This document shows positions 1-64,000 of a DNA stretch of 64,000 bases, piece after piece (position 1 is the stretch's first letter; each line of letters opens with the position of its first letter). The translations under genes and the position numbers were made by a program. Below the pieces are notes generated by a model, which ran no database searches, was not told the origin of the DNA, and saw nothing but the letters and a program-made list of their open reading frames with translations. This DNA comes from Magnetovibrio sp. Lineage in GTDB: Bacteria > Pseudomonadota > Alphaproteobacteria > Rhodospirillales > Casp-alpha2. The stretch lies in assembly GCA_002690705.1 (NCBI GenBank), contig NZFO01000005.1, forward strand, positions 126,711 to 190,710, given 5' to 3'.

Positions 1-1
1 T

Positions 2-673
2 GACATAAAAGTGCGCATGGGTCAATTATTTGACGATCATCCAGAGCTTGATTCCGACTATGCACCAAGCCTGATTGAATACGACCTAGGCTGGTTAAAT
101 TATGGCGCAGATACAGGAATATTGGACTGTGTGGCTCAAATCATGGGGGACGACATAATTGTTTGGGGCTCGGCACTATTTTGTAAAAAAGCGATTGGTG
201 GCAAGCCAACGCCATGGCATCAGGACGGTCAATACTGGCCAATACGTCCGCTTGAAGCTTGCACAGTTTGGATTGCTTTGGATAAATCAACACGTGAAAA
301 CGGTTGTTTACGTGTTATTCCAGGCTCTCATAAAAGAAAAGAAATTTTCAAGCACGAGTTTGAACGTGAGGGCGAGCAGATTTTAAATCAACGGGTCAAC
401 GCTGTTTCAATGCTTAATGCGGAACCGGTAGATATTGTTTTAGAGCCCGGAATGATCTCACTTCATGATGCTTTTATAATTCATGGAGCAGAACCAAACA
501 AATCAGGCTTGCGCCGCGGCGGTTTAACGTTTCGCTATATGCCAACAACGTCCCACTACGATCGGAGACTAGCCGCAGTCCTCGGAGAGAAGCAAGGAGG
601 CTTACCTCTGGAAAAACGTAATTTACATCTAGTGCGTGGGGTAGATCGATGTGGTCTTAATGATGTGTTTTAA
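2..673 (+). CDS. PhyH-family Fe(II)/2-oxoglutarate dioxygenase, 5'-truncated by window edge
   Basis: This is the C-terminal part of a phytanoyl-CoA dioxygenase (PhyH) family protein. The frame is open to the left edge of the window, so the true start lies outside; about 223 residues are visible, while the family is usually near 270-300. The iron-binding His and Asp sit in WHQDGQYW, a conserved CLRVIPGSHK segment follows, and the distal His (IIHGAE) with a downstream Arg (GLRRGG) supplies the last iron ligand and 2-oxoglutarate contact. Family members hydroxylate diverse small molecules and the substrate cannot be told here. It lies upstream of the acyl-CoA mutase on the same strand, but about 250 bases separate them, so co-transcription is not assured. 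Confidence 0.85.
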   Translation, partial: DIKVRMGQLFDDHPELDSDYAPSLIEYDLGWLNYGADTGILDCVAQIMGDDIIVWGSALFCKKAIGGKPTPWHQDGQYWPIRPLEACTVWIALDKSTRENGCLRVIPGSHKRKEIFKHEFEREGEQILNQRVNAVSMLNAEPVDIVLEPGMISLHDAFIIHGAEPNKSGLRRGGLTFRYMPTTSHYDRRLAAVLGEKQGGLPLEKRNLHLVRGVDRCGLNDVF

Positions 674-801
674 GTTAGTTGTCTCTAGTTCTTCAAAAAA
701 AACGTAAGTAATTAACATAGTGAGGATCTAGATTTATGTGTTCTGATTTTTATAATTTTACAGCGGCTGATAGGAATTTTAGGAAATTCGCATGGAGACT
801 C

Positions 802-820
802 GGTGCAGCTTGGTAGCACC
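802..820 (+). other. Hairpin resembling a tRNA D-arm, in the icmF leader
   Basis: A 5-bp stem GGTGC/GCACC closes a 9-base loop AGCTTGGTA, the typical sequence of a tRNA D-loop. No matching anticodon arm or T-arm (GGTTCGAATCC-like) follows before icmF, so this is not a complete tRNA gene. It could be a remnant of one or a chance hairpin. The rest of the 674-922 interval shows nothing else I can name. Confidence 0.35.
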
Positions 821-922
821 CGGCTGGCAATGATGTTTTCATAAGTTAAAATCACCTGCCCGCTGAGTTTTAGATTTTTTAATTGGTATTGATGTGTGAA
901 GTTCACAGTTAGGAGAGTAGCC

Positions 923-3900
923 ATGCCCAAAGATGGCGCGGCCAGAAAGTTTCAGCACCCCCAGAGTTATGAGCCTAAAAACCACCTCCGGTTTATCACT
1001 GCAGCGAGCCTATTTGATGGTCATGATGCCTCGATTAACATCATGCGACGTATCTTGCAGGGGGCGGGCACAGAGGTTATTCACTTGGGCCATAACCGTG
1101 CTGTTGATGAAGTTGTTACAGCAGCAATTGCCGAGGACGCGCACGCGATTGCTGTTAGCTCATATCAGGGCGGTCATGTCGAATACTTTAAATACATGAT
1201 TGATTTGCTTCGTGAACGGGGCAGGCCCGAAATTCTTGTGTTCGGCGGTGGCGGAGGAGTGATTGTCGCTTCCGAAATACAAGAACTGCATGACTACGGA
1301 GTTACACGGATCTACTCGCCTAACGACGGTTATGAGATGGGCTTACCCGGCATGATAGCGGATATGATGCGACTAGCAGACCGCGACCTCGGGGAGGCAT
1401 TACCTTCGGAGATTTCGAGCCTACAAAGTGGTGAACCAGCAGTATTGGCTCGGATCATCACAGGTATGGAGCTCAACAGCATTGATCGTAAGATGCTCGA
1501 GAGTATCAGAGTAGTAGCTGATAATCACGCTGATGTGCCTGTGCTGGGGATAACCGGAACTGGCGGTGCGGGAAAGTCGTCATTAACCGACGAATTAATT
1601 CGAAGGTTTAGGTTATATTCTGGAGAGCCGAAAATCGCGATCATTGCTATCGATCCTACACGGCGACGGACCAACGGTGCATTGCTCGGTGATCGAATCC
1701 GCATGAATGCGATTGACTCGCCGAATATTTATATGCGGTCTTTGGCCACCCGAGGCGCGGGATCTGAGGTGGTGGAGGCAACTAGTGACATTATTGCAGC
1801 TTGTAAAGTAGCTGGGTATGAGCTCGTAATCATAGAGACACCTGGTATTGGTCAAGGTGATGGGGCAGTGGTCGAATTGGTCGATGTATCGCTGTACGTA
1901 ATGACACCAGAATATGGTGCTCAAAGCCAACTTGAGAAAATCGATATGCTTGACTTCGCTGATGCGGTTGCCATTAACAAATTTGATCGTAAAGGGGCGT
2001 TGGATGCACTGCGTGATGTCCGCAAACAGGTTCAGCGTAACCGCGAGGCCTTCGGTCAATCGCTCGACACAATGCCGGTTTTCGGCTGTATGGCGGCGAA
2101 ATTTGCCGACATTGGCGTAAGTGCTCTGTATCAGGAACTGCTGAGCCAGTTTGAAACTCTGGGACTCAATGGTTTTCCTTGCAAACTGTTGCCGGTCGAG
2201 GTCCGTCAATCTGAATTGGGCCAAGCAATTGTTCCTCCGGAGCGCGCGCGTTACCTAGCAGAGATAGCTGAAACGGTAAGGGACTATCACTATTTCATTT
2301 CGGAACAAACTCAAACAGCACGCGAGTCTCAGCAACTAAAAGCCGCAAAACAAATGCTCTTGGATGCAAAACAAGGGGAAGTTGGTACGGATTTAAATTC
2401 TTTGATTGCTGACCGGGATGCGCGGCTCGCTCCACGGGTTGTCGATTTGTTGGAGTCATGGCCGAGCGTAGTTGATAACTATTCTGGTGATAGAGGGATG
2501 ATCAAAATCCGTGATAAAGAGGTTTCTACAACTTTAAAAAGAGAGACGTTATCAGGTAATAAAGTTTCGCGCATTGCACTACCTAAGTACGAGGATCACG
2601 GAGAACTTGTGAAATGGTTGCTCAAGGAAAATCTGCCGGGTTTTTTCCCCTACACAGCCGGCGTTTTTGCTTTCAAGCGTGAAGGCGAGGACCCAACGAG
2701 GATGTTTGCAGGTGAGGGTGATGCTTTTCGCACAAATTCGCGGTTCAAGATGGTTTCGAGCGACTTTGAGGCCAAGCGACTTTCTACTGCCTTTGATTCG
2801 GTTACACTGTACGGCTTTGACCCTGACCTACGTCCAGATATTTATGGTAAAATTGGAAATTCAGGTGTTTCAATTGCAACACTTGAAGACATGAGGGTGC
2901 TATACGATGGATTTGATCTCTGCAATCCTTCAACGTCAGTTTCAATGACCATTAACGGGCCTGCACCGATGGTTATGGCGATGTTTTTGAACACTGCGAT
3001 AGATCAGCAAGTTGCAAAATTTGAGGTTGATAACGGACGATATCCATCAAAAAAAGAGTTTACAGAGTTATCCGAGTGGGTTCATGAGAATATTCGTGGG
3101 ACTGTTCAAGCGGATATTTTAAAGGAGGATCAAGGCCAGAACACCTGTATTTTCTCGACGGAATTTGCACTGAAATTGATGGCAGATGTTCAAGAATACT
3201 TTGTCAACCATAGAATTCGTAACTTCTATTCTGTATCTATCTCTGGGTACCATATTGCCGAAGCGGGGGCGAACCCCATATCTCAACTGGCATTTACATT
3301 GTCCAATGGCTTTACATTTGTTGAGGCATATCTTGCACGTGGAATGCAAATTGATGATTTTGCACCTAATTTATCCTTCTTTTTTTCAAATGGGATGGAC
3401 CCAGAGTATACCGTGATGGGCCGCGTGGCTAGGCGCATATGGGCGACAACAATGCGGTTTAAATACGGGGCCAATGAGCGCTCTCAAAAACTGAAATACC
3501 ACACACAAACGTCGGGTCGGTCTTTGCATGCTCAGGAGATGGATTTCAATGATATTCGAACAACCCTGCAAGCTTTGATCGCAACTTACGACAATACGAA
3601 CTCACTTCACACTAATGCCTATGATGAGGCTGTGACGACCCCTACCGCAGAGAGCGTGCGTCGCGCTGTCGCTATTCAGATGATTATAAATAATGAGTGG
3701 GGATTATCAAAAAATGAAAATCCGAATCAAGGAAGTTTTATTATTGATGAATTAACCGATTTGGTCGAAGAGGCGGTGCTACAGGAGTTTGATCGAATTT
3801 CAGAGCGTGGCGGGGTACTTGGTGCCATGGAGACAGGGTATCAGCGTGGTAAAATTCAAGAGGAGTCACTCTACTATGAGCACAAGAAACATGAGGGCTC

Positions 3901-4192
3901 GATTCCGATTATCGGTGTCAATACCTTCCTGAATCCTAATCCTTTGGTAGAGGACGTATTCGAATTGCAGCGTTCCACAGATTCAGAAAAACAAAGTCAA
4001 ATCAGCAGGTTAAATGATTTTCATAAAGTTAATATCGCGCATTCACCAGCTATGATTACGCGCCTCAAGCAAATTGCTACGGAAGGTGGAAACGTCTTTG
4101 AAGTGTTAGTAGACGCGGTGCGCGTCTGCTCGCTTGGACAAATTACTGAGGCTTTGTTCGATGCGGGGGGACAATACCGCCGTAATATGTAG
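923..4192 (+). CDS. icmF: Fused B12-dependent acyl-CoA mutase with GTPase chaperone (IcmF type)
   Basis: Adenosylcobalamin-dependent acyl-CoA mutase of the fused IcmF architecture. From the N-terminus: a B12-binding domain (DGHDAS near residue 31, GGGGG near 110), a MeaB/ArgK-like G-protein (P-loop GTGGAGKSS near 210, ETPGIGQGD near 304, NKFD near 351), and the large mutase barrel (YTAGVF near 577, [13 protein letters not shown]). Known IcmF enzymes interconvert isobutyryl- and butyryl-CoA, and some act on isovaleryl/pivalyl-CoA. The YTAGVF segment resembles IcmF rather than methylmalonyl-CoA mutase, which has TIRQYAG there. An in-frame GTG exists at 896, but AGGAGAG at 911-917 sits 5 bases before ATG 923, so I chose the latter (1089 residues). 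I see no B12 riboswitch in the leader. Confidence 0.93.
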
Positions 4193-4205
4193 TAAGATTG
4201 TGACC

Positions 4206-4469
4206 ATGAGAAGTCTTAAGCACCCTGCAGACGTTGGCCTTAGAGAAATCCTTTTTGAGTTTAAAAAAGTGGGACGCTACCTGAAAGTCTCCGCTATTGA
4301 CCCTTATACCTCTACTGAAGTATCGATGATAGGAGACCCCAAGCAGAGCGAGGAAGCATTAAAACGCGTCGCGACCAGAAAGCTTATATACGTCATGGAT
4401 AAAAAGGGATATTCCAAACGGGGCAGACGCCTTCCTCGTGGGCAAAGTCCTTTTGGGTTAAAAAGTTGA
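4206..4469 (+). CDS. Small DUF6898-type protein
   Basis: An 87-residue protein beginning 13 bases after icmF. The segment from REILFEFKKVG through VSAIDPYT and EVSMIGDP to LKRVATRKLIYVM matches, from memory, a small alphaproteobacterial family of unknown function now called DUF6898. It is basic at the C-terminus and has no signal peptide or membrane segment. The frame continues upstream inside icmF, but ATG 4206 puts the conserved block near the N-terminus as in relatives. Its 3' end overlaps the convergent broken mucR gene by 12 bases. No function can be assigned. Confidence 0.7.
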   Translation: MRSLKHPADVGLREILFEFKKVGRYLKVSAIDPYTSTEVSMIGDPKQSEEALKRVATRKLIYVMDKKGYSKRGRRLPRGQSPFGLKS

Positions 4470-4917
4470 CTTAAACCATGTAAATTTGCAATCAGAGACA
4501 GCCGGTTTGCCGAAGCCCATTTGCCTTGCAAAGCTGGAGCGCTGCTGAGAGTAATGCGCGGCAACCATTGGATAAGTAGGAGGCAAACTCCACCGCTTGC
4601 GATACTCCTTAGGCGTTAGTCCGGATGCTGCTTTTAAATGACGTTTTAACATCTTTAGGCGGCGCCCATCCTCTAAACACACTAAGAAATCGGGCGATAT
4701 CGACTTTGGAGATGGCGATAGCCGGACGCCGGGTCGGTTTTTGGGATTGTTCATTCGATTTTGAAGAAAGGTCTGATAAAGCTTCATAAATTGATTGAAT
4801 AATGGGCGAAATTGTCCCAAAATCCTACGGGGTTTTTAGAGAGATACCCCCTAAAATAGTCGATGTCATCCGCAGCACATGTGTATGGTTGAAACTGTCT
4901 TTATCCGAATCAGACAT
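4458..4917 (-). pseudogene. MucR/Ros-family regulator, broken by frameshifts
   Basis: The C-terminal half reads as MucR: SISPDFLVCLEDG, LKMLKRHL, LTPKEYRKRW, YPMVAAHYSQQRS. The matching N-terminal half lies upstream but in other frames: from ATG at 4917, MSDSDKD through VLRMTSTILGG; then YLSKNPVG in a second frame (MucR proteins usually have YVSNNPVP here); then ISPIIQSIYEALSDLSSK back in the first frame, which has a TAG at 4825-4827; then the zinc-finger part in a third frame. At least three indels are needed, two of them in G- and T-runs. The finger itself keeps Cys and the first His, but the other two ligand positions read Asp and Ser. An intact short protein from TTG 4820 or ATG 4757 is possible but would lack the oligomerisation half. 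Sequencing error is a second explanation. Confidence 0.75.
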
Positions 4918-5143
4918 GAACCTTTGCCTCCCCATACTTGTAATTATAGCCTATATCATAGAGTTTTGAGAGTTGTGGCATCAATGCAAAAATAGCGGTA
5001 ATTTTGATGTTTGTATTTTGTCCTGCAAAACATCGATGCCTTGTGTCTGTATTGGCATCGAAACTCCAGATATGGTATGAGAAATCTGAAGGATGGCTGA
5101 GGTGGTCGTCTTTAGTTGCAATTTTAGGACGTCGGGAACTATC

Positions 5144-5590
5144 ATGACAATTCGATCTATTGCACTTGCTTGTGATCATGCCGGGTTTCCGCTGAAGACT
5201 TTCCTTAGCCAAGTTGTTGTTGACGGTGGTCACAAAATACTCGATCTCGGCACAACGTCCCATGCTTCGGTTGACTATCCAGATTATGGGTTTGCAATGG
5301 CAAGTGCGTTAAACGCTGGAGATGCGGATAGAGGTATTCTTGTTTGTGGCAGTGGAATAGGTATTTCTATCGCTGCAAATCGCTTTCAAACCGTTCGAGC
5401 TGCTCTAATTCACGACGCTTTGGGTGCTCGGATGGCGCGACTTCACAATGATGCTAATGTCATATGTTTGGGTGCACGAATGATTGGTGAGGATGTTGCC
5501 AAAGATTGCGTGAATATTTTTCTAAATACAGCTTTTGAAGGCGGCCGTCACTTAACTCGCGTCGATAAGTTGAGCCAGCACGGGGCTTAA
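5144..5590 (+). CDS. rpiB: Ribose-5-phosphate isomerase B
   Basis: Interconverts ribose 5-phosphate and ribulose 5-phosphate in the pentose phosphate pathway. The 148-residue RpiB/LacAB fold shows the N-terminal ACDHAG, the phosphate/active-site loop CGSGIGISIAANR with the catalytic Cys, and ARLHNDANVICLGAR. The frame is open further upstream (ATG at 5093), but family members start a few residues before ACDHAG, so ATG 5144 is preferred. It precedes glyA by about 40 bases; rpiB-glyA-nrdR is a common alphaproteobacterial order and probably one transcript. Confidence 0.93.
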   Translation: MTIRSIALACDHAGFPLKTFLSQVVVDGGHKILDLGTTSHASVDYPDYGFAMASALNAGDADRGILVCGSGIGISIAANRFQTVRAALIHDALGARMARLHNDANVICLGARMIGEDVAKDCVNIFLNTAFEGGRHLTRVDKLSQHGA

Positions 5591-5629
5591 GTAGTTTATA
5601 CAATTTATAGAATAGAGAGCAAAGATACG

Positions 5630-6940
5630 ATGTTAAACAGTTCCAAAACTCATATGTCGAATTATTTAACTGGCTTTTTTGCCGCAGGTTTGGCCGAAAG
5701 GGACCCTCAAATCTCAAATGCGATAAGCAATGAGTTGAGCCGGCAGCAGGAACAAATAGAACTGATTGCTTCTGAGAATATTGTGTCAAAAGCCGTTATG
5801 GAAGCGCAGGGTGGTGTCATGACGAATAAGTATGCAGAAGGTTATCCTGGCCGCCGGTATTACGGGGGATGTGAATTCGTAGATATAGCCGAATCAATGG
5901 CGATTGAGCGTGCAAAAAAACTTTTTGATTGCAGTGTTGTGAATGTTCAACCGCATTCTGGCGCGCAGGCCAATGGCGCTGTGATGATGGCACTGCTTAA
6001 GCCCGGTAATACAATTCTTGGCATGTCTCTAGACGCCGGTGGGCATTTAACTCACGGTGCTGGTCCATCCCAATCAGGAAAGTGGTTCAATGCGATTCAA
6101 TATGGGCTGACACCAGAGACCCATCTGATTGATTTTGATCAAGTCGAGAGGTTAGCGTGTGAACATAAGCCTCAACTGATAATTTGTGGGGGTTCAGCGT
6201 ATCCTCGAATTATAGATTTTAGCCGCTTTCGGGCCATTGCGGACGAGGTTGGCGCATATTTGATGGTTGATATGGCGCATTTTGCTGGGCTCGTGGCAGC
6301 AGGCATTCATCCTTCACCGTTACCTTACGCCGATGTGGTAACCACAACGACACATAAAACCCTCCGAGGACCAAGAGGAGGTATGATTTTAACCAATAAT
6401 CAAGATCTTGGAAAAAAATTTAACTCCGCAGTATTTCCGGGCCTACAGGGGGGACCTTTGATGCATATTATAGCGGCAAAAGCCGTCGCTTTTGGTGAAG
6501 CCCTGCAGCCTGAGTTCAAAACCTATTCTCAACAGGTTGTTAACAACGCACGAGTTTTAGCCGAAACGTTGAACAATTACGGCCTCGATATTGTCTCAAG
6601 GGGTACGGACACCCATCTCGTCTTGGTCGACCTGCGACCAAAACGTGTAAAAGGTAATCAGGCAGAAGAATCCTTGGAACGTGCAGGAATGACATGTAAT
6701 AAAAATGGCGTTCCGGGAGATCCTGAGAAGCCAACGGTAACATCAGGAATTAGACTAGGAACGCCAGCCGGAACTACTCGTGGCTTTGGTAATGAAGAGT
6801 TTGCGCAAATTGGGGCTATGATTGGAGATGTGCTTGACGGTTTAGCAATTAACCCAGATGAAAATTTGGTAGCGGAAAAGACCGCTCGGACACATGTTAA
6901 AACCCTGTGCAAGCGTTTTCCAGTTTATGAGGCTATGTAA
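5630..6940 (+). CDS. glyA: Serine hydroxymethyltransferase
   Basis: PLP enzyme that converts serine and tetrahydrofolate to glycine and 5,10-methylene-tetrahydrofolate, feeding one-carbon metabolism. Visible motifs: [46 protein letters not shown] and the PLP-lysine segment [14 protein letters not shown]. Length of 436 is normal for the family. A second in-frame ATG at 5654 begins MSNYLTGFF, closer to the usual N-terminus, and is an equally good start. It sits between rpiB and nrdR on the same strand. Confidence 0.95.
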
Positions 6941-6975
6941 TAACTATGGAATAGATTGGCGGGAGGATAGAATAG

Positions 6976-7437
6976 ATGCGCTGCCCATTTTGCGGACATC
7001 TTGAAACACAGGTTAAAGACTCACGGCCTACTGAGGATCATGCCGCCATCAGGCGACGACGGTTCTGTTCGGAGTGTGGCTCACGCTGGACAACTTTTGA
7101 ACGAGTCCAGTTGCGCGAATTGGTCGTGGTAAAAAGTAATGGTGACAAGGTGCCGTTTGATCGCGACAAGCTAGCCCGCTCTTTAAAAATTGCATTGCGC
7201 AAACGGCCAGTAAACGAAGATCGGATAGAACGAATTGTTAACGGGGTTCAACGGCGCCTTGAGGCACTTGGCGAAAATGAGATACCGACAAAGGTTGTTG
7301 GGGAGATGGTTATGGAAAATCTGCGCGATATGGACCAAGTCGCCTTCGTTCGGTTTGCCTCTGTATATAAAAACTTTCGTGAGGCTCGAGACTTTGAGGA
7401 ATTCGTGGAACATTTAGGTGACAACGCTTCCCAGTGA
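6976..7437 (+). CDS. nrdR: Transcriptional repressor NrdR
   Basis: Nucleotide-sensing repressor of ribonucleotide reductase genes, 153 residues. The N-terminal zinc ribbon is intact (MRCPFCG and CSECGS, four Cys), followed by an ATP-cone domain ([20 protein letters not shown] onward) that binds ATP/dATP. The start ATG is preceded by GGGAGGA at 6961-6967. Its last 20 bases overlap the start of ribD, indicating translational coupling; nrdR-rib linkage is widespread in proteobacteria. Confidence 0.96.
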
Positions 7438-8551
7438 TGTAATTGACGCGCATTGGATGCGCGTGGCTCTGGCTTTAGCTCGCCGGGGGCTCGGGCAAGT
7501 AGCTCCTAATCCAGCCGTTGGCTGCGTATTGGTTCAATACGATCATGAGGGGGGACGGGTCGTTGGGAGAGGCTGGACACAGCCCGGTGGTCGTCCACAT
7601 GCAGAGACAGAAGCTATTGGCAGAGCTGGAAAAGAATCACTCGGATCAGTGGCTTATGTAACTTTAGAGCCTTGTGCTCACCAAGGACATACTGATCCAT
7701 GTGCGGATGCATTGATCTCTGCCGGTATCAAACGTGCCGTCGTTGCAACATTAGATCCGGACGAGCGGGTCTCGGGAAAGGGTATTCTGCGAATGAAACG
7801 AGCGGGCATTCAGGTCGATTTAGGGTGTTGTAACCGGCAAGCACGACAGCTGAATGCCGGCTTTCTAGCAACTCGGGAGACTGGAAGGCCACATGTTGCT
7901 CTCAAAGTGGCGACAACTTTCGATGGTAAAATCGCAGCAATTAATAGGCATAGCCAGTGGATTACTGGGCCGGAGTCGCGGGCTTACGGACATTTGTTGC
8001 GCTCGCGCTTTGATGTAATTCTAACTGGGTCAGGAACCGTTCTTAATGATAATCCGATGATGACCTGCCGATTGCCGGGGCTTGAGAAGTACTCGCCAAT
8101 TCGGGCTTTAGTTTTGGGTCATCGAAAAATCCCCTTTGATAGCAAAATCTTGTCATATGAACATGGTCCGCCAACATTGGTCTATCTGGGATACAAACAT
8201 TCGCTTGCTGAAGATAACGTCTTTCTAAAAAAAGTGGAGGTTTGCAAGGTTCGGTGCGATACCTTTGGTTACCCAGTCTTATCAGAAATTCTTGCTGATT
8301 TGGTTGCTCGCGGGATTACCCGTGTCTTGGTTGAGGCCGGCTCGCGGCTGAATACAGCTTTTCTTAAAGCGGAGGGAGTAGATGAAATTCACTGGTTTCG
8401 AGCATCGACCATTCTGGGGAATGACAGTATTCCAGTTATCGGTGACTTAGGCCAAGACAATGTTGAAAAACTGAGGCGATTTTCAGTTATTGAACAAAAA
8501 AGGATGGGTAACGATATGTATGAATTATTGAGTAAACAGGCTAACGGATAA
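7418..8551 (+). CDS. ribD: Bifunctional riboflavin deaminase/reductase RibD
   Basis: Carries out two successive steps of riboflavin synthesis: deamination of the pyrimidinone from GTP opening, then NADPH reduction of its ribosyl group. The N-terminal deaminase half has the zinc motif HAETEAI and [13 protein letters not shown]; the C-terminal half is the reductase ([42 protein letters not shown]). Length 377 is typical. The GTG at 7418 lies within nrdR; ATG 7457 (MRVALALA) is a possible alternative. First gene of the riboflavin cluster. Confidence 0.94.
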
Positions 8552-8556
8552 AATTT

Positions 8557-9147
8557 ATGTTTACGGGCATAACCACGGATATTGGCGAGGTAATTCAGCT
8601 CGATACCTCAGCAGAAACTCGGGTTGCAATTGCTACATCTTATGGCACGGGTGACATAAAAATTGGCGCATCTATCTGCTGCTCAGGTGTTTGTTTGACG
8701 GTAGTGGAAACGGGATCAGACTGGTTTGGAGTCCAAGTCTCATTGGAGACAATCTCCAAAACTACATTGGAGTGTTGGAGGATTGGCACAAAAGTCAATC
8801 TGGAACGAGCGCTAAAAGTTGGTGATGAACTGGGTGGCCACATCGTTTCGGGACATGTGGACGGCGTAGGAAAAATCCAAACCTTGAAAAATATTGGCGG
8901 TTCGATCGTGATTCAGATATGTGCGCCTCCAGCCCTCGGTCAATATTTAGCTGTTAAAGGTTCGATAACAATCGATGGGGTATCTCTCACTGTCAACGAA
9001 GTGAAGGATTCTAATTTTGAGGTAAACATCATACCGCATACGCAATCCGCCACAACGATCGGAGATGTTCAAATTGGCGATATGGTAAACCTGGAAATCG
9101 ACATGCTGGCAAGGTATGTTGCTCGCCTGCATGAGTTCAACATATAA
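8557..9147 (+). CDS. ribE: Riboflavin synthase, alpha chain
   Basis: Dismutates two 6,7-dimethyl-8-ribityllumazine molecules into riboflavin and the pyrimidine precursor. The 196-residue protein begins with the canonical MFTGIT and consists of two lumazine-binding repeats; each carries the GxSICCSGVCLTV / GSITIDGVSLTVN type motif, and SGHVDGVG ends the first barrel. It starts 5 bases after ribD and precedes ribB(X), as expected in a single operon. Confidence 0.96.
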   Translation: MFTGITTDIGEVIQLDTSAETRVAIATSYGTGDIKIGASICCSGVCLTVVETGSDWFGVQVSLETISKTTLECWRIGTKVNLERALKVGDELGGHIVSGHVDGVGKIQTLKNIGGSIVIQICAPPALGQYLAVKGSITIDGVSLTVNEVKDSNFEVNIIPHTQSATTIGDVQIGDMVNLEIDMLARYVARLHEFNI

Positions 9148-9207
9148 GTTATCATCGGAAACAGAAAATTGTATCAGGATACAACACAAGATGACCTATC
9201 GCGGAAC

Positions 9208-10341
9208 ATGAGGCCCGCTTATTTGTCCACAATAGACGAAATCATCGATGACGCCAGGAACGGCAGGATGTTTATTCTCGTTGATGATGAGGAACGGGAG
9301 AATGAGGGGGATTTAGTCATACCCGCTCAAATGGCAACGCCTGAGGCGGTGAATTTTATGGCTAAATTCGGGCGTGGCCTGATTTGTTTATCTCTGACCC
9401 AAGAGAGGCTTCGCCATTTAGACCTGCCACTTATGGCTCAGCGCAATTCCTCTCGCCATCAAACGGCGTTTACTGTATCCATCGAGGCCAGAGAGGGTGT
9501 GACAACTGGGATTTCTGCATCGGATAGGGCACGGACGATCTCCGTCGCGATTGATCCAAGTAAGGGCGCCGAGGATATTGTCTCTCCCGGACACATTTTT
9601 CCATTGGAAGCTCGAGAAGGCGGAGTGTTGGTGCGGGCTGGTCATACAGAGGCCGCGATTGATGTTTCCAGGTTAGCTGGCCTCAATCCATCAGGCGTTA
9701 TCTGCGAAATCATGAACGAAGATGGGACTATGGCGCGGCTCCCTGATCTTATTAAGTTTGCAAAGCATCATGGTCTCAAAATTGGAACTATTGCTGATCT
9801 CATAGCTTACCGATTGAAGAACGATCGTATTGTTGAGCGGACTCTCGAGGCTGATTTTGAAAGTCAATACGGTGGGACTTTTAAAATGTATGTTTACACC
9901 AACACGGTCGCTTACTCTGAGCATCTCGCATTAGTAAAGGGCGAAATTGATCAATTAAATTCGATCCCAGTTCGCATGCATGCATTTAATATTCTGGAAG
10001 ACGTCCTTGGAAACAGAAATTCCCATAAATCCGGTCAATTGCATGACGCTATGAATATGATTGGAGGCATGAAGGTTGGGGTAATTGTTTTAATTCGTGA
10101 ACCACACAAGAGTGCTTTATCCGATTTGTTGCGTCGCCAAATGGGGGTGGATCATGCGCCTGAAGTTAAGGTAGGTGGACAAGAGCGTACACTTCGTGAT
10201 TATGGAATCGGGGCACAAATTCTTTTGGACTTAGGTGTTAGGGACATGGAGTTACTCACGAATACGCCCCAGCGGACAATTGTGGGGCTGGAGGGTTTCG
10301 GCTTACGCGTGGTTGGGCAAAATGCTATTGCTTACGACTGA
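9208..10341 (+). CDS. ribB: DHBP synthase fused to a degenerate GTP cyclohydrolase II domain (RibBX type)
   Basis: The N-terminal half is 3,4-dihydroxy-2-butanone-4-phosphate synthase, which makes the four-carbon precursor of riboflavin from ribulose 5-phosphate: DDEERENEGDL, GRGLICL, TGISASDRARTI, SPGHIFPL, RAGHTEA. The C-terminal half has RibA length and fold signals (RTLRDYGIGAQILLDLG, near the end GLEGFGLRVV), but the zinc site of true GTP cyclohydrolase II (HSECLTGD followed by Cys-x-Cys) is replaced by MHAFNILEDVLG with no cysteines. It therefore matches the RibBX class, in which this half is not a cyclohydrolase. ATG 9208 fits the family N-terminus; an in-frame TTG at 9169 is possible. 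Confidence 0.9.
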   Translation: MRPAYLSTIDEIIDDARNGRMFILVDDEERENEGDLVIPAQMATPEAVNFMAKFGRGLICLSLTQERLRHLDLPLMAQRNSSRHQTAFTVSIEAREGVTTGISASDRARTISVAIDPSKGAEDIVSPGHIFPLEAREGGVLVRAGHTEAAIDVSRLAGLNPSGVICEIMNEDGTMARLPDLIKFAKHHGLKIGTIADLIAYRLKNDRIVERTLEADFESQYGGTFKMYVYTNTVAYSEHLALVKGEIDQLNSIPVRMHAFNILEDVLGNRNSHKSGQLHDAMNMIGGMKVGVIVLIREPHKSALSDLLRRQMGVDHAPEVKVGGQERTLRDYGIGAQILLDLGVRDMELLTNTPQRTIVGLEGFGLRVVGQNAIAYD

Positions 10342-10364
10342 AAACGAAGGACCAAAGTAAAAAC

Positions 10365-10832
10365 ATGGTCGACACTGATACACCGCGCGTCTTAATCGTA
10401 GAGGCAAGATATTATGAAGATATTATCGATCAGTTAGTAGCAGGGGTCACTGCTGAGCTAGACAAAACAAAGTTTGACTATGAGCGGTTGGAAGTTCCCG
10501 GCGTATTTGAGGTGCCAGCGGCCATTCGCATGGCCTTGGGGGCGAAGTGCAACTCTATCAATCCCTACTACGCAGGTTACATTGCCTTGGGATGCGTGAT
10601 CAGAGGGGAGACTAGTCATTACGATTATGTTTGTGGCGAATCAAGCCGGGCATTGATGAACTTATCTATGGAATTTTCTATTGCGTTAGGATTTGGAATC
10701 CTAACTTGTGAAAATAAGGCGCAAGCGCAAATACGTGCTGATATTAATGCTAAAAATAAAGGGGGCGAAGCTGCGACGGCATGCCTTCGAATGATGGATG
10801 TTCGCCAGCATTTTTGTTTACTAAGACAATGA
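10365..10832 (+). CDS. ribH: 6,7-dimethyl-8-ribityllumazine synthase
   Basis: Condenses the pyrimidine and butanone-phosphate precursors to lumazine, the substrate of riboflavin synthase. The 155-residue protein shows GVFEVPAAI, GCVIRGETSHYDYV with the conserved His, and GFGILTCEN; a GGEAATACL stretch ends the domain. Such proteins assemble into icosahedral or decameric shells. Its stop codon overlaps the nusB start as ATGA. The ribH-nusB link is common in bacteria. Confidence 0.95.
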   Translation: MVDTDTPRVLIVEARYYEDIIDQLVAGVTAELDKTKFDYERLEVPGVFEVPAAIRMALGAKCNSINPYYAGYIALGCVIRGETSHYDYVCGESSRALMNLSMEFSIALGFGILTCENKAQAQIRADINAKNKGGEAATACLRMMDVRQHFCLLRQ

Positions 10833-11362
10833 GTGGATCAAAATTTAATAGAAAGGCTAGCAGTTCAGGTCGCTTAGCGGCGGTTTTGGCGCTATATGAG
10901 ATAGATCTTGTCGGTGCCGACGTTGACGAAGTCCTATTGTCATATAAGGATCGGCGTTGGAAAGCCTTTCAGACAGAACTGACCCAGACCTTGATAGAAG
11001 AAGAGGAGGAAGATGTCAGTCTGCCTTTACCTGATCGCAGTGTTTTACCACTGATTGTCCGGGGAGTGCTTGCTGAGCGGGATAATCTAGATGAGATATT
11101 ACAGCCCTGTTTGTGCGGAGAAGATAGGCGTGTCGAGTCATTTCAAGAACTTGTAAGAGCGGTATTACGCGCCGCGGCTTACGAAATCATCCACAGAAAA
11201 TCGGTACCATTTGGGACGATTTCTGGAGATTATGTTGCAATAGCGAACGCCTTTTTCAACGATAATCAACCGGGGGTCGTTAATGCGGTCCTTTCTGCAT
11301 TAGGGCGGAAAGAGCGGCCACCAACTTTAAACAAAAACTTTAGTAACATACGAGATAATTAA
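10829..11362 (+). CDS. nusB: Transcription antitermination factor NusB
   Basis: All-helical RNA-binding protein that joins NusE (ribosomal S10) on boxA in rRNA antitermination. The 177-residue protein has the N-terminal RLAAVLALYEIDLV helix and the C-terminal GDYVAIANAFFND with PGVVNAVLSAL, both diagnostic. It carries an acidic stretch (EEEEED near residue 53), longer than usual. The ATG overlaps the ribH stop by four bases, giving translational coupling. The frame is open upstream inside ribH, but the ATGA start is clearly right. Confidence 0.92.
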   Translation: MSGSKFNRKASSSGRLAAVLALYEIDLVGADVDEVLLSYKDRRWKAFQTELTQTLIEEEEEDVSLPLPDRSVLPLIVRGVLAERDNLDEILQPCLCGEDRRVESFQELVRAVLRAAAYEIIHRKSVPFGTISGDYVAIANAFFNDNQPGVVNAVLSALGRKERPPTLNKNFSNIRDN

Positions 11363-11363
11363 C

Positions 11364-12353
11364 ATGTTGCGTTTACCTGAGTTCGAGATAATTGGTCGTT
11401 ATTTTGCTCCTTTAAGTTTGGGGCGGCCGGGCACATTTCAACTTAAGAACGACGGAGCGGTTATAGCAGCTAATGCAGGAGAGGAAATCATTGTTTCTAC
11501 TGACACGATGATTGCTGATGTGCATTTTCTAAGTAATGATTTGCCCAGAGATATCGCCGCTAAATTATTGGCGGTGAATTTTTCAGACGTTGCTTCCATG
11601 GGGGGGCGTCCTGTAGCGTATACCTTGGCAACATCATGGCCCAATTCAGTGGATGAGGCATGGATAGCCGAGTTTGCCTCCGGATTATTGGAAGCTCAAA
11701 ATACTATCGGAGTGTGTCTTATAGGTGGGGATACTGTGTCAACGCCCGGCCCGCTAATGCTTAATATCACGGCATTTGGTGAGGTGCCTCTGGGCTGTGC
11801 GCTTACGCGATCTGGCACGCTTTCCGGGGAGGAAGTGTATGTGACGGGTACTATTGGTGATGCAGCACTTGGGCTAAAATGTCTGCGCGGGGAAATAAAA
11901 TGTTCAGAAATGGATAGTAAATATTTAGAAAGGCGATATCATTTACCAACTGCACGCTCAAATTTTGGACAAGAGTTACCGGGGATTGCCTCAGCAGCGA
12001 TAGACATTTCTGATGGATTGGCGGCAGATCTTCAGCAATTAGCTGAGCAATCGCGTATTGATATCGACATAAATCTGTCTGATATACCCTTATCGGAGGC
12101 AGCTGGAAGACTGTTAGCCGCTGGTCAGACGAATTGGACTTCATTGATTAGTGGCGGGGATGACTATGAGCTGGCTCTCTCCATACCTTCTTCATTCACA
12201 CAAAAATTGAGTGCGCTCGGTGTATCCACCAATATTCCGGTAACAAAAATTGGAACCGTTAGCGAAACGCGTGGCGCAGCACCAATGGCGAGATTTTATG
12301 GAGAGACCGGTAAGCTTTTGCACATTAAAAACCTAGGCTATCAACATTTTTAA
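11364..12353 (+). CDS. thiL: Thiamine-monophosphate kinase
   Basis: Phosphorylates thiamine monophosphate to the active cofactor thiamine diphosphate. Of 329 residues, visible ThiL/PurM-fold motifs are STDTMIADVHFL, NFSDVASMGG, GGDTVSTPGPL, DISDGLAADL and SGGDDYEL. The usual paired acidic residues near the N-terminus read NDGAVI, so one Asp is Asn here; other metal ligands are present. It begins 1 base after nusB in the same operon. Confidence 0.92.
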   Translation: MLRLPEFEIIGRYFAPLSLGRPGTFQLKNDGAVIAANAGEEIIVSTDTMIADVHFLSNDLPRDIAAKLLAVNFSDVASMGGRPVAYTLATSWPNSVDEAWIAEFASGLLEAQNTIGVCLIGGDTVSTPGPLMLNITAFGEVPLGCALTRSGTLSGEEVYVTGTIGDAALGLKCLRGEIKCSEMDSKYLERRYHLPTARSNFGQELPGIASAAIDISDGLAADLQQLAEQSRIDIDINLSDIPLSEAAGRLLAAGQTNWTSLISGGDDYELALSIPSSFTQKLSALGVSTNIPVTKIGTVSETRGAAPMARFYGETGKLLHIKNLGYQHF

Positions 12354-12429
12354 GTGCCAGCGTTACGTGGTATTCTCGACAGCAGTGCATCTGACTGTGC
12401 CTGAAACTCTCAACTCAGGGTAAACCTCA

Positions 12430-12882
12430 TTGAAAAAGATTGTTCTGATCGTGACTGCTCTTTTAATTTTAACGGGTGGTACTTTTGCGGCAATGAAATG
12501 GCTTGGGGTAGGGCCATTCAACGAGCACTTGGACGCTGAAAATGAAGCACAAAAAAAATTAACAGAGAAGGTAATTTTTATCGAGATGGAGCCGCTTATC
12601 GTTCCTGTATTCAAGAAAAGTAGTGCTGCTGCTACCAAAAAAATTCAAATCAAGCTAGCCACGAGAGGTCAGATGCGAGCCAAATTTATTAAACAGCGAA
12701 TGCCCAAAATAAACGACGCTTTCGTGCGTGACTTGCACGCTTTTTTGCCACGTTTATTAAGGAACGAAGAGCCAATTGAAAGATTAATTATACAGCAAAG
12801 ATTAAAAGTTATCGCCGACCGATTATTTGGACAAGAATATTTCGAGGACATTATGGTTCAATCTCTGACAGACACGCCCTGA
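12430..12882 (+). CDS. FliL-like single-membrane-span protein
   Basis: A 150-residue protein with one N-terminal membrane segment (IVLIVTALLILTGG) followed by a periplasmic domain. The pattern FIEMEPLIVPV, then KINDAFVRDLHAFLPRL and a RLKVIADRLFG helix, resembles FliL-like small proteins found downstream of thiL in several alphaproteobacteria. FliL itself stabilises the flagellar motor, but no flagellar gene is seen in this window, so a motility role is not supported. The start is a TTG with a weak ribosome site. Confidence 0.6.
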   Translation: MKKIVLIVTALLILTGGTFAAMKWLGVGPFNEHLDAENEAQKKLTEKVIFIEMEPLIVPVFKKSSAAATKKIQIKLATRGQMRAKFIKQRMPKINDAFVRDLHAFLPRLLRNEEPIERLIIQQRLKVIADRLFGQEYFEDIMVQSLTDTP

Positions 12883-12973
12883 GTTTAAATGTGTTAATAG
12901 TTTTCATATTCGAGAAGCTTGGTTGCATTAAAGGATGTATTCTGTCACTTATTCGCCCGATTTTGACTGAATG

Positions 12974-12991
12974 CCCGCGAATGATCGCGGG
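12974..12991 (+). other. 7-bp perfect hairpin upstream of hppA
   Basis: CCCGCGA and TCGCGGG flank an ATGA loop. It lies in the roughly 200-base gap between the FliL-like gene and hppA. There is no T-run after it, so it is not a classical intrinsic terminator; it may sit in the hppA leader or end the upstream transcript with Rho. Confidence 0.45.
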
Positions 12992-13085
12992 TTGAAACTT
13001 GCAAATATGGTTTCAGTATCGGAGGCGGTAATTTTTGGAAGTCTCTATGGTCCTGCCATTAATTTAAGCAAAGGGTTTACCCACC

Positions 13086-15176
13086 ATGAATTTATACTTG
13101 TTGGTTGTCATTTGCGGCGCGGTTGCATTGCTCTATGGTGCCTTCGCGATTCGCTTAATACTTGCTGCGCCCACCGGTAATGAGCGAATGCAAGAGATTG
13201 CCGCTGCTATTCAAGAAGGAGCCGCCGCGTACCTGAATCGCCAATATACCGCTATTGCTGTGGTTGGAGTTGTTATCGGTGTATTGCTCGGTTTAAAGCT
13301 CGGTCCATTGGTGGCAATTGGATATTTTATTGGAGCGATCCTATCGGGTGTTGCCGGTTACGTTGGAATGAACGTCTCGGTTAGAGCCAATGTGCGAACG
13401 ACAGAGGCCGCTCGGAGCCAGGGATTAGCGGGTGGTCTTGATATTGCGTTTAAATCAGGTGCTGTTACCGGAATGCTAGTGGTTGGTTTGGCATTGTTGG
13501 GACTTGCTGGGTATTACTGGGTTTTGCGTGAAATGCTCGACACAAATTCAGTTGCGGGTATGCGCCACATTCTTGAAGCACTTGTAGCATTGGGCTTTGG
13601 CGCATCGTTAATTTCAATTTTTGCGCGTCTTGGTGGCGGTATCTTTACCAAAGGAGCAGACGTGGGCTCTGATTTGGTTGGTAAAATAGAAGCCGGCATT
13701 CCGGAAGATGACCCCCGTAACGCAGGGGTGATTGCTGATAATGTTGGTGATAATGTTGGTGATTGTGCGGGCATGGCCGCGGATTTGTTTGAGACTTATG
13801 CGGTAACCTTAGTTGGTACCATGCTCTTGGGAGCAATTTTTTTTACGGGTTCCGCACAAGAAACTATGATGTTATTGCCGCTGATTATCGGAGCGGTTTG
13901 CATTCTTGCGTCGGTAGCGGCAACTTGGTTCGTGCGTCTAGGTTCCAACAATTCGATAATGGGCGCGCTCTACAAAGGGTTTGTTGCCAGTGCAATAATC
14001 TCGGCCATTCTTATCGCTGTTATAGTAACGGTTTTCTTGGGTTGGGACACCACTTACAAAATGAGTGATGGCATCGTTACGGGAACTGATTTGTTCGCGT
14101 GCGCGATAACTGGATTGATTGTGACGGGATTAATAATCTGGATTACCGAATATTATACGGGGACTGATTATCGGCCTGTAAGAAGCATAGCGGTTGCATC
14201 TGAGACCGGTCACGGTACTAACGTTATTCAGGGCCTTGCGGTTTCTATGGAAGCTACGGCCATGCCTGTGGTTGTAATATGTGCTGGTATTATTGTTTCG
14301 TACTTAGAAGCTGGTTTATTTGGAATTTCTATCGCTGCTACGGCTATGCTCGCTCTTGCGGGGATGGTTGTTGCCTTGGATGCCTTTGGTCCCGTTACGG
14401 ACAATGCGGGGGGTATAGCAGAGATGGCCGACTTGCCCGATGATGTGCGTAATACAACTGATGCACTCGATGCGGTAGGTAATACGACCAAGGCGGTAAC
14501 TAAGGGGTATGCGATAGGCTCAGCGGGGCTTGCAGCATTAGTCTTGTTTGGTGCGTATACGGAAGACTTATCGCATTATTATCCGGATTTAAAAGTGTCT
14601 TTTAATCTCCAAGACCCTTACGTAGTAATTGGATTGTTTATAGGCGGGTTGCTGCCGTATCTCTTTGGAGGCATGAGTATGATGGCCGTTGGGCGCGCAG
14701 GCGGAGCAGTGGTCATTGAAGTTCGCCGACAGTTTAAGGAAATTGCAGGTATAATGGAGGGAACGGCAAAACCGGAATACGGAAAATGTGTTGATCTGCT
14801 GACTAAGGCAGCAATTAAGGAGATGATTATTCCTTCGCTGCTTCCCTTGCTGGCACCGTTCGTGGTTTATTTTGTTGTGAATGCAATCGGAGGCCAAACT
14901 GCTGCGTTTGCAGCTGTGGGAGCTATGCTAATGGGTATTATTGTAACGGGCTTATTTGTTGCCCTTTCAATGACAGCTGGTGGGGGAGCTTGGGACAATG
15001 CAAAAAAATATATTGAGGACGGTAATCATGGAGGAAAAGGCTCTGATGCCCATCACGCTGCAGTGACTGGTGACACAGTTGGTGATCCTTATAAGGATAC
15101 AGCGGGTCCTGCGGTTAACCCGATGATTAAGATAACCAACATTGTCGCGATTTTATTGCTGGCGCTTCTCGCTTGA
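13086..15176 (+). CDS. hppA: K+-independent H+-translocating pyrophosphatase
   Basis: Membrane-bound pyrophosphatase that couples pyrophosphate hydrolysis to proton export. 696 residues with about 16 hydrophobic spans. The substrate/Mg site is intact: [41 protein letters not shown], and [12 protein letters not shown], then [14 protein letters not shown] near the C-terminus. The diagnostic GNTTKA (Lys469) marks the potassium-independent H+-pumping class; the K+-dependent class has Ala at that position. ATG 13086 follows an A-rich leader. It converges with bamE. Common in photosynthetic and marine alphaproteobacteria, where it conserves energy from biosynthetic pyrophosphate. Confidence 0.95.
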
Positions 15177-15199
15177 ATACGCGCGCACTATTATGTGGA

Positions 15200-15232
15200 A
15201 AGGGCCCCCGGCGTGAACCGTTGGTGGCCCTT
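15200..15232 (+). terminator. Stem-loop between convergent hppA and bamE
   Basis: AAGGGCC (15200-15206) pairs with GGCCCTT (15226-15232) around an 18-19 base loop. The position between two convergent genes fits a transcription terminator acting on one or both strands, but the flanking T/A tracts are short. Confidence 0.5.
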
Positions 15233-15234
15233 CG

Positions 15235-15735
15235 TCACTTCTCGGAGTTAATTTCTCTAGTTCCCGAAAATCGACGGAAATTCCCTAAAATTTGGTCAAG
15301 AACTGTCAACTCCTCGCCAAACGTTGGTGTAACTCGCTCGACATGTTTGAGCTCTCGACCTTCATCGAGGCCTACAGAGACTATCTGTGCTAATTTACCT
15401 TTGTTGTTAAATTCGACAATTAAAATTTGCCGCTCCCTCACTTTAGGTTTCAGAAACGCAACTACTTCCGTTGTTTCACTGATGTAATACCAAGTTTCAT
15501 TGCCGAAGCTATTAACGCTTGATGGGGAGCCCAATTGACTTAAAACTTGTCCTTTGGATGCAGCACCGGGTTTGAGATCTGCCACACGGTCCGGGTCTGG
15601 CAAGTTCCCGCGCATGGCGATACGACCTATATCGCACCCTATCAGAGAAAAAGCGACAACTGCAGCAAATAGTTGCTGCAGGTAACATTTTATCAAGGTT
15701 TGTCTTGAAGTCAGCAGATGCATGGCAATATTCAA
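15235..15735 (-). CDS. bamE: Outer-membrane assembly lipoprotein BamE (SmpA/OmlA)
   Basis: Small lipoprotein of the BAM complex that folds beta-barrel proteins into the outer membrane. It has a signal peptide ending in the lipobox LIGC (hydrophobic run FAAVVAFS before it), then the SmpA/OmlA domain: LKPGAASKGQVLSQLGSPS, NETWYYISE, RQILIVEFNNKGKL. Length 166 includes a C-terminal tail. A second start at ATG 15723 is possible. It is divergent from the cytochrome bc1 chaperone gene, which starts 12 bases away, the usual arrangement in this group. Confidence 0.88.
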   Translation of the reverse strand: MNIAMHLLTSRQTLIKCYLQQLFAAVVAFSLIGCDIGRIAMRGNLPDPDRVADLKPGAASKGQVLSQLGSPSSVNSFGNETWYYISETTEVVAFLKPKVRERQILIVEFNNKGKLAQIVSVGLDEGRELKHVERVTPTFGEELTVLDQILGNFRRFSGTREINSEK

Positions 15736-15747
15736 TAGCTATAGAGG

Positions 15748-16353
15748 TTGTCAGTGATTATGCGGGTCCTTTCCTTGTTCGCAAGCCCAGTGAGTAAAAA
15801 TAGAGCCATGTTAAATATTTTTCGAAAAAAACCATCATCCGAGTGGCTCATTGCAGACAAGCTCTACATGCAGTCTGTCTCTCAAGCTCGTCTCCCATAT
15901 TTTTATGAAAAGGGGGGGGTTGCAGATACACCGGACGGTCGTTTTGATATGATTATGCTTCACGTTTATCTTATTTTACGGCGATTCCGACGGGCCCCTG
16001 AGAAAACCCAGTTAATAGGGCAGGCATTGTTTGACCGAATGTTCGTTGACATCGATCAAAACCTTCGTGAAATGGGTGCAGGTGATATCGGTGTCGCTTA
16101 TCGTGTAAAAGATATGGCGAAAGCATTTTATGGGAGAATCGCGGCTTATGATGAGGGTTTGGACGGCGAGAATGATGCATGTTTAGCCAACGCGTTGAGA
16201 CGTAATTTATTCCGTAAGACTTTACCTCATGATCGTGACGTGAGGGCCATGGCGGAGTATGTCCGTGAGCAAGTGCTAAGTTTAGATAAGCAAGGGACAC
16301 TTGAGATCTTGGAGTCTCAAAATGTTTTCTCTAGTGATGGAGTTAGTAAATGA
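15748..16353 (+). CDS. Ubiquinol-cytochrome c chaperone family protein (CBP3/UQCC-like)
   Basis: Bacterial homologue of the mitochondrial CBP3/UQCC1 assembly factor for cytochrome b of complex III. The domain is recognised from LYMQSVSQARLPYFYE, DTPDGRFDMIMLHVYLILRRF, ALFDRMFVDIDQNLREMGAGDIGV and VKDMAKAFYGR. Start is uncertain: GTG 15748, ATG 15760 and ATG 15808 (MLNIFRKKPS) are all in frame, the last being closest to relatives. It overlaps the DUF177 gene by ATGA, and this pair next to bamE is conserved in alphaproteobacteria. Confidence 0.85.
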   Translation: MSVIMRVLSLFASPVSKNRAMLNIFRKKPSSEWLIADKLYMQSVSQARLPYFYEKGGVADTPDGRFDMIMLHVYLILRRFRRAPEKTQLIGQALFDRMFVDIDQNLREMGAGDIGVAYRVKDMAKAFYGRIAAYDEGLDGENDACLANALRRNLFRKTLPHDRDVRAMAEYVREQVLSLDKQGTLEILESQNVFSSDGVSK

Positions 16354-16928
16354 GTGATCAAAGTAATGTTGAGGAGAGTGCGCTCAATTCAAACCCCGAC
16401 CTGAAAATTCGATTATCTGATCTACCGCCTAGTGGCTATCGCGCAGCTTTTAGACTGTCAGAAGCTAATTGCAACGCGGTGGCTGAGCGCCTTGGAAAAA
16501 TTTCTATCAGCGACATATTTGCGGACTTATCCGTGACGAAGGCGATTGACGCCAAACACTATAACGTGTTTGGAACGGTAAACGTTAAGCTAGTTCAAAC
16601 TTGTGTGGTGACACTCGATCCACTAGAGCAAGACCTAGTATCGAGAGTGGACTTGAAATTTGAAGAGTCTGTATCATGCGGAGATATCGAATGGGATGTC
16701 AGCGGCGACGTCGATGATATCATTGATCCACCGGAGAGAGTGATAGGAGGAGTAATTGATCTCGGTGATTTAATCGTGCAGCAAATTGCTCTGGATTTGG
16801 AGCCATTTCCCCGCTCACCAAATATACCGACGGCTCACGGATCAACAATTATCAACACGGAAACTGATAACCACGGACCAAACCCTTTCCATCAATTGGC
16901 AGAGTTGCGGGATAAATTGGGGGGGTAA
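16350..16928 (+). CDS. DUF177 (YceD-like) protein
   Basis: A 192-residue member of the YceD/DUF177 family, which is nearly always encoded just before rpmF and is linked to ribosome/23S rRNA processing in some bacteria and plastids. Seen here: acidic C-terminal half, QTCVVTLDPLEQDL in the middle, and the typical VIDLGDLIVQQIALDLEPFPR near the end, followed by NPFHQLAEL. No Cys pair suggestive of a metal site. Start overlaps the upstream stop by ATGA; rpmF follows after about 80 bases. Confidence 0.88.
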   Translation: MSDQSNVEESALNSNPDLKIRLSDLPPSGYRAAFRLSEANCNAVAERLGKISISDIFADLSVTKAIDAKHYNVFGTVNVKLVQTCVVTLDPLEQDLVSRVDLKFEESVSCGDIEWDVSGDVDDIIDPPERVIGGVIDLGDLIVQQIALDLEPFPRSPNIPTAHGSTIINTETDNHGPNPFHQLAELRDKLGG

Positions 16929-17010
16929 TATTTCTTAGCTTGCCCCGCATGATGATTTTCGGTAGAAACTTGCAACTGCTCAGAATGCATATGGGGCCGA
17001 GGTTTAGAGA

Positions 17011-17196
17011 ATGGCTGTTCCTAAGAAGAAAATTTCGAAGTCGAAGCGAAATATGCGGCGCGCACATGATTCGTTGGGGGGCGCGGCATATGAGGAATGC
17101 TCCAACTGCGGTGAGTTAAAGCGCCCTCATCATGTTTGCGAGAGTTGCGGTTGGTATAATGGCCTTGAGCTCATCGAAGGTGAGCAGGCTGCATAG
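17011..17196 (+). CDS. rpmF: 50S ribosomal protein L32
   Basis: Small large-subunit ribosomal protein, 61 residues, starting [17 protein letters not shown]. It keeps a complete zinc ribbon ([19 protein letters not shown]-x2-C-x9-C-x2-C), so it is the zinc-containing form. It stands between the DUF177 gene and plsX, the standard order. Confidence 0.97.
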
Positions 17197-17276
17197 CCCC
17201 CGTTCATTCAAACCTTGTGACCTTACGAAGGTCTTTATGATACGTTTTAGTGTCGATGTTAGTCAGGTGACTGACC

Positions 17277-18329
17277 GTGACAGCTAGAACCACTCTATCT
17301 ATTGATGCAATGGGTGGCGACGAAGGGCCGGCAATGGTTGTCGAGGGAGTTGCTATGGCTGCAGCCAAGCGTAGCGATACCGATTTTCTTTTGTTTGGTA
17401 AAAAAGCACAAATTGTTTCACTCTTGGACAAATTCCCAGACGCCGCGGCGGTTTGTACAGTTCGGCATGCAGAAGATGTAGTTTTGAATGACGATAAACC
17501 TGCAGTAGCTTTGCGTGGACGGCGCGGGAGTAGCATGCGTATGGCGATCGACTCGGTTAAGGATGGTGAGGCAGCGGCTGTAATATCAGCTGGCAATACC
17601 GGTGCGTTGATGGCTATGGCAAAATTTGTACTTAAAACGCTGCCGGGTATAGATCGCCCGGCTATTGCGACTTTCTTTCCAACCCAGCGAAGTGAGAGCG
17701 TAATGCTAGACCTTGGCGCCAATATTGAATGCGACGCTAACCATCTCGTGCAATTTGCTGTCATGGGAGAGGTGTTCGCGCGAAACGTTCTGGGGTTAAA
17801 AGAGCCTTCAGTCGGGATTCTAAATGTCGGTGTTGAGGATTTAAAGGGAAATAGCGCCGTTAAAGAAGCGGCCGCTGTTCTGCAAGACACCCATTTACCC
17901 ATAAAATTTCACGGTTTCGTGGAAGGAGATGACATTGGTGCTGGTACGGTTGACGTAATTGTAACAGATGGCTTTACGGGAAACGTTGCCCTTAAGACAG
18001 CCGAGGGTACGGCAAAATTTTTTAGCCAAGCTTTGAGAGATGTGCTCACCTCATCGTCACGTGCAAGCCTTGGCGCACTGATTGCCAAGCCTGCTTTGAA
18101 CCAGTTGAAAATAAAACTTGATCCACGCAGGTATAACGGAGCGATGTTTCTTGGGCTCAATGGGATATGTATCAAGAGCCACGGTGGCACGGATGCGTTT
18201 GGCTTTGCCCATGCGATTGAGGTCGGCTATGACTTGATTGCAAATTCAATAAATGACAGCATTAAACAAGATTTTTCGCAGCTACAGGCAGATATGCTGA
18301 GTAATAAACAGTCAATTGCAGGTCAATGA
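17277..18329 (+). CDS. plsX: Phosphate acyltransferase PlsX
   Basis: Makes acyl-phosphate from acyl-ACP, the first step of phospholipid synthesis with PlsY. 350 residues beginning with the family signature [11 protein letters not shown]; further conserved blocks are [33 protein letters not shown] and [13 protein letters not shown]. Start is GTG 17277. The stop overlaps the fabH ATG (ATGATG), a conserved coupling of phospholipid and fatty acid initiation genes. Confidence 0.95.
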
Positions 18330-19327
18330 TGAAACGTTCAATTGTTATAGGTTGTGGATCTTATCTGCCTCGACGAGTAGTCACGAATAACGAACTAGCA
18401 AAAAGCCTGGATACCGATGATGATTGGATTGTTTCGAGAACTGGTATTCGCCAACGTCACATTGCGGATGAAGGAGAGTTGACCTCTGATCTTGCATTAA
18501 TGGCGGCGCAGCGTGCTCTTGAGAATGCAGGAATTCTGCCATCAGAGGTGGATATCTTAATTGTGGCAACAACAACTCCTGATCAAACATTTCCTGCAAC
18601 TGCTACCAAGGTTCAACATCAACTTGGTATGATGCATGGGGCAGCTTTTGATATTCAGGCAGTATGCTCGGGCTTCATATATGGGCTGTCAGTAGCCGAC
18701 AATCTGATCAAAGGCGGACAAGCGCAAACTGTTGTCTTGATTGGGGCTGAGACATTTTCAAGGATATTGGATTGGGAAGATCGTTCGACTTGTGTCCTTT
18801 TTGGTGATGGGGCGGGTGCAATTGTGCTTCGGGCAGCTGAGAACCAAGATATTAACAAGGAAGAAAGTGATACGAACTTGCACACACGCCGTGGTGTGCT
18901 CTCTACACATATTCATTCCGATGGAGCAACAAACAACATATTGTATGTCGATGGCGGGCCATCATCGACCCAAATGGTTGGCCATGTTCGCATGAATGGT
19001 CGTGAGGTTTTCCGTCATGCCGTGAATAATCTTGCCGGAATTGTTGGTGAGGCCTTGGATGCGAATCGTTTGAATAGTGAAGACATTGATTGGTTGGTGC
19101 CACACCAAGCGAATAGGCGTATTCTTGATGGAACCGCTCGTAAGTTGGGGCTTCCAATCGAGAAAGTGGTCGTTACGGTTGAGCGACATGCCAACACATC
19201 GGCAGCATCCGTTCCACTTGCTCTGGATGAGGCTGTTCGCGATGGACGCATCAAGACAAACGACCTTGTGCTGTTGGAAGCAATGGGTGGGGGATTAACC
19301 TGGGGCGCGGGAGTGATTCGTTGGTAA
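18326..19327 (+). CDS. fabH: Beta-ketoacyl-ACP synthase III
   Basis: Starts fatty acid synthesis by condensing acetyl-CoA with malonyl-ACP. 333 residues with the catalytic triad visible: Cys in [13 protein letters not shown], His in VPHQANRRI and Asn in [14 protein letters not shown]. Other signature pieces are [11 protein letters not shown] and the C-terminal [14 protein letters not shown]. Two adjacent ATG codons at 18326 and 18329 are both possible starts; the first overlaps plsX by four bases. Confidence 0.96.
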
Positions 19328-19348
19328 TCTTCCAAGCAGTGCCCCTTT

Positions 19349-19366
19349 AATATTGACGCCAATATT
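19349..19366 (+). repeat. AT-rich 7-bp inverted repeat upstream of ihfA
   Basis: AATATTG and CAATATT flank the tetraloop ACGC in the 110-base gap between fabH and ihfA. No T-run follows, so it is either a weak hairpin or a protein-binding palindrome for the ihfA promoter. I cannot distinguish these. Confidence 0.4.
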
Positions 19367-19438
19367 GTTGAGCGATAGGATTTTAGTCGTCGAGGGCATG
19401 TGTCCATTGCCCATACATTGAGGGATAGGGACTTGGTA

Positions 19439-19747
19439 ATGACGGGTCAAACTATTACACGAGCTGATCTCGGTGAGGCTGTTTATCAGGCTGTAGGGTT
19501 GTCTCGAAATGAGTCTGCCGACCTTTTAGAAATGGTACTTGATATGATGTCAAAGGCCCTGGTTGAAGGTCAGGCGGTTAAAATTTCGTCATTTGGGAGC
19601 TTCTCGTCGCGCCAGAAAGGTCAACGTGTGGGCCGCAATCCTAAAACCGGAGAAGAAGTGCCGATACTGCCTCGAAAAGTTTTAGTATTCAAACCCTCAC
19701 AGGTTTTAAAATCCCGACTTAACGAACGCACTGACGTTAAAGAATAG
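19439..19747 (+). CDS. ihfA: Integration host factor alpha subunit
   Basis: DNA-bending nucleoid protein that pairs with IhfB. 102 residues: [21 protein letters not shown] at the N-terminus, [28 protein letters not shown] (the FGxF and DNA-arm region, with Pro of RNPKTG that intercalates DNA), then [12 protein letters not shown]. The frame opens at 19400, but ATG 19439, preceded by AGGGATAGGG, matches the family N-terminus. ihfA followed by a MerR gene is a standard order in this class. Confidence 0.93.
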
Positions 19748-19785
19748 AGATTGCTTCTGAGTTCAAAAAATTTAGGCTCCGAGTA

Positions 19786-20211
19786 ATGAATACACCTTCT
19801 TCATCTATGGAAAAGGCCGCAGATGCCTTTCGCACGATTAGTGAGGTGTCGATCGAGCTAAATTTGCCCCAATATGTTTTGCGGTTTTGGGAGACTAAAT
19901 TTAATCGATTGCGGCCACTAAAGCGCGCGGGGGGGCGACGCTATTATCGACCAGAGGACCTAGCGTTACTCCGACATATCCAAACTTTATTGTATGATGA
20001 AGGCTATACAATAAAAGGCGTGCAAAGGATCCTGCGTCGCAGTGGGCTCAGTAAAGAGGCATTGCGCCAAAGCGAACTATCTGATGGTGATCACCTAACT
20101 GAAGATATGGCATCATCACTATCTAAAAAGTCTACTAAAAATGATGTTAGAAACGCAATAAAAGTTGCAATTTTAGAACTCGAGACAGCACGAAATATGC
20201 TCAAAGATTAA
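19786..20211 (+). CDS. MerR-family transcriptional regulator
   Basis: A 141-residue protein with an N-terminal MerR winged helix: [23 protein letters not shown], then [20 protein letters not shown] and [18 protein letters not shown]. The C-terminal part is short, has no metal-binding cysteines and probably serves dimerisation. This MerR member always follows ihfA in alphaproteobacteria; its targets are not known to me. Confidence 0.9.
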
Positions 20212-20314
20212 ACTTAAATATACTAAGCCAAAAGCTAATGTTCCAAGTAACTAAACTCTGAATGTGAAAGTATGTTTTTATTAAACGGTTACTTAGGCAT
20301 AAGCACGCAGGGAG

Positions 20315-20394
<80 letters not shown>

Positions 20395-20445
20395 TACATT
20401 TTTTCTCAGCGACTTAGTATATTTTTGGGCTGATTAAGGCGCGCA

Positions 20446-21426
20446 TTACCTCGACATATTCAGAACTCCCATCATTAAACGTTGATCATCTACGGCTGTT
20501 TGGCGAGAGAGTGCACGGGCTTTTTCAGAATGAATTGTCTTTAAAAATGAGTCGAGCATCAGTGTGAATTGGTTAAAGTTTGGGGTATTAATGCGTTTCG
20601 TCTCAGTTTGACGATGTAATTTGAGGTCTAATGGCCTAAGAGGTGGCTTAGAAAATATTGGCGTTGCTGTAAGGCTGCCACACTCACCGATTATAGTTAT
20701 CTGATTGGTATAATCGGTCCCATAACCCCACTGAACTGCCGCTAGAACGTCGCTTGCGAATTCTAATAGGGCAGCACCGTGAGTGTCTATTTGATATCCG
20801 GGCTGGGACCGGACTACTGCACCACGAATTCGCGCTACGGCTCCTGCTATTTTTGTGGACATAATTATCGGATAAAAACCGACATCGAGAAGTGCTCCGC
20901 CCCCAGAAGGCCCGTATTTTGAATGATTTTTGTCAACGTGTGGGAAGCTAAAATTAGAGGTAATGCTGCGAATAATTCCGATATCACCATTTTTAATAAT
21001 TTCCATCATCTTGCTGAACATTGGATGATATATCGGGGGAAAAGATACATTTAGGGTAACATCATGATCTTCTGCCAACTTGGCCAACTCTTCAGCATGA
21101 CCTAGGTTATTTGTGAATGCTTTTTCTGACCATAGATGCATGCCGGATTTAAGCACCTGTTTTCCGTCTTGGTAGTGTTGTGCAATCGGCGTAGAGATAA
21201 AAACGATGCTCGGTCGTGAGCGAGTGATTAGTTGATCTAAGTCTTTAAACGCGGGACAGTTCCAGTTTTGAGCCTCAGAAATGCGAGTCTGCGGATTACG
21301 AGTTGATATTCCCACTAAATGCAGTTGATTGCACTCTTGAATGGCAGGTAAAATTGTGCGTCTGGCGTGATCACCAATTCCATGGACGGCGATTCTGAGG
21401 TCAGCTTGGCCTAGTTGATGTTTCAT
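20446..21426 (-). CDS. Gfo/Idh/MocA-family oxidoreductase
   Basis: NAD(P)-dependent sugar/polyol dehydrogenase family protein of 326 residues. The N-terminal Rossmann segment IAVHGIGDHARRTILPAI, then VGISTRNPQ, IVFISTPIAQHY and EKAFTNN (the family EKP motif, Pro changed to Ala) identify it. The catalytic half carries GGALLDVGFYPI. Substrate unknown. It stands alone on the minus strand downstream of tRNA-Pro and is not obviously in an operon. Confidence 0.82.
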   Translation of the reverse strand: MKHQLGQADLRIAVHGIGDHARRTILPAIQECNQLHLVGISTRNPQTRISEAQNWNCPAFKDLDQLITRSRPSIVFISTPIAQHYQDGKQVLKSGMHLWSEKAFTNNLGHAEELAKLAEDHDVTLNVSFPPIYHPMFSKMMEIIKNGDIGIIRSITSNFSFPHVDKNHSKYGPSGGGALLDVGFYPIIMSTKIAGAVARIRGAVVRSQPGYQIDTHGAALLEFASDVLAAVQWGYGTDYTNQITIIGECGSLTATPIFSKPPLRPLDLKLHRQTETKRINTPNFNQFTLMLDSFLKTIHSEKARALSRQTAVDDQRLMMGVLNMSR

Positions 21427-21796
21427 GACATGGAAAGTTGCAACTGTAATATCGGGTTGTCAATCACTGCTTACGACAGGAAACAAGGAGTATATCAAAT
21501 GCGGTGTTTTCCATGTTGTAAGCTAGAGTAAATTTAAGACCACTGTGTAAGGGAGCGTCCCCGCGCCATTTTAATTTTTGCGTGAGAAATATCTTTTAAT
21601 CGACCCACGTATGATGATGGTTTTTGGGTGCAACTGGCTTTAGAGCGTCTGTGAATTTACCTAGGTTTGGATACGCCTCTATTGGTCGTTGCATCCTTTT
21701 TAGTTGTTATTAAAAGCCGTCTTTTGTTCGTAAGTAAGCGTGTCCCCCTAATTTCTGTATATGGCTATTTTTTAGTAATCAGCGCGAACTGTGGTT
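21427..21796. other. Intergenic region, nothing recognised
   Basis: About 370 bases between two leftward genes. No credible open frame, tRNA, repeat or terminator is seen; the minus-strand promoter of the oxidoreductase gene should lie in its left part. Confidence 0.6.
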
Positions 21797-22111
21797 TTAG
21801 GAGCTGTTTTTTGTTTTTAGAGACCGACGACCGAGATCTGTGAGCTTACAAATGATCCAATTCGGTTTTACGGGATTTGAAAACCACGGTTCAACTAAAC
21901 CGTGCCTGAGACAGCTTCGCACTGTGCGTTCGTTGACTTTTTTACCCTGTTTGTCAAATAATGGAAGCTTACCTCCAGGTTGCGATAATCCGAGAGACAT
22001 CCATGCCCTTTGTTTATCGGTAGGTTGACTCGGGCGCGTCGGTGACTTAGTTCCGCTCTTGGAGCTAATCTTTACAAGAGCAGTGTTATCATTCTTTGGC
22101 ATAATGCTCAC
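21797..22111 (-). CDS. Small basic protein of unknown function
   Basis: 104 residues, not recognised. It has a low-complexity basic N-terminus (KISSKSGTKSPTRPSQ) and a compact C-terminal block: TDKQRAWMSLGLSQPGGKLPL, then VNERTVRSCLRHGLVEPWF and ICKLTDLGRRSL. The pattern of a helix, a basic recognition-like helix and a C-terminal LTDLGR looks like a small winged-helix fold, which is inference. The next gene on the right, cutA, is divergent. Confidence 0.6.
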   Translation of the reverse strand: MSIMPKNDNTALVKISSKSGTKSPTRPSQPTDKQRAWMSLGLSQPGGKLPLFDKQGKKVNERTVRSCLRHGLVEPWFSNPVKPNWIICKLTDLGRRSLKTKNSS

Positions 22112-22229
22112 TGAAACTACTCCACTTGAATACTAGCGTTGGAAGATATTTTATGACTCAACCCTACTATACGCTATTTCTTCAACCTAGGTCTCTAAAG
22201 TTAACTGATTAAATTGCGGAGAATTTAGC

Positions 22230-22559
22230 ATGCAAACCATAATTCTTTATGTGACAGTCACAAGTATCTCGGAAGCGGAGCGGCTAGGTAAGGTTGCAAT
22301 TGAGAATAGGTTGGCGGCGTGTGTTAATATCCTCGGACGAAGTACCTCAATTTATCGTTGGGAGGGGGCGGTAACAGTTGGCGACGAAGTTGTAATGATT
22401 TTTAAAACGACGGAGAATTTAAGGGTTGCGCTTACGAAAAAGATTAAAAGCATGCATAGTTATGCATGCCCGTGTATTGCGGTATTACCAATTCACGGAG
22501 GGAATAATGAGTTTCTCGAATGGATTCATAACGAGACTTCAAATACGGTAGTCGACTAA
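22230..22559 (+). CDS. cutA: CutA1-type divalent-cation tolerance protein
   Basis: A 109-residue trimeric signalling-like protein. The CutA pattern is clear: ILYVTVTSISEAERLGK, then NRLAACVNILG, SIYRWEGAV, EVVMIFKTT and CPCIAVLPI. Linked genetically to copper tolerance in E. coli, although its biochemical role is unsettled. About 270 bases follow before the convergent ispDF; in that gap only a short imperfect palindrome (22572-22588) was noticed. Confidence 0.92.
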   Translation: MQTIILYVTVTSISEAERLGKVAIENRLAACVNILGRSTSIYRWEGAVTVGDEVVMIFKTTENLRVALTKKIKSMHSYACPCIAVLPIHGGNNEFLEWIHNETSNTVVD

Positions 22560-22823
22560 CGGCGACTTGATGGGCCTAAATTAAGCCCTGGAAGCAAACA
22601 GCCTTCATTATTTCACTCGTTGGGCTGAGCCTCAAAAATTTAAAGACGTCGACATTTTAGGACCGTTTGATACCCGCATTCAGTCCTTTATTTTTGCTGA
22701 ATTTTATCTAAAGATCGGTTCGTTTAAGCTGGCAAGTATAAAAATTATGCTAAAATTTAACCTTTGCTCTTAGGCAATTATACTGATTATAAAATGAATA
22801 AATTGAATTTTACTCTCTCAAGT

Positions 22824-24008
22824 TTAATGGCTAATAGATGTCAATAAACGAATAGACGTAATAGCTTGAGCCGCAATACCTTCTTGCCGTCCCGTGAACC
22901 CAAGTCTTTCTGTAGTTGTGGCCTTGACGTTTATATTTAGAATATTGGTTCCGATAATTTCAGCAATTCTTTGACGCATTCGGGCTCGGTAGGGCCCGAT
23001 TTTTGGTGTCTCGCAAATCACAGTAATATCCAGATTGACTAGCGAGCCGCCGCGCTGATGTAGTTTGTGTATGGCATAGCGTAGAAATTGATCAGACGAG
23101 GCATTTAACCATTGCGGGTCGGTTGGTGGGAAATGATCGCCTATGTCGCCCTCACTAATTGCACCTAATACAGCATCGGTTGCTGCATGAAGCCCCACGT
23201 CCGCATCTGAGTGACCGGCTAGAGCTCGATCGTGAGGTATGGTGATCCCACAGAGAGTAATCTGATCGCCGGGAGTAAAAGCGTGCACGTCAAATCCTAG
23301 GCCGGTCTTATATTCGTAATTAGTTGCCTGGGCCCTTTGCAGGTCTTCGGTGGTGGTGATTTTTATGTTTTTAAGGCTACCCTCAACAATAGCTACTTTC
23401 AAACCAAATTGTTCCGCAACGGCGGCATCATCAGTAAGACTGCAGTCTACAGCAGCCTCGTGTGCGGCAAGAATTGATTTAAAATCGAAAGCTTGAGGCG
23501 TTTGTGCTTGCCAGACATGATCGCGTGGAACGGTTTCTTTTATCTCCCTAACCCCCTCAATTTCCGAGACTATCTTCAACGTATCATTTACGAGTAGAGC
23601 AGGGATTGCTCCAGGAAAATGATCGATTTCGCGCAATGTCCGTGATATCAAGCTTGGAGTAACAAATGGCCGAGCTGCGTCGTGGATAAGAACTCTTGCA
23701 GGTGAGAGCTTGGCGATAGATTTAAGTCCCAAAAAGACCGAGCATTGGCGATTTTTTCCGCCCCAGGTTGGGTTCAAGACATTCAGGTTATCAGCAGCTT
23801 CTCTGAAAAGATTGATATCGTCAGGGTGGATGATCGGTTGAACGTGATCGATCTCTGTGTGTTCACAAAAGACACGTAAAGTATGGCGCAAAACCGGCTC
23901 GCCGTTGATGGAGCAATATTGTTTCGGTATGTCTCCGCCGAACCTCTGACCCCGGCCCGCTCCGACGATCACTGCAATCGTAGGCTTTTTTCGCATAATA
24001 CTAACCAT
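22824..24008 (-). CDS. ispDF: Bifunctional IspD/IspF of the MEP isoprenoid pathway
   Basis: Fusion of 2-C-methylerythritol 4-phosphate cytidylyltransferase (IspD) and 2-C-methylerythritol 2,4-cyclodiphosphate synthase (IspF). IspD half: GAGRGQRFGGDIPKQY, LIHDAARPFV, DDAAVAEQFG. IspF half from about residue 235: GLGFDVHAF (Asp and His zinc ligands), LAGHSDADVGLHAATDA, GDIGDHFPP, and VKATTTERLGFTGR near the end. The fusion is typical of alphaproteobacteria, where ispDF usually lies close to dusB-ntrB. Here it points away from them. Confidence 0.95.
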   Translation of the reverse strand: MVSIMRKKPTIAVIVGAGRGQRFGGDIPKQYCSINGEPVLRHTLRVFCEHTEIDHVQPIIHPDDINLFREAADNLNVLNPTWGGKNRQCSVFLGLKSIAKLSPARVLIHDAARPFVTPSLISRTLREIDHFPGAIPALLVNDTLKIVSEIEGVREIKETVPRDHVWQAQTPQAFDFKSILAAHEAAVDCSLTDDAAVAEQFGLKVAIVEGSLKNIKITTTEDLQRAQATNYEYKTGLGFDVHAFTPGDQITLCGITIPHDRALAGHSDADVGLHAATDAVLGAISEGDIGDHFPPTDPQWLNASSDQFLRYAIHKLHQRGGSLVNLDITVICETPKIGPYRARMRQRIAEIIGTNILNINVKATTTERLGFTGRQEGIAAQAITSIRLLTSISH

Positions 24009-24221
24009 CCAGCTTTTAAGATTGTAAATAAGCGATTGGAATAACTTGCACCAAAATATCTTTTTAATGGCCCCTAGCAGACATTAGTATGATGCCGTGG
24101 CTATGCCAACCGGGGGATTGGTCGAAGTTCTAAATTTCTGACTTTGACAAACTTGCATCACAGCCAATACGGGGTCATTGTGAGAACAAGCTTGTACAAA
24201 CTGTGACTGAGCCAGATAGCT

Positions 24222-25025
24222 ATGCTGCAATCTGCAAATATACTTAATCTGATGGCGTTAGCGACCCTATTACCTGCTACATTCTTGGGTTTTAGAAAAA
24301 ACCCGGCCTGTGATCGGATTTTCTGGATCATCTTATTCGTGGCCCCTGTTGGGCCTATTTGGTGGCTTTGGACGGCATTTGAGTCAGGCTGGCGGACGGA
24401 TCTTGGGGCAACGTTATGGGTAAGCGTTGCAGCAACGATGATATTTTTTATTATCCTAGCTGTGCGTGATAGTGATGCATGGAGGTTAGTATCAATCCTC
24501 TCTCCGACGGCACTTTTCGTCGGCTTTTTGGCTACTGTCTGGTCGAATGACAAGAGTGTGATGACAATCGCACAAAAACCGGAGCTACTAATTATTATTC
24601 ATATTGCGGTCTCAATTGCGACCTACAGCTTGGTCACGATCGCTGCAGTAGCTGCTTTAGCCGCTCTGGCACAAGAAAAAGCCTTGAGGGGTAAGCGTCC
24701 TATCGACTTCACTCGCGCGTTACCGGCAGTTACAAGATGTGATGATTTGATCTTGTCGTTATTAGTGGCTGGTGAGTGGGTTCTCGGCGTGGGATTGCTG
24801 ACTGGAGCGGCCCTAACGTATGGGAAAAGTGGAATATTTCTTCACTTAGATCACAAAACCATCCTCACAGTTACTGCGTTCATAATCATTGGTGGTTTGC
24901 TAGTGGCTCATTTTCATACTGGATTGCGAGGTCGAAGAGCAGCTAAGGTTGTTCTCGTCGCATATTTATTTTTAACTCTAGGATACCCCGGGGTGAAATT
25001 TGTCACAGATATTATTATGGCGTAA
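24222..25025 (+). CDS. CcsA/YpjD-like cytochrome c assembly family membrane protein
   Basis: A 267-residue protein with about eight hydrophobic spans. The C-terminal region (LLTGAALTYGKSG, FLHLDHKTILT, VAHFHTGLRGRRA, LGYPGVKF) resembles YpjD/HemX-type members of the CcsA family. The tryptophan-rich haem-binding motif of true CcsA/CcmC is not evident, so a haem-export role is unproven. It stands between ispDF (divergent) and dusB, about 100 bases before the latter. Confidence 0.78.
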   Translation: MLQSANILNLMALATLLPATFLGFRKNPACDRIFWIILFVAPVGPIWWLWTAFESGWRTDLGATLWVSVAATMIFFIILAVRDSDAWRLVSILSPTALFVGFLATVWSNDKSVMTIAQKPELLIIIHIAVSIATYSLVTIAAVAALAALAQEKALRGKRPIDFTRALPAVTRCDDLILSLLVAGEWVLGVGLLTGAALTYGKSGIFLHLDHKTILTVTAFIIIGGLLVAHFHTGLRGRRAAKVVLVAYLFLTLGYPGVKFVTDIIMA

Positions 25026-25127
25026 AACAAACGTGGCGTTTTAAGCAAATGGATTAGGTGACTGCGCGGGCAGCTTGCTATTTACTTTGATTTTGCCTAC
25101 TAAATAGGCAGCTAAAGGAGCCCTCGT

Positions 25128-26135
25128 GTGACTCACGTTCTAGATTTGCGGCCGGTCAAAATTGGTTCTGTTGTCATTGAGGTTCCAATAGTCTTAGCTC
25201 CGATGTCAGGGGTTACGGATATGCCGTATCGGCGTTTAGTTAAAAGTTGCGGGGCCGGGCTTGTTGTGTCGGAAATGATTGCGAGCCGCGCGATGCTTTA
25301 TGCGGCCCAAAAAACTATGAAAATGGCAGAACATAAGCCTGATGAGCATCCGATAGCTGTGCAGCTTGCAGGGTGTGAGCCCAAAGTCATGGCGGAGGCA
25401 GCGCGAATTAACGAGGCGCGAGGAGCTGAAATAATTGATGTTAACATGGGGTGTCCGGCTAAAAAAGTTACAAATGGTTATGCGGGCTCAGCCCTGATGC
25501 AGAATGAATTGAAAGCTGCTCGGATACTAGAGGCTGTAGTTGATGCAGTTGACTTACCGGTAACGTTAAAAATGCGGACCGGATGGGATAATAATAGTCG
25601 TAATGCTCCGACGCTCGCTCGGGTGGCACAATCATGCGGTATTCAGGCGCTGGCAGTCCACGGTCGCACCCGCTGTCAATTTTATAAAGGTAAGTCTGAT
25701 TGGAAATTTATTGGAGAGGTAAAATCAGCAGTGGACATTCCTGTTTTTGGTAACGGTGATGTTAATACGGAAGAAGATGCGCGAGATCTATTGATAGAGT
25801 CTGGGGCCGATGGCGTGCTAGTAGGACGTGGAACATATGGCCGGCCGTGGTTTCTTAATCAAATTCGATACTATTTAAAATCAGGAGAAAAGTTACCAAG
25901 CCCATCAATCTCTCAGCAATATGCTCTAGTGCTTGAGCACTTTGATGCAATAGTGACCCATTATGGGATAAATGCGGGTATAAAAATTGCACGGAAACAC
26001 TTGGGTTGGTATTCAAAAGCGCTTCCTCATTCATCAGAATTTCGGCAATCTGTATTTAGACTGACTTGTCCCGACCAAGTTCGCGGGGCGCTCAACGAGT
26101 TTTATACCCCACTTCTAGAGAGAAACGCCGCATGA
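25128..26135 (+). CDS. dusB: tRNA-dihydrouridine synthase B
   Basis: Flavin enzyme that reduces uridine in the tRNA D-loop. 335 residues: VLAPMSGVTDMPYRRL, the catalytic Cys in VNMGCPAKKV, KMRTGWD, and the FMN-binding VFGNGDV and GADGVLVGRGTYGRPWF. Start GTG 25128 is set by AAAGGAG at 25114-25120, 7 bases upstream. Formerly nifR3, it is the first gene of the ntr operon and overlaps ntrB by ATGA. Confidence 0.95.
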   Translation: MTHVLDLRPVKIGSVVIEVPIVLAPMSGVTDMPYRRLVKSCGAGLVVSEMIASRAMLYAAQKTMKMAEHKPDEHPIAVQLAGCEPKVMAEAARINEARGAEIIDVNMGCPAKKVTNGYAGSALMQNELKAARILEAVVDAVDLPVTLKMRTGWDNNSRNAPTLARVAQSCGIQALAVHGRTRCQFYKGKSDWKFIGEVKSAVDIPVFGNGDVNTEEDARDLLIESGADGVLVGRGTYGRPWFLNQIRYYLKSGEKLPSPSISQQYALVLEHFDAIVTHYGINAGIKIARKHLGWYSKALPHSSEFRQSVFRLTCPDQVRGALNEFYTPLLERNAA

Positions 26136-27250
26136 GTAATGGTGTTAATTTTTCTATAAGGAGGCCTCATCTAGGTAATGGAGTAAGTAGCGAATCAGTT
26201 TTAAATTCGCTGACGGCACCGATTATTGCGGTTAACCAAAATAACGTGTTAACCGTCGTAAACCCAGCTGGGGAGCAGTTTTTTCATGCTAGCGCCGCGT
26301 ATCTCGTAGATAAGCCTCTGGGCAATGTTATACCGGTGGATAGTCCTTTATTTTCCCTTATAAATCAGTCTCGCAGTCATAACCAGGCCATGTCCGAATA
26401 TGATATTCCTCTTGAGACACCGAGGATAGGTAGTCAGTTTGTTAATCTTCACGCCGCGCCGATACCAGACTCGTCGGGAGCCGTTGGAGTTTTGATCATT
26501 TTGCGATCGATTGCAGACAAAATTGACCGCCAGCTAACACATAGGGGTTCCGCACGTTCGATTACGGCAATGGCCTCTCTGATGGCGCACGAGGTCAAAA
26601 ACCCCCTCTCGGGCATTCGTGGTGCCGCGCAACTTATTGAGCAAGTCATGGACGGTGAAAATAAAAAACTTACTCAGCTTATTTGTAAAGAGGTTGACCG
26701 GATTTGTGCGTTGGTTGACCGGATAGGGTTATTCTCAAATGAGGTTTCGCTGAGCCGAGAGGCGGTTAATATCCACCAAGTTTTGGATCATGTGCATCAG
26801 ATTGCACGAAACGGGTTTGCCAAAGGAATAAAAATTGTCACGACGTTTGATCCTTCGTTACCACTAGTTAGCGGTAACCGGGACCAATTAGTTCAAGTGT
26901 TCTTAAACCTTGTTAAAAATGCAGCTGAGGCTGTTTCTGTTGAAGGTGGTCAAATAAATCTAGAGAGTGCTTACCGGCATGGGATAAGAATTGCATCACC
27001 AGGAAGTTCTAACCGTGTTCAACTACCCTTAGTCATTAGTGTCATGGATAATGGGTCAGGAATATCTGAAGATATTTTGCCACATCTTTTCGATCCTTTT
27101 GTGTCTAATAAACCAAAGGGCAGCGGTTTGGGCTTGGCCTTAGTTGCGCAAATAGTCCAAGGGCATGGTGGGGTAATTGAGGCTGAGAGTAATCCAAAAC
27201 GGACGGTTTTCAGGACCCTTTTACCTATGTATAAGCCAGAGCGGGGATAA
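26132..27250 (+). CDS. ntrB: Nitrogen regulation histidine kinase NtrB
   Basis: Cytoplasmic sensor kinase that phosphorylates NtrC when PII signals nitrogen shortage. 372 residues: N-terminal PAS domain ([13 protein letters not shown] onward), H-box [18 protein letters not shown] with phospho-His, N-box [10 protein letters not shown]-boxes [15 protein letters not shown] and GSGLGLALV. No membrane segment, as usual for NtrB. The ATG overlaps the dusB stop; the open frame upstream lies inside dusB and is ignored. Confidence 0.95.
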
Positions 27251-27255
27251 ATATT

Positions 27256-28701
27256 GTGACCGCGCCCATTATACTGTTGGCTGATGATGACGAAGGAATT
27301 AGAACGGTTGTCAGTCAGGCGCTAACCCAATCAGGCTTTGAGGTGCGCGCCACAGGAAACGCTTCAATGTTATGGCAGTGGGTGGAGTCGGGAGAAGGTG
27401 ATCTTGTTATCACTGATGTGATCATGCCAGATGAAAACGGATTAGACTTAATTCCGCGTATTCGCCGGATTCGATCAAACCTTCCAGTGGTTGTAATGAG
27501 TGCCCAAACGACACTGCACACTGCAGTTACCGCTACCGAACGCGGAGCTTTTGAGTATCTCCCAAAACCATTTGATATCAACGAACTCGTATCGATCGTT
27601 AAGAGTGGACTTGATCAAATTGGAGCATCCTCGAAGGTCGAAACCCCAGAGATGCTAGAAGAAACACTCCCTTTAATTGGACGTTCAGTGGCTATGCAGG
27701 ATGTGTATCGCACTCTAGCGCGTATGATGCCGACGGATTTGACGGTGATGATAAATGGTGAATCTGGCACCGGTAAAGAACTGGTGGCTCGTGCTCTTCA
27801 TGATTATGGAAAGCGGAAAAATGGGCCTTTTGTTGCGGTAAATATGGCGGCGATCCCCAGAGATTTAATAGAGAGTGAACTTTTTGGTCATGAAAAGGGG
27901 GCTTTCACAGGGGCTCATGCGCGCGCCACAGGGCGGTTTGAGCAGGCTAATGGCGGCTCCTTATTCCTTGATGAAATAGGTGATATGCCTCCAGAGGCAC
28001 AAACACGATTACTCCGCGTTTTACAAGAGGGCCATTTTATTCCTGTTGGCGGCCAAACTGCAGTCAACGTTGATGCTCGGATTATTGCCGCCACGCACCA
28101 TGATCTTAAACAATTAATCAGACAAGGATTATTCAGAGAAGATTTGTTTTTCAGACTTAACGTAGTGCCAATTAGGTTACCTCCGTTACGCGACAGGACA
28201 CATGACATACCAGAGTTAGTTCGGCATTTTTTAGCGCGTGCAAAAAATGCAGGTTTACCATGGAAAAGTATCGAGAACGATGCGCTACAAACTCTAAAAC
28301 GTTACAATTGGCCCGGAAACGTGAGAGAACTGGAAAATTTTGTGCAACGTTTAGCTGCTTTATACTCGGAAGAAATTATTACTATAGAAATCGTGGGCCG
28401 GGAACTTCGCGAATTTGGGCTGGATTCTGATCGCGAACAATATGAAAATGATCGGAATGGCCTTTCCAATATAGTTGAGCGCCAGCTTGCATCTTATTTT
28501 GCAGCACATCAAAACGAATTACCGTCCAACGGATTATATAACCGTGTTCTTCGGGAGATCGAGAAGCCATTAATAATACTCACTCTTCAAGCCACACGTG
28601 GAAACCAGGTGCGAGCAGCCGAAGTCTTAGGCCTCAATCGAAACACATTGCGAAAAAAAATCCGTGATTTGGATATACCTGTAATCAGGGGTGGGTGTTG
28701 A
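27256..28701 (+). CDS. ntrC: Nitrogen regulation response regulator NtrC
   Basis: Sigma54-dependent activator, 481 residues. Receiver domain (ADDDEG, phospho-Asp in [12 protein letters not shown]), AAA+ domain with Walker A GESGTGKE, an intact GAFTGA loop that contacts sigma54, Walker [11 protein letters not shown], and the arginine-containing LFFRLNVV region; the C-terminal Fis helix-turn-helix is [23 protein letters not shown] start 5 bases after ntrB. It overlaps the start of ntrY by 7 bases. Confidence 0.96.
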
Positions 28702-30995
28702 GAGAAAACGCAGCGACGACAGAGATAATGCTCTCGCTCAGCCGCCGGGTCATAGCGAGCAAAAAAACAGCTTTTGCCCTCGCTGCGTTGGCATTTTTAT
28801 CCGGTTTAGCAACAGTTGCCAGCATCATGGGCGGTGCGGACCAAGCTTATGACATTAAGGCCGTTCTAAATCTTCTTTACATTGACGGGATATTATTACT
28901 CTTGCTCGGTGTGATTGTAACGCGGCGTTTGGTTCAGGTCTGGCTAGAACGGATACGAGGAGCAGCAGGGGCTGGATTACATATCCGAATAGTTGCACTT
29001 TTTAGTATTGTTGCCGTGACCCCCAGTATCCTTATCGTTTTATTTTCTGCGCTTTTTTTGAATTTTGGAATGCAGAGTTGGTTCTCTGATCGTGTGCGAA
29101 CAGCGCTAAACGAATCGCTTGGTGTTGCTGATGCATATCTACTGGAGCACCAGAATAAAATTCAAACGGATGCATTTGCAATTGCTAATAACCTTAACCA
29201 GAGCGCTCCGGCACTTATGCGCAGCACGAATCTGTTTAGCGATGTTCTGTCATCGCAATCGGCGCTCAGGTCCTTGTCCGAGGCTGCTGTTGTTGACGGC
29301 ACTGGTAAAGTCCTTGCTCGGGCGCGATTTAGTCTTTTACCCGAAGTAGAGAAATTATCGACCCAAATATTAACGAGGGCGGACTCCGGGAGGATTGTAG
29401 TTATGGACTCACAAAATGAAGAGCGGCTCCGGGCATTAATTAAGCTTAACCGCTTTGTAGATGCATACCTTCTAGTCGAGCGTTTGGTTGATCCTCGGGT
29501 GGTCAGTCACATTGAGAGCATTCATAGCGCTGTTACTGATTATAAAAAAATGGAGAATGAGCGGAGCGGTATACAAGTAAGCTTTATCATTATTTTTGTC
29601 CTGGTGGCATTACTTTTGCTGCTCGCAGCTGGATGGGTTGGACTAAATGTTGCAGAGCAACTGGTCAGACCGATAAGCAATCTGATTTCAGCTGCAGAGG
29701 CTGTAAGCAACGGTAATCTTGATGCGCGCGTTAGAGCTGGGGAGAAAACGGATGAAATTAGTCATTTAGGTCATGCATTTAATAATATGACTGCCCAAAT
29801 CCAAGGTCAGCAGCGTGGTTTGTTGCAAGCAAACAGAGAGCTTGACGAACGTCGACGTTTTACAGAAACAGTTCTTGCCGGTGTTTCGGCCGGTGTTGTT
29901 GGGCTCGAGCCAGATGGTAAGATTTACCTCCCTAATCGGTCAGCATCAGAGCTTCTCGGTATGGACTTAAGACACCATAAGGGTGATTATTTTGGCGACT
30001 GCGTGCCGGAGATGGTTGAACTCCTAACAACAGCAAAAGCTGCTCCGCAGCGCACCCATCAGGCTGAGATAAAACTATCACGGCTCGACGGAGTGCGAAT
30101 GCTAATGACCCGTATCGCTGCAGAGACACTTGGGGATGAAATTATCGGGTTTGTGGCGACGTTTGATGACGTAACCGATCTTTTGTCTGCACAGCGGAAA
30201 GCAGCTTGGGCCGATGTCGCACGTCGAATAGCTCATGAAATTAAGAACCCTTTAACTCCAATTCAATTATCAGCCGAGCGGTTAAGAAGAAAATATCAAA
30301 CAGAGATTCGCTCTGATCCCGAAACATTTAAGATGTGTACAGATACTATCGTCCGACAAGTCGAGGATATCGGTCGCATGGTTGATGAATTTTCAGCCTT
30401 TGCTCGTATGCCTCGACCTACTATGAAGTTGGAAGACTTATGTGAGTTATGCAGACAAGCTGTTTTTCTAGAACGTAATCGCAGTCCAAATATTCAGATT
30501 GAGCTAAATCTTCCGTTTGAGCCGATTCTAGTTAATTGTGATAGCCGTCAAATTTCCAGAGCTCTGACGAACATTTTAAAAAATGCAACAGAGTCTGTTG
30601 AAAGTCGAATTATGGCGCACGAAATTGGTCCGGATGATGGGTGGATAAGTGTCGCGGTTACGGTAGCAAATGCCTCTAACGAAGTTGCCGTTGTTGTAGA
30701 TGATAATGGTAATGGTCTTCCCACCGATCGTGATAGGTTAACAGAGCCTTACGTAACGACGCGAGAAAAAGGTACGGGTTTGGGCCTAGCAATTGTTAGA
30801 AAGGTGATGGAAGATCATGCTGGTCGTTTAATATTAGATAATCGTGAACCGAAGGGGGCTCGTGTGACCCTCGTTATTAGTAATGATCGCTATGCAAGAA
30901 TAGGCCAAGACACTTTTCTCGATACTACTAGCCGTAATAAGACGGTATCCGGAGGTAAATCACGGTTAACGCCTGATGCAGGAGAAATGGGATAG
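28695..30995 (+). CDS. ntrY: Membrane sensor kinase NtrY
   Basis: Membrane-bound partner of NtrX, implicated in nitrogen and redox/envelope sensing in alphaproteobacteria. 766 residues: about three N-terminal membrane spans within the first 130 residues, a periplasmic region, a further span ([20 protein letters not shown]), a HAMP domain ([18 protein letters not shown]), a PAS domain, H-box [21 protein letters not shown], and catalytic ATPase motifs [18 protein letters not shown] and GTGLGLAIV. Start is GTG 28695 or ATG 28728. It ends 3 bases before ntrX. Confidence 0.94.
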
Positions 30996-30998
30996 CCG

Positions 30999-32402
30999 AT
31001 GGCTAGTGATATCCTAATTGTTGATGACGAAGCAGACATTCGAACGCTTACTTCAGGAATTTTGACAGACGAGGGCTTTGACACTCGTCAGTCTGCTACA
31101 AGTTCTGAAGCCATAGCAGAGTTAGAAGCGCGACGTCCAAACCTTGTACTCTTAGATATTTGGTTGCAGGGGAGTGACATGGATGGACTTGGTATATTGC
31201 GCGAAATTAAAAAAAATCACCCCTCGGTTCCTGTCTTGATGATGAGTGGGCACGGAACGGTTGAAACGGCTGTTGCTGCGATCAAAGACGGCGCCTATGA
31301 TTTTATTGAAAAGCCTTTTAAGGCAGACAGGTTGATCTTGCTCGTAGAACGCACGATTGAGGCAGCAAGGCTACGTCGTGAAAATAAAGAGTTAAAACTG
31401 CGTGCTGGCGCCGAAATGAGTTTGTTGGGTAATTCAAAGCTAACTCGTGATTTGGATCAAATGATAGATAAAGTTGCGCTGACCAACAGTCGGATAATGA
31501 TTACTGGTGAAGCTGGTTCTGGAAAAGAACTTGTTGCTCGGATGATTCATGAGCGTTCAGCGCGTCATGGAAACCCATTTGTCGTGGTAAATTGTGCTGC
31601 AATGGCGCCAGATATTATGGAAGAGCAATTATTTGGTGTAGAGGCAGAAAAGCTAAATGCAGAGGCGGGAAGGGTGGGAACTTTTGAGGCTGCCCATAAG
31701 GGAACACTCTTACTTGATAGAATTGCAGATATGCCTCTAGAAACTCAAGGGAAGATTGTTCGAGCTTTGCAAGACCAAGTATTTCGCAGAGTGGGTGGTA
31801 GTTTGCAGGTTGAAGTGGATGTACGTGTTATTGCAACTACAAACAGAGATCTTCGCTTGGAGATAAATGCAGGCCGATTTCGCGAAGATTTATTCTATCG
31901 CCTCAACGTTGTCTCTATTGAGGTCCCGCCACTCAGTGCCCGCCGGGAGGATATAATACATCTTGTGAACCATTTTTTGACGCGGGCTTGCGAAACCGCA
32001 GGAAGACCGGTCTTAAAAGTGGCTGATGATGCTATGTCAGCCTTACAAAGTTATGATTGGCCCGGTAATGTTAGAGAATTGAAAAATGTTGCAGAGCGAA
32101 TACTTATATTCTCTCCCAAGTTGACAGATAGTAATTATTCCGAGCCGGTTGGCACCGATTGTTTGCCACCTGAGGTTCTTCATAATGTTCGAGAAATAAC
32201 GAAGCCTGATAGTAATACAGATATCATGACCTTGCCACTTCGTGATGCACGCAAGCGTTTTGAACATGATTATCTGAATGCCCAAATTAAGAGATTTGAC
32301 GGAAATATCTCGCGTACTGCAGACTTTGTAGGTATGGAGCGCTCAGCACTGCACCGTAAACTTAGGAGTCTCGGCGTACATTATTCCGATAAACCTAATT
32401 GA
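30999..32402 (+). CDS. ntrX: Response regulator NtrX, with altered ATPase motifs
   Basis: NtrC-like regulator paired with NtrY, 467 residues. The receiver domain is intact (VDDEADIRTL, phospho-Asp in LLDIWLQGSDMDG). The AAA+ domain has Walker A GEAGSGKE, but the GAFTGA sigma54-contact loop is absent (LFGVEAEKLNAEAGRVG occupies it), which is usual for NtrX. Unusually, Walker B reads LLLDRIADMP: Glu is replaced by Arg241, so ATP hydrolysis should be impaired. A Fis helix-turn-helix ends the protein (ISRTADFVGMERSALHRKL). It probably acts with the housekeeping polymerase as a DNA-binding regulator rather than a sigma54 motor. Confidence 0.93.
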   Translation: MASDILIVDDEADIRTLTSGILTDEGFDTRQSATSSEAIAELEARRPNLVLLDIWLQGSDMDGLGILREIKKNHPSVPVLMMSGHGTVETAVAAIKDGAYDFIEKPFKADRLILLVERTIEAARLRRENKELKLRAGAEMSLLGNSKLTRDLDQMIDKVALTNSRIMITGEAGSGKELVARMIHERSARHGNPFVVVNCAAMAPDIMEEQLFGVEAEKLNAEAGRVGTFEAAHKGTLLLDRIADMPLETQGKIVRALQDQVFRRVGGSLQVEVDVRVIATTNRDLRLEINAGRFREDLFYRLNVVSIEVPPLSARREDIIHLVNHFLTRACETAGRPVLKVADDAMSALQSYDWPGNVRELKNVAERILIFSPKLTDSNYSEPVGTDCLPPEVLHNVREITKPDSNTDIMTLPLRDARKRFEHDYLNAQIKRFDGNISRTADFVGMERSALHRKLRSLGVHYSDKPN

Positions 32403-32437
32403 ACTCACAAAAAGTCAGGGGTTGAGGGAGATCACCA

Positions 32438-33814
32438 ATGAAAGTCATTGTTTGCGGAGCTGGTCAGGTGGGTTTTCACATTGCTCGTCAATTATCGCTT
32501 GAAAATAACGACGTAACAGTTGTTGATCGATCACCTGATCTTATCCGACAGATTAGTGATAACCTCGATGTAAATGGCATTGTTGGGTTAGCGTCTCATC
32601 CTGATATTCTTGATAAGGCAGCTGCTGAAGACGCCGACATGTTGATTGCAGTTACTTATGCAGATGAAGTCAACATGGTGGCGTGTCAGGTTGCACACTC
32701 AATTTTCGAAGTACCCACCAAAATTGCAAGGATTCGGCAGCAAACTTACCTCAATCCGCTATGGGCAAAACTGTTTTCACGCGACCACATGCCAATTGAT
32801 CATGTCATATCTCCCGAGTTCGAGGTAGCACGCGCTGTAACCCGGCGTCTTCAGGTTCCGGGGGCTTTCGAGATGATTCCTCTTGCAGACGATAAGGTAA
32901 AGCTTTTGGGCGTACGCTGCGAAGAACACTGCCCACTTGTAAATACGCCGCTTCGCCAGTTAACGCAGCTCTTTCCTGATTTGAATATTGTGATCATTGG
33001 TTTGATGCGAAAAGATATGGCTATAGTGCCCACGTCAGAAGACCAAATGTTACCGGGAGACGAAGTTTATTTTGTTGTCGATGGTGAGCAGGTTGGTCGC
33101 GCGATGGCGGCTTTCGGTTATGAGGAAAAAGAGGCTCGGCGTCTGGTAATCTTTGGGGGTGGTAATATCGGACAATTTTTAGCCCAGGAAATCGAGCGAG
33201 ATTATGATTGGGTGCGCACTAAAATTATTGAGTCTGATTCTGACCGTGCTCGGTCAATAGCTGAGAAACTTGAAAAAACGATGGTGCTACAAGGCGATGT
33301 CCTAGACCCGGAAATCCTTGATGAGGCCAATGTAGCAGAGACCGAAACTGTGGTTGCCGTCACCAATGATGATGAGACCAATATTTTGGCCTCACTTCTC
33401 GCGAAAAGATACGGCTCTAAACGTGCTATTACCCTTGTAAACAAAGGTACGTACGAGACCCTTATTAATCCGCTGGGTATTGACGTTACGGTTAGCCCTC
33501 GAAACATCACGGTTTCGACGATTCTTCAACATATTCGGCGCGGTCGCATTCACTCTGTTCATACACTTCGGGAAGATTTTGGTGAATTGATTGAAGCAGA
33601 GGCCTTGGAGACCTCTGAGCTGGTCGGAAAACCTTTAAAGGAAATTAATCTTCCCGGGGGTGTAATGTTAGGAGCGATTGTGCGTGGTGGTGAGATGATA
33701 TGTCCGGGCGGTTCCACTGTAGTTGAGCCGAAGGACCGGGTAATATTATTTGCTGCTGCGAAGGTAATCCGGAAGGTAGAGAAAATGTTTTCTGTTCAAC
33801 TTGAGTATTTTTAG
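32438..33814 (+). CDS. trkA: Trk potassium transporter regulatory subunit TrkA
   Basis: Peripheral NAD-binding subunit that gates Trk potassium channels. 458 residues made of two RCK units: the first Rossmann motif is CGAGQVGFHIARQL with VDRS; the second is FGGGNIGQFLAQEIE near residue 235. Each is followed by a TrkA-C domain. Its SD-like GGGAG lies just upstream. No trkH/trkG is in the window. trkA after ntrX is the conserved Rhodospirillales order. Confidence 0.94.
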   Translation: MKVIVCGAGQVGFHIARQLSLENNDVTVVDRSPDLIRQISDNLDVNGIVGLASHPDILDKAAAEDADMLIAVTYADEVNMVACQVAHSIFEVPTKIARIRQQTYLNPLWAKLFSRDHMPIDHVISPEFEVARAVTRRLQVPGAFEMIPLADDKVKLLGVRCEEHCPLVNTPLRQLTQLFPDLNIVIIGLMRKDMAIVPTSEDQMLPGDEVYFVVDGEQVGRAMAAFGYEEKEARRLVIFGGGNIGQFLAQEIERDYDWVRTKIIESDSDRARSIAEKLEKTMVLQGDVLDPEILDEANVAETETVVAVTNDDETNILASLLAKRYGSKRAITLVNKGTYETLINPLGIDVTVSPRNITVSTILQHIRRGRIHSVHTLREDFGELIEAEALETSELVGKPLKEINLPGGVMLGAIVRGGEMICPGGSTVVEPKDRVILFAAAKVIRKVEKMFSVQLEYF

Positions 33815-33826
33815 AGAGATTGATCA

Positions 33827-34708
33827 ATGTCCAAAATTGCTTATGTCAATGGCCAATACTTATCCCACAGTTTAGCTAAGGTGCATATTGAGGACCGTGG
33901 TTATCAATTCGCCGACGGTGTTTACGAGGTTATCGCTATTCACGAGGGAAAATTTCTCGGCGAAAAGGGGCATTTGAATCGGTTGGCACACTCCCTTGAA
34001 GCCCTACGGATTGACTGGCCTATGGATAAGAGACCTTTATCCATGGTAATGCGCGAGGTTAGGCGAAGGAATCGAGTGAGGAATGGACTTCTCTATCTAC
34101 AAATCACCCGTGGTGTGGCGCCTCGAGACCATGCCTTTCCTAATCCTTCAGTAAGCACCTTGGTGATCACGGTGACTAAGCGTCCAGCCATAGATAAAGC
34201 AGAGTTGCTGGCTGGAATTGAAATTATCACAACGCCAGATTTGCGCTGGAAAAGACGGGATATTAAGTCTATCAGTCTTCTTCCAAACGTACTGGCAAAA
34301 CAGGCAGCTATCGAGGCGGGAGCGCAAGAGGCGTGGCAGGTTGATGAAAAAGGATTTGTCACTGAGGGTTCTGCAACTAATGCGTGGATAGTGACGAAAA
34401 GTGGTGAACTGATTACACGCGACGCTGGAGAGGAAATTCTCAATGGTATTACGAGACTCGCTATTTTAGAAGCGGTGCAAGACCAAGATATAAAACTTTT
34501 GTATCGTCCGTTTTCTGTGACTGAAGCACGTGATGCTCGAGAGGCCTTTATTTCTAGTTCAAACTCACATGTTCGCGCTGTAACAAAAATTGATGGAAAA
34601 GCCATTGGAAATGGCCTGGCCGGTGAGTTAACAAGGCGACTACTTGATATTTATATGGAATTCATGGAGGGCGAGGGTGGGCCGCAACAAGAGGCAAGAT
34701 GGAATTGA
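33827..34708 (+). CDS. dat: D-amino-acid aminotransferase (class IV PLP)
   Basis: Fold-type IV PLP aminotransferase that makes D-amino acids such as D-alanine or D-glutamate for the cell wall. 293 residues: YVNGQYLSHSLAKVHIEDRGYQFADG, the PLP lysine in IKSISLLPNVLAKQAA, and FVTEGSATNAW. Fold IV branched-chain aminotransferase is the alternative, but the ntr-trkA-dat-hfq order and the DRGYQFADGVYEV N-terminus favour the D-specific enzyme. It overlaps the next gene by 10 bases. Confidence 0.87.
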   Translation: MSKIAYVNGQYLSHSLAKVHIEDRGYQFADGVYEVIAIHEGKFLGEKGHLNRLAHSLEALRIDWPMDKRPLSMVMREVRRRNRVRNGLLYLQITRGVAPRDHAFPNPSVSTLVITVTKRPAIDKAELLAGIEIITTPDLRWKRRDIKSISLLPNVLAKQAAIEAGAQEAWQVDEKGFVTEGSATNAWIVTKSGELITRDAGEEILNGITRLAILEAVQDQDIKLLYRPFSVTEARDAREAFISSSNSHVRAVTKIDGKAIGNGLAGELTRRLLDIYMEFMEGEGGPQQEARWN

Positions 34709-35388
34709 GGAAGTTGGTTAGGCGCGCTCCCGGCTTCCCCCCCGGACCCCCGACCGCGTTAATTTTTGATTGGGATAACACACTGGTCGATACTTGGTTG
34801 GTTATTCAAGACGCCCTGAACACAACTCTTACTTCTTTCGGACAAGCACCGTGGCCCATTGAAAAAATAAGAGGCCAAGTACGTAAATCGTTACGTGACA
34901 GTTTCCCGGACCTATTTGGAGATGCGTGGGAAGAGGCCAGTAATGTATTTTACCGCAGATATGAAGAAATATATAAAACTAAGCTCAACCCAATGAACGG
35001 TGCGTTTGAGATGTTAGAAACCTTTCACCGGAGTGGCTTCAAAATGGGCGTGGTATCCAATAAGCGCGGGGATTATCTCCGGTCTGAAGCGGCATACCTA
35101 AGATGGACAAAGTACTTTGATTGCATTGTTGGTGCTAGTGATGCAGCTAGAGATAAACCTGCCTCGGACCCCGTTCACATGGTGCTCTCAGAGATTAAAG
35201 TGCGTAGTGACAAAAACGTCTGGTTTATCGGGGATGCAGATGTGGATTTGGAATGTGCTACTCGGGCTGGTTGCTCCCCAATTCTAATCGGTGAAATAAT
35301 TGTTAATGATACACGGTTTGCGGCTTTTCCACCAGCATGTCAGTTTTCAGACTGTAGAGCGCTTTGCAACTTCGTTGATAACCTGTAA
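34699..35388 (+). CDS. HAD-superfamily hydrolase
   Basis: A 229-residue haloacid dehalogenase-type phosphatase. Motif I FDWDNTLVDTW (nucleophile Asp), motif II VVSNKRGDYL, motif III Lys in RDKPASDP, motif IV IGDADVDLECATRAG. A helical cap sits between motifs I and II, as in phosphoglycolate phosphatase-like members. The substrate is unknown. It overlaps dat by 10 bases and lies between dat and hfq. Confidence 0.88.
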   Translation: MELRKLVRRAPGFPPGPPTALIFDWDNTLVDTWLVIQDALNTTLTSFGQAPWPIEKIRGQVRKSLRDSFPDLFGDAWEEASNVFYRRYEEIYKTKLNPMNGAFEMLETFHRSGFKMGVVSNKRGDYLRSEAAYLRWTKYFDCIVGASDAARDKPASDPVHMVLSEIKVRSDKNVWFIGDADVDLECATRAGCSPILIGEIIVNDTRFAAFPPACQFSDCRALCNFVDNL

Positions 35389-35544
35389 GCTTTGTCCGGA
35401 TGGGTGGTATGCTAGCCGATCTGTGCAGCAGGGTATCAATTCGCTCTGACCAGAGTAAGGCTGAAACCGGTAGTTAGGGAGATGTTACAGGCTCCCCCGT
35501 GGGGTAGTCGCAGTGGGTCAATAATTGAAAAAATGAGGTTTAAA

Positions 35545-35799
35545 ATGCCCTCGGAAAAATCCCAAAATGTTCAGGATGTTTTTTTAAATTATATTCGTAA
35601 GAATAAATCGCCAGTTACCGTTTTTCTCGTTAATGGAGTTAAACTGCAGGGAATAGTGACATGGTTTGATAACTTTTCAGTGTTGCTTCGCCGCGATGGG
35701 CACACGCAATTGGTCTACAAACACGCTATCTCAACTATAATGCCAACGGTCCCTATTGATTTATTTGAGGCTGAAAAAGACGAAAATGAACCCGAGTGA
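35545..35799 (+). CDS. hfq: RNA chaperone Hfq
   Basis: Hexameric Sm-like protein that pairs small RNAs with mRNAs. 84 residues: [21 protein letters not shown], then [20 protein letters not shown] (Sm1) and [13 protein letters not shown] (Sm2). The open frame begins at 35482, but ATG 35545 has GAGG about 6 bases upstream and gives the usual MPSEKSQ N-terminus. The short acidic C-tail is typical of alphaproteobacteria. Confidence 0.96.
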
Positions 35800-35811
35800 G
35801 TTAGGCTTTAT

Positions 35812-37137
35812 TTGCGCGTGAGTAGCATCGGATATGATCGATTAGATGTGCGGCCAGAGAGCTGTATCGTATTACATCCGAGGTTGAGAGGGCTGGACCA
35901 AAGACGGTCGCCTGAAGCGAGTTTGGAAGAAGCACGTGGTTTAGCATTAGCCATTGGCTTAAATGTGTGTCACACAGAGTGGTTTAAAGTACACCGTCCA
36001 AATTCATCAACTTTTTTTGGTGCTGGAACGGTTGAGCGTGTGGTCGCTAGAATTATCAGTTTGCGTATTGATAATGACGTTAGCGTCGTGGCTGTAGACA
36101 CCGAATTAACGCCAGGACAACAACGAAACTTAGAGAGAGCTCTAGAATGTAAAGTAATTGACCGAACAGGACTTATCCTAGAAATTTTTGGTGCCAGGGC
36201 TCGAACACGTGAGGGACGTTTACAGGTTGAGTTAGCTGCTCTTTCGTATCAGCGTAGCCGTCTGGTCCGCAGTTGGACACATCTCGAGCGGCAGCGAGGT
36301 GGAGCGGGCTTTATGGGTGGCCCGGGTGAGCGACAAATTGAATTAGATCGCCGAATTATTGGTCAGCGCATTGACCGTATTATCCGTGATTTAAATGCAG
36401 TCAAACGGACACGAACTTTACACCGGAGGACGCGGCGAAAAGCGCCTCATCCTATCGTAGCACTTGTGGGATACACTAATTCTGGGAAATCTACTTTATT
36501 TAATTATCTTACTGAAGCCAATGTTGAGGCAAAGGATCAACTGTTCGCTACCCTTGATCCAACTATGCGCGCTGTTCGTTTGCCGTCGGGTCAGCAAGTC
36601 ATCCTATCCGATACAGTGGGTTTTATCTCGAATTTGCCCCACGAATTGGTTGAGGCCTTTCACGCGACTTTGGAGGAAGTTATGCAGGCGGATCTCGTTC
36701 TGCATGTTCGCGATATTAGCCACCCAGATACTGAAGCCCAGAAAATGGATGTTTGGTCTGTCCTGGGGGAAATCGGTATGAGCCACGAACAACTTCGCAA
36801 AATGGTACAGGTGCTTAATAAAATTGATTTGGTGGACCGACAAGACTTGAGTGTTATTTGCAGGCAAACTGAACGATCAAATGATACCTCGTCTTTACTC
36901 TCTGCGATAAGTGGAGAGGGGATACAGACATTACTGGATATTTGTGACGCAAAATTAAGTAGTGGTTTTGAGATTATTCAAATTGACTTACCGGTAGAAG
37001 ATAGCGCGACACTCGCATGGTTGTATCGAAATGGCCATGTCTTAGAGCGTTCAGATGATGGCAAGGCCATCTCAGTACGTGTTCGGCTAGCACCTGCGAA
37101 GGTTGGGCAATTTGAAAAACGCCGTGTATCACGATGA
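35812..37137 (+). CDS. hflX: Ribosome-associated GTPase HflX
   Basis: GTPase that splits stalled 70S ribosomes. 441 residues: N-terminal HflX domain (FFGAGTVERV, DTELTPGQQRNLE, QVELAALSYQRSRLVRSW and a glycine-rich GGAGFMGGPGERQIELDRR linker), then the G domain with GYTNSGKSTLFN, LDPTMRAV, DTVGFI and NKIDLV. Start is TTG 35812 or GTG 35818. hfq-hflX is a conserved pair. It overlaps the next gene by ATGA. Confidence 0.95.
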   Translation: MRVSSIGYDRLDVRPESCIVLHPRLRGLDQRRSPEASLEEARGLALAIGLNVCHTEWFKVHRPNSSTFFGAGTVERVVARIISLRIDNDVSVVAVDTELTPGQQRNLERALECKVIDRTGLILEIFGARARTREGRLQVELAALSYQRSRLVRSWTHLERQRGGAGFMGGPGERQIELDRRIIGQRIDRIIRDLNAVKRTRTLHRRTRRKAPHPIVALVGYTNSGKSTLFNYLTEANVEAKDQLFATLDPTMRAVRLPSGQQVILSDTVGFISNLPHELVEAFHATLEEVMQADLVLHVRDISHPDTEAQKMDVWSVLGEIGMSHEQLRKMVQVLNKIDLVDRQDLSVICRQTERSNDTSSLLSAISGEGIQTLLDICDAKLSSGFEIIQIDLPVEDSATLAWLYRNGHVLERSDDGKAISVRVRLAPAKVGQFEKRRVSR

Positions 37138-37949
37138 TACCCGATCCTAAGCTAATTGCAGAAATCATGCGCAAGACCGCGGAAAAAATTGTTTTAAGTC
37201 GTTTCCAATCTCTCGGCGCAGATGAGATTACAGCGAACGGAACGGGTGATGTTGTTACTGTGGCTGATCTGGAGGCTGAGGACACCCTTGCTAAAGAACT
37301 GCAAATTATTTTACCGGGATCAGAGATTATTGGTGAAGAGGGGGTCTCACGTGATCCGTCGATTGTAGGCGCATTATTAGGTAGTAACCCTGTCTGGATT
37401 ATTGACCCTATTGATGGCACGCAAAATTTTGCTGATGGAAAAACCTGTTTCGCCATGATTGTTGCCCTTATTGCGAAAGGGGAGACGATTGCCGGATGGA
37501 TCCATGAACCAATTCAGAACAGGACAGTCTGGGCAATTCGAGGTGAGGGCGCATATGAGGATGAAAAGCAACTACGAATTAATGGTTCAAAAAGTATACC
37601 CAGACTACGCGGTTCTATGAACCTGCAGTACCATCGTTGGCTGGATGAACGGCGAAATATTATGGGTAAAGAAAAATTTTTAGTCAGGGAAATTGTTCGG
37701 TATCGGTGTGTTGGAGCTGAATACGCTGATTTGGCGCGAGGTCGATTAGACTTTGCGCGTTATGGAGGTAGACTCAAACCTTGGGATCATGCAGCTGGCG
37801 TTTTAATTTTTAACGAAGCAGGTGGGTATGGTGCAATTATATCTACAAGTGCATCATACCATGTTGGGCCGACAATTTCAGATCAAGTATTATTGCTGGC
37901 TCCTAATAGAGGGAGTTGGCAAAAACTAGTTGAGCTTATGATAACTTGA
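37134..37949 (+). CDS. Inositol-monophosphatase-family phosphatase
   Basis: Mg-dependent phosphatase of 271 residues. Metal site residues are visible in GEEGVSRDP and DPIDGTQNFADG; the second motif WDHAAGVLIFNEAGGYG ends the active site. The family covers inositol monophosphatase, histidinol phosphatase and 3'-phosphoadenosine nucleotidase; sequence alone does not separate them. Start overlaps hflX by four bases. It converges with the glycosyltransferase gene, overlapping it by 14 bases. Confidence 0.88.
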   Translation: MIPDPKLIAEIMRKTAEKIVLSRFQSLGADEITANGTGDVVTVADLEAEDTLAKELQIILPGSEIIGEEGVSRDPSIVGALLGSNPVWIIDPIDGTQNFADGKTCFAMIVALIAKGETIAGWIHEPIQNRTVWAIRGEGAYEDEKQLRINGSKSIPRLRGSMNLQYHRWLDERRNIMGKEKFLVREIVRYRCVGAEYADLARGRLDFARYGGRLKPWDHAAGVLIFNEAGGYGAIISTSASYHVGPTISDQVLLLAPNRGSWQKLVELMIT

Positions 37950-39060
37950 GACATTTGAGTACTGCTGATACGACTCGGTCGGGTGAGAGGCTGGCAACGC
38001 AGGGATAACTTCCATCATCAAGTTCATAAACGCAATCACCAAGACATCCGGCGCAATCCATGTTTTCGAACAAAAAACTTACATTTTTGGGTCGGATACT
38101 GTCAGCGTAAGGAATAATTTCACCGACGTAGGCTGCGCTCGCAAGACACAGTGTTGGTGCTCCGATTGCAACGGCTAAGTGCATCATAGCCGTGTCAACG
38201 GACAAAACTAATTCAGCGGATACAAGGCGCGGGCAAATGTCTTCAAAAGTAGAAGAGTCGAATGTTACATTTTGTTTTTCAATCAGTTGTCTATACTTGA
38301 TGTCTTTTTGAAGGTCAGAGGCTAAGCCGGTTACTCTAAACGAAATGTCTTGTGGCAGGGCATTAACCAATTTAATAAAGCACTCAGGATTTAATTGTTT
38401 CGCGTTAACTGCTGAGAACGGTTGAAGAATGATTTCCCGGCGACATCCCACATTTAATTTGGGTGCAAACCGGCTTTGTAAGTTATGAAGATGCATGAGG
38501 GGTGGGGGGGTTGCCGAACCGGAAAGCCAGTTTGCAAAGTCTGTCCATCGTTCTACTTTATCTCGCCGTTCAGCGCCGCTATCGAAAAGACGGCTGTAAA
38601 GTCGGCGGTTCCGGTGAAGTTGACTTTGATATTTTGGCCATGACCGCGCAATCATAGCGACTGTGTCAGTTTGGGCCGCGCTTGCCATAGACTCATCAAG
38701 AAATGGATGACGCAAAAAATCCGTATGTATAACCAAACGGAAGTGCGCTTCATAAAGCTCACTTAAAATACCAAGCCGATATAAAAAAACTGATGCAAAT
38801 TTTTTAAAGTCAACGGTCTTAACGGACAAACTTGATGGAAGGCAAAACGCTGTTTTAGCGCTATCTTTTCGCAACAAAACGGTTATTTTTTCCCCGGGAC
38901 GTGCCATTTCTGCGAAGCGACTGGCCACGGTCGAAAACAGGATTGTGTCTCCGAGGCCGCCCGCGGAAATAATGAGCACGCCGGTTGGCTGAGTTTTGCG
39001 GGACCAAAGCTGGCGTTTTAGTCGGTTAATAAAGTCTGCAACGCGCGCAATATTAGTCAC
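37936..39060 (-). CDS. Glycosyltransferase family 9 (heptosyltransferase-like)
   Basis: 374-residue relative of LPS heptosyltransferases. N-terminal GVLIISAGGLGDTILFSTVASRF and C-terminal LVLSVDTAMMHLAVAIGAPTLCL are GT9 signatures. A cysteine-rich tail (MDCAGCLGDCVY, YPCVASL) resembles GT9 proteins of surface-polysaccharide clusters. It follows a DUF6165 gene by 3 bases on the same strand, so the two are likely co-transcribed. Sugar and acceptor unknown. Confidence 0.85.
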   Translation of the reverse strand: MTNIARVADFINRLKRQLWSRKTQPTGVLIISAGGLGDTILFSTVASRFAEMARPGEKITVLLRKDSAKTAFCLPSSLSVKTVDFKKFASVFLYRLGILSELYEAHFRLVIHTDFLRHPFLDESMASAAQTDTVAMIARSWPKYQSQLHRNRRLYSRLFDSGAERRDKVERWTDFANWLSGSATPPPLMHLHNLQSRFAPKLNVGCRREIILQPFSAVNAKQLNPECFIKLVNALPQDISFRVTGLASDLQKDIKYRQLIEKQNVTFDSSTFEDICPRLVSAELVLSVDTAMMHLAVAIGAPTLCLASAAYVGEIIPYADSIRPKNVSFLFENMDCAGCLGDCVYELDDGSYPCVASLSPDRVVSAVLKCLKLS

Positions 39061-39063
39061 TGA

Positions 39064-39468
39064 TTAATATGCCGTATACGATTTTTCCTCGACAAGGTGA
39101 GAGCCGAGAAGGATGTTAATCTCTCGTTTGAGGCGTGCCCGTTCATCGTTTGTAACGTATACGGACCTCGCTAATTGGACGAATGTATCGCTAAAATCGC
39201 TATGGCGTTCACACTCTCGGATGTCATCTTCTATATTCCATAGAGTTTTATTAACGGACTTCAAATGTCGCGAGAGAGTGCGAAGAGACTCTGAGATATG
39301 GATAAATTCATCGTACGCTTGGGTGAGGGAAGCCAACTCTAATTTAATATTCGTAATTTTTTTCTCGTCACAGATATGGTCGAGCTTTATTTCTAAAATG
39401 GTAATTTTATCGATTAACTCCCCCGGCGAAATATTAACAGGAATCGAGGCTGTCATCCCTTTTTCCAA
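39064..39468 (-). CDS. DUF6165 protein
   Basis: 134 residues, largely helical, with SIPVNISPGELIDKITILEIKLDHI near the N-terminus and a C-terminal ARLKREINILL. From memory it matches DUF6165, a family commonly encoded beside glycosyltransferases; its function is unknown. A start at ATG 39456 (MTASIPVN) is a good alternative. Operon with the GT9 gene. Confidence 0.75.
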   Translation of the reverse strand: MEKGMTASIPVNISPGELIDKITILEIKLDHICDEKKITNIKLELASLTQAYDEFIHISESLRTLSRHLKSVNKTLWNIEDDIRECERHSDFSDTFVQLARSVYVTNDERARLKREINILLGSHLVEEKSYTAY

Positions 39469-40103
39469 CTATTATTGGCTCGTTGTCTCGCAAATTCTAT
39501 AAAATTTTTTAGGACCATAGCGTTTTCATTCTGCGTTTAGTCAATTAAATCTGGTCATGGATGCAAGAGCATTGTTTACGCTTTTAATAGGTTATAATTT
39601 ATATACATGAAACTTACGACCGAATTCCACTGGCTAAAATACTAAAACAAACCCAAAATAATACCTCACTAAATACAGAAACCGAGGCTTACAGGTCATG
39701 AGATGTCATTACTCGTACGTCATTTACTCCTTCAATCTTCAATCTCCAAGGAAAAACAAACACGACCCAAATTATAGCAGACAGGATTCTAACGTTAAAG
39801 GAGCGAGTTAAATCTATGGGGTAAAAGCAGCCTTTTTTAATTAAAGCCTGACAACGGTTTGATTGGAGGCCACTATCGCGCTTAATCTTGGGTAGAAGAA
39901 GCAGGACGCTCTATTAGATGCGGATTTATAGGTCACTATACTAAATTTCTTACTTCATAGACACCTACAAGGTACATCTAAAGAAATGCATGAATCACAA
40001 ATGGATAACAACACAAAAAATTGAAATTACGTAGCTTGAGAGTTGGCTTAAAACTGGGAGGGCTTCATACTACCGGTAAGTATAATTTAATTTTTTTGAG
40101 GAC
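39469..40103. other. 635-base AT-rich region without recognised genes
   Basis: This lies between the leftward DUF6165/GT9 pair and the rightward methyltransferase. Only short frames occur (for example 37 codons from ATG 39698 with no credible ribosome site). No tRNA, repeat or terminator is seen. It probably holds the divergent promoters and perhaps decayed sequence. The stretch is longer and more AT-rich than other gaps in the window. Confidence 0.6.
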
Positions 40104-40805
40104 ATGATGGTTGTGTCAGAATTTCACTATAATACCTATTCTGCGTATAAGGCGTATTCCACTCCAGAAGTTCGACCCAAGCATATTGCACGGTTGGACT
40201 GTGAGGTTTGGGAACCTGGTGAATTTCAAAAAGAGCATGCCATATTGGAGATTGGATGCGGAACCGGTTTATTTTTAGCCTATCTCGCTGAAAAAAAAGC
40301 TGTCGATTTCCGTGGGATAGATTTTGACGAGGCAGTTTATGCTTTTGTACCCGAAAATATTCGTGACCGAGTGGAAATAAAAGAAGCATTCGTTTTTTTG
40401 GGTGAAGCTCAGGAGCGTGGAGACACCTATGACCGCATAGTAATGTTTGATGTACTAGAGCATTTCAATATCGATGATGGGTGTAACTTATTAAGAAAAG
40501 TACGAGCTATGTTACGGCTTGGAGGGAAAGTGATAATTAAAGTCCCCAATGCGGGATCGCCGTGGGGGCAGCAATTTCAATATGGTGATTTAACTCATCA
40601 AACTCATTATACACCTGATAGTCTTGTCCAGCAGGCGATTGCGGCTGGTTTTGTCTGTAAAACTACCTATCCTCACAAACTCGGTAGCCCGGCCCGTCAA
40701 TGGTGGGACACAATAATTCATGGCTTTCTGGACCATGTTTTGACGTCGCCACCCAAAATATGGGACGGCAATTTCTACGGAATTTTATTGCCCTCTGAAA
40801 AGTAG
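40104..40805 (+). CDS. Class I SAM-dependent methyltransferase
   Basis: 233 residues with the SAM-binding ILEIGCGTGLFLAYLA, the acidic GIDFDEA loop, and VMFDVLEHF as motif IV. This UbiG/COQ3-like layout occurs often in surface-glycan clusters (methylation of sugars). Substrate not known. Several start codons lie together (ATG 40104, ATG 40107, GTG 40113); GAGGA at 40098-40102 suits the later ones. It stands next to GT9 and DUF6165 genes, in line with an envelope role. Confidence 0.82.
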   Translation: MMVVSEFHYNTYSAYKAYSTPEVRPKHIARLDCEVWEPGEFQKEHAILEIGCGTGLFLAYLAEKKAVDFRGIDFDEAVYAFVPENIRDRVEIKEAFVFLGEAQERGDTYDRIVMFDVLEHFNIDDGCNLLRKVRAMLRLGGKVIIKVPNAGSPWGQQFQYGDLTHQTHYTPDSLVQQAIAAGFVCKTTYPHKLGSPARQWWDTIIHGFLDHVLTSPPKIWDGNFYGILLPSEK

Positions 40806-40906
40806 GTGATTTTTCTATAGCGCCTCTGGGCCCGGGATTGGAGTGGCCCTATTTATAAATAGCGTTGTATTCTATAACCTGAGACACAAAAAGGAGGGAT
40901 TTAAGA

Positions 40907-41776
40907 ATGATCAAGACAGCGTTTATCGGCCTTGGCGTTATGGGATATCCCATGGCTGGGCATATTGCATCGGCTGGTCACGACGTCACAGTGTATAATC
41001 GCACCACTGCAAAAGCAAAACAATGGGTGGCGGAGCACGGGGGTAGCTTGGCGCTCACGCCAGCAAAAGCGGTGGAGGGGGCAGAAGTCGTGTGCGCCTG
41101 TGTTGGTAACGATGATGATTTGAGAAGTATTGTTGAAGGTAACGATGGCATCCTCGAGGGGATGAAAAAAGGGACGATTTTTGTGGACCACACAACTGCA
41201 TCGGCTGATGTTGCTCGTGAAATTGCTATAAAAGCAACAAACAGGGGGCTAAAGTTCATTGATGCACCGGTTTCAGGTGGGCAAGCGGGCGCGGAAAATG
41301 GTGTCTTAACAGTGATGTGTGGTGGAGAACCCAGACCATTTCAAGAAGCGAAGGTGATCATTGATTGCTATGCTCAGGCCGTCACGTTGCTTGGCTCCTC
41401 TGGCAGTGGCCAATTATGTAAAATGGTTAATCAAATATGTATCGCAGGTCTTGTTCAAGGGCTTGCCGAAGGCATTAACTTCGGCGAGAGAGCTGGGCTT
41501 GATATGAAAAAGGTTATCGACGTCATCTCCAAAGGTGCTGCACAATCGTGGCAGATGGAAAACCGTGCAGGAACCATGATTGAGGATGAATTTGAATTTG
41601 GTTTTGCTGTCGACTGGATGAGAAAAGACTTGGGAATATGTCTAGAGGAAGCTAAAAACAACGGAGCAATGCTGCCTGTTACGGCATTGGTAGACCAATT
41701 TTATGCAGCTGTTCAAGCGCAGGGGGGAAATAGATTGGATACATCTAGTTTACTGCGTAATCTGAGGAAAGACTGA
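40907..41776 (+). CDS. 3-hydroxyisobutyrate dehydrogenase-family oxidoreductase
   Basis: NAD(P)-dependent beta-hydroxyacid dehydrogenase, 289 residues. Rossmann GLGVMGYPMAGHIASAGH with VYNRT, substrate motif DAPVSGGQAGAENG, and catalytic Lys in GQLCKMVNQI. Candidates are 3-hydroxyisobutyrate dehydrogenase, 2-hydroxy-3-oxopropionate reductase or glyoxylate/succinic semialdehyde reductase. Strong ribosome site (AAGGAGGG at 40891-40898). It converges with mazG. Confidence 0.9.
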   Translation: MIKTAFIGLGVMGYPMAGHIASAGHDVTVYNRTTAKAKQWVAEHGGSLALTPAKAVEGAEVVCACVGNDDDLRSIVEGNDGILEGMKKGTIFVDHTTASADVAREIAIKATNRGLKFIDAPVSGGQAGAENGVLTVMCGGEPRPFQEAKVIIDCYAQAVTLLGSSGSGQLCKMVNQICIAGLVQGLAEGINFGERAGLDMKKVIDVISKGAAQSWQMENRAGTMIEDEFEFGFAVDWMRKDLGICLEEAKNNGAMLPVTALVDQFYAAVQAQGGNRLDTSSLLRNLRKD

Positions 41777-41822
41777 GCCTTACAATAAAGACTAAGTCTT
41801 ACAATTAGGGATCAAATTATTG

Positions 41823-42629
41823 CTAATTCTTGAGCTCTTTTTGTTTGACCAATTGCCAAGCTGCCTCCATCTCTTCGAGATCTCCGGATAAATAACCGTT
41901 TGCATCGCGTGAGAAATCAGTTTCCATCAAGCGAAACCGTTTTTCAAACTTCGCATTGGCAGCACGAAGAGCTGTTTCCGGATCAATCCCGATTTTTCGG
42001 GCTAAATTGACACAAACAAACATCAGGTCCCCAATTTCATCTTTTAGTCGGTCCTGCGACAGCCCGTTTACTAGTTCTGCTTCAACTTCATCTACTTCTT
42101 CGCGTACTTTCTCCATTACTCTCTCAGTGTTTGGCCAATCAAAACCAATACCTGAAGCCCGTTTTTGAAGCTTCTCGGCCCGAATTAGGGCGGGAAGGGC
42201 GATCGGTATATCAGCGAGAACACTTTGGTCATTCGCATTTGCCTTGTTCTTCCGTTCAGCCGCCTTAATATCCTCCCACGAATTCATTTCTCCACCCCCA
42301 ATACTTTGAGTTTGCATATCGGCGAAAACATGGGGATGTCTCCGGATCATTTTATCTGTTATCGCGGTCACCACATCTGAAAAATTAAAGGCGTTGATTT
42401 CCGACGCCATTTGGGAGTGAAAGACGACTTGAAAAAGTAAATCGCCTAATTCTTCTTTAAGAGTAGTTCGATCTGCCCGGTCAACGGCGTCAGCGACCTC
42501 ATACACCTCTTCGATCATGTAAGGTATTATAGTTTCAAAAGTTTGTTTCAGATCCCAGGGGCAGCCCTCAACAGGATCGCGAAGCTTTGCCATAATTTGT
42601 AGGAGTTTGTTGATTGTGTGTAAGGACAT
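41823..42629 (-). CDS. mazG: Nucleoside triphosphate pyrophosphohydrolase MazG
   Basis: Hydrolyses (d)NTPs to monophosphates, a housecleaning role. 268 residues with two MazG repeats; the N-terminal one has LRDPVEGCPWDLKQTFE, EEVYEVADAV and LKEELGDLLFQVVFH (metal-binding EExxE and ExxD), and the second has EVDEVEAELVNG and LKDEIGDLMF. In Rhodospirillales it is usually next to hflX; here five other genes separate them. Confidence 0.94.
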   Translation of the reverse strand: MSLHTINKLLQIMAKLRDPVEGCPWDLKQTFETIIPYMIEEVYEVADAVDRADRTTLKEELGDLLFQVVFHSQMASEINAFNFSDVVTAITDKMIRRHPHVFADMQTQSIGGGEMNSWEDIKAAERKNKANANDQSVLADIPIALPALIRAEKLQKRASGIGFDWPNTERVMEKVREEVDEVEAELVNGLSQDRLKDEIGDLMFVCVNLARKIGIDPETALRAANAKFEKRFRLMETDFSRDANGYLSGDLEEMEAAWQLVKQKELKN

Positions 42630-42747
42630 TATTTAACCCTTCATTTATTACATGAACAACTAACATATCATTAGATCTTAGATAAAAAAACTTAGGAGTG
42701 GAACAGATTTACTAACGAGTTAAATACACTGGCACAATATAAACCCG

Positions 42748-42763
42748 CATAATATATATTATG
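42748..42763. repeat. Perfect 16-bp AT-rich palindrome in the mazG/MBL gap
   Basis: CATAATATATATTATG is a perfect palindrome in a 254-base, very AT-rich gap between two leftward genes, followed by further TATA-rich sequence. It lies upstream of mazG on the coding strand and could be part of its promoter or an operator. Chance is also possible in such AT-rich DNA. Confidence 0.4.
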
Positions 42764-42883
42764 TAAAATTATATAAAATATATATAAAACAATGGGTTAA
42801 AAATTCTTGATGAATTATTAAGGCAATACAGAGCTTTGAGAATTGATGTAAAATTCGTTTTCTTAGGGATGATAAACAAAGAG

Positions 42884-43672
42884 TTATGAGATGATGTGTG
42901 GTATGTCGAAGGACATTAAATCAAAAGCGGGTTCAGCCCCTTTTGGTAACGACTCTTGAAGAATTTGAAAGTCCAGTTGGGGGCCAAGGTGGGTCATTAT
43001 GCATCTTTTTGGCTGGATCTTTTCACGCCATTCTAGTGCTTTAGCGACATGTACGTGTGTGGCGTGAGGTGTATCGCTAAAAACGCCAACGAGCCAGGTA
43101 TCGACCCCCTTAAGGATATCGAAGGCTTGGCTTGGTAGGTTAACCACATCGGTTGTGTATCCAAAGTCACCAATTTTGAATCCCATAGTCTTAGAAAAAC
43201 CATGGTCTTGCTCAAACGTGTGAATATTTAGTCCTGCGATATGATATTTCTGATCTGGCAGCAGGGTATGTGCGACTAATGTCGGTTTATAGAAGAAGTT
43301 TGCGCCTTCCGGTAATGGAACTAAAGTGTACGGAAAGCGCTCATCAATTATCTTCAGTGTGTTTGAGTCTGCGTATATATTTAAAGGTGCGTTCATCGCG
43401 CGGTTAATGCCACGTAAGTCGTCAATTCCATGAAGATGGTCCGCATGAGCATGAGTGAATAATACTGCGTCTAAATGCTCAATTTGCGAGTTAAGAAGTT
43501 GTTCCCGCAAGTCTGGGGAAGTATCGATAAGAACTTTAACATCTCCCTCTTCAATTAATATTGAGGGCCGTAATCGCCTATTTTTTGGGTTATTAGGGTC
43601 ACATGCACCCCACCCCACACCGATTCCGGGAACTCCGGTTGAACTACCTGAACCTAAAATCGTGACTTGCAT
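42884..43672 (-). CDS. Metallo-beta-lactamase-fold hydrolase (PhnP-like)
   Basis: 262 residues with GSGSSTGVPGIG near the start, the zinc motif FTHAHADHLHGIDDLR, and later His/Asp ligands in FEQDHGF, TTDVV and MTHLGPQLD. The family includes PhnP cyclic phosphodiesterases. It shares one base with tatD and always follows metG-tatD in alphaproteobacteria, but its physiological substrate is not established. Confidence 0.9.
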   Translation of the reverse strand: MQVTILGSGSSTGVPGIGVGWGACDPNNPKNRRLRPSILIEEGDVKVLIDTSPDLREQLLNSQIEHLDAVLFTHAHADHLHGIDDLRGINRAMNAPLNIYADSNTLKIIDERFPYTLVPLPEGANFFYKPTLVAHTLLPDQKYHIAGLNIHTFEQDHGFSKTMGFKIGDFGYTTDVVNLPSQAFDILKGVDTWLVGVFSDTPHATHVHVAKALEWREKIQPKRCIMTHLGPQLDFQILQESLPKGAEPAFDLMSFDIPHIIS

Positions 43673-44454
43673 TATAGGCGAACAGTTTTTGTAAACAGAC
43701 GAAAAAAATTATTCGTAGTCTCTTTGGCAACAATACCATTATCCAATCCCTTTATAGCTGCAATCGCTTTTGCCGTGTGGGCGGTAAAGGCGGGCTCATT
43801 CCGCTTGCCCCGTTCGGGTACGGGGGCAAGGTATGGCGAATCTGTCTCGACTAATAACCGCTCAAGAGGCACGTCCTTTACTGTATTTCTAAGATCAGAA
43901 GCATTCTTGAAAGTGACGATGCCGGAAATTGAGATATAGAGCCCGAGGTCAATAGCAACTTTGGCCATTTTCAGACTTGAGCTAAAACAATGAATGAGGC
44001 CGGGAAACGACCCTTTATCATGCTCGTCTCGTAAAATCCGAATTGTGTCAGCATCAGCATCACGCGTATGAATAATGATTGGCAGACCCGTTGCTCGCGC
44101 AGCTCTAATATGAGTCCGAAATTGGCTCTCTTGGCGGTCTCGTTTGCTATTATTGTAGTAAAAATCTAGCCCTGTCTCCCCAATGGCAACGACTTTCGGA
44201 TGCTTGGAGATGCTGATAAGTTGTTCTGTTGATATTTCTGGCTCTGCTTCCACATTATGTGGATGAATGCCAACACTGCACCACACATTCTGAAATTGTT
44301 TTGCGAGGGCGAGGACGCGATCAAATCGTGTAACATGCGTACATATCGTTACCATGTAATCGACCCCTGCCTCTCCCGCACGGTGTATGACCGCTTCAAG
44401 ATCGTTCTCGAAGTCTGGAAAATCTAAATGGCAATGACTGTCTACAAGACCCAT
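43672..44454 (-). CDS. tatD: TatD-family metal-dependent deoxyribonuclease
   Basis: 260-residue TIM-barrel hydrolase. N-terminal DSHCHLDFPDFE with two His ligands, GIHPHNVE, AIGETGLDFYY, LPIIIHTRDAD, and LVETDSPYLAPVPERGKRNEPAF are signatures. The TatD family shows 3'-5' DNase activity in DNA repair and fragmentation. Part of the leftward run metG-tatD-MBL. Confidence 0.94.
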   Translation of the reverse strand: MGLVDSHCHLDFPDFENDLEAVIHRAGEAGVDYMVTICTHVTRFDRVLALAKQFQNVWCSVGIHPHNVEAEPEISTEQLISISKHPKVVAIGETGLDFYYNNSKRDRQESQFRTHIRAARATGLPIIIHTRDADADTIRILRDEHDKGSFPGLIHCFSSSLKMAKVAIDLGLYISISGIVTFKNASDLRNTVKDVPLERLLVETDSPYLAPVPERGKRNEPAFTAHTAKAIAAIKGLDNGIVAKETTNNFFRLFTKTVRL

Positions 44455-44500
44455 ATAATTATTTAGCAGCCTGATAACTTTGAATAATATATCCAGCTAG

Positions 44501-46099
44501 TCAATTGACTACATTCTCCTTCAGATACCGCGGAAAAACCCCTGTTGGCTTCGGCAAGGGCGTTCCAACTCTAAGTGATGTGTTTTTTGTCTCTAAACAA
44601 GTAAAATTACGTTCATGTTCTGGCACTGAGAGCTGATCCAGTAGGGCTGATGATGCTTGTGGGATAAATGGTTGGGAAATAATTGCCAAATGTCTAATGG
44701 TCTCTGCCAAAACGTAGAGTACGCTATCCATGCGAACTGGGGCCTCTTTTTTTAATTTCCAAGGTGCCTGCTGATCTACATATCCGTTCGCGGCTCTAAT
44801 TAGAGACCAGATTGCTTCCAAGGCTTCGTGAAATGATTGGATATCAAGATAATCTCGCACGGTGGCTAAAAGCGCATTGGCGGTATTAAGTAACTGTTTA
44901 TCCTCGTCAGTTAAATCGCCACATGCGGGAATTAACCCAGAGCAATTTTTAGCGATCATTGAAAGGACGCGTTGTGCTAAATTACCGTAATCGTTTGCTA
45001 ATTCGCCATTTATTCGCTGTATGATAGCGTGATTTGAGAAATCACCGTCATTGCCAAATGGAACTTCGCGTAATAAAAAATACCTAACTTGATCGAGACC
45101 AAATTCGCGGACCAAGTCATAGGGATTTATGGCATTACCTAGAGACTTAGAAATTTTTTGACCCTCATTTGTCCACCATCCATGTGCAAAAATCCGTTGA
45201 GGCAGTTCAAGACCTGCCGCCATTAAGAATGCTGGCCAGTAAACCGCATGGAAACGCAAAATATCCTTACCTACCATATGCAGCTGTGCGGGCCAGTATT
45301 TGGTGTATTCGACTGCGTCGGTGTTTGGAAAACCCGTTCCAGTGATGTAATTCGTCAGTGCGTCTAGCCAAACGTACATTATGTGTTCATTGTCGCCTGG
45401 AACAGGGACCCCCCACTTAAAAGTGGTCCGAGATATTGAGAGATCCTGCAATCCGCCGTCAACGAAACTCATAACTTCATTACGTCGGGTTTTTGGCATG
45501 ATGAAGTCGGGGTTTTCTTGGTAATATTTGATTAGGCGTTCTTGCCATGCTGATAACCTAAAGAAATAACTAGGTTCTTCGACCCATTCTACTTCTGCGC
45601 CGCTTGGTGCAAATTTGTCTCCGTTTGGCCCGTCCGTTAATTCTCCTTCTGAGTAAAAAGCTTCATCCCGAACAGCGTACCATCCAGTATAACTGCCAAG
45701 ATAGATCTCCCCGGCGGCTTGTAATTTTTGCCAGATTGCAGCACAGGCTATCTTGTGCCGATTTTCTGTTGTGCGAATAAAATCATCATAACTAAAATTC
45801 ATGTGATTGGCGAGATCACGAAAGTTCTCTGATACTTGATCTGTAAAGGCTTGAGGCTTAATACCGGCGGCTTGTGCTGATTTTTCAACTTTTTGCCCAT
45901 GCTCGTCTGTACCAGTCAGGAACTTAACGTCATAGCCATCTAATCGCTTAAAACGAGCTAGAACGTCACAGGCCAAGGTAGTATAGGCGTGACCAATGTG
46001 TGGCACGTCATTAACGTAATATATGGGGGTAGTAATATAGAATGTTGGAGTTTCTGGACCGAGCATAAAAAGTTGCGCCATAATTGCAAGGCTGCCCAA
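44501..46099 (-). CDS. metG: Methionyl-tRNA synthetase
   Basis: Charges tRNA-Met. 532 residues of the shorter MetG type without the C-terminal dimer domain. HIGH motif in YYVNDVPHIGHAYTT, KMSKS-type motif KISKSLGN, and the anticodon helix WKLKKE context. There is no zinc-knuckle Cys cluster in the connective peptide that I can see. Start is uncertain: M at 46099, 46081 (MAQLF) or 46066 (MLGPE); the last is closest to the family N-terminus. Confidence 0.95.
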   Translation of the reverse strand: MGSLAIMAQLFMLGPETPTFYITTPIYYVNDVPHIGHAYTTLACDVLARFKRLDGYDVKFLTGTDEHGQKVEKSAQAAGIKPQAFTDQVSENFRDLANHMNFSYDDFIRTTENRHKIACAAIWQKLQAAGEIYLGSYTGWYAVRDEAFYSEGELTDGPNGDKFAPSGAEVEWVEEPSYFFRLSAWQERLIKYYQENPDFIMPKTRRNEVMSFVDGGLQDLSISRTTFKWGVPVPGDNEHIMYVWLDALTNYITGTGFPNTDAVEYTKYWPAQLHMVGKDILRFHAVYWPAFLMAAGLELPQRIFAHGWWTNEGQKISKSLGNAINPYDLVREFGLDQVRYFLLREVPFGNDGDFSNHAIIQRINGELANDYGNLAQRVLSMIAKNCSGLIPACGDLTDEDKQLLNTANALLATVRDYLDIQSFHEALEAIWSLIRAANGYVDQQAPWKLKKEAPVRMDSVLYVLAETIRHLAIISQPFIPQASSALLDQLSVPEHERNFTCLETKNTSLRVGTPLPKPTGVFPRYLKENVVN

Positions 46100-46133
46100 A
46101 GCAGTATATATCCTGCTTAAGCAACCCTAGTTG

Positions 46134-47264
46134 TTAGAAGCCTCTGACCACTCTAGAAATATCCAAAAATATATTTAAAAGTACTTGCTTGCGATCCAAA
46201 TTAATACGCTTCGTATTATCTAAAAACCTATTCGTTTTGTCCCATACTTTAAGCCAACGATCAAGGCTACCTTTGAGCGCTAATTCATCGATAACGTCAT
46301 CATCAGCCATTTTTACAGCGCCTGCATGACCTGAAGCAGATAGTATTATTCGATGCAAAATCCGACGTAGCAATTCGGCTAACATATCAAAGTTTGCTGC
46401 GCTATTCGCTGTAAAAAAATCAGTGTTGAAAGCTTCAATGTCAGACGCGGACGGTACCGATATTTTGGATAGAAGAGATAATAGACGATCATGAATTTCT
46501 GTCCCATCGCTCCTCGCTAATTCAAGAGCGCGACCGATACTACCATCTGCTAATGCGAGGATTTTCTCTTGTTCATTTAGAGAGATATCCGGCAAATGCC
46601 TATTTATTAATGCTATGAGTGTTGAGTAATCTAGGGTTTTAAGGCGAAGTTTTTGGCATCTAGATCGGATTGTTGGCAGCAGGCGTCCGGGGTTGTGGCA
46701 GACTAACAGAAGAAGCGTATGTGCGGGCGGCTCCTCTAGTACTTTAAGAAGTGCATTCGCGGCATTAAGATTAAGGTCGTCAGCGCTATCGATTATAACG
46801 ACCCTCCAACCTCCCTCACCTGCCGTCATTTTAAGAAAGCGAAATGCTTTTCTTATATCGTCCACGACAATCTCTGAGCGAAGTTTACCAGCACTATTCA
46901 AGCTGCATTCAACTGCATAAAAATCAGCGTGTCCACCTGCTGCAACTCTCTGGAATACTGGGTTTTCAGGGTTAATATAAAAAGGGCTAAATCGTCCTGT
47001 CCTGATTTGTGATTGCTCGTACAATTTTGAAACATTTTTTTTATCCGTACCCTCGACAAAAATATACCGGGCGAAGTGGTAGGCTAACGTAGCCTTGCCA
47101 ATACCTTTTGGACCACTCAACATCCAGCCGTGCGCAAGTTTGCCAGTAATAAAATCATTCAGAAGTACATGAGCTGCATAATCCTGGCCCAAAAGCTCGT
47201 CATTGTCGCGAGGCAGTAAAATTTCTTTATGGTCAGCGCTCCGATGTGCCATACTTCGCCTCAA
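46134..47264 (-). CDS. holB: DNA polymerase III delta' subunit
   Basis: Clamp-loader subunit, 376 residues. The N-terminal AAA+ region has LLGQDYAAHVLLNDFI, P-loop SGPKGIGKATLAYHFARYIF, LNLNAANALLKVLEEPPAHTLLLLVCHNPGRLLPTIRSRCQ. It keeps a usable P-loop, as in many alphaproteobacteria. Encoded between tmk and metG as is standard. An alternative start (MAHRSADHK) lies 12 bases downstream. Confidence 0.92.
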   Translation of the reverse strand: MRRSMAHRSADHKEILLPRDNDELLGQDYAAHVLLNDFITGKLAHGWMLSGPKGIGKATLAYHFARYIFVEGTDKKNVSKLYEQSQIRTGRFSPFYINPENPVFQRVAAGGHADFYAVECSLNSAGKLRSEIVVDDIRKAFRFLKMTAGEGGWRVVIIDSADDLNLNAANALLKVLEEPPAHTLLLLVCHNPGRLLPTIRSRCQKLRLKTLDYSTLIALINRHLPDISLNEQEKILALADGSIGRALELARSDGTEIHDRLLSLLSKISVPSASDIEAFNTDFFTANSAANFDMLAELLRRILHRIILSASGHAGAVKMADDDVIDELALKGSLDRWLKVWDKTNRFLDNTKRINLDRKQVLLNIFLDISRVVRGF

Positions 47265-47275
47265 AATCTAACCTT

Positions 47276-47929
47276 TTATTGGATTTGGTTAAGCTTTTCC
47301 CGGGTTATCTCGAAGATACGTCTCTCCACCTCCTCGATATCTCCGGATGCATCCACCACAACACAGCGCGCTGGCTCAGCTTTTGCAATTTCCAAAAAAC
47401 CAAGTCTAACACGGTCATGAAAACTCTGGTTCATTCGCTCATACCGCGTCTCGCTAGCATTGCGTGACTGGGTACGAGCCAAAGCGTCGTTTACTTTGAG
47501 ATCTAAAATGAGGGTCAAATCAGGTTTAAAGCTCCCATAAAGAAGCCAGTGCAGGTTTGCGACCATCGTGGTGTCGAGGCCATGGCCATGGCCTTGATAC
47601 GCCATAGTGGAGTCCGTGAACCGATCACATAGCACCCATACACCTGCATCAAGGGCTGGGCGAACGGTTTTCGCTAAATGTTCAACCCGCGCTGCATTGT
47701 GCAACAATAACTCGCTGGCAGGATCCCAACGCTCTACGGCGCCCTCGACCAGAAGTCTTCTGATGTCTTCCGCCCCTTGCGTTCCACCCGGTTCACGCGT
47801 GATATGACAATCAGTCCCAATGGCCTCAAGTGAACTGGCGAGTCGCTTAACTTGTGTGGACTTCCCCGTTCCCTCTCCACCTTCAAACGTTACAAATTGC
47901 CCCCTTTTTTTGGTTTCGTGTTTTGTCAA
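47276..47929 (-). CDS. tmk: Thymidylate kinase
   Basis: Phosphorylates dTMP to dTDP. 217 residues with P-loop FEGGEGTGKSTQVKRL, the DRx motif CDRFTDSTMAYQGHG and a LID-like segment (RTQSRNASETRYE). Its start overlaps the end of the carboxypeptidase gene by four bases, giving coupling. Confidence 0.96.
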   Translation of the reverse strand: MTKHETKKRGQFVTFEGGEGTGKSTQVKRLASSLEAIGTDCHITREPGGTQGAEDIRRLLVEGAVERWDPASELLLHNAARVEHLAKTVRPALDAGVWVLCDRFTDSTMAYQGHGHGLDTTMVANLHWLLYGSFKPDLTLILDLKVNDALARTQSRNASETRYERMNQSFHDRVRLGFLEIAKAEPARCVVVDASGDIEEVERRIFEITREKLNQIQ

Positions 47930-49086
47930 CCTGTCTCCCCCCAGATTATTGACTGCAGTGCAGCCCAGAGTCTGCCAACAAACCCTAACTGGGCTATATC
48001 GGTACCTGCGAGAAGTTGATATTCACGTACACCTGTTGTCGGGGTCGATATTACCAGTTTGGCAATTTCTTGGCCTTTAGTGATTGGGGCGGGAATAGGT
48101 CCAGTATAGACAACCTTTACCGCCATTTCGTTGCGGTCTTGTCGATGCAGTGTGAGATAAATATCGCGACCCACGGTCAATGGAACCTGCTTTTTTGCAC
48201 CTAACCAAGTCTCAGCCATTTCAACGGTCTCACTAGACTTAAAGAGCATATAATTGGAAAACTCACGAAACCCCCATTCCAATAATTTCTCTGGCTCTGC
48301 GCTTCGAGCCTTTTTTGAGGTTAAACCATTAACCACTGCCACTAAACGGCGATTGCGCCTCAGAACTGACGCGGTTAGTCCATAGCCGGACTCGAGAGTG
48401 TGGCCCGTTTTTAGACCATCCGCATTAATCTCCTTATAAAGTAGAGGGTTTCTATTCGCTTGGCGGATACCATTAAATGTGAATTCGCGCTCGCTAAAAT
48501 AGTGATAAAATTCGGGGAATTCGGAGATAAGACGTTGTGTCAAAATTGCTAAGTCTCGGGGTGTTGTCCGGTGTTCAGGATGTGGCCAACCTGTCGAATT
48601 CATAAATGTACTTTTTTGCATGCCTAATTTCCGAGCTTTTTCTGTCATCTCTTCAGCGAAGACTGTTTCTGAACCGGATAATGCCTCTGCTACAACGATG
48701 CATGCATCATTGCCCGACTGAACAATAATGCCGCGAATGAGGTCCTCAACCGTAACTTTTTTACGGGGCTCTAAAAACATTGTTGAGCTGCCGCTCTTTG
48801 CTCCACCCTTTCGCCAAGCGTTCTCGCTTACCCGAAATTTATCTTCGAGTGATAATGCACCAGTTTTAAGACGCTCAAACAGCATATAAAGCGTCATTAA
48901 TTTGCTCATGGATGCTGGTGGCATCAATGTATCTGGATTTTTTTCAAATAATATTTCGCCGGTTGCCACCTCAATCAATATTGCAGCTTTAGCGCTCGTC
49001 TCAATCGATGCTCCCAGTCGTGGAAACAAGAGAGTAGAAGTGAACGTGATTAAGAATACAAAATATAATGGTCGCAATCTTGGCAT
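47926..49086 (-). CDS. D-alanyl-D-alanine carboxypeptidase (PBP5/6 type)
   Basis: Trims the terminal D-Ala of peptidoglycan side chains. 386 residues with an N-terminal signal (YFVFLITFTSTLLFPRLGAS), catalytic S-x-x-K in PASMSKLMTLY, SGN in VQSGNDACIVV and KTG in LKTGHTLES. A C-terminal PBP5-like domain follows. Family names include DacA, DacC and DacF; I cannot tell which. It lies in the rlpA-dac-tmk row. Confidence 0.92.
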   Translation of the reverse strand: MPRLRPLYFVFLITFTSTLLFPRLGASIETSAKAAILIEVATGEILFEKNPDTLMPPASMSKLMTLYMLFERLKTGALSLEDKFRVSENAWRKGGAKSGSSTMFLEPRKKVTVEDLIRGIIVQSGNDACIVVAEALSGSETVFAEEMTEKARKLGMQKSTFMNSTGWPHPEHRTTPRDLAILTQRLISEFPEFYHYFSEREFTFNGIRQANRNPLLYKEINADGLKTGHTLESGYGLTASVLRRNRRLVAVVNGLTSKKARSAEPEKLLEWGFREFSNYMLFKSSETVEMAETWLGAKKQVPLTVGRDIYLTLHRQDRNEMAVKVVYTGPIPAPITKGQEIAKLVISTPTTGVREYQLLAGTDIAQLGFVGRLWAALQSIIWGETG

Positions 49087-49144
49087 AATTTCCTCAACAT
49101 CCGTCTTTAAACTCGATTTTAGCTTTTTCCATTGCTTTTAAACT

Positions 49145-50131
49145 TCACTCAACCACGATTCGTGCGCCTAAGAAACCTGCTTTAGTGACTGAAGCGAGTA
49201 CCTGGTCTGCATCTCCCACGTTTTTAAAAGGGCCAATTCTTACTCGAAACAAATCTCGTCCACCTCTAAGAACTGAGGATACTGCGACGTGACCAACAGA
49301 GCTTAACCGGGCACGAACTTTATTTGCATTATCGAACCGATGAAAAGCGCCAGCTTGCACAAATATTTGTGTCAATGCCACTTGGCCGAATTCAACTTCG
49401 CCGGTGGTTGGGGCCTCTGCAACGTCTCTAATATCTAGGGCTTTTGGCGCAATATTTTCTGCACCGTCAAGTCGCTCAGGGGACGCAGTAGCTGCTGAAA
49501 TGGGTAATTTTTTCTCTGTGGGCGGTCCAAGTAATTTTGATTCAACTTTTGCTTTGGGAAGACGCTCCACAGTTATGGGAGAGCCAACTTTTGCAAGTTG
49601 TGCCTGTCCCGTTAGTTGTGCTTTGAGTGCTCGGCTCTTATCAGCCAAAATTTGAACACGCACTCTGGCTGTGCCGGCTTTTTGGAACCCTAATAGTTGT
49701 GAACCACGCCTAGAGATATCTACCACCCGTGAGTGTGCAAACGGCCCCCTGTCATTAATGCGCAGAACTAAACTGCGACCATTTTCTAGGTTTGTAACAC
49801 GGACATAACTCGGCATCGGCAAAGTACGATGCGCTGCCGTGAGCGCATTCATATCATATACTTCTCCATTTGCAGTTTTCCGACCATGAAATTTAGCGCC
49901 ATACCATGAGGCAATTCCCGTTTCATTGTGATTGTAATTCTCTTCTGGATAGTACCATATGTTGTTAATTTTGTATGGTTTTCCAATCTTATACTTCGGT
50001 AAGATAGGTTGTGTCGTAGCACCAACGATCCGTTTAGCTGAATGGATAGCAAATTGGGTCTCTGCGCATCCCGAGAGAACGCTGACTAGAACAATAATCC
50101 AGATAACACTCACATAACGATTGCTGTGCAT
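49145..50131 (-). CDS. rlpA: RlpA-like lipoprotein with SPOR domain
   Basis: Septal-ring glycan-strand-associated protein. 328 residues from ATG 50131: a lipoprotein signal ending in VSVLSGC, then the double-psi barrel (ETGIASWYGAKFHGRKTANGE, VRVTNLENGRSLVLRINDRGPF), a low-complexity middle, and a C-terminal SPOR domain (IFVQAGAFHRFDNANKVRARL onward) that binds denuded glycans. A longer frame starts at 50188, but the lipobox favours the later start. It lies beside dac and mltB. Confidence 0.92.
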   Translation of the reverse strand: MHSNRYVSVIWIIVLVSVLSGCAETQFAIHSAKRIVGATTQPILPKYKIGKPYKINNIWYYPEENYNHNETGIASWYGAKFHGRKTANGEVYDMNALTAAHRTLPMPSYVRVTNLENGRSLVLRINDRGPFAHSRVVDISRRGSQLLGFQKAGTARVRVQILADKSRALKAQLTGQAQLAKVGSPITVERLPKAKVESKLLGPPTEKKLPISAATASPERLDGAENIAPKALDIRDVAEAPTTGEVEFGQVALTQIFVQAGAFHRFDNANKVRARLSSVGHVAVSSVLRGGRDLFRVRIGPFKNVGDADQVLASVTKAGFLGARIVVE

Positions 50132-50236
50132 ATAAAATCCAATGGAAACAGTATTACAGAGATAAGTTAAGTATTGTGCCGAGAACAAGTAAAATCGGCC
50201 TATTTAGCGAAACATTATAGCTTTCATTATTTGAAT

Positions 50237-51466
50237 TCATTGAGCATTTCGTAACTGGACGACTAACGATTTATTTGGGTAGCCGTCAGGTGGCATTCCT
50301 CTGGAGCGCTGGAAAGCCCGGATAGCGCTTCTAGTCATGGGCCCTGTAACCCCATCAGGGGTTCCTACATGAAATCCACGCTGGTTTAATAGAGCTTGCA
50401 TCTCTCGTATATCAGCGCGTGAAAGAGCAACATCATCATTCGATGACCGTTTTACCAATGGTCCTTTTCCTGTAAGCCTATCTGCCAAATGACCAACTGC
50501 CAAAGCATAGAGATGAGACCGATTCCAAATCATTATTGTGCGATAATTTTTATATACGAGGAACGCTGGACCCTGGTAACCTGCCGGAATAATCAGCGAA
50601 GCCGAAAAGGTCGCTCGAGGCAGAGGTTCTCCATTTGTTAGCCGAACACCTAGTTTATTCCATACGTTAAGTGGTTTTTGGATCTTCATTCCAGTATGGT
50701 TGAGATCAAAGTTAGAAGGTATTTTTACTTCTCTCCCCCAAGTTTTATTGTCCTGCCAACCCGAACGACTAAGATAGTTGGCTGCCGAGGCGAAAATATC
50801 TGGTAAGCTATTCCAGAGGTCCCGTTTCCCGTCACCATCAAAGTCTACGGCATATCCCTTATATGTGGTAGGAATAAACTGGTGGTTACCCATAGCTCCA
50901 GCCCAAGACCCCATCACGTTTGGGGGGATATGACCAGCGTCAATGAGGTCTAAAACGGCGAAAAGCTGCTCGCGGAAAAACTTGGCGCGGCGGCGATCAT
51001 GGGCAAGTGTAACAAGGGCCTGTACCACAGAAAAGGATCCTGTGAATTGCCCAAAGTTACTCTCTAATCCCCAGAAAGCGACCAGAAAACGAGGTTGGAC
51101 TCCATATTTTTTTTCTACCTGACGTAAGAGGGATGCGTGAGTTTCTAATAATTTCTTGCCTTTTAAAATCCGTTGTTGCGAAATAGCTTTTTTAAAATAA
51201 CTGAATAAGGTCATCGTAAATTCTGGCTGTCGGCGATCTAACTCAATAACTCTATTGATTGGGACAGAATTAGCCAAGACCAGTTGGATTGTGGCTTGGC
51301 TTACGCCTCGTGCATCGGCATCAACCATGAGTGCTTTGAGCCAATCTGCGAATGGTGGCGGCTCTAAAAGTGTTTTTGCAACACTAACAGAACTTAAATA
51401 GGTGCTTGATACTAACAAAATCACCGAAAAAAATATGGTGCGAAAAGTTATAAAAGTTAAAGTCAA
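50237..51466 (-). CDS. MltB-family lytic murein transglycosylase
   Basis: Cleaves peptidoglycan glycan strands. 409 residues: N-terminal signal/anchor (IFFSVILLVSSTYLSSVSVA), catalytic Glu in WGLESNFGQFTGS, QFIPTTYKGYAVDFDGDG, and a C-terminal peptidoglycan-binding domain (DIREMQALLNQRGFHVG, GPMTRSAIRAFQRS). The order mltB-rlpA-dac is conserved. Confidence 0.93.
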   Translation of the reverse strand: MTLTFITFRTIFFSVILLVSSTYLSSVSVAKTLLEPPPFADWLKALMVDADARGVSQATIQLVLANSVPINRVIELDRRQPEFTMTLFSYFKKAISQQRILKGKKLLETHASLLRQVEKKYGVQPRFLVAFWGLESNFGQFTGSFSVVQALVTLAHDRRRAKFFREQLFAVLDLIDAGHIPPNVMGSWAGAMGNHQFIPTTYKGYAVDFDGDGKRDLWNSLPDIFASAANYLSRSGWQDNKTWGREVKIPSNFDLNHTGMKIQKPLNVWNKLGVRLTNGEPLPRATFSASLIIPAGYQGPAFLVYKNYRTIMIWNRSHLYALAVGHLADRLTGKGPLVKRSSNDDVALSRADIREMQALLNQRGFHVGTPDGVTGPMTRSAIRAFQRSRGMPPDGYPNKSLVVQLRNAQ

Positions 51467-51481
51467 GAATAACTCCTACGA

Positions 51482-52273
51482 TTAGGGTGCCGGGTATATC
51501 GTGTCTGTCCGGCCAGATAAATAATAAGCAATTAGGCCGATTAACTCATGCATTGCTGCAGATAGTTGGCCAAGTCCAATAAGCAGACTGAAGGGGGACC
51601 CCAGTTTATCATCTGGTCCACCAGAGAAATCAACAGGGAAGGGTATCATTTCCCAATTGAGTTTTCTAAACACGCCCATTGCGCGTGGCATGTGGAACGC
51701 AGAGGTTACTAGAATCCAATTTTCGTCCCTTTTGGGCGATGCAATTAATCTGGCATACTGAGCATTTTCATATGTATTACGAGCTTTGTCCTCAAATATA
51801 ACGCGTCGATCCATTCCCCCTAATTTTTTGAATAAAGATGGCGCATGATGCGCTTCGCGAGCCTCTGGGTTAAAGATATCTCCAGCCCCTCCTGTGAAGA
51901 TGACTTTTGCTTCTGGAAATTTATTGGCGAGTTCAGCACCGATAATAATACGTTCCACCGCACCCCCAATTTGAATCGACTCTCTTGAATTACTCGTCTT
52001 TGGATTTATTACTCCACCTAAAATTATTAAGCCATGAATTTTATCGGGTAGCTCTGGCCTCTCGGGAAAACGGTTTTCCAAATTCATTGTAATAAAGTGT
52101 CCAATGGGCACTAAGGCAATCAGAAGACCAATAAATGCTGTTATGCGAGTTAACCTTAGTGCCCATCGATTAATCCCGCAAAACGAGAGTCCACCTGCAA
52201 TTAAAAGAATAATTAGGAATATATTAGCAGGCTGAACTATATACCAAAGCAATTTTGAAAGTTCGAAAAACAT
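51482..52273 (-). CDS. YdcF/ElyC-family (DUF218) membrane protein
   Basis: 263 residues with two N-terminal membrane spans (NIFLIILLIAGGLSF and ITAFIGLLIALVP) and a DUF218 domain: IHGLIILGGVI, AKVIFTGGAGD, and WILVTSAFHMPRAMGVFRK. E. coli ElyC affects envelope/peptidoglycan precursor metabolism. It lies directly upstream of mltB (15 bases) and may be co-transcribed. Confidence 0.88.
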   Translation of the reverse strand: MFFELSKLLWYIVQPANIFLIILLIAGGLSFCGINRWALRLTRITAFIGLLIALVPIGHFITMNLENRFPERPELPDKIHGLIILGGVINPKTSNSRESIQIGGAVERIIIGAELANKFPEAKVIFTGGAGDIFNPEAREAHHAPSLFKKLGGMDRRVIFEDKARNTYENAQYARLIASPKRDENWILVTSAFHMPRAMGVFRKLNWEMIPFPVDFSGGPDDKLGSPFSLLIGLGQLSAAMHELIGLIAYYLSGRTDTIYPAP

Positions 52274-52400
52274 TGAGCCTCCATACCTCTTCGCTAAGCA
52301 TCAACCATGGTTATTTATGGATTGATTAGCAAGATTGTTATGCCTGACCGTAAGCGTTAAGATCTTAATGGCGGGACCGAAGTGTTGTATGATATATTAA

Positions 52401-52868
52401 ATGAATAAAAAATTATTACTCGTTGTTGCACATAAGCCCTCCCCGAACACTGAGAATCTCGCAAAGGCTGTTATGCGAGGTTGCACTGCGGTTGAAACCA
52501 AGAATGTTGAGGTAACGTGTCTCTCGCCCTTCGATGCCACACCGAATGATGTTTTATCTTGTTCAGCTATTATCTTAGGAACCACGGAAAATCTTGGTTA
52601 CATGAGCGGCGCGATCAAGGATTTTTTTGATAGAATTTACTATCCATGCATAGAACATACTCAGGGCCTTCCTTACGCATTGTATGTTCGTGCTGGACTT
52701 GATGGTACAGGAGCGCGGCGAAGTGTTGAAACTGTTGTAAAGGGTCTCAGGTGGCGTTCGGTGCAAGAGCCAATGGTGCTTCAAGGGAATTATAAGGTAG
52801 TATTTGCAGATCAGTGTTGTGAGCTTGGTATGGCCATGTCTGTTGGTCTAGAGACAGGTATCTTTTGA
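52401..52868 (+). CDS. Flavodoxin-fold NAD(P)H-dependent oxidoreductase-like protein
   Basis: 155 residues. The N-terminal LLVVAHKPSPNTENLAKAV is a phosphate-binding FMN loop; GTTENLGYMSGAIKDFFDRIYYPC is the second FMN loop of the flavodoxin/NQO-like fold. No catalytic pair identifies a precise function. It is a lone rightward gene between two leftward blocks. Confidence 0.78.
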   Translation: MNKKLLLVVAHKPSPNTENLAKAVMRGCTAVETKNVEVTCLSPFDATPNDVLSCSAIILGTTENLGYMSGAIKDFFDRIYYPCIEHTQGLPYALYVRAGLDGTGARRSVETVVKGLRWRSVQEPMVLQGNYKVVFADQCCELGMAMSVGLETGIF

Positions 52869-52989
52869 TTGCCACTAGAGTATATCTTTGATCGAAAGTA
52901 ATCTTTGTTTTGGACTTTTTAGGATAAATCTCGAATTATCTATAATTATTGGCGTATAGTAATAATTACTTATTGGCGGGTAAAAAAAA

Positions 52990-53748
52990 TTATATTAGGT
53001 TAGTTACGAGGGAGTACCCTGCAATCCCAGCAAGCAAGAATAAAACTGCGTGTCGATATATTTTTTCTCCCCCGACTTCATAAAATTTTGAACCTGTAAA
53101 GGTCGCGATCACGTAAATCAGACCTGCCGTCAATCCGACGATTACGGCATCGTAGCTAAGGTTGCCAAAATACAATTGAACTGGGACGGCAACTGCGATC
53201 ATGCCAGCAGCTGTGGCTAAAACATTCCCACGTGTTTTGTCAGGCGTATCACCACGAGAGACAATGGTTACGACTAAGGGTGGCATTCCCATTCCTGTTG
53301 AGCCCTGCGCAAACCCAGCAATTGTTCCAACTGCCGTCATAACTTTAGGACCAATAGTGAACGGCAGTTGCCAATCCATTGCTAATAATGTGACAATTGA
53401 CAACACTACCAGTGCAATAGCGATGCGCATCAAGTCGGGGTCAAGAGTTGCAAGTAAATAAGCACCAACAGGGGTGCCAATAACCATGGCAATTATAGCA
53501 GGCATTGAGACACGGGGTTCACAGTCTCGCCATGCAACTGGGAGTAACTGCATAGTTCCGGGAACCTCCATAATTAAATGAAGAGCTACAGCTTCGCGTG
53601 GCGTGAATATTTCGGCTAACACAGGTATGATAATAAGAGATCCGCCAAAACCGATAAAACCGCGCAGAAAACCCCCGATCATCACGACTAAAGCAGCCAA
53701 GAGTAATAGTGATGAGTCCGACCAACCTGCGATAAAGTCAACTAACAT
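52990..53748 (-). CDS. TauE/SafE-family membrane permease
   Basis: 252 residues with about eight hydrophobic spans; glycine-rich repeats such as GGFLRGFIGFGGSLIIIPV and GFAQGSTGMGMPPLVV are typical of TauE/SafE, a family that exports sulfite or organosulfonates and other small anions. ATG 53748 overlaps the amidase stop (TAATG), so the longer frame to 53781 is not used. Its place at the end of the leftward amidase/SDR/carrier transcript suggests export or import of a pathway intermediate; that is inference. Confidence 0.88.
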   Translation of the reverse strand: MLVDFIAGWSDSSLLLLAALVVMIGGFLRGFIGFGGSLIIIPVLAEIFTPREAVALHLIMEVPGTMQLLPVAWRDCEPRVSMPAIIAMVIGTPVGAYLLATLDPDLMRIAIALVVLSIVTLLAMDWQLPFTIGPKVMTAVGTIAGFAQGSTGMGMPPLVVTIVSRGDTPDKTRGNVLATAAGMIAVAVPVQLYFGNLSYDAVIVGLTAGLIYVIATFTGSKFYEVGGEKIYRHAVLFLLAGIAGYSLVTNLI

Positions 53749-55058
53749 TAGGTTTTGCGACTTAGTAAAGACTCGAGCCATGCCGCGGCCTTTAACAAGT
53801 AATGATCTAAATTAGGCCGTGAGGCAATTTGCAAGCCGAAAGGTAGGCCATTGCTATCTCGGGTCAATGGGATGGTGATAATAGGTAAGCCAAGCATGGT
53901 CCATGCTCTGCTTAATTCAGGGCTTCCAGTCCCCTCCTCTATTAAGGGTGCTGTTGAGAGTGAGCTAGGAGCCAGTAAAATATCAGCGCCACCGAACAGA
54001 TCGTCGAGTTTAGCAATGCATGAGTCTCGGATTTTTCTGTCACTTAGATATACATCTGAGCTGATACTGTCCGCAAATTCGAAAAGCTCGAGTAAAGACG
54101 AACTCAATTGGGCCTTGTTATAAAGTCGTTCATGGGTGAGTTCACGTGCAGCCTCACGCGCCATGATCCGAGTTTGAACACTTGCCAGTGGAGTAAACTC
54201 TCTCGGCACTTCTCCACGGCGAATTGGGCTGCCGAGTGACTCTATAATTTTTACTGCATCAATAACGGCTTGAATTGCTGAGTCATCTGCCATATCCCAT
54301 TCTGGAGCGCGCAATAGTGCGATTTTTGGCGATATAATGGGCTTTGATAGATCTGTTAGAGAATAAATCTCTGACAATACCCCAGCTAATAGGGCGACAT
54401 CAGCGACAGATTTACCAAAAACGCCCACGGTATCCATTGAGTTACTGAGACTTTTCACACCAGCCAAACTGATCAAACCAATACTTGGCTTGAAACCGAC
54501 GATCCCGCAATATGATGCTGGGCGAATTGTAGAGCCGGCGGTTTGTGAACCAACAGCGAGGGGCACCATGCCTGCAGAAACGGCAGCTGCAGAGCCAGAA
54601 GATGACCCGCCCGGCGTATGTCTAGTATTAAGAGGATTCCGAGTTGGCCCCGCTTTCCAATAGGCGAATTCCGTGCTGACTGTTTTGCCCATGATAACTG
54701 CACCTTGTGCTCGTAGCTGAGCGACCACAGTGCAATCTGTAACAGGCTGATTATCCTCATAAATTTTGGAACCGTAGCTTGTTGGTAAATTTTTAGTGTT
54801 GAAAATATCTTTAATGCCAACGGGAATACCAAATAACAAACTACTCTGACCGGGAGGCGCTTTTTCTAATTGCCTCAGTTGGTCTTCGATAAAATCAAGA
54901 TCAAAGGCTTCCCAAGCCGCTATTTCAGTCTCAACCTTGCCAATGCGGGCGAGGTATGACGCAATAACTTGGCGGGCAGTCACGCTATCATTGGAAATCT
55001 TATCCCTTAGCTCAGATACTGTGGAATCCTCTATGGAGTTTCCTTCCTTGTCAGACAA
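53748..55058 (-). CDS. Amidase-signature-family hydrolase
   Basis: 436 residues. Ser-cisSer-Lys triad: Lys in VGIKDIFNTKN, cis-Ser in GGSSSGSAAAV and nucleophile Ser in GSQTAGSTIRPA. This QTAGS variant is typical of AtzF/allophanate-hydrolase-like and aryl amidase members; no C-terminal allophanate domain is present. The start is TTG 55058: GGAGGG at 55066-55071 (read on the minus strand) sits 7 bases before it, and the overlap with the SDR is 8 bases. The longer frame to 55130 lies inside the SDR gene. It probably hydrolyses an amide substrate of the pathway. Confidence 0.88.
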   Translation of the reverse strand: MSDKEGNSIEDSTVSELRDKISNDSVTARQVIASYLARIGKVETEIAAWEAFDLDFIEDQLRQLEKAPPGQSSLLFGIPVGIKDIFNTKNLPTSYGSKIYEDNQPVTDCTVVAQLRAQGAVIMGKTVSTEFAYWKAGPTRNPLNTRHTPGGSSSGSAAAVSAGMVPLAVGSQTAGSTIRPASYCGIVGFKPSIGLISLAGVKSLSNSMDTVGVFGKSVADVALLAGVLSEIYSLTDLSKPIISPKIALLRAPEWDMADDSAIQAVIDAVKIIESLGSPIRRGEVPREFTPLASVQTRIMAREAARELTHERLYNKAQLSSSLLELFEFADSISSDVYLSDRKIRDSCIAKLDDLFGGADILLAPSSLSTAPLIEEGTGSPELSRAWTMLGLPIITIPLTRDSNGLPFGLQIASRPNLDHYLLKAAAWLESLLSRKT

Positions 55059-55800
55059 GTGTTCGCCCTCCGTCAACGTAAATAGTTTGGCCAGTAATAA
55101 ACTCACCTCCGGCCGTGAGGAGTAAAACAATTATACCAATAAGGTCGTTTGGGTCTCCGAAACGCCCCATTGGAATTTTGTCGAGCGCATTTTTTGAGAA
55201 TTCTGGGTCCTCTAGGCGAGGTTTGGTCAACGGAGTTAATGTCATGGCAGGACCTATTGCATTGATATTTATATTGTGCTGAGCCCATTCTCTGGCCAGC
55301 ACCTTAACCATTTGGGCGACTGCAGCTTTGGAGCTCGCATATGCAGCATAGTCTGGGTTTGCGACGTAGCTTGAGACGGATGCGATGTGGATTATACGGC
55401 CGCCACCGTTTACCATGACTCTTGCGCAGGCGCGCGAAAATAAAAACGCGCCGGTGATATTTACGTCCAAACATTCGCGGAACTCTTCCACATCTAAATC
55501 CAGAGCACCTCCTATCCCCCACAGGCCCGCAGCATTTAGACCACCATTAATTGTGCCGTGCTCATCTTGTATTTTTTGTATGGCTTTTCCGAGGGAACCT
55601 TCATCCGTAATATCTACTTCGTAAAATGAAGCGCTCGGGACTCCTTTTTCCAATCTACCGAGTTCTGTGTTGTTTCGCGCGCACAATGCTAGGCGAGCAC
55701 CCCGATCTGCCAAAGCTCTAGCGATGGGGAGGCCGAGACCTCCCGCCGCACCGGCAATGAGTATAACTTTGTCCTTTAGGTCGAATAGTTGGTCCGACAT
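55051..55800 (-). CDS. Short-chain dehydrogenase/reductase
   Basis: 249-residue classical SDR: NAD(P)-binding IAGAAGGLGLPIARALADRG, NAAG (GLNAAGLWG), catalytic Ser and Tyr-x3-Lys in ASVSSYVANPDYAAYASSKAAV, and an N-terminal Asp/Arg pattern that favours NADP (CARNNTE). Many close relatives oxidise or reduce 3-hydroxy/3-oxo acyl or sugar acids. Located between the carrier protein and the amidase in one leftward transcript. Specificity cannot be read. Confidence 0.9.
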   Translation of the reverse strand: MSDQLFDLKDKVILIAGAAGGLGLPIARALADRGARLALCARNNTELGRLEKGVPSASFYEVDITDEGSLGKAIQKIQDEHGTINGGLNAAGLWGIGGALDLDVEEFRECLDVNITGAFLFSRACARVMVNGGGRIIHIASVSSYVANPDYAAYASSKAAVAQMVKVLAREWAQHNININAIGPAMTLTPLTKPRLEDPEFSKNALDKIPMGRFGDPNDLIGIIVLLLTAGGEFITGQTIYVDGGRTLV

Positions 55801-55822
55801 TTGATCACCCTCTTTTTTTGTA

Positions 55823-56323
55823 TTACTTTGGCTTGATCACAAATAAAGGTTGATCAAATTCAACAAGCTGTCCGTCATCAGCAACGACAGATGCTACCGT
55901 GCCGCTAATTGTGGCTTCAATGGTTGTATAGAGTTTCATCACTTCTATGAGACAGAGGGGCTGGCCTGCAACGATAGTGTCACCTTCTCTGACGAAGGGC
56001 TCTTCCTCAGGTGATGGCCGTCGGTAAAATGTACCGACCATGGGAGAGTGCACTGTGTTACTGCCCTCGGCAGTTAAAGAGCTGGCCAATGACTTTGGAG
56101 CTAATTTGGGAGTATCTGCTGAACTTTGAAAGTTAGTATTTAACGACGAGCCGCTTTGGCTATTATCAGTATCCTGAGTGCTCAGTGCTCCGCTGCCTGT
56201 GGAGGTTTGAGCTCCTCGGCGAATAACTAACTTTGTCCCCTTTAGTTCCAGAATAACCTCGTCACATGCGGATGCGTCAACAATTTTAAGAATTTCCGCA
56301 ATTTCCTTATAGGTCAGAGCCAT
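55823..56323 (-). CDS. Biotin carboxyl carrier protein (AccB-like)
   Basis: 166 residues of AccB layout: N-terminal EIAEILKIVDASACDEVILELKG, a Ser/Gly-rich linker, and a biotinyl domain with VHSPMVGTFYRRPSPEEEPFV and biotin-Lys130 in EVMKLYTTI (the usual MKM reads MKL). It shuttles carboxybiotin between a biotin carboxylase and a carboxyltransferase. Its partners are on the opposite strand (57.3-60.2 kb), so it is separated from them by the divergent IclR gene. Probably not the housekeeping acetyl-CoA carboxylase carrier, whose gene normally lies beside accC. Confidence 0.9.
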   Translation of the reverse strand: MALTYKEIAEILKIVDASACDEVILELKGTKLVIRRGAQTSTGSGALSTQDTDNSQSGSSLNTNFQSSADTPKLAPKSLASSLTAEGSNTVHSPMVGTFYRRPSPEEEPFVREGDTIVAGQPLCLIEVMKLYTTIEATISGTVASVVADDGQLVEFDQPLFVIKPK

Positions 56324-56445
56324 AGTTTTTTCTCTCTTTACAAGTCTAACTTAACATAATTGTGGTTTTCCGTCGCCGTGTGTGTACTTTGATGTCAAAT
56401 AAGTTACTACCTCTTGCATTTTGGGCAAGTGTCTGACCGCTTCTT

Positions 56446-57228
56446 CTAGTTAAAACGATCTTCTGGATCGTACATTGCAGGTCCGCCAAAGCATTGACTA
56501 TTTTTCTCCTCTACCGGGACAACAACGCAGACCGCACCATGCATGAATTTCTGGTAATTTTTACCGATACCGATCTTACGAGTCTCTTGCACCGTCGCAA
56601 TCAATGCATCGGGGTCGATCAATCTATAAGTAGTATATGATGGTCGCGAGATTGCATGTATTCGTGCAGTAAGCACGTTGTCCTCGAGACGACTTAGCAA
56701 TACCTGACCTATCGCTGTGGAATGGATGGGAACCCTGCTGCCCACATTAAAGCGAGGGCCAAACAGCCATCTCCCCTCGACCAAGTCGAGAAAAATTACT
56801 GCTCCGCCGCTCAACACGCCGTAATTGCAGGCTTCACCAACTCTCTCTGCGAGGCCTTTTAGGGTTGTGTGCTGTATGATACGTGGTGAAGATAGACGGA
56901 GCATTTTATATGCTGACCCCACGAGATTATGTCCCTCGATAAACCCTGTCTTTAACATCGCGCGCTCCAAAAAAACCATATCAATCAACAAATGGATTAC
57001 GCTGTGGACCGTCAGTTTGGTCATACCCGTTGGTTGAATGATTGATGCCATAGTCGTTGGTTCAAATATCATGGAAATGAGCTCCGGAAGAGAAAATGTG
57101 TTGCCTGTCACCTCACATCCGACCAGCTCTGATTGCCTTTTATCTGATTGGGGTAAGCGGTTGTTATGCTTCCCAGCTGCATCATCCTTGATAACAATGA
57201 TATTGCGACCGACGTTCTGCATGATCAC
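56446..57228 (-). CDS. IclR-family transcriptional regulator
   Basis: 260 residues: an N-terminal extension of some 45 residues, then a winged helix (PELISMIFEP through MTKLTVHSVIHLLIDMVFLER), then the IclR effector domain (SGGAVIFLDLVEGRWLF, IHSTAIGQVLL, HGAVCVVVPV). The tail after PVEEKNSQ looks shorter than in relatives. Such regulators usually control the neighbouring catabolic operon. It is divergent from the biotin carboxylase gene, 95 bases apart, a typical arrangement for local control. Confidence 0.88.
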   Translation of the reverse strand: MIMQNVGRNIIVIKDDAAGKHNNRLPQSDKRQSELVGCEVTGNTFSLPELISMIFEPTTMASIIQPTGMTKLTVHSVIHLLIDMVFLERAMLKTGFIEGHNLVGSAYKMLRLSSPRIIQHTTLKGLAERVGEACNYGVLSGGAVIFLDLVEGRWLFGPRFNVGSRVPIHSTAIGQVLLSRLEDNVLTARIHAISRPSYTTYRLIDPDALIATVQETRKIGIGKNYQKFMHGAVCVVVPVEEKNSQCFGGPAMYDPEDRFN

Positions 57229-57229
57229 C

Positions 57230-57284
57230 TTGACTGTTTTTTTTTTCCATCGATATTATGCAGGTCTATAATTTGTAAGCAAAT
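57230..57284 (+). promoter_or_regulatory. Divergent promoter region with putative IclR operator
   Basis: For the rightward operon: TTGACT at 57230-57235, an 18-base spacer, and TATTAT at 57254-57259; a second -10 candidate TATAAT lies at 57267-57272. An inverted repeat ATTTG-TAAG-CAAAT (57271-57284) overlaps the expected start of transcription and could be an IclR operator. On the other strand TTGCTT and TAATAT with 18 bases between form a candidate iclR promoter across the same DNA. These are matches by eye only. Confidence 0.5.
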
Positions 57285-57323
57285 GTCTTAAACGCTGAGA
57301 CAAATAAATGGGGGAGCGGCAAA

Positions 57324-58733
57324 GTGCTGTCGTTAGGGGAAGGTATTTCGCAATTAAATACGCTTAATTTCGGTAAGGTATTAATCGCAAACCGGGGAGA
57401 AATTGCAGTTCGTGCTGCCAAGGTATGCAGGGCTATGGGCTTGCAATCCCTAGCTGTGTATTCTTCAGTAGACTCAAATTCTCCACATGTTTGGACGGCG
57501 GATCAGGCTGTTTGTATTGGACCACCCGCTGCGATTGATAGCTATTTATCGATCCCCAACTTAATGCACGTTGCCCGAGAATTCGGGTGCGATGCCGTAT
57601 ATCCGGGGTATGGGTTTCTTGCTGAGAACGTTAATTTTGCCAAACAATGTGCGGCTAACGGAATTAAATTCATCGGACCCAGTGCTGACAGCATTTTAAC
57701 TATGGGTGATAAAGCGAAAGCTCGGGAACTAGCAGCCTCCCATGCCATTCCGATTGTGCCGGGCTCCGAAGGTGCATTTGAGAACGTCGATGAGGCCTTC
57801 GCGGTCGCTAACGACGTTGGGTACCCTTTGCTGTTGAAAGCGCGCTCGGGTGGCGGTGGGCGAGGTATGCGAGTAGTTAGAGATGAACGCGAGTTCCGCG
57901 AGTTATTTGCAGGAGCGTCACGTGAAGCAGAAGCGGTGTTCAAGGACGGTGCATTATACTTGGAACATTTTTTTACAGATGTCCGCCATGTCGAAGTTCA
58001 GGTTTTAGGCGATGGCAAAGGCAACTCGTTGGTCTTTGACGAACGCGATTGCAGTGTTCAACGCAGGCATCAGAAATTGGTTGAAGAATCGCCTTCCCCA
58101 GTCGTTTTCCCCGCCCTGCGAGCTAAAATTCTCAAAGCAGCAAAAAAATTGACACAGGGTATCTGTTATGAAGGTGCCGGTACGGTTGAATTTCTACTGG
58201 AGCCGAAAACAGGTAATTTTTTCTTCATTGAGATGAACACAAGAATCCAAGTTGAACATCCGGTCACCGAGATGAGAAGTGGGTTAGATTTAATCCGCGC
58301 ACAAATGTACATAGCACTCGGGGGTGCGCTAGATTCGATTAAGTACAAAAACGATGATGATATGGGACATTCCATTGAGTTTCGCATTAATGCTGAAAAC
58401 TGGCGCGAGGACTTTAAGCCATTTCCCGGAGTATTAAATAAATGGTCGCCGCCATCTGCTGAAGGAGTGAGGCTGGATAGTGCTGTTTATGAGGGTTTTA
58501 GAATATCACCTTATTATGATTCGATGATAGCGAAGCTTATAGTGTTTGGGGTGGATCGTGAGGACGCTTTAAATAAAGCGCGCAAAGCTCTGGCTGGCTT
58601 TACTTGTTCCGGTATCGAGACAACTATTGATTTTCATCTTACCCTTCTCGACCATCCTGCATTCCGGGATAACCTGATACATACCCGCTGGATCGATACT
58701 GGTGGCCTTCGCATATTGGGAGAGGTAAATTAG
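57324..58733 (+). CDS. Biotin carboxylase subunit (AccC-like)
   Basis: 469 residues. ATP-grasp enzyme that carboxylates biotin using bicarbonate: LIANRGEIAVRAAKVCRAMG, KARSGGGGRGMRVV (glycine-rich ATP loop), FDERDCSVQRRHQKLVEESPSP, and FFIEMNTRIQVEHPVTEM. GTG 57324 is set by GGGGGAG at 57310-57316, 7 bases upstream. It begins the rightward operon and is followed 1 base later by the carboxyltransferase. Together with the carrier protein on the other strand it would form a three-part carboxylase. Confidence 0.93.
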   Translation: MLSLGEGISQLNTLNFGKVLIANRGEIAVRAAKVCRAMGLQSLAVYSSVDSNSPHVWTADQAVCIGPPAAIDSYLSIPNLMHVAREFGCDAVYPGYGFLAENVNFAKQCAANGIKFIGPSADSILTMGDKAKARELAASHAIPIVPGSEGAFENVDEAFAVANDVGYPLLLKARSGGGGRGMRVVRDEREFRELFAGASREAEAVFKDGALYLEHFFTDVRHVEVQVLGDGKGNSLVFDERDCSVQRRHQKLVEESPSPVVFPALRAKILKAAKKLTQGICYEGAGTVEFLLEPKTGNFFFIEMNTRIQVEHPVTEMRSGLDLIRAQMYIALGGALDSIKYKNDDDMGHSIEFRINAENWREDFKPFPGVLNKWSPPSAEGVRLDSAVYEGFRISPYYDSMIAKLIVFGVDREDALNKARKALAGFTCSGIETTIDFHLTLLDHPAFRDNLIHTRWIDTGGLRILGEVN

Positions 58734-58734
58734 T

Positions 58735-60186
58735 ATGGCGAAATCTGTAAAGCTGATTGACGTTACAGTTCGTGATGGACATCAGTGTTTGTGGGCTACC
58801 CGAATGACAACTGCGATGATGAGGGAAATTGCGCCGAGACTCGATCGTGCCGGGTTCGAAGCAATTGATCTCGTCGGTGGGGCTGTATTTGACGTGTGTG
58901 TGCGGTTCTTACGCGAGGATCCATGGGAGCGTATGCGTATTCTCAATCAATGGGTTGATAAAACCCCGTTGATTATTCATACGCGCGGCCAGAGTTTATT
59001 CACCTTTGAATTTTTTGCTGATGATATTGTCGAACTATCAGCAGAACGTTTTGCAGCCAATGGTATGCGATACCACACTGTCTATGATGCGCTCAACGAC
59101 ATTCGAAATCTTGAAATACCGATTAAGGCCGCGCGTTCTCATGGTATTTATACTGTGCCCGGATTGGTGTACTCAGCTAGCCCAGTTCACACGGACTCAT
59201 ATTACGCCCAAAAAGCGAGACAACTATTGGCCATCGGAATTGATGCAGTGTTTATCAAAGATCCGAGCGGCCTGTTAGTGCCTGAGCGGATTTCCACTCT
59301 TATACCTGCGATAAAAGCTGAAATTGGTGATTTGCCATTGCAACTCCATACCCATTGTCTGTCAGGACTGGCGCCGTATGTCGCCCTGCAAGCCGTGGAA
59401 TATGGTGTCGATGTAATCCACACGGCTACTTCCACATTAGCGAATGGTGCTTCTCATCCGCCAACCGAATTATTTGTTAAGAATTGCCGTCGGCGTGGGT
59501 ATAAGGTTGATTTAGATCTTGAACCTATTGCAGAAGTCGCAGACCGCCTCGCTTATATCGCGGAGCGTGAGGGCAAGCCTACTGGTGCGCCTAATGAATA
59601 TGATGAGTTTCATTTTGAGCACCAAGTCGCTGGTGGCATGATTTCGAATCTTCGATTCCAATTAGAAACCGTTGGATTAGAGGACAGGATCGAGGAAATT
59701 CTTGAAGAAGCTGGAAGAGTTCGTGCGGATCTCGGTTATCCAATCGTGGTGAGCCCCTTCGCTCAGTACATTGTGACGCAATCCGTTTTAAACGTTATGG
59801 CATTGGATAAAGGTCGTAAGAGATTTGATACTGTTCCCGATGAGGTGCGGCTATATGTTCGGGGGGGATATGGAGAAATTGCTGGTGATATTGATCCAAA
59901 CCTATATGACCAAATTACAAGAGGTGCTGAGCCGATTACTGAACGTCCAGGTGCACTAGTGCAACCAGCACTTAAAAGGATACGTGCTAATCGTGGTCCA
60001 TTTTCTAGTGATGATGACTTGTTGTTAGCTGCCTTTTACGACGAAGCTCAATACGGAGCATTAAAAGAAGCTGGTCCCATATCGATTGAATACCCCTTGA
60101 TGGAAACGCCACTTTTGACCTTAGTCAAAGAGTTGACTGAGCGCCCCGCTATTAAAGGATTCCATTTTATCGAAAGTAAAAGTTGA
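58735..60186 (+). CDS. Biotin-dependent carboxyltransferase, PycB/OadA/5S-type
   Basis: 483 residues of the pyruvate carboxylase / oxaloacetate decarboxylase carboxyltransferase family. Metal site: DVTVRDGHQCLWATRM near residue 10 (usually RDAHQS), FIKDPSGLL with the metal Lys, and LHTHCLSG. It lacks a biotinyl domain, so it must use the separate carrier. The segment that is G-T-S-Q-P in pyruvate carboxylases, whose Thr aids proton transfer, reads G-A-S-H-P here (Ala239), more like transcarboxylase 5S. Substrate is therefore likely not plain pyruvate, or is handled differently. Follows the biotin carboxylase by 1 base. Confidence 0.87.
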   Translation: MAKSVKLIDVTVRDGHQCLWATRMTTAMMREIAPRLDRAGFEAIDLVGGAVFDVCVRFLREDPWERMRILNQWVDKTPLIIHTRGQSLFTFEFFADDIVELSAERFAANGMRYHTVYDALNDIRNLEIPIKAARSHGIYTVPGLVYSASPVHTDSYYAQKARQLLAIGIDAVFIKDPSGLLVPERISTLIPAIKAEIGDLPLQLHTHCLSGLAPYVALQAVEYGVDVIHTATSTLANGASHPPTELFVKNCRRRGYKVDLDLEPIAEVADRLAYIAEREGKPTGAPNEYDEFHFEHQVAGGMISNLRFQLETVGLEDRIEEILEEAGRVRADLGYPIVVSPFAQYIVTQSVLNVMALDKGRKRFDTVPDEVRLYVRGGYGEIAGDIDPNLYDQITRGAEPITERPGALVQPALKRIRANRGPFSSDDDLLLAAFYDEAQYGALKEAGPISIEYPLMETPLLTLVKELTERPAIKGFHFIESKS

Positions 60187-60233
60187 CGCTTCATGCATAT
60201 AAAATGATCGGAAATGAAATGAAATTAAATTAA

Positions 60234-61064
60234 ATGTCTGAACCATGTATTATAACTGTTGCCATAACCGGTGCATTGCCCACAAAAGCAGATACGCCGG
60301 CCGTACCGGTAACTCCCGCAGAACAGATTGAATCTACACATGAATCTTATGAAGCAGGTGCTTCCCTAGTACATATCCATGTTAGAAATGAAGACCAAAC
60401 GCCCTCATCTGATCCTGATAAATACCACTTGGTACAAGAGGGGGTGCAAAAGCATTGCCCGGGTATGGTTATTCAATTTTCTACGGGAGGCCGCGGGCGG
60501 GACCAAGAAAAACGGGGAGCCATGCTGCACCATAGGCCCGACATGGCCTCACTCGCGACTGGTTCCGTTAATTTTCCCAATGGCATTTATGAAAACCCTG
60601 CTGATTTTGTTGAGGGTTTGGCTTCGCGAATGCAGAAGCATGAGGTAAAACCTGAGATTGAAGTCTTCGATGTAGCAATGCTGTATAATGCTGCCAATCT
60701 AGTAAAAAAAGGTTTGATTAACCTCCCTCTACATTTGCAATTTGTTATGGGTATCCCCAATGCGCTTCCCGCTCGGAGGTCTTTACTGGAATTCCTTATA
60801 TCTGAAACCCAAGCCATATTGCCCAAATCGAGTTGGGGGGCAGCTGGTATCTCGCGTCACCAATTTGAAGTAAACCGATGGTGTCTCGAGTTAGGTGGTC
60901 ATTGTCGAACTGGGCTTGAAGACAACATTAAAGCGGACAGCGACCGCTTAGCGGTAAGTAATGCTGAGCTAGTAAGAAAAATTGTTAATGTTGTGCCAGA
61001 GTATGGACGCCATGTTGCTAACCCAACTGAGGCGCGTCGATTATTGGGATTGCGAGCAGCGTAA
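60234..61064 (+). CDS. BKACE beta-keto-acid cleavage enzyme (DUF849)
   Basis: 276 residues. BKACE enzymes react a beta-keto acid with acetyl-CoA to give acetoacetate and the shorter acyl-CoA. The zinc ligands are present: His47 and His49 in HIHVRNED and Glu229 in TGLEDNI; the FSTGGRG and TGSVNFPNG segments are also typical. The founding member acts on 3-keto-5-aminohexanoate in lysine fermentation; other members act on carnitine- or ketoadipate-type acids. Its place downstream of a carboxylase suggests that the carboxylase or SDR makes the beta-keto acid; inference. Confidence 0.92.
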   Translation: MSEPCIITVAITGALPTKADTPAVPVTPAEQIESTHESYEAGASLVHIHVRNEDQTPSSDPDKYHLVQEGVQKHCPGMVIQFSTGGRGRDQEKRGAMLHHRPDMASLATGSVNFPNGIYENPADFVEGLASRMQKHEVKPEIEVFDVAMLYNAANLVKKGLINLPLHLQFVMGIPNALPARRSLLEFLISETQAILPKSSWGAAGISRHQFEVNRWCLELGGHCRTGLEDNIKADSDRLAVSNAELVRKIVNVVPEYGRHVANPTEARRLLGLRAA

Positions 61065-61271
61065 AATCAAGTTCATGATACGTCATTAGGAAATAGTTTC
61101 CCATCACAGCATCAATGATGTCAGAAAAAAAATATCAACGTTAACGGCACTAGGGACTAAAAAAAATAAAATGCTGCAAATAGACAGATTTGGTAATTCA
61201 AAAAATTGCCTTATAGGGGGAGGCAACATACAATCCGAACGATAATCGAAATAGGGAAGGCGAAATCTTGC

Positions 61272-61805
61272 ATGAACACGTTAAAGAAAATAGACGCAAA
61301 CCTTGAGAAGTCCATTATTCTAGTTAACTACGTTATAATGACGGTTATTATATTTGTTGAGGTTATTCGACGCTTTGTTTTTAAGGAGCAAGCTGCATGG
61401 AGTACAACAATTCCTATTTACCTCTTTCTTTGGGTCGTGTGGATTGGTTGTGCTTACAATGTACGCATGCGCGGACACCTAAGATTTGATGAACTTCGGG
61501 TTCGCCTTCCATATAACGCCCAATTTGCCTGCATATTGCTTGATGTTGCGTTATGGACCATTTTCTCCGTGATAGTAATCTACTATTCAACTGAGCAGGT
61601 TTTGCTATCCAGGGACAATTACGCCATTGTGCAAGGGACGGACGATGTTCTACAGTGGTGGTTTTATGTTGCGACGCCCCTAGCGTTTTGTCTCTTGCTC
61701 GTGCGCCTTTTCCAAAATTTAGCGGGAGACATCAAGCGTTACATGAACGGCGAAGCTTTTATTATCGCTGCTAATATGAGCAATGAACAACCCATTGGCG
61801 AATAA
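61272..61805 (+). CDS. TRAP transporter small membrane subunit (DctQ)
   Basis: 177 residues with four membrane spans; the family signature at the second span includes VEVIRRFVFKEQAAWSTTIPIYLFLW in pieces, with GCAYNVRMRGHLRFDELR following. It pairs with DctM to form a sodium-driven solute symporter. ATG 61272 was chosen; the frame is open to 61206. No periplasmic binding protein gene (dctP) is seen next to it, so the solute receptor is encoded elsewhere or outside the window. Confidence 0.85.
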   Translation: MNTLKKIDANLEKSIILVNYVIMTVIIFVEVIRRFVFKEQAAWSTTIPIYLFLWVVWIGCAYNVRMRGHLRFDELRVRLPYNAQFACILLDVALWTIFSVIVIYYSTEQVLLSRDNYAIVQGTDDVLQWWFYVATPLAFCLLLVRLFQNLAGDIKRYMNGEAFIIAANMSNEQPIGE

Positions 61806-61814
61806 GAGGATACC

Positions 61815-63257
61815 ATGGATACATTTTGGATTTCACTTATCTCAGTTGTTGTAACTCTTTTCTTTATTTTCGGTGTTCCAATCTTTTTGGTGATAGGTTT
61901 TTGGGTCATTGGTGTGAGTATTGTCCTTGATTTTACTCTGGCCAACTTGGGGGTCACACTTTACGAGGGCTTAAATTTTTTTGGTTTATTAGCTATGCCC
62001 TTGTTCATCCTTACGGGCGATTTGATTAAAGGAGCAGGTATCGCAAAGAGACTATCTGATTTTGCGTACTCTTTCCTTGGTTGGATGCGCGGAGGATTAG
62101 CAATGGCATCATTGGGTGCTTGCGGTATGTTCGCAGCAATTTCTGGATCAAATTCAGCTACGACGGCAACCATTGGGTCAATTATGCATCCTGAAATGGT
62201 AAAAAACGGTTATAACACGAATTTTGCGGCGGCAACTGCGGCTGCAGGAGGAACGGTAGGTATTATCATTCCCCCAAGTATCATTTTTATTGTATATGGT
62301 TTCTTAATGAATTTGTCGATCAGTGACTTATTCATAGGCGGGTTGATCCCGGGCGTGTTAATGGTCATCGCTATGCAGTCAGCTTGCTGGCTGGTCTGCC
62401 AGCTAAACGGCTGGGGTCACCTTATCTCAATTAACCCGGTCCGTATTTTTAATACAGCGGTTGGGGCATGGCTTGGTTTCGGCGCCATATTACTGGTTAT
62501 TTGGGGAATTTACTCAGGAAAATTTTCACCAACGGAAGCAGCTGGCATGACGGCTGGGTTCACCATGATCGCTGGAGTTTTTTTCTTCCCTATTGCAAAA
62601 CGTATGAGTGCAAATACGCGAGATCCTGCATCAAGCATTGCTAACGATGGTGAAACTGCTGATTCGATAACTAACCCTGATACAACTGGTTATGACACAG
62701 GTGATAGCTTAACAAGTCGTCTCGTAATTCCGGGCTTCTCCCCCAAGGAATTACCCGGATTGATAATGCGATCTGGTCAGATTACGGGACTTTTGGCCCC
62801 CTTGATTGCAGTTTCTATTGTCATGCAGCAAATTCTATCATTATTAGGTGCAGAGGTATTTGTTACGGAACTGCTTGAAAATTTAGGGGGGTATTATCCA
62901 ATTCTATTTGCTTGTATGGCATTGGTCCTCCTCGCAGGAACGGTTCTTGAAAGTTTGCCAAATACTATCATTCTGGCCCCCATCTTAGCGCCAATCGCGG
63001 CTGGTATCGGTGTTGATCCGATCCATTTTGCTGTTGTATTTTTGATTGGAGACGCTATCGGGTTCATTACGCCACCTTATGGTTTGAACCTATATGTAGC
63101 GAGTGGCATAACTGGTATACCATATTTTCGATTATTGAAGTATGTAGTTCCCTACCTAATTTCATTATTGATAGTTTGGGTAATTGTAGCCTTAATACCT
63201 GAACTGTCTACAATTCTATTGAGTCACGAGGGTGCTGGCGTCTATCAGAAATCCTAG
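61815..63257 (+). CDS. TRAP transporter large membrane subunit (DctM) with hydrophilic insertion
   Basis: 480 residues, about 12 membrane spans. DctM signatures: LAMPLFILTGDLIKGAGIA, GSNSATTATIGSIMHPEM, GGTVGIIIPPSIIFIVYG, FSPTEAAGMTAG, and GFITPPYGLNLYVASG. The usual length is about 425-430; the excess is an unusual Ser/Thr/Asp-rich stretch at residues about 263-306 (NTRDPASS through DSLTSRL) between spans. GAGG precedes the ATG. A strong terminator follows, so it ends the operon. Confidence 0.92.
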   Translation: MDTFWISLISVVVTLFFIFGVPIFLVIGFWVIGVSIVLDFTLANLGVTLYEGLNFFGLLAMPLFILTGDLIKGAGIAKRLSDFAYSFLGWMRGGLAMASLGACGMFAAISGSNSATTATIGSIMHPEMVKNGYNTNFAAATAAAGGTVGIIIPPSIIFIVYGFLMNLSISDLFIGGLIPGVLMVIAMQSACWLVCQLNGWGHLISINPVRIFNTAVGAWLGFGAILLVIWGIYSGKFSPTEAAGMTAGFTMIAGVFFFPIAKRMSANTRDPASSIANDGETADSITNPDTTGYDTGDSLTSRLVIPGFSPKELPGLIMRSGQITGLLAPLIAVSIVMQQILSLLGAEVFVTELLENLGGYYPILFACMALVLLAGTVLESLPNTIILAPILAPIAAGIGVDPIHFAVVFLIGDAIGFITPPYGLNLYVASGITGIPYFRLLKYVVPYLISLLIVWVIVALIPELSTILLSHEGAGVYQKS

Positions 63258-63273
63258 TGTTATTGCAACTTGT

Positions 63274-63311
63274 AAAAAAGGGGGTGCAGTGGAACCACGC
63301 CCCCTTTTTTA
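63274..63311 (+). terminator. Intrinsic terminator after dctM
   Basis: AAAAAAGGGGG pairs with CCCCCTTTTTT around a short inner loop, followed by one more T. With A-tract before and T-tract after, it can end transcription in both directions. It lies 16 bases after dctM and before the leftward hydrolase. Confidence 0.88.
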
Positions 63312-63361
63312 ATGACTGATTTTACCGAGTCGTTCGGGTCTAATGTAGTATTTTAGATAAA

Positions 63362-64000
63362 TTAATTGGTCGACATTCCAGGGTTAACTCCCCAGTTTTC
63401 AGTAATCCCAACTGGTTTTGTCGGTAAACCGTAGTGTCGAGACCGCTCGAAAATAGGCAAGCCAGCTCCCAACATTGAATGAAAGAACCACATCATAGCG
63501 TTGCTAACATCGTTGGGTTTTTCAAGAGTAGAAAAGTGTCCACAGTCAAGGACGAGGATAGCTTCTAATCCAGGAACATGCTCCTCCATGCCGCGTGCAT
63601 ACTCGATTGGTTGGCGTGGATCATGTTCGCCATGAATATAGAGCACGGGCATTTTGAATTTGTTATAATCGATTGGTTGACTCTTTCGCGTGTCACGGAA
63701 ATATTGAGGTACGCACTCTGCCACACCCGGGTATGAGAACTCTTTGATTATCATTTGAAGTTCTTCCTCAGAAGGCTTGGTTTCAGGTTTACACGAAGAA
63801 TCAAACCAGACGCGAACGTAGGCATCTGCATTTTTCATGAGTGCAGTCGCCTGTTCGGGGTTTTGACCGTTCCATTGATGGTGCAGAGAATTTCGGGGGT
63901 CGTAGTTGTGTAGTGAGAGTGAGCACCTTACATATCTTGTGACCCGGTCCGGAGCGATATTGACGATATTATCTGCAATCATAACGCCCCAATCATGTCC
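63362..64000 (-). CDS. Alpha/beta hydrolase (epoxide hydrolase/dehalogenase-like), truncated by window edge
   Basis: The C-terminal about 213 residues of an alpha/beta hydrolase; the gene continues past the right edge. Reading across the edge gives GHDWGV, which carries the nucleophile Asp of the epoxide hydrolase/haloalkane dehalogenase group. The acid is in IHGEHDPRQP and the catalytic His in LDCGHFSTLEKP. Substrate unknown; it may be part of the nearby catabolic region or unrelated. It converges with dctM. Confidence 0.85.
   Translation of the reverse strand, partial: GHDWGVMIADNIVNIAPDRVTRYVRCSLSLHNYDPRNSLHHQWNGQNPEQATALMKNADAYVRVWFDSSCKPETKPSEEELQMIIKEFSYPGVAECVPQYFRDTRKSQPIDYNKFKMPVLYIHGEHDPRQPIEYARGMEEHVPGLEAILVLDCGHFSTLEKPNDVSNAMMWFFHSMLGAGLPIFERSRHYGLPTKPVGITENWGVNPGMSTN

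Follow-up and report, generated by a model that had tools for sequence, protein, structure and literature searches.

Whether this Magnetovibrio strain still makes a functional MucR regulator is the question raised by the minus strand between positions 4917 and 4458 of the window, the whole stretch of 64,000 nucleotides that was analysed. PMC8857273 describes MucR as a conserved alphaproteobacterial regulator that silences foreign genes rich in AT; in Sinorhizobium fredii its recruitment rises with AT content. The binding and silencing of AT-rich DNA as well as oligomerisation are reported for other MucR proteins in parts of PMC8857273 and PMC10746212. The first-pass annotation had described the gene in the window as decayed, both by frameshifts and by the loss of zinc ligands. 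The reading favoured here, with a probability of roughly 85%, is that of a probably young mucR pseudogene in the window and a paralogue on contig C7 that is frameshifted too, with full-length MucR most likely absent. Both copies of an H-NS-like silencer would then have been lost in a smaller lineage drifting towards AT.

Frame structure and neighbourhood of the mucR copies

The mucR homologue (PF05443, minus strand, 4917 to 4458) consists of four pieces, which occupy, in order, the minus-strand frames 1, 0, 1, and 2, as the earlier description of a gene spread over three frames had it. The first piece (4846–4917), aligned to the intact copy of the sister genome G001, comprises the N-terminal start and begins with the ATG at 4915–4917. 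Its frame runs into the previously noticed TAG at 4825–4827, a stop encountered solely as a result of the frame shift before it. The second piece (4820–4846) lies in a second frame, the third (4705–4818) regains the frame of the first, and the fourth (4461–4703), which encodes the DNA-binding finger domain, lies in a third frame followed by the TAA at 4458–4460. The open frame holding the fourth piece (4461–4820) matches PF05443 with an E-value of 2e-28 over profile positions 50 to 123 of 123. The observation is far above chance: an intact MucR is encoded at the same place in G001. Three separate small frame changes within approximately 145 bases split the gene, and no single continuous open frame of about 140 residues is left; the copy is therefore a pseudogene and not a functional member of PF05443. 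A disabled frame is thus found together with an intact, single-frame orthologue at the same locus of a sister genome, and the pseudogene is probably young.

The neighbouring genes are intact and syntenic. At lower coordinates, on the plus strand, lies a gene for a fused acyl-CoA mutase (896–4192, 81% identical to G001), which we take to be IcmF-like. It is followed by a DUF6898 gene (4134–4469, plus strand; PF21839, E-value 2.1e-22), whose last bases run into the end of the mucR pseudogene and which G001 and locus L008 have at the corresponding position. On the other side of mucR, an open frame on the plus strand (5093–5590), intact in the comparison with G001, is presumably rpiB-like. The gene order icmF-DUF6898-mucR-rpiB-glyA in G001 and L008 identifies this site as a conserved place of mucR; among the four loci scanned (L007, L008, L031, and L046) of 80 named ones, mucR was present in L008 only. 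Farther along the window, an open frame on the minus strand (21806–22105) shares 56% identity with a portion of a G001 ORF and has no Pfam match.

The genome containing the window (G000; 3.03 Mb, 21 contigs, 96.5% complete) was searched for further copies. PF05443 matches were obtained at two loci only, the window and contig C7. The C7 copy is located at a tusA-mucR-fur locus and is frameshifted: the match with an E-value of 2.2e-30 covers profile positions 2 to 104 and continues in another frame over positions 97 to 119, and near its end there may be a further frame change. The supposition that paralogues may exist was therefore right as to their presence, but the one found is broken as well, and the search of the 96.5%-complete genome with PF05443 yielded no intact paralogue. 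G001 carries intact syntenic mucR genes at both loci, the second with the order tsaB-tusA-mucR-fur-miaB, and G002 carries an intact syntenic one at the fur locus. An intact mucR within the roughly 3.5% of the genome estimated to be missing is conceivable, although the two conserved sites are both covered by the assembly. Since the C7 paralogue is also frameshifted, full-length MucR is most likely missing from the cell.

Sequencing error, a truncated product, and recoding

The most serious alternative, to which we assign a small but real chance, is that the indels are artefacts of assembly or sequencing and that the organism itself has two intact mucR genes. The frame changes lie near short single-base runs, and the mucR pieces otherwise retain a recognisable coding sequence. 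Such proximity is a weak argument for error, because 45% of all positions in the window have a run of at least three bases no more than 3 bases away. To this must be added the state of the surrounding genes. Shadow and antisense ORFs were dropped, and forty hand-picked ORFs of G001 were aligned to the window and to the 20 kb surrounding the C7 copy. All 38 ORFs other than mucR (37 genes, with glyA in two parts) aligned in a single frame at a query coverage of 0.76–1.00, and the two mucR genes were the only broken ones of the 40. Stops in these 38 alignments occurred only within the first 53 columns, where the stop-to-stop queries reach upstream of the gene. Of 40 further ORFs of the window, mostly from 24 to 64 kb, 38 had a Pfam match, some covering the profile in part, and complementary parts of one Pfam family in adjacent ORFs were not found among them. 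A uniform sequencing error is ruled out by the single frames of the 38 neighbouring ORFs.

The residues encoded by the pieces also speak against error. Columns conserved in at least 95% (or 90%) of 42 intact copies were used as reference. At the 95% columns, the window copy has 7 deviations in 40 and the C7 copy has 4 in 40, whereas the intact copies have a median of 0 and a maximum of 4, the latter reached by the syntenic copy of G001 (4 of 43). At the 90% columns, the deviations are 15 of 53 and 6 of 53, respectively, against an intact maximum of 10 of 54. The window copy thus deviates more than each of the 42 intact copies; the C7 copy is not clearly above them, and its own orthologue in G001 shows 0 deviations at conserved columns. 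Because the syntenic copy of G001 itself deviates at 4 of 43 columns, the excess in the window copy is modest. Judged from these alignments, sequencing error is unlikely to be the cause of the frame changes in mucR.

Considerably less probable is a truncated product, in which the 120-codon 3′ open frame (4820–4458) would still be made as a DNA-binding domain lacking the N-terminal part and would serve as a plain repressor or as a competitor. The finger domain can be read in a single frame that starts with TTG, and according to PMC9779718 Ros still binds DNA after deletion of 55 N-terminal residues. Against such a product, the substitutions of conserved residues also affect the 3′ piece, and inspection by eye revealed no start with a well-placed ribosome-binding site. 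Moreover, the N-terminal half of MucR is needed for higher-order assembly. Expression by recoding, that is, ribosomal frameshifting or transcriptional slippage, is very improbable, for although the pieces retain their order and most conserved residues, three separate frame changes would have to be bridged within about 145 bases of a gene that is one continuous frame in the sister species. A probably young pseudogene accompanied by a second broken copy accounts best for the data.

Zinc ligands of the finger domain

At the positions corresponding to the Ros ligands C79, C82, H92, and H96/H97, the finger of the window copy carries C, D, H, and A/S. The count of two out of four ligand residues given earlier was accurate, but its interpretation as decay does not hold, as the same reduced set occurs in all 41 readable intact fingers of the family. 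For this comparison, 42 of the 51 full-length intact family matches were collected, two of them identical, and 41 were readable. The patterns were C-D-H-A-Y (27 fingers), C-D-H-S-Y (7), C-D-H-A-F (5), and C-D-Y-A-F (2). The second cysteine and the histidine serving as fourth ligand are absent in 41 of 41, including the syntenic copy of G001, and in two (L168 and L170) the first histidine is absent as well. Neither the window copy nor any of the 41 intact fingers is therefore a classical C2H2 Ros finger with two cysteines and two histidines.

The zinc ligands of Ros are C79, C82, H92, and H97 or H96, as given in a passage of PMC9779718, and DNA binding is described there as abolished when H96 and H97 are both mutated. 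The same source reports, in the part concerned, that relatives from Mesorhizobium loti use aspartate as a ligand or lack zinc and still bind DNA. Because intact relatives have the same ligands and the M. loti proteins provide a precedent, the two missing ligands are no sign of decay here. Loss of zinc ligands was accordingly rejected as a mark of decay, the intact MucR proteins of the family being equally reduced. This applies to the 41 readable MucR fingers of the family, while DNA binding by these zinc-poor proteins is putative. The fingers come from the family loci L087–L114, L168–L178, and L004–L006, among the 42 of 51 full-length matches collected, and would make this a family with zinc-poor or zinc-free MucR. 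Absent zinc ligands in a MucR of this family should consequently not be taken to imply decay.

The finger domain of the window aligns over the PF05443 profile, the family of MucR from Sinorhizobium, Brucella, and Caulobacter and of Ros from Agrobacterium (2jsp), and the intact MucR of G001 aligns to Ros 2jsp with an E-value of 3.6e-29. In contrast to these systems, the frame is broken in both copies of G000, and the ligands are C-D-H-A/S instead of C-C-H-H. The family MucR resembles the Ml proteins of M. loti (aspartate as second ligand, or no zinc) in having aspartate for the second cysteine; unlike them, the 41 readable members additionally lack the histidine of the fourth ligand.

Loss in the family, base composition, and consequences

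A PF05443 match was found in 41 of 48 genomes of the family. Two of these, G020 and G021, carry relics between tusA and fur as their single match per genome, with four in-frame stops (one TGA, one TAG, and two TAA) in G020 and one TAA and a scrambled finger in G021. The relics resemble the broken mucR of G000 in belonging to the same family, in lying at the fur locus, as the C7 copy does, and in their destroyed frame, but they contain in-frame stops and look older. Of their congeners, G018 has an intact mucR between tusA and fur, and an intact mucR is present in the G019 genome as well. G013, G014, G015, and G041 retain tsaB-tusA-fur-miaB in this sequence, and mucR was undetectable between their tusA and fur; congeners of G041 keep it at this site. 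Because congeners keep the intact gene, the losses in three genera (G000, G020 with G021, and G041) are independent, and those in the genus of G013 and in that of G014 and G015 are probably further independent ones. The state of mucR is undecided in G025, where the contig ends about 150 bases before fur, in G029, where fur was likewise not found, and in G046, which is 65% complete and has a distant Fur only. The gene family, the dispensability of zinc, and pseudogenisation are known. Literature on MucR in combination with pseudogene or frameshift, gene loss, GC content, and genome reduction contained no report of repeated mucR loss among the matches listed, in a thin search that is no proof of novelty.

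Several further observations concern the distribution of MucR and its partners. In the order, 197 of 225 genomes with at least 90% completeness have a PF05443 match, with the broken copies of G000 and G020 counted in. In genus g71 of family f16 (G171–G181), the match is absent in 11 of 11 genomes listed; the sampled GC content is 58–63% in the six readable ones, so that MucR is absent there without AT drift. Locus L167 (G043:C22, approximately 3010–3660, minus strand) contains two divergent MucR domains side by side, with a TGA reported inside one match, and G043 also carries a normal mucR on another contig. Loci L171 (G044) and L172 (G040) are of the same kind and encode an identical MucR protein; G040 has a second, different mucR at its fur locus (L098), and contamination of its bin (7%) is likely. 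SciP acts together with MucR in the cell-cycle circuit of Caulobacter. The SciP match (PF06627) is absent in G000 and present in its sister G001. At completeness of at least 90%, it is absent in 2 of 5 MucR losers versus 3 of 24 keepers, a comparison that does not support co-loss (Fisher p = 0.19). One flagellin match (PF00669) is retained in G000.

Within the family, losers and keepers differ in base composition. Among family genomes of at least 85% completeness, the median GC content is 47.5% in eight losers (the undecided G029 included) and 58.1% in 28 keepers (Mann–Whitney p = 1.1e-4, kinship ignored); without the completeness cut, ten losers and 38 keepers give p = 0.006. These GC values are estimates based on 6.7 to 84 kb sampled per genome, and samples within one genome sometimes diverge widely (42% and 63% in G004, 52% to 65% in G029). 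Within three genera picked after the data had been seen, 126 arrangements were compared; the observed one has the lowest rank for GC and falls in the lowest 2 for estimated genome size. Sizes are rounded values divided by completeness with contamination not removed, and may be overstated for the sister genomes G001 and G002 (8% and 6% contaminated). AT-rich keepers exist in the family, too (G017 with 48% and G016 with 50% GC). Outside the family, 40 genomes were hand-picked from the 225 of the order, namely 27 with a match and 13 of the 25 outside-family genomes without one (8 unlisted genomes being presumed to lie outside the family). In the 36 readable ones, an order-wide link of MucR absence to low GC is unsupported, with medians of 61.3% in the 12 genomes without and 61.9% in the 24 with a match (p = 0.58). 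AT drift is thus at most a correlate at the level of the family, inseparable from genome reduction.

What the assemblies show is that both copies of G000 are broken, that the neighbours compared are intact, that sister genomes have intact orthologues, that the window copy carries excess substitutions at conserved residues, and that losses recur elsewhere in the family. Losing both copies should lift the silencing of AT-rich genes, and the usual targets of MucR would be permanently de-repressed or rewired. That the loss is tolerated may point to few remaining targets, to rewired control, or to silencing being costly once a genome is richer in AT; in a smaller lineage drifting towards AT, silencing by MucR might no longer be needed or might be a burden. 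It is a rather speculative extension that AT drift makes MucR unusable, as it would then silence resident genes, and that AT-drifting lineages of the family lose it independently for this reason. If this were true, such genomes would show, as natural experiments, how cells live after losing a xenogeneic silencer. The matched losers and keepers (G000 with G001 and G002; G020 and G021 with G018 and G019; G041 with G042 to G045) allow one to ask how the loss of the silencer affects foreign genes, base composition, and surface functions.
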